This document shows positions 1-26,818 of a stretch of DNA of 26,818 nucleotides, in pieces. The translations under genes were made by a program, and so were the position numbers. The notes beneath the pieces were generated by a model that did not search any database, was not told the DNA's origin, and was given only the letters and a program-made list of their open reading frames with translations. The DNA comes from a virus: IMG/VR virus record IMGVR_UViG_3300042478_000817, positions 1-26,818 of that record, one strand, 5' to 3'. Position 1 is the stretch's first letter. The number at the start of each line of letters is the position of its first letter.

Positions 1-144
1 GGTATGCTCATCACTGCTGATGCCACCACTATGGGAAATGTTCGGGTTGGTTCGTGGAAGTATTCTCTTGATCTGACTCTTGGTGTGACTACGGAGGAGT
101 TGATGAACGGTCAGTTTGTCGTTTCTCCGAAAGTCACGCGGTGA
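1..144 (+). CDS. C-terminal end of an unidentified protein (5' truncated)
   Basis: The reading frame is open from the first base and ends at TGA 142-144, giving 47 residues that finish in FVVSPKVTR. The gene starts outside the window. The fragment is rich in T, V, G and L with alternating polar and hydrophobic residues, as expected of a beta-rich protein, and carries no motif I recognise. It is in the same orientation as everything downstream, and its stop overlaps a possible GTG start at 141. A structural protein is possible but not shown. Confidence 0.5.
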   Translation, partial: GMLITADATTMGNVRVGSWKYSLDLTLGVTTEELMNGQFVVSPKVTR

Positions 145-356
145 AGATACGAGTAACAGAAAACAATATTTCTGTAAAGCCCAAACAGACAGAGGGAAGA
201 CTTATTTGTTTTCGCAAGGAGTGGAGTGTCAAACCAAAGCCCAAAGGAGTGATACTTCAGCGATTCAAGCAAAAATCAGTGTTGAAGACAGATGAGATGT
301 TTGGGACTATTCTTCAAAAGAATCCCTTTCGGAGAATCCTGAAGCAAAACGATTGA
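141..356 (+). CDS. Small basic hypothetical protein (uncertain)
   Basis: An open frame of 71 codons starts with GTG overlapping the upstream stop (GTGA), the coupling geometry common in this window. The product is strongly basic and contains two similar short segments around SVKPK (near residues 11 and 29), so it could be a small nucleic-acid-binding protein. I recognise no family. There is no clear Shine-Dalgarno sequence, and the stop codon lies inside the -35 box of the next promoter. It may be a real early gene or a chance frame in a leader region. Confidence 0.35.
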   Translation: MKIRVTENNISVKPKQTEGRLICFRKEWSVKPKPKGVILQRFKQKSVLKTDEMFGTILQKNPFRRILKQND

Positions 357-380
357 CACCCCTGCACCCTGTGCTATACT
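353..380 (+). promoter_or_regulatory. Sigma70-type promoter with extended -10, upstream of dut
   Basis: TTGACA at 353-358 matches the -35 consensus exactly. A 16-base spacer leads to TATACT at 375-380, preceded by TG at 372-373 in the extended -10 position. Transcription would begin near 387, so the leader before the dUTPase start at 402 is only about 15 bases and is almost all ribosome binding site (AAGGAG at 388-393). This is the strongest host-type promoter I see and probably drives the early nucleotide and repair genes. Confidence 0.75.
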
Positions 381-401
381 CCACCGCAAGGAGACTACAT
401 C

Positions 402-980
402 ATGGATACACCCACACTCGGTTTTTATATTATTCCAGACACAGGCGCAGAGGTTCCCGCGTTTGCCACAGACGGCTCTGCGTGTTTTGACATCTGTGCC
501 CGATTCCATCACGACCCTGCCAATTCCGAAGGTGACTGGACCGCATACAAGCCAGTGATTGCCTACGGACCACAAAATGTCCGCATGGAACTCCACCCCA
601 CACATGGGGTGCTGGATGTGCCTGCGGGTTGGCGTTTCCTCATTCCCACAGGACTCATTTTGGATATTCCGCAGGGCTACTCCGTTCGGCTCCATGCACG
701 GAGCGGACTTGCGCTGAAGGAGGGCTTGGTGCTTGCGAATGCGGAAGGGGTGATCGACTCCGACTACACAGACGAATTAAAGATCATGGTCACCGCAATC
801 TCGTCGTGCATCGTGTCTGTTCCCAACGGGTCGCGCATTTGCCAAGGCGAACTGGTGCGGAATCAGCCTGTGTCGCTGGCACGGATTGACCACCCACCCA
901 TGCAGAAGACACAGCGCGAAGGTGGATTCGGCAGCACAGGACAGTTTAGTTGGGACGCAAACCCAGGAGCACAGCCATGA
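402..980 (+). CDS. dut: dUTPase (deoxyuridine 5'-triphosphate nucleotidohydrolase)
   Basis: The enzyme hydrolyses dUTP to dUMP and pyrophosphate, keeping uracil out of DNA and feeding thymidylate synthesis (ThyX lies at 12275). All five trimeric dUTPase motifs are visible in the 192 residues: I around CFDICA (28-33), II ARSGLA (99-104), III GVIDSDY (116-122) with the catalytic Asp at 119, IV GSRICQ (143-148) and V GGFGSTG (174-180). It is longer than the usual 150 or so residues because of an insertion at about 36-75 between motifs I and II. The ATG has AAGGAG nine bases upstream and follows a strong promoter. The stop overlaps the next start as ATGA. Confidence 0.95.
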   Translation: MDTPTLGFYIIPDTGAEVPAFATDGSACFDICARFHHDPANSEGDWTAYKPVIAYGPQNVRMELHPTHGVLDVPAGWRFLIPTGLILDIPQGYSVRLHARSGLALKEGLVLANAEGVIDSDYTDELKIMVTAISSCIVSVPNGSRICQGELVRNQPVSLARIDHPPMQKTQREGGFGSTGQFSWDANPGAQP

Positions 981-1303
981 CCCGAGATGAACTGCTGAAG
1001 TTTCACGAAGAGATCACAAAGGAAGCCCGTGACCTGATGAGCCTGAAGAATCGGGACTACGCAGGAAACGAAGGGCTTGAGCCGTTTGCAAACTTTACCC
1101 GTGTGGAGGCTATGGGCATCTGCAAGACAGAGCAGGGGTTCATGGTGCGCCTCACAGACAAGATGAGTCGCCTGTCCTCGTTTGTCCGCGCTGGTAAGAT
1201 GCACATCAAGGACGAGTCTTTCAAGGACACCTGTGTGGATGTTATTAATTACATGGTTCTGCTTGCTGCATATTTGAAAGACAAAGAGTCGCAAAAGCCT
1301 TAA
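977..1303 (+). CDS. MazG-like / DUF1599-type protein (nucleotide modification associated domain 1)
   Basis: This 108-residue, mostly helical protein resembles the small phage family called DUF1599 or nucleotide modification associated domain 1, related to all-alpha NTP pyrophosphohydrolases of the MazG type. Supporting segments are KNRDYAGN (24-31), RLTDKMSRL (58-66), DESFKDT (79-85) and DVINYMVL (88-95), where acidic residues of the kind that bind Mg-NTP recur. I chose ATG 977 over an upstream TTG at 950: it overlaps the dUTPase stop and has AGGAG at 965-969. The position next to dut fits a nucleotide-pool role. Family assignment is from recalled similarity and the substrate is unknown. Confidence 0.6.
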   Translation: MTRDELLKFHEEITKEARDLMSLKNRDYAGNEGLEPFANFTRVEAMGICKTEQGFMVRLTDKMSRLSSFVRAGKMHIKDESFKDTCVDVINYMVLLAAYLKDKESQKP

Positions 1304-1339
1304 AATATTCAGTCCACGGTAGATTGAAATATTGCTGTC

Positions 1340-1348
1340 TGCTATACT
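1340..1348 (+). promoter_or_regulatory. Extended -10 promoter immediately before uvsE
   Basis: TGCTATACT here is identical to the extended -10 before dut, and the 14-base stretch 1340-1353 matches 372-385 at 13 of 14 positions. TTGAAA at 1324-1329 resembles a -35 box but the spacer is only 13 bases, so activity would rest on the extended -10. The hexamer ends six bases before the ATG at 1355, which puts the expected start of transcription on or beside the start codon. Confidence 0.55.
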
Positions 1349-1354
1349 ACACCC

Positions 1355-2287
1355 ATGCCCATCCGATACCTAGGTTACGCCTGTATGAACTTGTCTCTGT
1401 GTGAGGGACGCAAAGCAAAGGATCGGTTCTTCACAGACCGAACCCTGCGGATGGATCGCTTTTCCCTAGAGCGTGTGGGGGAACTTGGTGCGCGGAACGC
1501 TGCCGATCTCCTCCCCATCCTACAGTGGAATGTTGCGAACGGCATTCGGTTCTTCCGCATCGGCAGCGGTATGTTTCCGTTCATGGATCACCCCACGCTT
1601 GGCTATGGCATCGCGGACTTGTCTCCATCACACAGAGCGGCAATCATCGCCCACTTGTCCGCAGCGGGTGTATACGCAAAGACGAACGGAATGCGCCTGT
1701 CGTGCCATCCTGGTCCGTACACCTGCATTGCGTCCCCCGATCCCGACACCGTTAAGAAGAGTGTGCTGTGTCTCCAAATGCACTCACTCATCGCAGACCT
1801 GTTGGGCTACGGGGACGAGTTTGCCATCAACATCCACATGGGCGGAGTCTACGGCGACAAGCACCAAACCGCAGGGCGGTTCCTCCGGGAGTTCTCCCGA
1901 CTCCCTGACAGTATCAAGCGGCGGCTCACACTTGAGAACGATGACAAGCCCTCAATGTGGAGCATGACCGAACTGTTCAAGGAGGTTGGGAAGCACTGCA
2001 CCGTGAAACTAGTGTTGGACATCCACCACCACCGCTTCTGCCAACAGGAGTCCCTGTCCGAAGCAGCAGACATGGCATTCCGCACATGGAGCGGTTTCTG
2101 TGAAGTTCCAAAGGTTCACTACTCGGAATCCAAGGAAGGTGCGCGACCGCAAGCCCACTCCGACTACATTCGCAAGGAAATTCCTCCACTGTCGGATACG
2201 GTGGAGTACGATGTGATGATTGAAGCCAAAGCAAAGGATTTGGCTCTACTTGAATACAGAAAGGTCTACTCGCCATGTTTGGTCTGA
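1355..2287 (+). CDS. uvsE: UV damage endonuclease (UvdE/UvsE family)
   Basis: A 310-residue TIM-barrel endonuclease that nicks DNA 5' of UV photoproducts and starts alternative excision repair. The family pattern runs the whole length: RYLGYACMNLSL at the start, then LPILQWNVANGIRFFRIGSG (53-72). Likely metal-site positions are His118 in the CHPGPY segment, His161 in IHMGGVYGDK, Glu194 in LTLENDD, Asp222/His224 in VLDIHHH, His255 and His268 in the VHYSESKEG-AHSDY stretch, and Glu290 in MIEAKAKDLAL. Length matches the family. No Shine-Dalgarno precedes the ATG, but a -10 box ends six bases before it. The 3' end overlaps the lysozyme start by 13 bases. Confidence 0.95.
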   Translation: MPIRYLGYACMNLSLCEGRKAKDRFFTDRTLRMDRFSLERVGELGARNAADLLPILQWNVANGIRFFRIGSGMFPFMDHPTLGYGIADLSPSHRAAIIAHLSAAGVYAKTNGMRLSCHPGPYTCIASPDPDTVKKSVLCLQMHSLIADLLGYGDEFAINIHMGGVYGDKHQTAGRFLREFSRLPDSIKRRLTLENDDKPSMWSMTELFKEVGKHCTVKLVLDIHHHRFCQQESLSEAADMAFRTWSGFCEVPKVHYSESKEGARPQAHSDYIRKEIPPLSDTVEYDVMIEAKAKDLALLEYRKVYSPCLV

Positions 2288-2667
2288 TTCTGTCCGCAGT
2301 TCTGTGCCTTGTTCCCCCCACCGTTGATACCCGTCCTCTGCTTGATGCCATGTATGCGGTGGAGTCCACCAGTGGCAAGAATCTTGTAGGTGACGGTGGA
2401 CGCGCCATTGGTCCGTATCAGATTTGGCGCGAGTATTGGCAGGACGCTGTGGAACACGATCCGTCCATCGGCGGCTCGTATCGTGACTGCATGGACAAGG
2501 CGTATTCGGAGCGGATCATCCGTGCGTATTGGGCGCGTTATGCCCCAAAGGGAGCGACTGTTGAGCAGTTGGCACGGATTCATAACGGTGGACCTTCAGG
2601 TCACAAGCGTAGCGCGACCGTGAAGTATTGGAAGAAAATTGTTGCAGCAATTAGGCGTTTTTCGTGA
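2275..2667 (+). CDS. Exported lysozyme of the invertebrate (i-type / destabilase) family
   Basis: The 130-residue product begins with a hydrophobic segment (residues 2-16) that looks like a signal peptide or signal anchor, then a muramidase-like domain. The order AVES (28-31), IGPYQI (45-50), YWQDA (54-58), YWARYA (85-90), ARIHNGGPSG (100-109), T-KYW (115-119) follows the i-type lysozyme (destabilase) pattern closely. Glu30 would be the general acid and Asp40 the second acidic residue. Animal members are cysteine-rich, while this one has only Cys11 and Cys72, so it cannot have their disulfide network. It probably cleaves peptidoglycan at lysis. A generic transglycosylase-type endolysin is the alternative. 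The start overlaps uvsE; the end overlaps the next GTG as GTGA. Confidence 0.75.
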   Translation: MFGLILSAVLCLVPPTVDTRPLLDAMYAVESTSGKNLVGDGGRAIGPYQIWREYWQDAVEHDPSIGGSYRDCMDKAYSERIIRAYWARYAPKGATVEQLARIHNGGPSGHKRSATVKYWKKIVAAIRRFS

Positions 2668-3167
2668 TACAATTTGACAGCCCATACAAGTTTGAGGTTG
2701 AGGATTTTTCTTTTGGAAATCTGAACCGTTTAATCTTGATTGAGTTGTTTGTTGATGGTAGAGTTGCTTCGAAGTTTCTAGAAAGACACATTCCCATTTG
2801 GTTTTCGGAGTTGACATTCGTAGACAAGGCTGGTTACGATTTCATCCACGAAGACGGTTCGCGCTACGAAGCAAAGTGTTTCACAAAGTCTGGACTGAAT
2901 TACTCTGCTTCAAAATATCAAGGAGTAGGCAGGGAGATTGACATAAATGAACACACCAAACACGCAAGCAGCACAAATTACATACTCTGCGATGTGGTGT
3001 CTTTTCCAATCATAAGAGTGGTTTTCTTTGACGGAAAGACCCTACTATCTCGCTACCCAACAGGACTGATTAAATATGCAGAACGACACCGAATCTTTTG
3101 TGAGCGATCAAATCTACTTGATGGATTGTCTTCAGGGGATGAAGCAACTGCCGTTCAGCAGTGTTGA
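2664..3167 (+). CDS. Probable type II restriction endonuclease (PD-(D/E)XK type)
   Basis: No named enzyme is recognised. The 167-residue product has a candidate PD-(D/E)XK active site: Asp59 (in AGYDFIHEDG), then Glu69-Ala-Lys71 (RYEAK), followed by a hydrophobic strand ending IIRVVFF. It directly precedes and overlaps by 92 bases a beta-class DNA methyltransferase, the usual arrangement of a restriction-modification pair. The start is GTG overlapping the lysozyme stop. The gene is visibly AT-rich: bases 2701-2760 contain 19 G+C out of 60 by hand count, against 31 of 60 at 1741-1800 in uvsE, which suggests separate acquisition. A nuclease of other purpose, such as attack on host or rival DNA, is possible. 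Confidence 0.6.
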   Translation: MIQFDSPYKFEVEDFSFGNLNRLILIELFVDGRVASKFLERHIPIWFSELTFVDKAGYDFIHEDGSRYEAKCFTKSGLNYSASKYQGVGREIDINEHTKHASSTNYILCDVVSFPIIRVVFFDGKTLLSRYPTGLIKYAERHRIFCERSNLLDGLSSGDEATAVQQC

Positions 3168-3903
3168 TGTGGTCGTTACTTCTCCGCCATACAATCTCAA
3201 CATAAACTACGGACAATACGAAGACAACAAGCCAAGACAAGAGTATCTTGACTGGCTAGAATCCGTGTTTGTGGAGTGCAAGCGGATTCTAAAAGACGAC
3301 GGGCATCTATTCATCAACATGGGCTACTCTAATGTAGACCCTTGGGTGGGAATGGATGTTGCGTATCGGGTGAAGAATCATTTTGTTTTGCAAAACAACA
3401 TATCGTGGGTCAAGTCCGTTTATGTGGGAAACAAAACATCTGGACACTTCAAACCCATCAACTCATCTAGATTCATTACACCAACATGGGAAAACATATT
3501 TCACTTTACCAAGACTGGATCTGTTCCTGTTGATCGGCTGTCTGTAGGTGTTCCTTATGAATACTACAAGGAAAATCTTAGAAACGAAAGCACAGCAAGC
3601 ACCAAGCCAAACCTTCGATGCAAGGGAAACACTTGGTTTATTCCTTATGAAACCATAAATTCAAAGGAGTTGAAAGGAAAACACCCCGCCGTTTTTCCTG
3701 TTCAGTTGGCATCGGATTGCATTAAACTCTCTGCCAAGAAAACAGGAGTAGTTCTAGATCCATTTATGGGAACAGGAACAACCGCTGTTGCTGCTGTTAA
3801 AAACGGTATGCGCTACATTGGATACGAGATAGATCCAGACTATCACAAGTTTTCGATAGATCGACTGCAAAAGGAAACCCTTCTAGAGGATTTTATGACA
3901 TGA
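3076..3903 (+). CDS. DNA methyltransferase, beta class (likely N4-cytosine), partner of the endonuclease
   Basis: The 275-residue enzyme transfers a methyl group from AdoMet to a DNA base. Motif IV TSPPYN is near residue 35 and the AdoMet-binding motif I, DPFMGTGTTAVAA, is near residues 227-239 followed by YIGYEIDPDY; this IV-before-I order defines the beta class. TSPPY rather than DPPY favours N4-cytosine as target (inference). The central segment around GHFKPINSSRF probably belongs to target recognition. ATG 3076 has AGGA about nine bases upstream and retains the typical IYLMDCLQGMKQLP entry strand. It overlaps the endonuclease and shares its low G+C. The stop overlaps the next start as ATGA. 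Confidence 0.9.
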   Translation: MQNDTESFVSDQIYLMDCLQGMKQLPFSSVDVVVTSPPYNLNINYGQYEDNKPRQEYLDWLESVFVECKRILKDDGHLFINMGYSNVDPWVGMDVAYRVKNHFVLQNNISWVKSVYVGNKTSGHFKPINSSRFITPTWENIFHFTKTGSVPVDRLSVGVPYEYYKENLRNESTASTKPNLRCKGNTWFIPYETINSKELKGKHPAVFPVQLASDCIKLSAKKTGVVLDPFMGTGTTAVAAVKNGMRYIGYEIDPDYHKFSIDRLQKETLLEDFMT

Positions 3904-4295
3904 GCAAGCCATTTGGATATTCGTATTACCTTGATATGTACGGTTGCCGCGCAGGAGCAGCGGATGACTTGGAACTGCACTACCGCTTTCTTGAGCGCGT
4001 GGTGGACAAGATCGGCATGACCCGCATGAGTCAGCCTGTTGTGATGCACGGTCCCACGGATCACGGCACCGAACTGTATCCCGACAAGGCAGGAGTCAGC
4101 GGGTGGGTTCCTCTCATTGAGAGCGGTATTCAGATTCACTCAATGGAACCAAAGCGATTCATTACCCTTGATGTGTATTCGTGCAACAAGTTTGACAAGC
4201 AGATCATTCTTGACTACGCACGGGAGTGCTTTGGCTTCCAGCAGCACGAAGAGCGGTTCTTTGTGCGTGGGATGGGATATGGCGACATCCCATGA
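3900..4295 (+). CDS. speD: S-adenosylmethionine decarboxylase-like pyruvoyl enzyme (SpeD family)
   Basis: SpeD makes decarboxylated AdoMet, the aminopropyl donor for spermidine, using a pyruvoyl group formed by self-cleavage before a serine. The 131-residue length matches the small prokaryotic class. In the segment LIESGIQIH (72-80), Glu74-Ser75 fits the cleavage site. His80 (+5) and Cys95 (+20) stand at the spacing of the processing His and catalytic Cys in bacterial SpeD. The usual ESH reads ESG here. Some SpeD relatives have become ornithine or arginine decarboxylases, so the substrate is open. T4-like cyanophages are known to carry speD. The gene is joined by ATGA overlaps to DNA methyltransferase genes on both sides. 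Confidence 0.8.
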   Translation: MSKPFGYSYYLDMYGCRAGAADDLELHYRFLERVVDKIGMTRMSQPVVMHGPTDHGTELYPDKAGVSGWVPLIESGIQIHSMEPKRFITLDVYSCNKFDKQIILDYARECFGFQQHEERFFVRGMGYGDIP

Positions 4296-5239
4296 ATACC
4301 CACCGCATCATTCTTGGCGACTGCATTGAGGGCATGAAGACTCTGCCCGATGGGGTTGTCCACACTTGCATCACATCGCCTCCCTATTTCGGACTCCGCG
4401 ACTACGGCGGCGGGGACAGCGAGATCGGTCAGGAGGACACCGTTGAGGGCTATGTGCAGAAGATGACCGAAGTGTTCCGCGAGGTGCGCCGTATCCTGCG
4501 TGATGACGGCACCCTGTGGCTGAACCTTGGCGACTCGTATATGAGCGCAAAGAACTGCGCCCCGCCCCCACAGACGCAGGGTGGTCAGCGCGGAATGCCT
4601 TCAGACTTTGTTCCTGCAAACCGCAAGGATCAGAAGGGGCTGAAGACGAAGGACTTGATCGGCATTCCTTGGCGTGTAGCCTTTGCGCTGCAAGCGGACG
4701 GGTGGTATCTACGCCAAGACATCATTTGGAATAAGCCCAACCCCATGCCTGAGAGTGTGGAAGACCGCTGCACCAAGGCACACGAATACATCTTCTTGCT
4801 TTCCAAGAAGCCACACTATCACTACGATCACGAAGCAATCAAGGAACCTGCTCGTAATTGGGGAACCCGTGATCGCACCGAGATGCGAAATGGAACTACC
4901 GATCCCAAACTCAAGCACCACGGGCTACAGGGCAAGGAGTGGGAAGAGAATCCGCTGAAGAACAAGCGGTCGGTGTGGACGGTGAACGCCAAGGGCTACA
5001 AGGGCGCACACTTTGCGGTGTACCCAGAAAACCTGATCCAGCCGTGTGTGCTGGCAGGATGCCCAGTGGGAGGTACGGTGTTTGATCCGTTCACAGGCAG
5101 CGGCACCACTGCTGTGGTCGCACTCAAAAATGGACGCAACTACATCGGAACAGAACTGAATCCTGAATATGTTAAAATCGCAGAGGAACGGATCAAGGAA
5201 GCCGTTCCACAAACACTTGAGGAGATTCTAAATGGGTAA
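4292..5239 (+). CDS. Second DNA methyltransferase, beta class
   Basis: A 315-residue AdoMet-dependent DNA methyltransferase. Motif IV TSPPYFGLRDYG lies near residues 29-40 and motif I, DPFTGSGTTAVVALKNG, near 268-284 followed by YIGTELNPEY, giving beta-class order. I start it at ATG 4292, which overlaps the SpeD stop (ATGA) and leads straight into IILGDCIEGMKTLP; the open frame extends upstream only inside speD. Unlike the first methyltransferase it is GC-rich (39 of 60 bases at 4381-4440) and has no adjacent nuclease, so it looks like an orphan enzyme of different origin. N4-cytosine is the likelier target from TSPPY, but N6-adenine is not excluded. Confidence 0.9.
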   Translation: MNTHRIILGDCIEGMKTLPDGVVHTCITSPPYFGLRDYGGGDSEIGQEDTVEGYVQKMTEVFREVRRILRDDGTLWLNLGDSYMSAKNCAPPPQTQGGQRGMPSDFVPANRKDQKGLKTKDLIGIPWRVAFALQADGWYLRQDIIWNKPNPMPESVEDRCTKAHEYIFLLSKKPHYHYDHEAIKEPARNWGTRDRTEMRNGTTDPKLKHHGLQGKEWEENPLKNKRSVWTVNAKGYKGAHFAVYPENLIQPCVLAGCPVGGTVFDPFTGSGTTAVVALKNGRNYIGTELNPEYVKIAEERIKEAVPQTLEEILNG

Positions 5240-5495
5240 ATTCAAGCCAATTGGAAAATGGATTTGGGTGCAGTCTCACCTTGGAGGTCAGACCACCACA
5301 TCGGCAGGAATTGTTTACAACGAAATAATCAATTCTCGCTACATTTGGGCTACGGTTGTGGCAATCGGTGATAAACTAACGGAAGACATTCGCGTAGGTG
5401 ACCGTGTTCTTTGGGATCGTACACAGAACAAGGGGCAGGGTCACGAAGACAAGGACATGGTGCATCAGGATTGGGTTGCCGTAGTGGAGCGATAA
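5232..5495 (+). CDS. groES: GroES-like co-chaperonin (functional analogue of T4 gp31)
   Basis: The 87-residue protein fits a GroES fold: KPIGKWIWVQ as the first strand, a mobile-loop-like stretch GGQTTTSAGIVYN (residues 18-30) with the hydrophobic IVY where GroES has IVL, then ATVVAIGDK, IRVGDRVLW and a final DWVAVVE strand. GroES caps GroEL during folding, and T4 supplies gp31 for its capsid protein. This protein probably does the same for a host GroEL. It is shorter than gp31 (111 aa) and close to bacterial GroES. It overlaps the methyltransferase by eight bases, and its stop overlaps the polymerase start as TAATG. Confidence 0.85.
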   Translation: MGKFKPIGKWIWVQSHLGGQTTTSAGIVYNEIINSRYIWATVVAIGDKLTEDIRVGDRVLWDRTQNKGQGHEDKDMVHQDWVAVVER

Positions 5496-8047
5496 TGGAC
5501 TTCTACACTTCCGTTGACATTCGTGGCAAGAACATCCTGTATCGTGGATGGAAGAACGGGCAGAGGCAGCACCTCCGCGTTCCGTTCTGTCCCACACTAT
5601 ACATTCCGTCCAAGGAGGCGGGGGAGTTCACCACCATCAACGGCAAGCCTGTGCAGCCTGTGCAGTTTGACGGTATTGGAGAAGCCCGAGAGTTCATGGA
5701 TAAGTTCAAGGATGTGGGGAACTATCCAATCTACGGCAATACGAACTTTGTTTACCAATACCTTTACAAGGAGTTTCCCAATGAAGTTGATTATGACTTC
5801 AGCAGCCTCCGCATAGCCAACTTGGACATTGAGACATCGTGTGACGGCGGTTTTCCCACGCCCTCCGCTCCCACGGAGCGAGTCATTGCGATCACGATCT
5901 CAATGGGTGACAAGACCTATGTGCTAGGCTTGGGAGACTTTCATATTGAGGGAGAGGGAGTGTCCTGCATTCCTTACGATGACGAACGAGAACTCCTCGC
6001 GGGATTCATTGAACTGTGGAAGTTCCTTGATCCCGACATCGTGACAGGATGGAACATCCGTTTCTTTGACATTCCGTACCTTGTGGCACGGATGAACTAT
6101 CTTGAAGAAGGATGGGGAAACTCCCTCTCGCCGTGGGGCAGACTGCGCGAGACTGTGGTGAACCGCATGGGACGCGATCAGACCGCGTATGTGATTAGCG
6201 GTGTAGCCACCCTTGACTACCTTGAGTTGTACAGGACTTTCACCTATGTGAAGCAGGAAGCGTATTCCCTGAACCACATTTCCAAGGTGGAGTTGGGTGA
6301 GGAAAAACTGTCGTATGGGGAATACGAAACGATTCAGGAGTTCTACACGCAGAACTTTCAGCGGTTCATGGAGTATAACCTTCAGGATGTGCGGCTCGTT
6401 GACCGCTTGGAATCCAAACTGAAACTGATGGAACTGGCTGTAGCCCTTGCGTATTCGGCACGGGTGAACTTTGAGGATGTGTTCTCGCAAGTCCGCACAT
6501 GGGATGCCATCATCCACCACCACCTGATGAGCAAGGGCATGGTGATCCCGCAGAAGACCGAACACAAGAAGGACGATCAATACGCGGGTGCGTATGTGAT
6601 GGACCCCATCGTGGGCAAGCACGATTGGGTGGTGAGTTTTGACCTGAACTCCCTGTATCCACACCTCATCATGCAGTACAACATCTCGCCCGAAACACAG
6701 GTGGAGAACCGTTCATGGGCGCGTGGCAGCATTACTCCCGATGCTGTGCTGTCACGCAACGGAGGAGAGCCTGTAAAGACTTTCGTTGATCCTGCGGAAT
6801 ATCTTGATGCTGCAAAGCGGGACGGGGTGAGCGTAGCCGCAAATGGTGTTGCTTTCAGGCGGGACAAGCAGGGCTTCCTTCCCGAACTGATGGAGAAGAT
6901 GTATGCCGAACGCAAGCACTACAAGGGGCTGATGATTGCAGCACAGAAGCGGCTTGTGGATTTGGACAAGAACGCTCCCGAGTCCGAGCGGCGAAAGATT
7001 GAATACGAGATTTCCAAGTATCACAACTTTCAGTTGGTGCGTAAGATTCAGTTGAATTCCGCATACGGTGCCATCGGCAACCAGTATTTCAGATTCTTTG
7101 ATGTGGCACTTGCGGAAGCCATCACGCTTTCAGGGCAGTTGAGCATCCGATGGATCGGTGATGCTCTGAACCGATTTCTCAACCGCATCCTGAAGACGGA
7201 CGGCGAGGTGTATGTAATGTATATTGATACCGACTCCGTGTATTTGAGACTTGGCAAGGTGGTGGATTCGTCCTTCAAGGGCGAGCGGGACACGCAACGG
7301 GTGGTGGACTTCCTGAACGGATTCTGTGAGCGGGTGATTCAGCCACAGATTGAGCGGGAGTTCGCCACCCTTGCTGACTGCATGAACGCCTACACAAACA
7401 AAATGGTGATGGGACGCGAAGTGATTGCGGAGCAGGGCGTATGGACGGCAAAGAAGCGGTATATGTTGTCCGTTTGGGATTCCGAAGGTGTTCGTTACAA
7501 GACACCGAAGTTCAAGATCATGGGCATTGAGACTGCCCGTTCCTCCACTCCTGCGTATGTCCGCAAGGCACTGAAGACTGCGATTGAGATGATCCTCATG
7601 CGCGACGAGGGCACACTTCAGCAATTCGTGAAGGCAACGGAGAAGGAATTCATGTCCCTGCCTGTGGAGGATGTGGCTTCTCCCCGATCCGTATCTGGAA
7701 TGGAAGAGTACGCACACAGCGGCACCGTATACAAAAAGTCCACGCCTATTGCCGTGAAGGGTGCGCTGCTGTATAATCACCACATAAAGCGGATGAAACT
7801 AGACAAGAAATACCGCACCATCGGTGACGGCGAGAAGATCAAGTTCATCTACTTGAAGACACCCAATCCGTTTCACGAAAGTGTGATTGGATTCCCGTCA
7901 TCCATCCCGAAGGAGTTTGCTCTTGAGAAATACATTAATCGCCAACTCCAATTTGAAAAGACATTTCTTGAACCACTCCGCGCAATCACAAATGCGGTGG
8001 GGTGGAGTCCCGAAGAACGAAATACTCTTGAATCTCTGTTTGCTTGA
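5495..8047 (+). CDS. 43: Family B DNA polymerase with proofreading exonuclease (T4 gp43-like)
   Basis: This 850-residue replicative polymerase carries the exonuclease motifs LDIET (Exo I), GWNIRFFDIPYL (Exo II) and YNLQDVRLVD (Exo III). The polymerase motifs are FDLNSLYPHLI (A), KIQLNSAYGAIGN (B) and YIDTDSVY (C). The order and length are those of T4 gp43 (898 aa), with proofreading intact. I start it at ATG 5495, which overlaps the GroES-like stop; the open frame continues upstream to 5411 only within that gene. It would copy phage DNA with the helicase and primase encoded downstream. Clamp and clamp-loader genes are not in the window. Confidence 0.97.
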   Translation: MDFYTSVDIRGKNILYRGWKNGQRQHLRVPFCPTLYIPSKEAGEFTTINGKPVQPVQFDGIGEAREFMDKFKDVGNYPIYGNTNFVYQYLYKEFPNEVDYDFSSLRIANLDIETSCDGGFPTPSAPTERVIAITISMGDKTYVLGLGDFHIEGEGVSCIPYDDERELLAGFIELWKFLDPDIVTGWNIRFFDIPYLVARMNYLEEGWGNSLSPWGRLRETVVNRMGRDQTAYVISGVATLDYLELYRTFTYVKQEAYSLNHISKVELGEEKLSYGEYETIQEFYTQNFQRFMEYNLQDVRLVDRLESKLKLMELAVALAYSARVNFEDVFSQVRTWDAIIHHHLMSKGMVIPQKTEHKKDDQYAGAYVMDPIVGKHDWVVSFDLNSLYPHLIMQYNISPETQVENRSWARGSITPDAVLSRNGGEPVKTFVDPAEYLDAAKRDGVSVAANGVAFRRDKQGFLPELMEKMYAERKHYKGLMIAAQKRLVDLDKNAPESERRKIEYEISKYHNFQLVRKIQLNSAYGAIGNQYFRFFDVALAEAITLSGQLSIRWIGDALNRFLNRILKTDGEVYVMYIDTDSVYLRLGKVVDSSFKGERDTQRVVDFLNGFCERVIQPQIEREFATLADCMNAYTNKMVMGREVIAEQGVWTAKKRYMLSVWDSEGVRYKTPKFKIMGIETARSSTPAYVRKALKTAIEMILMRDEGTLQQFVKATEKEFMSLPVEDVASPRSVSGMEEYAHSGTVYKKSTPIAVKGALLYNHHIKRMKLDKKYRTIGDGEKIKFIYLKTPNPFHESVIGFPSSIPKEFALEKYINRQLQFEKTFLEPLRAITNAVGWSPEERNTLESLFA

Positions 8048-8070
8048 CTACATACTGTAACTCTTACAAA
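8044..8070 (+). promoter_or_regulatory. Candidate promoter between polymerase and the next gene
   Basis: Two overlapping readings exist. TTGACT at 8044-8049 with TACAAA at 8065-8070 (15-base spacer) is a weak sigma70-like pair. CTACATACTG at 8048-8057 recurs exactly at 20435-20444 before the giant fiber gene and resembles the late-type box CTAAATACT at 12997. Either would give a leader with AAGGA at 8071-8075 before ATG 8082. This is one of few intergenic gaps in the replication cluster, so a promoter here is plausible. Confidence 0.35.
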
Positions 8071-8081
8071 AAGGATACATC

Positions 8082-8411
8082 ATGGCTATAAAGATCGTGA
8101 AGGTTCAGACCGGCGAAGAACTCATTGCATCGGTCACCGAAAAGTTTGAAGGCGAAAAGATTACCGCATACACGCTGAAGAATCCGTGCATGGTTGTGCC
8201 CGTGCCTACGAAGGGCGGCGGTGCAAATATTGCTGTCGTCCCGTGGATGGCTTCGGTGAAGGATCAGGCTATTACTGTTCCTGCATCGTATGTAATGTTC
8301 ACTGCTGAACCCATGACTGATCTTATGAATGAATTCAGTTCTGCGTTCGGCAGCGGAATCGTGGTTCCCGACAAGGGCGTGAAGAGTCCCGCTCTAAAGA
8401 TCACCACCTGA
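8082..8411 (+). CDS. Small beta-rich conserved phage protein, possibly Sm-like
   Basis: A 109-residue protein with no enzyme motif. The layout (IKIVKVQTGEELIASV, YTLKNPCMVVPV, AVVPWMAS, ITVPASYVMFTAEP) suggests short beta strands like those of Sm/LSm proteins, and similar small proteins sit between polymerase and uvsX in other T4-like aquatic phages as far as I recall. A role in RNA binding or replication-complex assembly would be inference. The start has AAGGA with six-base spacing. The stop TGA overlaps the ATG of the next small gene at 8411. Confidence 0.6.
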   Translation: MAIKIVKVQTGEELIASVTEKFEGEKITAYTLKNPCMVVPVPTKGGGANIAVVPWMASVKDQAITVPASYVMFTAEPMTDLMNEFSSAFGSGIVVPDKGVKSPALKITT

Positions 8412-8584
8412 TGAATCTTAATATTGAATACTTGAAAGGTCTTCTCGCAGCGCGAAAAGACCTGCTGCGCCGTGAAACGCAGCAGATGATCGTTGACAAA
8501 CTCACGCCCTTGGATACAATAAGGGCTAACGAGAACGAGATGGTTCTCATTGACACACAGACCAAATCATTGGAGAGACTATGA
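8411..8584 (+). CDS. 57-residue coiled-coil-like protein coupled to uvsX
   Basis: A complete 57-codon frame starts at ATG 8411, overlapping the previous stop (TGATG), and ends at TGA 8582-8584, overlapping the uvsX ATG at 8581 (ATGA). It begins MNLNIEYLKGLLAARKDLLR and is charged and leucine-rich with helical character throughout. Exact coupling at both ends and the absence of any other use for these 170 bases support a real gene. Function unknown. A small partner of UvsX or the replication complex is only suggested by position. Confidence 0.65.
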   Translation: MNLNIEYLKGLLAARKDLLRRETQQMIVDKLTPLDTIRANENEMVLIDTQTKSLERL

Positions 8585-9687
8585 AACTGAAGGACATTCT
8601 GAAGGCAGCAGGAAACAAGTACGCAACCGTGGCATCAGATGGGCTTGAGGGCAGCGATGTCAAGGGTTTCATCTCCACGGGATCGTATTCGTTCAACGCG
8701 CTTCTAAGCGGTTCCATCCACGGTGGGATTCCCGACAACAAGATTGTGGCTCTTGCAGGAGAGCAAGCCACGGGCAAGACCTACTTTGCCCTGAATGTGG
8801 TGCGGGAGTTCCTAAATTCCGATCCGAAGGCAATGGTGTTGTATTTTGATACGGAACAAGCCATTACCTCTGATCTGCTCCGTGGACGGGGCATTGACAC
8901 CGACCGCGTGGCTGTGCTGCCTGTTGCCACGGTGGAGGAGTTCCGTCACCAGTGCGTCCTGTCTGTGGACAAGTATCTTGAAGAGGACAAGGACACTCGC
9001 CCCCGCATGATGATCGTGCTTGACTCCCTTGGAATGTTGTCCACCGAGAAGGAAATGAACGACACCGCAGAGGGCAAGACCACCCGCGACATGACTCGCG
9101 CACAGGTCACGAAGGCGGCATTCCGCGTCCTGACCATCAAGTTGGGTCACGCACGGATTCCCCTGTTGATGACGAACCACACCTACGATGTGGTGGGTGC
9201 GTATGTGCCCACGAAGGAAATGGGCGGCGGAAGCGGTCTGAAGTATGCTGCGTCCACCATCATCTATCTGTCCAAGAAGAAGGACAAGGTGGACAACGAG
9301 GTGGTGGGCAACATTATCCACTGCAAGACCTACAAGAGCCGTCTAACGAAGCAGGACAAGATGGTGGATGTTCAGTTGAACTTTGAGACAGGGCTGAACA
9401 AGTATTACGGGCTGTTGGACATTGCCATCAAGTACGGTATTTTCCAAAAGGTGTCCACGAAGATTCAGTTGCCCAACGGAAAGACCGTGTTTGAATCGCA
9501 GATCAACAAGAATCCAGAGAAGTACTACAACGAAGATATCCTTCGGGCTATTGACATTGTTGCGAAGAAGGAGTTCTGCTACGGCAAGGACGAAGCAGAA
9601 AAGGCAATGGATCGTCTGGCTGAACTTGATGAGGAACTTGGACTAAATGAGCCAAACCGAAAAGACAATACTGGCGGGGCTGCTTAA
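8581..9687 (+). CDS. uvsX: UvsX, RecA-like recombinase
   Basis: The 368-residue strand-exchange ATPase forms filaments on single-stranded DNA for recombination-dependent replication and repair. Walker A is GEQATGKT (60-67), the catalytic-type glutamate follows YFDTEQ (Glu92), and Walker B is MMIVLDSLGML (Asp148). A DNA-binding loop region follows TNHTYDVVGAYVPTKEMGGG. T4 UvsX is 391 residues, so length fits. It is coupled to the 57-residue gene upstream, and its last 41 bases overlap the helicase gene in another frame. Confidence 0.95.
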   Translation: MKLKDILKAAGNKYATVASDGLEGSDVKGFISTGSYSFNALLSGSIHGGIPDNKIVALAGEQATGKTYFALNVVREFLNSDPKAMVLYFDTEQAITSDLLRGRGIDTDRVAVLPVATVEEFRHQCVLSVDKYLEEDKDTRPRMMIVLDSLGMLSTEKEMNDTAEGKTTRDMTRAQVTKAAFRVLTIKLGHARIPLLMTNHTYDVVGAYVPTKEMGGGSGLKYAASTIIYLSKKKDKVDNEVVGNIIHCKTYKSRLTKQDKMVDVQLNFETGLNKYYGLLDIAIKYGIFQKVSTKIQLPNGKTVFESQINKNPEKYYNEDILRAIDIVAKKEFCYGKDEAEKAMDRLAELDEELGLNEPNRKDNTGGAA

Positions 9688-11062
9688 CGACAGCGAATAC
9701 TGCAAGCGGACCATTCCGTTCTTGCAGGAGGAGTATTTCCTTGACCGAGTGGATCGTGCAGTGTTCCGATCCATCAGGGATTTCGTCAATCAGTACAAGG
9801 GCATTCCCACAAAGGATGCCCTGCTTATTGCACTTGAAGACAACAAGGGGCTGACGGAGGACGAGTTCTCCAAGTGCAAGACTCTTGTAGTGGACATGGG
9901 CAAGAGTCCGCAGCAGGACACCGCGTGGCTCACAGACACCACGGAAAAGTTCTGCAAGGACAAAGCGATCTATAATGCCATCTTGCAGTCCATTCAGATT
10001 ATTGACGGCAAGGACAAGAACCTCACGCCCCATGCCCTGCCTGAAATCCTGTCCAAGGCACTTGCGGTTTCGTTTGACACCAATGTGGGACACGATTTCC
10101 TTGAGGACTACGAGAAGCGGCATGAGTTCTACCACAGGGTAGAGAAGAAGGTGCCGTTTGATCTTGAGATGTTCAATGTCATTACAAAGGGCGGAATCTC
10201 GCCCAAGACTCTGAACATCATCATGGCAGGCACAGGTGTGGGCAAGTCCCTGTTCATGTGCCACCACGCTGCTGCTTGCCTCATGCAGAACAAGAATGTG
10301 CTGTACATCACTCTTGAAATGGCAGAGGAACGGATTGCAGAGCGAATTGATGCAAACATCATGGACATCACAATGGATGAACTGCAAGACCTGCCGCTTG
10401 AAATGTATGAGAAGCGGCTGCTTGGTAGCACACGGGGAGTAAGCGGAAAACTCATCGTAAAGGAGTATCCCACTTCGTTTGCGAATGTAAACCACTTCCG
10501 TGTCCTGTTGGACGAGTTGCGGCTGAAGAAGCAGTTCACGCCTGACATCATTTTCGTGGACTACATCAATATCTGCTCGTCTGCGCGGTTCAAGCACGGC
10601 AACAACATCAATTCCTACGGATACATCAAGGCTATTGCAGAGGAGTTGCGTGGACTGGCAATGGAACGGGATGTGCCAATCGTGAGTGCCACACAGGTGA
10701 ACCGAGCGGGGTTCTCGTCCACCGATGTTGACCTAACGGACACTTCAGAATCGTTTGGCTTGCCACACACCGCTGACCTGATGATTGCCCTCATCACAAC
10801 GGACGAGTTGGAAAAGGCAGGGCAGATCATGGTGAAGCAGTTGAAGAATCGTTACAACGGCAAGACTGCAAACAAGAAATTCATCGTTGGATTGAACTAC
10901 TCCAAGATGAAGTTCTACGATATTGACAGTGAACTATCCGAAGACCTCATGGATTCGAATATTGAGAAGGGTGAGAACGACGGATACGGAGCAGGATTTG
11001 GTGCAAAGGACTTCAAGGCAAAGTTTGGTGACAAGCGAGACACAAGCGACTGGACGATATAA
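9647..11062 (+). CDS. 41: Replicative DNA helicase, DnaB-type (T4 gp41-like)
   Basis: A 471-residue hexameric 5'-3' helicase. The N-terminal all-helical domain (about 1-150) matches the DnaB/gp41 layout, and the RecA-like motor has Walker A AGTGVGKS (194-201), YITLEMAEER after it, Walker B DIIFVDYIN and a SATQVNRAGF sensor segment. Length is close to T4 gp41 (475 aa). The start at ATG 9647 lies 41 bases inside uvsX; the residues it adds (TILAGLLNDSEYCK) fit a DnaB-type N-terminus. It ends in TAATG overlap with the primase gene, its expected partner in the primosome. Confidence 0.95.
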   Translation: MSQTEKTILAGLLNDSEYCKRTIPFLQEEYFLDRVDRAVFRSIRDFVNQYKGIPTKDALLIALEDNKGLTEDEFSKCKTLVVDMGKSPQQDTAWLTDTTEKFCKDKAIYNAILQSIQIIDGKDKNLTPHALPEILSKALAVSFDTNVGHDFLEDYEKRHEFYHRVEKKVPFDLEMFNVITKGGISPKTLNIIMAGTGVGKSLFMCHHAAACLMQNKNVLYITLEMAEERIAERIDANIMDITMDELQDLPLEMYEKRLLGSTRGVSGKLIVKEYPTSFANVNHFRVLLDELRLKKQFTPDIIFVDYINICSSARFKHGNNINSYGYIKAIAEELRGLAMERDVPIVSATQVNRAGFSSTDVDLTDTSESFGLPHTADLMIALITTDELEKAGQIMVKQLKNRYNGKTANKKFIVGLNYSKMKFYDIDSELSEDLMDSNIEKGENDGYGAGFGAKDFKAKFGDKRDTSDWTI

Positions 11063-12051
11063 TGTCTGCGTATATTGATAAGAAATACATCAACATGGTA
11101 TCGGCTCAACTTGAGCGATTCAAGTGGAAGGGTCCGAACCTTGCAAACTGCCGTTGCCCTATCTGCGGAGACTCGCGGAAGAACAAGAGCAAGGCGCGTG
11201 GTTTTTTCTTTCCAAAGAAGAACGACTACTTTTTCAAGTGCCACAACTGCGGAGCAGGGCATTCGGTTTACAGATTTCTTGAGATTGTTGCCCCTGCAAT
11301 GGCTCAAGAGTATGCACTTGAGCGGTGGAGAAACGGTGAGAACGGGAAGAGCAATTATGTCAAGCCAGAAGAACCCAAACTCCTGCCCAATGCAAATATC
11401 AGACTTCCTCGGTGCGACACTCTGCCACCAGATCACGCAGCACGGCTGTATTTGGAAGGCAGAGGAATTAAAGAATTGGACAGGTTTTATTTTTCAAATG
11501 GGTTTGGTGACTGGGTTCGTGCCATTGACCCTACATACACAACCATTCCGAATGACGAGCGTATCGTCATCCCATTCGTGAACAAGGCAGGAGAACTCGT
11601 TGCAGCGCAAGGACGCAGCATAAGCGGCTCCAAGAACTCAATCCGATACATCACCGTAAAGTTCAGCAAGGACGGCAGAGCGATTTACGGAGAGGATCGG
11701 TTGGATTATTCCAAGAGGGTTTATGTTGTTGAGGGTCCACTTGATTCTGTATTTCTTGATAATAGCGTTGCTCTCGCTGGCTGTGAACTGGCTTCTGCTG
11801 TCAAGTTGTTTCGTGATTGCGTTATTGTTTATGATAATGAGCCGCGCAATTCAGAAATCACCAAGAAAATCGAAGAAGCCATACGAGGTGGATATTCCGT
11901 ATGTGTGTGGGCTGACAGCGTAAGCGAGAAAGACATTAACGACATGGTGCTTGCGGGACGGTCACCGCAGGAAGTTCAGCGTATCATTGACGAGTGTTCG
12001 TGCAGCGGATTGACTGCACTGGCACGATTTTCACAATGGAGAGTGCGATGA
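11062..12051 (+). CDS. 61: DNA primase (T4 gp61-like)
   Basis: A 329-residue primase that makes RNA primers for lagging-strand synthesis. The N-terminal zinc-binding domain shows C-x2-C pairs (Cys32/Cys35 and Cys60/Cys63, with Cys30 adjacent) around a GFFFPKKNDYFFKCHNCG core. The TOPRIM domain shows VYVVEGPLDSVF (the conserved Glu), CVIVYDNE and VCVWADSVSEKDINDM. T4 gp61 has 342 residues. It follows the helicase with a TAATG overlap and is coupled by ATGA to the next gene. Confidence 0.93.
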   Translation: MSAYIDKKYINMVSAQLERFKWKGPNLANCRCPICGDSRKNKSKARGFFFPKKNDYFFKCHNCGAGHSVYRFLEIVAPAMAQEYALERWRNGENGKSNYVKPEEPKLLPNANIRLPRCDTLPPDHAARLYLEGRGIKELDRFYFSNGFGDWVRAIDPTYTTIPNDERIVIPFVNKAGELVAAQGRSISGSKNSIRYITVKFSKDGRAIYGEDRLDYSKRVYVVEGPLDSVFLDNSVALAGCELASAVKLFRDCVIVYDNEPRNSEITKKIEEAIRGGYSVCVWADSVSEKDINDMVLAGRSPQEVQRIIDECSCSGLTALARFSQWRVR

Positions 12052-12278
12052 GTCATTATGAATTGAACCCAATAAATGAATTTTGCAACACCGAAAACGG
12101 AAGGTTGCTTCACAACAGAATCACAAACATGGACATCGTGGAACGCACTCAGGCTGCATCCATGTCTCAGATGTTTTCTTTTTGGAAAGAGATACAGGAA
12201 ACGCTTATAGCCTCTGCGGAGGAGATAAAGACTCTCCGTGCAAAGATCAGTGAACTAGAGAAGGAAAATCAGCCATGA
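12048..12278 (+). CDS. Small coiled-coil hypothetical protein
   Basis: A 76-residue protein begins at ATG 12048, overlapping the primase stop; ATG 12036 inside the primase gene is an alternative. The C-terminal half, from about residue 43 to the end, is a regular charged heptad-like helix (EEIKTLRAKISELEKENQ), so an oligomeric coiled coil is likely. The N-terminal part (NEFCNTENGRLLHNRIT) is not recognised. Its stop overlaps the thyX start as ATGA, placing it in the replication and nucleotide operon. Function unknown. Confidence 0.65.
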   Translation: MSHYELNPINEFCNTENGRLLHNRITNMDIVERTQAASMSQMFSFWKEIQETLIASAEEIKTLRAKISELEKENQP

Positions 12279-12991
12279 CAAAAAATGTGATGGTGCTTGA
12301 TCGTGGATTTGTTGAGTATGTTGACCACCTAGGCGACGATCTCACGGTTGTGAACGCCGCCCGAGTTTCGTTCAACAAGGAGAGCGATTGGGACAGTGAA
12401 CCCCATTGGAGTGGTTCTCGTCAACACAAACTTTCTGAACGGGATCGCAAACTCATCAAGTATCTCGCTACTCATAAGCACTGGACTCCGTTCGCACATC
12501 CACAGATCACCTTGCGGATCAAGGCTCCCATCTTTGTGCGGACTCAACTGTTCAAGCACAAGGTGGGATTCACCGAGAACGAGGTGAGCCGCCGCTATGT
12601 GAGCGATCCCCCAACCGTGTATATGCCACGGTGGAGAGGCAAGCCCACCAACGGTGCGAAGCAGGGGTCGGAAGACTTCATGCCCATAGACGAAGACTAC
12701 AACACGGTGAACCGCCACTATGAAATGACTGTGAAGGAAGCACTGCTCACATACGATGAACTACTGAAGCGTGGCGTGGCTCCGGAGCAGGCACGGGCTG
12801 TCCTCCCACAGGGAACCTATACCGAATGGTGGTGGACGGGTTCGCTTGCAGCGTATGCACGGGTGTTCTCGCAGCGGAGCGATCCACACGCACAATGGGA
12901 GTGCCGCGAATACGCAGAGGCAATGAATACAATAATTCAGCCTCTTTTCCCCTGTTCTTGGGCGGCTTTGACTGGCAAAGAGCCTGTCTGA
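12275..12991 (+). CDS. thyX: Flavin-dependent thymidylate synthase ThyX
   Basis: ThyX converts dUMP to dTMP using FAD, NADPH and methylene-tetrahydrofolate. The 238-residue protein shows VNAARVSFNKES (26-37), HWTPFAHPQI (69-78), the signature region KHKVGFTENEVSRRY (94-108), AVLPQGTYTEWWW and a final CREYAEAM helix. The classical signature is RHR followed by seven residues and Ser; here it reads KHK followed by eight residues and Ser105, an altered form that I believe recurs in phage ThyX. With the dUTPase at 402 it forms a dTTP supply route. The start is ATGA-coupled to the upstream gene. Confidence 0.94.
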   Translation: MTKNVMVLDRGFVEYVDHLGDDLTVVNAARVSFNKESDWDSEPHWSGSRQHKLSERDRKLIKYLATHKHWTPFAHPQITLRIKAPIFVRTQLFKHKVGFTENEVSRRYVSDPPTVYMPRWRGKPTNGAKQGSEDFMPIDEDYNTVNRHYEMTVKEALLTYDELLKRGVAPEQARAVLPQGTYTEWWWTGSLAAYARVFSQRSDPHAQWECREYAEAMNTIIQPLFPCSWAALTGKEPV

Positions 12992-12996
12992 CGCGC

Positions 12997-13005
12997 CTAA
13001 ATACT
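12997..13005 (+). promoter_or_regulatory. Late-promoter-like box CTAAATACT before the fiber module
   Basis: CTAAATACT lies in the 18-base gap between thyX and the collagen-like gene. It resembles the T4-superfamily late promoter (TATAAATA; CTAAATA is the form reported in cyanophages) and marks the switch from replication to virion genes. TAAATA ends six bases before ATG 13010, so transcription would begin about at the start codon. Either the message is leaderless or translation starts further downstream. Confidence 0.55.
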
Positions 13006-13009
13006 TGCG

Positions 13010-14578
13010 ATGAACAGACCTCGCAAGTCATCCAAGCCCACAGAGCCACGCCGAACTGCTGCCATTTCAACTGGTCAGTTCGTGTCGGGTTCGCTTTTTC
13101 GTTTAGTGCGCGAAATCCGTGGTTCCGCGTACTCTGTGGGCGATCAATTCATGCTTCTGGATGAAGCAGACTGCCACGATCCCGATATTCTGAAACTTGG
13201 AGGAACAGGGGAAACATTTTTTATTGATCCCAATGGTCGCCCCCTGAAAATAGAGGCAGGAAACAAACAGATTGACTCTATATTTGAGATGGTTAGCAGT
13301 TCCGAAGATGTTCTGCAAAATCTTGTAACACCACAACCCGATCCTGAAAAGCCAGTCACTGAAAAGGAATTGACCAAACTCACAGAAGAGTTGCGCCAAT
13401 CAATTCAAGAAATAAAGGACACGCCGTCTGTTTCTGGTCCAAAGGGAGATCGTGGAGAACCTGGTGGGGTAAAGGGACCAAAAGGTGACCGAGGAATCGC
13501 TGGTCCTCGTGGAAAAATGGGTGAGCGTGGACCGCGTGGCTTGAAGGGAGAGCCTGGTCCTCGCGGCAAGGCAGGAGTACCTGGCAAGCGTGGACCAGAA
13601 GGCAAGCAGGGACCAAAAGGACCAAAGGGAGATCGCGGAGAGCGTGGCGAACGCGGTGCAGATGGCGAGTCTGGAATACTGTCCGCAAAGTTTCCACTCG
13701 TATATGACAAAAACACCAAAACGGTGTCGATGGATGAGGCTCGTCTTGATTCCATCTTGAAGCGAATACTCGGCGGCAAAACAGTATCAGCGGCTGACAT
13801 GGGTTGGCTTGCGTCCACTGGCGGCGGAGGAAAGGTTGCTGTCCTCTGGAACGGAACCGCTATCACTCCCGATGTGCGGTCCTTGAACTTCAAGGGGTCT
13901 GCCATACAGTCGGTCACCAAGCGTGGTGGAGTAGTCACGATAAATGTAGTGGCTCCTCCACAAGGAGTCACGGACATCAATGCTGGTGCTGGTATAAGTG
14001 TTTCTGGTTCAACTGGATCGGTTACCGTATCAAACACTGGTGTTCGTGAAATTGTTGCAGGCACAAACATATCCGTATCTGCTTCTTCTGGATCGGTCAC
14101 CATAAACTCAACTGCAATTAATGAAGTTGGCAGCAAGTTTTTCTATCGTGAAACTGCTCCAACTACAGGAATCACCGCAGGCGACCGGTGGATGGACTCT
14201 GAAAACGGTCAAGAATACATCTACATTGATGACGGCAACAGCCAGCAGTGGGTTCAGCCGAGCATTCCTAGCACCATCAGCGCAACAATCAACACCGTTG
14301 TGGGTGTTGAGCAGTCTGCTTATTTTGCCACCCAACTAGACTACTACATTGGGGTGAACTACGCAGGCAAGGTCACTATTACCCTGCCAGACTCACCAGA
14401 AGAGGGTCGTGAAATAATAGTAAAGGACGAGTCTGGCAACGCTGGTAAGGGACCAAACAGAGCCATCACAATCATAGGCTCTGACGGACAAACCATAGAT
14501 AATAAGCCATCAGTAGTGGTAAACCTAGACAATGCAGCCCTACACTTGATCTATAGAAACGGTTGGAGAATCGTATGA
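13010..14578 (+). CDS. Collagen-like tail fiber / virion structural protein
   Basis: A 522-residue protein with an N-terminal region of about 110 residues (probably virion attachment), a short charged helix (118-137) that may trimerise the chain, a collagen-like G-x-y stretch (143-224), and a beta-rich C-terminal half. The latter holds two 25-residue units of the type GISVSGSTGSVTV (13976-14125) and ends in a domain with KVTITLPDSPEEGREIIVKD. Phage collagen-like segments form trimeric fiber shafts. No Shine-Dalgarno precedes ATG 13010; GTG 13082 and ATG 13151 are alternatives. The stop overlaps the next gene as ATGA. Exact role unproved. Confidence 0.8.
   Translation: MNRPRKSSKPTEPRRTAAISTGQFVSGSLFRLVREIRGSAYSVGDQFMLLDEADCHDPDILKLGGTGETFFIDPNGRPLKIEAGNKQIDSIFEMVSSSEDVLQNLVTPQPDPEKPVTEKELTKLTEELRQSIQEIKDTPSVSGPKGDRGEPGGVKGPKGDRGIAGPRGKMGERGPRGLKGEPGPRGKAGVPGKRGPEGKQGPKGPKGDRGERGERGADGESGILSAKFPLVYDKNTKTVSMDEARLDSILKRILGGKTVSAADMGWLASTGGGGKVAVLWNGTAITPDVRSLNFKGSAIQSVTKRGGVVTINVVAPPQGVTDINAGAGISVSGSTGSVTVSNTGVREIVAGTNISVSASSGSVTINSTAINEVGSKFFYRETAPTTGITAGDRWMDSENGQEYIYIDDGNSQQWVQPSIPSTISATINTVVGVEQSAYFATQLDYYIGVNYAGKVTITLPDSPEEGREIIVKDESGNAGKGPNRAITIIGSDGQTIDNKPSVVVNLDNAALHLIYRNGWRIV
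13436..13672 (+). repeat. Collagen-like G-x-y repeat region
   Basis: Four G-x-y triplets, a one-residue interruption (an extra Lys after GGV), then 22 further uninterrupted triplets and a terminal GIL. Proline, lysine, arginine and glutamate dominate x and y (GPK, GDR, GER, GPR), a charge-stabilised pattern usual in bacterial and phage collagens, which lack hydroxyproline. Confidence 0.9.
13976..14125 (+). repeat. Two 75-bp units encoding 25-residue beta repeats
   Basis: Two successive 25-codon units (13976-14050 and 14051-14125) encode the pattern aGtgISVSa-sGSVTv-n-gv. The same pattern recurs three times in the giant fiber at 24256-24480, so the two fiber proteins share a building block. 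Confidence 0.65.
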
Positions 14579-15801
14579 GTTATCTGTTCAACAACGAAGT
14601 TGGATTTCAGGGGTCTGCGCTTGACGGGTTTGCCAGACTCAAGACATCGCAACCGTATACGGTGTTTGACTCACAGCACCGCTACAAGGAAAACGGGCAG
14701 TGGGATACTGCTGTGGCAGTTGGTGGCACCACCTCACACAACCCAAACGAGAGTGCGGTTCTGCTTACCGTTGGAGCAAGTGCTGGTGCGTATGTGTATC
14801 GTGAGACTCGCCGTGTATTTGCCTATCAGCCAGGCAAGGCACTGACTGCCATAAACACCTTTGCAATGAGTAGTGCAAAAAACAACCTTACTCAGCGGGT
14901 AGGATACTTCAACACCCAAAACGGAATATATCTTGAACAGGGCGGATTCCCTTTCGGAAACAACCTGTATTTCGTGCTACGCAGCAGCGTGGGCGGATCG
15001 GTGCAGGAGACTAAAGTATCGCAGAGCCAGTGGAACGGTGATGTGCTGGACGGCAGCGGACCATCAGGCATAACACTTGACCCAAGCAAAGCCAACATCA
15101 GTTTCTTTGACATTGAGTGGTTGGGCGTGGGGTCTGTTCGCTGTGGGTTTTTCTTTGAGGGGCGACCTGTTGTGGCACACACCTTCCACAACGCAAACAA
15201 GAACACCAGCACCTACATGACCACTGCGTGTCTGCCCCTGCGATACGAGATATTAAATGATCCAGTTAACAACACCGCAAGCAGCAGCACCATGCGTCAG
15301 ATATGCTCTACCGTCATATCCGATGGTGGCTACGAAGGAAAGTCCAGACCCCATTCGGTGGGGTTTGGATTAACAGCAAGTGCGGATATGAAAACTTTGA
15401 CAAACGCATCACAATATTATCCCCTGTTGTCTATACGCCTGAAGTCGGACAGGACAGATGCAGTGGTTGTCCCGTCGCAACTAGATATTCTTGCTAGTAC
15501 AAAGGGGAATTATCACTACAAGATTCTTGAAAATGCGGTGCTGTCGGGTGCGTCTTGGACCGCTCACTCCGCAGGAACGGTGGAATGGGACAAGTCTGCA
15601 ACAAGTTTTTCTGGTGGAACCGAGATTGGCTCGGGATTCTTTACCGAACTCAGCGAGCCAGAGTTGCCGTCACCCCGTGAATTTGTGAATCAGTTGACCC
15701 GTTCTATTGGCGGAACAGCGGACATCATCACGGTTGTGGTGGCTTCGCAGAGTGTGAACCAAAAGGTTGCGTGTCAGATCGGCTGGCAGGAGTTGGTGTA
15801 A
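14575..15801 (+). CDS. Conserved virion structural protein (tail fiber-associated)
   Basis: A 408-residue protein of a type often found among structural genes of T4-like environmental phages. Characteristic segments are HNPNESAVLLTVG (55-67), FAYQPGKALTAINTFAM, LTQRVGYFNTQNGIYLEQ, IEWLGVGSVRCGF and MRQICSTVISDGGYEG. The fold looks all-beta and lectin-like, but I cannot name a ligand. ATG 14575 overlaps the preceding stop and has GGAGA at 14565-14569; an upstream TTG at 14563 is less likely. It ends with a TAATG overlap to the next gene, so these two and the collagen-like gene are probably one late operon. Confidence 0.75.
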   Translation: MSYLFNNEVGFQGSALDGFARLKTSQPYTVFDSQHRYKENGQWDTAVAVGGTTSHNPNESAVLLTVGASAGAYVYRETRRVFAYQPGKALTAINTFAMSSAKNNLTQRVGYFNTQNGIYLEQGGFPFGNNLYFVLRSSVGGSVQETKVSQSQWNGDVLDGSGPSGITLDPSKANISFFDIEWLGVGSVRCGFFFEGRPVVAHTFHNANKNTSTYMTTACLPLRYEILNDPVNNTASSSTMRQICSTVISDGGYEGKSRPHSVGFGLTASADMKTLTNASQYYPLLSIRLKSDRTDAVVVPSQLDILASTKGNYHYKILENAVLSGASWTAHSAGTVEWDKSATSFSGGTEIGSGFFTELSEPELPSPREFVNQLTRSIGGTADIITVVVASQSVNQKVACQIGWQELV

Positions 15802-16235
15802 TGCCCCTGAACTTTCCGTCATCCCCATCACCCAACCAGTTATACTCCGCATTCGGCAAGACATGGCGGTGGAACGGGGAGGGGTGGGAAGCCTACGGTG
15901 TCCTGCCGTCCACTGGCTCACTGGGGGTAAGGGGAACCAGCGGAGAGATTGATGTCAGCGTCAGCGGAGCCACCTATATCATTGGACTCCCCAACGATGT
16001 ACAGATAGCGAATTCACTGACCACTCAATATTTGAATATTGGCGGCAACACTTTCAGCGGTGGACCGAGTGGAATCACCCTTGGATCGTCTTTGGGCATA
16101 GTTGGCGATATAAATATCACAGGAAAACTGCTTGTTGACGGACTGATTGTTTCCAAGACAGGCTTCAGTGGCTTCACTCTAGACGGTGATGTGGAACCAG
16201 TTACAGATGTTTCCCTTGACGGAGGAGAATTCTAA
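15801..16235 (+). CDS. Small fiber-associated structural protein
   Basis: A 144-residue protein starting at ATG 15801 (TAATG overlap; GGAG about nine bases upstream). It opens with a module common in phage fiber proteins, FPSSPSPNQLYSAFGKTWRWNGEGW, here residues 5-29, followed by beta-rich sequence (SGITLGSSLGIVGDINITGKLLVDGLIV). It ends DVSLDGGEF; the fiber at 17879 ends TIDGGTW, a similar D-G-G plus aromatic tail. Role inferred from context only. Confidence 0.65.
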   Translation: MPLNFPSSPSPNQLYSAFGKTWRWNGEGWEAYGVLPSTGSLGVRGTSGEIDVSVSGATYIIGLPNDVQIANSLTTQYLNIGGNTFSGGPSGITLGSSLGIVGDINITGKLLVDGLIVSKTGFSGFTLDGDVEPVTDVSLDGGEF

Positions 16236-16237
16236 AA

Positions 16238-17872
16238 ATGGCAATCATTAGGATTAAGCGCACAACCGGCAGTAGTCTACCAACAGGCTTGACCTTTGGT
16301 GAGATGGCTTTCGTGCAGGGAAGCGGAAGAACCGCAAATCGTCTGTATATTGCAAACAACGCTGGAGTGTGTGTTTGGGTGGGAGCGCAGATAATCAATC
16401 AACCCACTTTCTGGAGCGGTGATGATGCTCAAACCACCGTTCCCACACTTTCTGCGGTTGAGAGTCGTGTTGTTGCTGGTGGTGGTTTAACTTTTGCTAC
16501 CGATCTTGGTGTAAATATTGCAACAGGTAAGTGGTTTGGAAAATATACTCGCGGAGACACCATTCCAGCACAGGGACAAACCGTAAAATGGGTCATCGAA
16601 GACGCTCTGAGTGAACGCATTAATCCAAATACATCACTCACAACAAACTATGCGTCTATTGGTGGAATTTCTTTTGGTCAAACATCGGGAACAGTAACAC
16701 TAACATTAGGATACACTATTCTTACTGCCGGATCTAGTGCTGCTGGAACAACTTTGGAATACAGATGGGGAAATGTGGGAGCGTATACGGTGCTTAGTTC
16801 GGCACTGAAGAATGATGCTCTTGGAACAAACCAAGCATATTCAAACACATTTAACCACACATTCAACCGATTGGTAGACACTGTTTCTGGTGGAAGATGG
16901 GCTGGACACGGTGGTGTTGGGGCAACAGCCCTAAACTACCGATGGACGGTGAGTGACAGAGCAGGGGCATCAGCGGAATCACAATTTACTATTACTCCAG
17001 GAAATTCAACAAATATTGCTCCATCTTTTCAGTGGAACTCTCTATCAGCACCAAGTTTGAGAACAGGAGTTTTTGGCAGTACTGGAGCAGGCGGAGGCGC
17101 AACCGAAACAGAACTGAACCGCGAAAAGGGAAACACTTTTGTCAGCAATATCTCCTTTACAGTCAACAGAGCAAATCAATATATTCCATTGACTGGTTAT
17201 ATTCTTTCAGTGAGAAGATTTTTCAACGGAGCGTATGATTCATACACAGGCATAACAAGCGGCGTTCTACCCAATCCTGCCACAAGCACTATTTCTGGAC
17301 TCACCTACCGAGCACCAACAACAGGTGCTTCACTTGATAGGCTAGAATTCCAAGCACAAATTACCGATGACTATTGGGATTCGGTCTTATCTGGGTCACC
17401 AGTTACTACAACATACACGGTTCCTACTACTCGTGTAATAAACTTCAACTACATGATGTTCTATGGTGCCACAACAAATCAGCCACTAAACGGAACCATG
17501 ATTCGAGGACTATCTTCAGGATTGGTGATTGCACCAGATCCGTCAGTTGGTCCTCCTTATGGAGAAGGCGGAAACAATTCAGCAAGCGGTACGGTTTCCA
17601 ACCCACTGAACGGAATAATTGGTCCTGCTGGAGCAAACACATATTTTATATGTGCTGTTCCCGATGGACTGTCTGCAACATTCTTCGATCAAGGTCTACA
17701 ACAAGTAGTAAACTTTAGTTTTGGTGGAGAACCAAACACTACTATTGTGGCAGTTCCTGATGCAAGCGGTGTAAACAAGAATTACAATGTTTATATTCAG
17801 AATGCTGCGGTTCCTTTTGGAGATGCTAGACACTGGAATGTAACAACCACCGGAACGGTCACACAACCGTAA
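16238..17872 (+). CDS. Tail fiber / virion protein with attachment-type N-terminus
   Basis: A 544-residue protein with a strong GGAGGAG ribosome site at about 16220-16226. Its first 50 residues (IRIKRTTGSSLPTGLTFGEM, then LYIANNAG and VWVGAQI) match the N-terminal module also seen in the proteins starting at 20452 and 26568, similar to the N-terminal domain of phage tropism determinants, and probably attach to a shared baseplate or fiber partner. The rest is beta-rich, with YRW repeats near residues 175-235 (LEYRWGNVG, LNYRWTVSDRAG) suggesting Ig-like domains. It is more AT-rich than the replication genes. Receptor unknown. Confidence 0.7.
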   Translation: MAIIRIKRTTGSSLPTGLTFGEMAFVQGSGRTANRLYIANNAGVCVWVGAQIINQPTFWSGDDAQTTVPTLSAVESRVVAGGGLTFATDLGVNIATGKWFGKYTRGDTIPAQGQTVKWVIEDALSERINPNTSLTTNYASIGGISFGQTSGTVTLTLGYTILTAGSSAAGTTLEYRWGNVGAYTVLSSALKNDALGTNQAYSNTFNHTFNRLVDTVSGGRWAGHGGVGATALNYRWTVSDRAGASAESQFTITPGNSTNIAPSFQWNSLSAPSLRTGVFGSTGAGGGATETELNREKGNTFVSNISFTVNRANQYIPLTGYILSVRRFFNGAYDSYTGITSGVLPNPATSTISGLTYRAPTTGASLDRLEFQAQITDDYWDSVLSGSPVTTTYTVPTTRVINFNYMMFYGATTNQPLNGTMIRGLSSGLVIAPDPSVGPPYGEGGNNSASGTVSNPLNGIIGPAGANTYFICAVPDGLSATFFDQGLQQVVNFSFGGEPNTTIVAVPDASGVNKNYNVYIQNAAVPFGDARHWNVTTTGTVTQP

Positions 17873-17878
17873 TAACAA

Positions 17879-20188
17879 ATGCCCATTCACGAATACACAC
17901 CCGGAATTAAAATTCCTCAGCCATACGAACCGGTAAATCCGGTTCCAGTTGATGCGTGGTCTGGTCCGTATTCAGCATCAAATGGAACCACTGGCGAGGC
18001 TATAAATAATGCTCTAGCAACTATTCCGCCAGCACTCCGCTTTCTGTCTATGGAAGTGCGGATTTTGGCTAGAACTGGTCCTGGTGGTAGTACACTAGCG
18101 TACAAATACTGGTTCCGTGGAAGCACAGGAACTCTTGAAGAATTTGCATCCGGAACATCAACAAGCAGCAGTGGAGATTTCCCAGGAGGAATATCGGCTT
18201 CTGGTGCAACTTTTACTAACCTATTTGTTTTTGGTGGTACAACCCTCAACGGCAATGTTTCTGTTGGTGATGCGGCTACCGATGTCCTCACAGTCACATC
18301 AGGTGCAACTTTTGCAGGCAGAGTTGATGTTGGTGGTGTCCTTGATGTTGTGGGAACAGCAATATTTGAAGGTGCTGCGAATTTCAATGGTAATGTTGTT
18401 CTCGGAAACGCAAGCACCGATACAGTCACAGCAAACTCAGTATTCAATGGTCTGACTGTAAGCGGATCTGCTGCTAGATTTGTTTCTGGCATATCTGCTG
18501 CATCACAAACCTCTGTTGAAAGTTTGACTGTTGGATCTGGAGCAATATTTTCTAGCACGGTAACCGCTGGTCCAACATCAGTAAATCCTCCGCAAGGAGT
18601 AACATACACATACAGCAATATTCCTGCTGGTACTTCTGTTGGTCAGAATATTGGATTCAGTGTTCTAAACAATGTTGCTCTCAATGCGAATGTGCTAATC
18701 GGTCCAAGCGGAGGAGTGCTGGCAGGCGGAACGCAGGGAGTAATGTATGTTCGCGTGGGAACCACATTTGAACGGGCAGTTGATTTTGCAGGAGCAGTTC
18801 GTGCCGCTACATTCACTGGCAACTTGGGAGGAACAGCAGACAATGCCACAACCTTGGCAAATGTCGCCGCATCAAATTATGCACGAAGAGACAGCGCAAA
18901 TACTTTCACTGGTCTACAAACCCTGAATACAGGACTGAATGTCACATCTGGCGGTGCCACATTTGCATCAACTGTTGCGGTCACTGGTCTTGGCACATTT
19001 AGCGGTGGACTGTCTGCCGCTGGTACTGTTACGGTAAATGGTGGTGCTACATTCAGCAGCATCAGCGCATTTGGAACTCTTGGTGGAGTAACATATCCAC
19101 TAGCAAATATTCCTGCTGGCACATCTCTCGGTCAGGGAATTTCCTTTACTGTTCTACAGAATGCCGCTTTCAATGGAAATGTGCTCATTGGTCCAAGCGG
19201 AGGACAGATTGTAGGAGGAACGACTCAAGGCGTGATGTATGTTCGTGTGGGAACCACATTTGAGAAGGCAGTTGATTTTGCAGGTGCTGTTCGTGGAAAT
19301 GTCACGGGAAATGTCACGGGAAATGTCACGGGAAATGTCACAGGAACCGCAGCAAATGCGTCTTCTTTGGGAAATACGGCTGCAAGTGGATGGGCACAAC
19401 TTGGAGCATCAAACACCTTCACGGGTTCTGCGAACAACTTCAACAACGATGTTACCATAGGCAAGACTCTTACTGTCAATGGAAACTTCTATGTCTCGGG
19501 AACTGTTACGACCGTAAATAGAACGGTACTAGATGTTGATGATATCCAATTGAGGCTTGGAGCCACCACAGGCACGATGACTGATGTATTGGCAAATGAT
19601 GGTGGTATCATCCTAAAAGGAGCAACAGATAAGAAGTTTACATGGATTAATGACACTGATTCATGGACCAGCAATGAAAACATAGACCTTACCACAACTG
19701 CTTATGCTTATAAGATTGCTGGTACAAATGTTCTCACAAGCAGCACGCTTGGAAGCGGAATCACCACATCAAGTCTGCAAGCAGTAGGCACTATCGGCAC
19801 TGGTGTGTGGCAGGGAACCGTCATAGGAATGGCATACGGTGGTGTTGGTGGAAACATCAATTCTCTTCCAAACAATGGAGTTATTTACAAGACAGCCAGC
19901 GGTCTTACTGCAACCGCTACTGGTACAAATGGACAAATTCTGTTTGCCGGTGCCGCAGGACTTCCTGCATTTGCTTCTCCCACCGGACTCACCGTAGGAA
20001 CGGCAAACAAGGTTAAAGTTCAAAACAGAAACACCACTGCTGGAACAATGTTCCTTACTTTTGTGGCTGATGCAAGTGATGCAGAAGACCTGTGGATAGA
20101 CAAGGCTTCTGGAATAACATTTGATGCCAGTACAAATGTTTTGAGTTGCACTCAAATTGAAGCGACAATAGACGGCGGAACATGGTGA
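17879..20188 (+). CDS. Large modular tail fiber protein
   Basis: A 769-residue, low-complexity beta-rich fiber. After an N-terminal domain of about 95 residues come many short units of the form Gg-tlnGnVsvGd-atDvLTVtsgatF. Two longer paralogous segments follow, each holding NIPAGTS-GQ...VLIGPSGG...GVMYVRVGTTFE. The C-terminal third (DIQLRLGATTGTMTDVLAND, then GTIGTGVWQGTVI) is of the kind seen in T4-like phage fibers. It ends TIDGGTW. No Shine-Dalgarno is visible before ATG 17879, six bases after the previous stop, so translation may depend on coupling. Trimeric fiber shaft and tip roles are inferred. Confidence 0.8.
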   Translation: MPIHEYTPGIKIPQPYEPVNPVPVDAWSGPYSASNGTTGEAINNALATIPPALRFLSMEVRILARTGPGGSTLAYKYWFRGSTGTLEEFASGTSTSSSGDFPGGISASGATFTNLFVFGGTTLNGNVSVGDAATDVLTVTSGATFAGRVDVGGVLDVVGTAIFEGAANFNGNVVLGNASTDTVTANSVFNGLTVSGSAARFVSGISAASQTSVESLTVGSGAIFSSTVTAGPTSVNPPQGVTYTYSNIPAGTSVGQNIGFSVLNNVALNANVLIGPSGGVLAGGTQGVMYVRVGTTFERAVDFAGAVRAATFTGNLGGTADNATTLANVAASNYARRDSANTFTGLQTLNTGLNVTSGGATFASTVAVTGLGTFSGGLSAAGTVTVNGGATFSSISAFGTLGGVTYPLANIPAGTSLGQGISFTVLQNAAFNGNVLIGPSGGQIVGGTTQGVMYVRVGTTFEKAVDFAGAVRGNVTGNVTGNVTGNVTGTAANASSLGNTAASGWAQLGASNTFTGSANNFNNDVTIGKTLTVNGNFYVSGTVTTVNRTVLDVDDIQLRLGATTGTMTDVLANDGGIILKGATDKKFTWINDTDSWTSNENIDLTTTAYAYKIAGTNVLTSSTLGSGITTSSLQAVGTIGTGVWQGTVIGMAYGGVGGNINSLPNNGVIYKTASGLTATATGTNGQILFAGAAGLPAFASPTGLTVGTANKVKVQNRNTTAGTMFLTFVADASDAEDLWIDKASGITFDASTNVLSCTQIEATIDGGTW
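18596..18802 (+). repeat. Intragenic duplication, copy 1
   Basis: Encodes GVTYTYSNIPAGTSVGQ through VDFAGAVR. It is paralogous to 19085-19294 in the same frame, 489 bases downstream. Both DNA and protein are clearly similar, with copy 2 carrying one extra threonine codon. Confidence 0.8.
19085..19294 (+). repeat. Intragenic duplication, copy 2
   Basis: Encodes GVTYPLANIPAGTSLGQ through VDFAGAVR, matching copy 1 at 18596-18802 with scattered substitutions. It runs directly into the 12-bp tandem repeat at 19295. Confidence 0.8.
19295..19342 (+). repeat. Four tandem 12-bp repeats (GNVT)
   Basis: GGAAATGTCACG is repeated four times (19295-19306, 19307-19318, 19319-19330, and 19331-19342 with a final A), encoding four consecutive Gly-Asn-Val-Thr units inside the fiber. 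Perfect short units in frame are typical slippage or recombination sites. Confidence 0.95.
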
Positions 20189-20205
20189 TATAAAAGGAGA
20201 ACCCC

Positions 20206-20427
20206 ATGAGTGAACCTAATTACAATGAAACTGTTGTTATTCCCCTTTTGCAGAACAAGTTCAAAGAACTGACGAATCAAAATCTTGTTCTTGAAGCCAA
20301 TCTCATGGTAGAGCGGCAGAGAAACGCTTTCCTGTCCACACAGATCGCTGAACTACAGTCAAAGGTGGAAACACAGTCCAAGCGCAAGAAGCGTGAGGAG
20401 CCACAGTTGGACGGACAGGTCTACTAA
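20206..20427 (+). CDS. Small coiled-coil phage protein between fiber genes
   Basis: A 73-residue protein with a good ribosome site (AAGGAG seven bases before ATG 20206). The segment from about residue 10 to 55 (NKFKELTNQNLVLEANLMVE and onward) is a continuous heptad-rich helix, then a basic tail SKRKKREE. Similar small coiled-coil proteins occur in fiber regions of T4-like environmental phages as far as I recall. Function unknown; a fiber-assembly chaperone or structural spacer would be inference. Confidence 0.65.
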   Translation: MSEPNYNETVVIPLLQNKFKELTNQNLVLEANLMVERQRNAFLSTQIAELQSKVETQSKRKKREEPQLDGQVY

Positions 20428-20434
20428 TCGGTCG

Positions 20435-20444
20435 CTACATACTG
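20435..20444 (+). promoter_or_regulatory. Late-promoter-like box CTACATACTG before the giant fiber
   Basis: CTACATACTG recurs exactly from 8048 and differs by two bases from CTAAATACTT at 12997. It sits in the 24-base gap before ATG 20452, where no Shine-Dalgarno is visible. One base of the TAAATA core is changed (C for A), so strength is uncertain. Confidence 0.35.
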
Positions 20445-20451
20445 ATACACT

Positions 20452-23400
20452 ATGGCAAAGATCAAGATCAGATACAGCATGGCGGCAGGAGCAACGGCAC
20501 CCGTAGGGCTGACTGCCGGGGAGTTGGCTGTCAACATCACACAAAGACGGATGTTTGTCGGAGACACTGCCGGAAACACCATTGAACTTGCTGGTCTGTC
20601 TGCGAACAATTTCACCGGTTTGAACTCCTTTGCCGCAGGAATCTCCGCCGCTGGTGGTGTGACCTTTGCAGGTAGTCTGTCGGGAACCACTGCCACATTC
20701 AGCCGAGTATTGACTGCTCCATCCATAGCATTCAATTCCCCGTCTGCAACAATCAGTGGATTCAGTGCGTCTGGTGCATATCCAAAAGCAATATTTGATG
20801 GAAACTGGTTTCAGTTTCAAGTTATTGCTGGTCCTTGGGCATTGGGATTGCAGGAAGAAAATTCATTAGGCTATCCATACGATACAAGTATAATAGCAAA
20901 TCCAAATACTGGTATCATAAGCATTGAAGCCCAAACCATATTTTCTAATGCATCCCAATTTACTTTGTTGGGAGGAATTTCAGCAGGAGATTCAAGCACA
21001 TTCAATGGGGCATTGACTGGTACCACTGCCTCATTCTCCCGTCTGCTCACAGCCACACAGGGAATCTCTGCCGCTGGCGCAACATTCAGCGGAAGCGTAA
21101 CAGCACCCACACCCAGTCCAGGAACAAACAATACTCAGGTGGCAACCACTGCATTCGTGCAGACTGCTGTTAGCAGCGGCAGCAGCACCAATGTGGTCAC
21201 TTCTTTCAATGGCAGAACTGGTGCGGTGCAAGGTGTCTCTGCTGCGGTGGCTGGCAGCGGAATTTCAGTGTCTCCTTCTGGTGGAACGGGCACAGTCACT
21301 ATTGCAAGTGTGGGAGTGGGTGACACTGGCGCTGTTCAGTTCCGCCATTCCGGTGGTTTGTGTGGAAGTGCCATGCAAATTTCTGGAAGAGTTGGTGGAG
21401 TAACACTAGACTCACAGACAGAAATTCTTCAGTTTGGATTGAATAGAGGACCACAAAAAGATAAAGGAAATGCCGAAGCCATTGGTTTAAGAATTATTCG
21501 TGGTTACGGTGCATCTCCAAGTTCTTACATCGATCCATACACCGGATCAGGGGGACTAGGAGATGAACTGGGTGGAATAGGACTACTTGCCACCGGAGAG
21601 GGAAGTATTTCTGGAGATCCAGGTGAGGACGACGCAGAAGTTTCAAATTTGTATATTATGACAAAACCTGCTGGTATTAATAGTGAATTTGGAAGTTCTA
21701 TTCAATTGCGACCGGGTGGACAGCCAGGTATATTAGTTCGCACTGCTAATGGAAACGGTGATCCTTATTCAGCACAAATATATCCTCCTCTTTTTGTTAA
21801 CAATACTCTTAATGGCACAACCGCTGCATTCTCTCGTCTGGTAACAGCCAGTGCAGGAATCTCTGCTGCCGGTGGTGTAACCCTTGCAGGATCTTTGTCA
21901 GGAACCACTGCTGCATTTTCCCGCCTAGTCACTTTCAGTCAAGGAATCTCTGCTGCCGGTGGTGTCACTCTAGCGGGATCTTTGTCAGGAACCACTGCTG
22001 CATTCTCTCGTCTGGTGACAACCGAACAAGGAATCTCTGCTGCCGGTGGTGTCACTCTAGCGGGATCTTTGTCAGGAACCACCGCTGCATTCTCTCGTCT
22101 AGTGACAACCGAACAAGGAATCTCTGCTGCCGGTGGTGTCACTCTGGCAGGAAATCTATCAGGAACCACTGCTGCATTTTCCCGCCTAGTCACTTTCAGT
22201 CAAGGAATCTCTGCTGCCGGTGGTGTCACTCTAGCGGGATCTTTGTCAGGAACCACTGCTGCATTTTCCCGCCTAGTCACTTTCAGTCAAGGAATCTCTG
22301 CTGCCGGTGGTGTCACTCTAGCGGGATCTTTGTCAGGAACCACTGCTGCATTCTCTCGTCTGGTGACTTTCAATCAGGGAATATCCGCTGCAAACGGCGT
22401 AACTCTGCACAATGCAAGTCTAACTGGAATACCAACAGCACCAACTGCAAATGTTGGCACCAACACCACACAGATAGCAACCACTGCGTTTGTGTTGGCA
22501 AACAGCAGTTCTACGAATGTGGTGAAGTCTGTCAATGGTCGGACTGGTGATATATTCATCTCTGATGGACAGGGAATATCGTTTGTAAACAGGGCGGGAG
22601 ATGATTGGGAAATCCTTCCAAGAATAGACTACTTGTATACAACTGGTCTTGGTGAATTGGTTGCATCGCAAGAACCCTATAGGGGAATTACATTTGCAAT
22701 TTATGAAGATTTCCTTGTAGCAAGTGGTCCATCATTCATTCCATCCAACGATTATATTCTAATCAAATCCGCAGTTACCAGAAATGGAGATGTAGAATAT
22801 CCCAGTCAGATGTATCTTACAACGCTAGAGCATCTTAAATTATGGATCAACGGTGCAGGAATGGATCCAGGATTTGTAGAGGATGAAGCACTTTTTGTAA
22901 ATGGAATCACAGTTGGTGGAACTGCTGCCTTCCAAAAACAGGCAACTTTCAATGCACTGACACAATTCAACGCAGGAATCTCTGCATCAGGCGGCATGAC
23001 GCTTGACGGCGGCAAGGTGTGGCACTCCCTGAATGACGGACCCACCTCGGGATTGGACGCAGGGCAACTGTACGGTGTCACCGCATCCCTTTACGCTTCA
23101 AGCCTGTCCACGGGTCTGCTGTACGGTGGACTAGTCACTATCAACGCAGGCAACAGTGCTGCGTTTGATGTAAGCGCAGGCGCAGGCTACATTGTCACCA
23201 CGGGAGCCACCTTCACCGCAGAACCGAATCCCGTGATTACCCGTGTCTCATGGACTGCAAAAACAGGTGTCACTCTTTCGGGACTCACGGCACAAGACAC
23301 CACATGGATATACTTTGACAGCAGCGGCAACCTGAATCAGCAGCCCGCGTTCTTCACGGACGATCAGGTGCAAAGCACCCTTGCGGTTGGCGCACTGGTT

Positions 23401-25941
23401 CACCCAAGCCGTGCGTACATTTCGCTTGCCAAGACCATTCCCAATGTGTCGTATGCCACAGACAAGCAGTACGAGCAGTTTATCCGTGCGTTTGGTCCGC
23501 TCAAGGTGAGTGGTCACAGCATTCAAGCCAATGGCGCAAACCTGAAACTGAACCGCACAAGCGGAACAGCGTTCATCTTGGGGCGCAACTACCCCAACGA
23601 TCCCAACAACCCAAGCGTGATATCGGACAACGCACAGACAGACTGCACATTTTGGCGGTACTACCGTGGTGCAACCGCAGGTTCGTTTGTCACGGTACTG
23701 AATCAGACCGCTATTGATCCCGAAAACTACGATGACGGCACGGGAACCCTGAATAGCGTACCCTCAAACAAGCCGTTCACCATTCAGCGACTGTTCTTCT
23801 TCCCAGGCACACCCTCGGTGCTTGGCGTGTACTACGGACACGCGTCCTACGCCAGCATTTCCGAAGCAGCCAACAATGTCAATTTTGAAGACTTCACGGA
23901 AATCACGAACACCGCAACCAATGCAGTGTTTGCGGGCTATCTGCTTGTAAAGAAGGGCACAACGAATCTCACCACAGCCATTGCTGCGGATGATGCACGC
24001 ATTATTCAGTCGGGGCAGTTCCGCTCTACCACAAGCGGTGGCGGAACCATTGCCACGAACTTGGACTCGCTGAACGATGTCACTATTTCATCGGTGCAGG
24101 ACGATGACCTACTCATCTACGATACCGCTACAAGCCAGTGGTTGAACACGCCCCTACAGCACATTGGTGTGACACGGGTGAACGGACTCTCTGGCGCAGT
24201 TCAGGCAGTGTCGTCTTTCAACGGGCGCACTGGTGCAGTTCAAGGTGTCTCTGCTGCTGTCGCTGGTGATGGCATCACCGTATCAGGTGCTACTGGTGCG
24301 GTCACCATCACCAATGCGGGTGTGACCCGAGCAGTTGCTGGTACTGGTATCAGCGTAAACGCAAATACTGGCACTGTAACCATCACCAACAGCGGTGTCA
24401 CTAGCCTTGCGGCAGGAACTGGTGTTGCCGTAAGTGCAGGAACTGGTGCAGTTACCGTTACCAATATCGGAGTTCGGTCATTCAACGGAGCCACTGGTGC
24501 GGTCACAGGCGCGTCGCTCGGTGCGAACACATTCAATGGCTTGCAGACCATCAGTAGTGGTGGACTGTTTGTAAACGGTGGAGGAACCACATTTGGTGCA
24601 TCACAGGGAGTGGTGTTTGAATACGGATTGCGGCAGACCAGAGTGCTTTCCAACATAGACAATGCTGGAGGCTTGATCGTGGATCGCGGAACCACTCTTG
24701 GATCTGTGGGCGGCGCTCCACTCACTGTTCGTGGTGGACCGATGAGACTCCTGCAAAACGGCGGATTCAATATAACCACCGGAAATACATCTGGAGTAAG
24801 CACTAGTGATTGCCCTCTTACTGTTACTTCAGCGGGAAATTTTACTCTCAACATAAGTCCAATGATGTCAACTGGACTTGGCACTTATCCAAACCTACTG
24901 GTTTTGGCTGGAAACGGAGTGGCTGACGGGGGGATCAACATCAGTGGATCTGATCTCATTCTCGGGACAAAATCTGCTGATGGAGAAGATTACACACCGG
25001 TCGGTTTGAAATTCACTGGAACCTCTTTTCCGATTCGTTACACCACACTAACCGCTAATCCATCAGGCAGCGACAAGACCATCACCCTTCCAAATGCCAC
25101 AGGAACGGTTGCACTTGATGCCGCAGCAAACACATTCACAGCACTCCAGTCATTCACACAGGGAATATCTGCTGCTGGTGGTGTGACTTTTGCAAGCAAT
25201 CTTGCTGTGAATGGTGGCAGCATTACCACATCTGCCGCAACAGGAAATCTGTTCAACACCGTTGCCACTACCCTGAACATTGGCGGAGTAGCAACCACCA
25301 CGAATCTAGCAACCGTCGCATCAGGACTGACACTGAACATTGCAACTGGAGCAAACGGTTCTGATATCAAGAACATCTACATTGGAACTGGTCCTGTTGG
25401 CGGAGGCTCTGCACGAACAACCATAGGATACAACGGCGGTGTCATTGTTTCCCACGGCAACGGAATCACTCTCAGTAGCAGCGCAGGTGGATATGTTGTA
25501 AATATTCCGTCTGCCACCACAAACATCACGGGAACTCTCAACGCCAGCGGTTCTCTGAACTCCACGGGACTGTTTACAACAAGCGGAGGACTGTCTGCAA
25601 GCGGTGGAGTCACATTCAACACACCAATCGTGTCCACCCGAATGGCACGAACATCTTCGGGTGTGTTTGACACCAGAACTGGAAGTTTCAGCCCCACCGA
25701 AGCAGACAACGGCAAGATTTTTGTCATCAACATCAGCGGAAAAACCTCTATCACAGTAACATTGGAAGGGCTTTCCACTGGTTGGAGAGCAAAGTTCCTG
25801 TGCCTTGGCGGAGCAACCAGTTTCAGCAGCACCACAGGAAATGTTTTTGGATCATTCGGAGCAAACGGAAGCGGGTTCCAATCATCAACAGAGTGTGTGG
25901 AAGTCCACTGCTACGCAAGCAACACATACCATGCATCATAA
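20452..25941 (+). CDS. Giant repeat-rich tail fiber protein (1829 residues)
   Basis: The largest gene in the window and probably a major host-recognition fiber. Residues 1-50 carry the shared attachment-type module (IKIRYSMAAGATAPVGLTAG, then MFVGDTAGNTIELAG). Then come ISAAGGVT/SGTTAAFSRL-type units, six as perfect-length 29-residue tandem repeats. Two GTNxTQxATTAFV segments (about residues 222 and 664) and SVNGRTG/SFNGRTGAVQ motifs also appear. Residues about 845-1240 form a GC-richer conserved domain (IRAFGPLKVSGHSI, LGRNYPNDPNNPS), followed by three 25-residue beta repeats. The end (DNGKIFVINISGKTSITVTL, LSTGWRAKFL) resembles a fiber tip domain. AT-rich cassettes interrupt the repeats. 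No Shine-Dalgarno precedes the ATG. Confidence 0.85.
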   Translation: MAKIKIRYSMAAGATAPVGLTAGELAVNITQRRMFVGDTAGNTIELAGLSANNFTGLNSFAAGISAAGGVTFAGSLSGTTATFSRVLTAPSIAFNSPSATISGFSASGAYPKAIFDGNWFQFQVIAGPWALGLQEENSLGYPYDTSIIANPNTGIISIEAQTIFSNASQFTLLGGISAGDSSTFNGALTGTTASFSRLLTATQGISAAGATFSGSVTAPTPSPGTNNTQVATTAFVQTAVSSGSSTNVVTSFNGRTGAVQGVSAAVAGSGISVSPSGGTGTVTIASVGVGDTGAVQFRHSGGLCGSAMQISGRVGGVTLDSQTEILQFGLNRGPQKDKGNAEAIGLRIIRGYGASPSSYIDPYTGSGGLGDELGGIGLLATGEGSISGDPGEDDAEVSNLYIMTKPAGINSEFGSSIQLRPGGQPGILVRTANGNGDPYSAQIYPPLFVNNTLNGTTAAFSRLVTASAGISAAGGVTLAGSLSGTTAAFSRLVTFSQGISAAGGVTLAGSLSGTTAAFSRLVTTEQGISAAGGVTLAGSLSGTTAAFSRLVTTEQGISAAGGVTLAGNLSGTTAAFSRLVTFSQGISAAGGVTLAGSLSGTTAAFSRLVTFSQGISAAGGVTLAGSLSGTTAAFSRLVTFNQGISAANGVTLHNASLTGIPTAPTANVGTNTTQIATTAFVLANSSSTNVVKSVNGRTGDIFISDGQGISFVNRAGDDWEILPRIDYLYTTGLGELVASQEPYRGITFAIYEDFLVASGPSFIPSNDYILIKSAVTRNGDVEYPSQMYLTTLEHLKLWINGAGMDPGFVEDEALFVNGITVGGTAAFQKQATFNALTQFNAGISASGGMTLDGGKVWHSLNDGPTSGLDAGQLYGVTASLYASSLSTGLLYGGLVTINAGNSAAFDVSAGAGYIVTTGATFTAEPNPVITRVSWTAKTGVTLSGLTAQDTTWIYFDSSGNLNQQPAFFTDDQVQSTLAVGALVHPSRAYISLAKTIPNVSYATDKQYEQFIRAFGPLKVSGHSIQANGANLKLNRTSGTAFILGRNYPNDPNNPSVISDNAQTDCTFWRYYRGATAGSFVTVLNQTAIDPENYDDGTGTLNSVPSNKPFTIQRLFFFPGTPSVLGVYYGHASYASISEAANNVNFEDFTEITNTATNAVFAGYLLVKKGTTNLTTAIAADDARIIQSGQFRSTTSGGGTIATNLDSLNDVTISSVQDDDLLIYDTATSQWLNTPLQHIGVTRVNGLSGAVQAVSSFNGRTGAVQGVSAAVAGDGITVSGATGAVTITNAGVTRAVAGTGISVNANTGTVTITNSGVTSLAAGTGVAVSAGTGAVTVTNIGVRSFNGATGAVTGASLGANTFNGLQTISSGGLFVNGGGTTFGASQGVVFEYGLRQTRVLSNIDNAGGLIVDRGTTLGSVGGAPLTVRGGPMRLLQNGGFNITTGNTSGVSTSDCPLTVTSAGNFTLNISPMMSTGLGTYPNLLVLAGNGVADGGINISGSDLILGTKSADGEDYTPVGLKFTGTSFPIRYTTLTANPSGSDKTITLPNATGTVALDAAANTFTALQSFTQGISAAGGVTFASNLAVNGGSITTSAATGNLFNTVATTLNIGGVATTTNLATVASGLTLNIATGANGSDIKNIYIGTGPVGGGSARTTIGYNGGVIVSHGNGITLSSSAGGYVVNIPSATTNITGTLNASGSLNSTGLFTTSGGLSASGGVTFNTPIVSTRMARTSSGVFDTRTGSFSPTEADNGKIFVINISGKTSITVTLEGLSTGWRAKFLCLGGATSFSSTTGNVFGSFGANGSGFQSSTECVEVHCYASNTYHAS
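21856..22377 (+). repeat. Six tandem 87-bp repeats in the giant fiber
   Basis: Six in-frame copies of an 87-bp unit (29 residues) start at 21856, 21943, 22030, 22117, 22204 and 22291. Each begins GISAAGGVTLAG, continues through a SLSGTTAAF segment (NLSGTTAAF in copy 4) and ends SRLVT plus FSQ, TEQ or FNQ. A degenerate seventh start lies at 22378 (GISAANGVTLHN). DNA identity is near complete, with variants shared between non-adjacent copies. Related single units occur at about 20637 and 25157. Confidence 0.97.
24256..24480 (+). repeat. Three 75-bp units encoding 25-residue beta repeats
   Basis: Units at 24256-24330, 24331-24405 and 24406-24480 each encode aaGtGi-VsanTGaVTiTN-GV. They are diverged at DNA level and related to the two units at 13976-14125 in the collagen-like protein. 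They probably fold as a beta-prism or beta-helix shaft. Confidence 0.8.
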
Positions 25942-26509
25942 TCCGAATTCTTATCTGCTGTCTACCATATACAGAACACCAAAATCAAATGGATACGGGC
26001 GAGAGTGTGCCTATCGGCGTTTTTCGTTTCTCCGAGGGCTTTCTTTCGGATCAGTGCTTGATGTGGGGTCTGGTCCGTGTCTGCTGCGGGGATGGTTGCA
26101 GGAAAACGGGATAACTGCGGACTACGAAGCGATTGACATCCGCGCAGACGCACTTGCCTTGTGCGACTGCCCCACATACCAATCCGTACCGCAGCAAAAG
26201 GCGTATGATCTTGTGTGTTTGTTTGGAACCGTGACTTACAACATAGACCACGATGAAGCACGGAACAAAGAAGTGCTGCGCGACCTACTGCGGCAGTCAA
26301 TTAGGGTGTGTCGAAAGTGGTTGGTGTTCACCGTGTTTAGGGAGAGCATCAGAAAAAAATACGAAAACAGCGTCCCACGGGACTTCTTTGTGCATTTCAG
26401 CCGCGAAGAGATCGGGGAAATGCTTGAGGGATTGGGCATATATCGGTTTGGAATAGTGGAAGATGACCGCTTGGACGATCAGGAATACTTTGTTCTGTGC
26501 CAACCGTAA
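25931..26509 (+). CDS. SAM-dependent methyltransferase (class I) between fiber genes
   Basis: A 192-residue protein with a class I methyltransferase core: motif I VLDVGSGPCLL (about residues 41-51), an acidic motif II residue in YEAIDIRADAL, and a motif IV-like strand YDLVCLFGTVTYN. There is no DNA-methyltransferase PPY motif, so the substrate is more likely a protein, small molecule or glycan than DNA. I start it at ATG 25931, overlapping the giant fiber by 11 bases; the frame stays open upstream only within that gene. No clear ribosome site is seen, so coupling to the fiber is likely. Position suggests fiber or surface modification, which is inference. Confidence 0.8.
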   Translation: MHHNPNSYLLSTIYRTPKSNGYGRECAYRRFSFLRGLSFGSVLDVGSGPCLLRGWLQENGITADYEAIDIRADALALCDCPTYQSVPQQKAYDLVCLFGTVTYNIDHDEARNKEVLRDLLRQSIRVCRKWLVFTVFRESIRKKYENSVPRDFFVHFSREEIGEMLEGLGIYRFGIVEDDRLDDQEYFVLCQP

Positions 26510-26512
26510 GGG

Positions 26513-26520
26513 TATAAATA
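26513..26520 (+). promoter_or_regulatory. Perfect T4-type late promoter TATAAATA
   Basis: TATAAATA matches the T4 late promoter consensus exactly and lies four bases after the methyltransferase stop. Transcription from about 26527 would give a leader of roughly 40 bases before ATG 26568, with AGGA at 26557-26560. This is the best late promoter in the window and supports T4-type late transcription (gp55-like sigma). Confidence 0.8.
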
Positions 26521-26567
26521 CATTTACGGTGCGGTAGCGTCACAATATTTGAATACAGGAAGCACTC

Positions 26568-26818
26568 ATGCCAACAACAATCATTATACGCCGTGGAACG
26601 GCGGCTCCAACACAGGCTTCGGGACTCTCCCTTGGTGAGCCAGCGTTCAACACTACCGAACAGACCTTCCATATTGGTCGTGGTGCAGGAATAACAGCAG
26701 CGTGGATTGGTGCCCGTATCAGCGGACTGTCTTCGGATATTGACGCAGGGCTTACTCTTCAGATTCCCAACCTTGCAGCGGTAAAAAATTATGTAACAAA
26801 CTATGTGGCTACGAACAC
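26568..26818 (+). CDS. N-terminal part of another fiber protein (3' truncated by window)
   Basis: The frame stays open from ATG 26568 to the end of the window (83 complete codons). The first 50 residues (IIIRRGTAAPTQASGLSLGE, then FHIGRGAG and WIGARISG) are the same attachment-type module as in the proteins at 16238 and 20452. AGGA seven bases upstream and a perfect late promoter support the start. The sequence continues LTLQIPNLAAVKNYVTNYV. The rest of the gene, including any receptor-binding part, lies outside the window. Confidence 0.8.
   Translation, partial: MPTTIIIRRGTAAPTQASGLSLGEPAFNTTEQTFHIGRGAGITAAWIGARISGLSSDIDAGLTLQIPNLAAVKNYVTNYVATN

Follow-up and report, generated by a model that had tools for sequence, protein, structure and literature searches.

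The 26,818-nucleotide stretch of viral DNA analysed here (IMG/VR virus record IMGVR_UViG_3300042478_000817, positions 1 to 26,818; hereafter the window) encodes a giant predicted fibre protein that contains a tandem array of 29-residue units, and this locus raises the question of how such an array arose and whether its make-up changes among related phages. An earlier note on this DNA had described six 87-bp in-frame repeats at 21856-22377. That description was exact in count, length and frame: six units of 87 bp (29 codons) lie within the first half of an 1829-aa ORF (20452-25941, + strand), all in frame with it and without a stop or indel, and share the consensus GISAAGGVTLAG(S/N)LSGTTAAFSRLVTxxQ. 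The six-unit array is real, since Tandem Repeats Finder reported a period of 87 with 6.5 copies (score 802) and a pattern of three GISA motifs spaced 87 bp apart gave 5 matches versus 0 in 100 dinucleotide shuffles. Degenerate edge copies and dispersed single copies of the unit, absent from the earlier list, are also present. The features of the locus are given below, where L009 and L031 denote related virus records.

8581-9687 (+): UvsX-like recombinase gene, the candidate recombinase (phrog_97, E 6.3e-83)
20452-25941 (+): predicted fibre ORF, 1829 aa, modular, with GISA-type units, APTxxxGTNxTQxATTAFV linkers, FNGRTG domains and a 280-aa segment common to annotated phage tail fibre/tailspike proteins
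20638-20724 (+): dispersed single unit GISAAGGVTFAGSLSGTTATFSRVLTAPS, 64-68% DNA identity to the array units
20974-21060 (+): dispersed single unit GISAGDSSTFNGALTGTTASFSRLLTATQ
21808-21855 (+): degenerate left edge copy, LNGTTAAFSRLVTASA part of the unit
21856-21942 (+): unit 1, type-A end FSQ; carries the left-half alleles GTA ACC CTT GCA, as does the single unit of a later L009 fibre-like gene
21943-22029 (+): unit 2, type-B end TEQ
22030-22116 (+): unit 3, type-B end TEQ; separated from unit 2 by 2 synonymous changes
22117-22203 (+): unit 4, type-A end FSQ; carries AAT CTA (S to N), as does the single unit of the later L009 fibre-like gene
22204-22290 (+): unit 5, hybrid, type-A end FSQ with a left half as in units 2 and 6
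22291-22377 (+): unit 6, hybrid, type-B codons for FSRLV, then FNQ
22378-22407 (+): degenerate right edge copy GISAANGVTL, then APTANVGTNTTQIATTAFV linker
22477-22985 (+): right flank of the array; L031 counterpart 96.9% identical, with another array just upstream

The 1829-aa ORF is predicted, on modest similarity, to be a phage fibre protein. It matched phrog_7032 (tail fiber protein, E 5.5e-6), and its residues 895-1174 showed 28-33% identity to proteins annotated as tail fiber or tailspike (E down to 2e-27), including 33% to the tail fiber protein of Stenotrophomonas phage DLP6. A Pfam search of the whole protein returned no match, and the array is not collagen-like, with no Gly-X-Y repeat and with PF01391 absent from the 1829-aa protein. 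A match to the anti-repressor phrog_35956 (residues 480-500, E 9e-4) was short and weak and was set aside. The array region was modelled twice with AlphaFold as a single chain, and both models were all-beta with a strand pattern recurring approximately every 29 residues (mean pLDDT 63.2 and 68.7, pTM 0.69). Foldseek searches with these models found nothing in PDB or BFVD at E<=0.001, and for this reason no fold family is claimed for the array. The earlier proposal that copy number would set shaft length can be called plausible only, because the models are of middling confidence and lack a match to a solved fold.

By its gene content the window genome is T4-like, since it encodes UvsX (62% to Methylophilales phage Melnitz), a gp43-like polymerase (49% to P-SSM7) and a DnaB-type helicase; the UvsX gene to which the earlier note had appealed is thus present at 8581-9687. 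The window holds several other ORFs of note. A collagen-like fibre ORF lies at 13010-14578 (Pfam Collagen E 8e-14), and collagen-like or GNTGNTG arrays are recurrent in many relatives. A second in-frame tandem array of 12 bp x 4.3 (GNVT x4) occupies 19295-19346 in the ORF at 17879-20188; its L031 counterpart has two units only (GNLTGNVT at L031:8506). A tblastn search of 50,697 phage records found no match to the 544-aa ORF at 16238-17872, for which PHROG gave a short N-terminal phrog_15769 match only; on visual inspection its N-terminus looks similar to the giant-fibre N-terminus. The 234-aa ORF at 25805-26506 had no PHROG match, was present among viral contigs in L009 and L031 only, and by eye is a putative methyltransferase (VLDVGSGPCLL).

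Comparison of the units codon by codon gave a more divided picture than the near-perfect DNA identity claimed in the earlier note, which was overstated: unit pairs are 80.5-97.7% identical (mean 88.5%) and carry 2 to 17 differences per 87 bp (mean 10), mostly synonymous, with amino-acid changes confined to the junction tripeptide and one S/N. The tripeptides themselves (FSQ, TEQ, TEQ, FSQ, FSQ, FNQ) had been read correctly and, as had been stated, are common to non-adjacent copies (FSQ in units 1, 4 and 5). The DNA differences fall in blocks. The left 60 bp of the unit are identical in units 2, 5 and 6 and 98% identical in unit 3, and the right 27 bp are of type A in units 1, 4 and 5 (mutually identical), of type B in units 2 and 3, and mixed in unit 6, so that the order along the array is A B B A A hybrid. 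The two 27-bp end types differ synonymously at 6/6 codons. Units 2 and 5 differ synonymously at 6/6 FSRLVT codons and at 0/20 preceding codons, a clustering with a chance of 4.3e-6 if six differences fell evenly over 26 codons; this figure is a guide and not a test, as the FSRLVT block was picked post hoc from the data. The block pattern persists when the array is read in a shifted phase, and three identical 87-bp units appear in one shifted phase only (21916-22002, 22177-22263 and 22264-22350). The array contains exact repeats of 131, 107 and 107 bp, at offsets of 348, 87 and 261 bp, respectively.

Strict four-gamete tests were positive for 5/66 pairs, all via one site, and are weakly informative; the claim of mosaicism is therefore based on the clustering of synonymous changes. 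Read in this manner, the array is a mosaic from recombination between units and not the product of one fresh duplication burst. Crossing over or conversion between misaligned units would be the simplest reading. Units 1 and 4 carry distinct alleles that are both present in one more dispersed single unit, found in the later fibre-like gene of L009 (ORF from 17456), and exchange with this paralogous unit has perhaps also occurred. In the case of the earlier suggestion of recent expansion or gene conversion, exchange between copies is supported by the block mosaicism, whereas simple recent expansion is not, as the unit types have diverged completely at the synonymous sites of one half-unit.

The relatives of the window are throughout assembled metagenome contigs, in which repeats can be mis-assembled. 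The separate IMG/VR record L009 matched the window over 16,367 bp without a mismatch, six units included, and an exact 23-base stretch of the unit was found in no virus record other than L009. Copy-number variation was not seen in the window's own population, where this sole other record has six copies too. L031 is 95.6% identical to the window over 3.3 kb including replication genes and 96.9% identical over 509 bp just right of the array. At that site it is without the 29-aa array and carries instead approximately 4 copies of a 51-bp unit, GISASGATFNGMIGAYR (L031:10968-11176), in which synonymous differences are likewise arranged as a block mosaic; the L031 fibre ORF spans 2119 codons from stop to stop and includes further long repeats. 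A scan for the 51-bp motif located 17-aa GISA arrays in L067, L068, L069 and L074 besides L031, and by inspection the 29-aa unit may be read as the 17-aa unit type of other phages (GISAAGGTFSALTRFTA) plus 12 residues. The 87-bp triple-motif scan yielded, beyond L009, a single genuine GISA array, in L057; L059 is an identical piece of L057, and the remaining matches of the scan were unrelated sequences. A scan with the gene downstream of the fibre again returned L009 and L031 only. The array had no match among 50,697 phage records at the DNA level and none among PDB sequences at the protein level, the window fibre had no confirmed relative among genome contigs, and a literature search on the 29-aa repeat found no paper.

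A difference in module number was observed between two further contigs, from a related phage group, that match the window fibre (63% in the best segment). L011 and L012 differ by 9 mismatches over 15,088 aligned bp and by a single 531-bp in-frame indel, which sits in a fibre-like ORF of 772 versus 949 codons that has an SFNGRTGAVQ domain, as does the window fibre. The indel length corresponds exactly to three modules (177+168+186 bp), giving 5 versus 8 modules, and the direct repeats on either side of the indel have an exact core of 50 bp. The L011/L012 module is a different repeat from the window's, GSGYTGINISNGYLWISPV with a GNTG or GPTG linker. Simple assembly collapse appears less likely as the cause of the 531-bp difference, because the modules absent from the shorter array are not identical to those kept. 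On the evidence of these contigs, fibres of this kind differ in nature in both the type of array and the number of modules. The earlier note had suggested that copy number may vary between virions or strains; array type differs between relatives (L031) and module number differs between near-identical related contigs. The constant copy number in all relatives that the note had named as contrary evidence was not found. A separate pair of contigs, L062 and L070, is 99.98% identical over 4.4 kb and has a Pro/Thr-rich ORF of 1167 versus 1085 codons with the repeats GITAVAPQPPTTRPDSG and ETPKPVTP; the length difference falls in the repeat region.

We regard it as probable that the array belongs to a modular stretch of the fibre gene in which homologous recombination among misaligned copies of the repeat keeps altering the number and type of units. 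The six in-frame copies, the block-wise mosaic, the other array at the L031 site and the three-module L011/L012 difference all argue for this reading. Also counted in its favour were the exact repeats within the array, the alleles that units 1 and 4 have in common with the L009 unit, the recurrence of in-frame arrays in collagen-like or fibre genes of many relatives, the presence of a UvsX gene and the all-beta, regularly repeating strand pattern of both models. Counted against it were the identical L009 with its six copies, the metagenome origin of the assemblies, the fact that the L011/L012 modules are another repeat, and the mean pLDDT of 63-69 and lack of a significant fold match of the models. 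Under the proposed mechanism, the array would be a modular stretch of beta-rich units in a phage fibre protein, and misaligned copies would recombine by unequal crossing over, gene conversion or deletion between direct repeats, and paralogous units in other parts of the fibre genes may occasionally take part in the exchange. The agent may be the UvsX pathway of the phage and not slippage or annealing. The units would build a rod-like segment, so that copy number would alter fibre reach or presentation, and host adsorption may select among the variants.

The explanation that comes closest to this one, with which it overlaps in all but pathway, is a shift in copy number by replication slippage or recombinase-independent single-strand annealing, with UvsX dispensable; we consider it possible but rather doubtful. 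Exact repeats of 107-131 bp that are adjacent or close suit both processes, as does the L011/L012 change, which lies between direct repeats that have an exact 50-bp core. Conversion or crossing over is a better fit to hybrid units broken inside units and to alleles held in common with a unit of another gene, but neither observation is decisive. The same block pattern largely refutes a recent single-burst tandem duplication, in which one unit was amplified and its copies differ by few new mutations. The three 87-bp units identical in one phase and the mere 2 bases that separate units 2 and 3 are what such a burst would leave; end types that differ at every one of six synonymous codons are unlike scattered new mutations, however, and the unit types alternate along the array, making a burst unlikely.

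The copy number might also be an assembly artefact of short reads across the repeat, as these are metagenome contigs with exact repeats of up to 131 bp. The longest exact repeat is nevertheless shorter than a typical 150-base read (the samples' own read length may differ), and two records with different ends match base for base over 16,367 bp, so that an artefact is very unlikely. Finally, the array might be ancient and functionally fixed, a rod of set length whose units are kept alike by protein selection alone. Amino-acid changes restricted to the tripeptide and one S/N, among differences that are mostly synonymous, would be consistent with such a rod. Protein selection does not explain a 60-bp half that is DNA-identical in units 2, 5 and 6, and a close relative, L031, is without the array; this reading is disfavoured and hardly credible.

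Changes of this kind in phage fibres have precedents. Domain duplications in the T4 gp37 adhesin were described by Tetart et al. 1996 (pmid 8637004), as cited in PMC2248197 and PMC9603124. As in the window, these involve a small fibre-protein domain duplicated in frame in a T4-type phage; in gp37, however, the duplications lie in the adhesin and expanded host range, whereas the window array has another unit sequence and lies in the first half of an 1829-aa protein. In the account given in PMC2248197, tail-fibre domain duplications occur in the Xanthomonas oryzae phages OP1, Xp10 and Xop411 (Inoue et al. 2006), where the N-terminal part of the fibre has the domain orders 1-2-3, 1-2-2-2-3 and 1-2-3-3-3, short repeats are the suspected mediators, and the duplications accompany changes in host range. 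Here too domain copy number differs among related phages, but the phage group and the repeat are others, and the link to host range belongs to the Xanthomonas phages. Collagen-like repeats likewise form in-frame arrays in virion fibre genes, in contrast to which the 29-aa unit has no Gly-X-Y and no Pfam family match. Two marks of the T4 gp37 and OP1 kind of fibre domain duplication were found in the present material, namely a domain duplicated in frame and an array type or copy number that differs between close relatives. Domain copy-number change in fibre genes is thus already known, and the window is a new example of it in uncultured T4-like phages.

A wider reading, to which we give only an outside chance, is that GISA arrays serve uncultured T4-like phages as a contingency-type locus, at which repeat-mediated recombination and exchange among paralogous units of the several fibre genes of each genome would keep fibres of differing length and unit type persistently mixed within each population. 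If true, this would amount to a length-based tracking of hosts. The locus offers a sequence-level example of what may be fibre remodelling via repeat recombination in uncultured T4-like phages, and L011 and L012 represent near-identical contigs that differ almost solely by three fibre modules. Whether fibres of more than one length coexist in wild phage populations thereby becomes a directly testable question.
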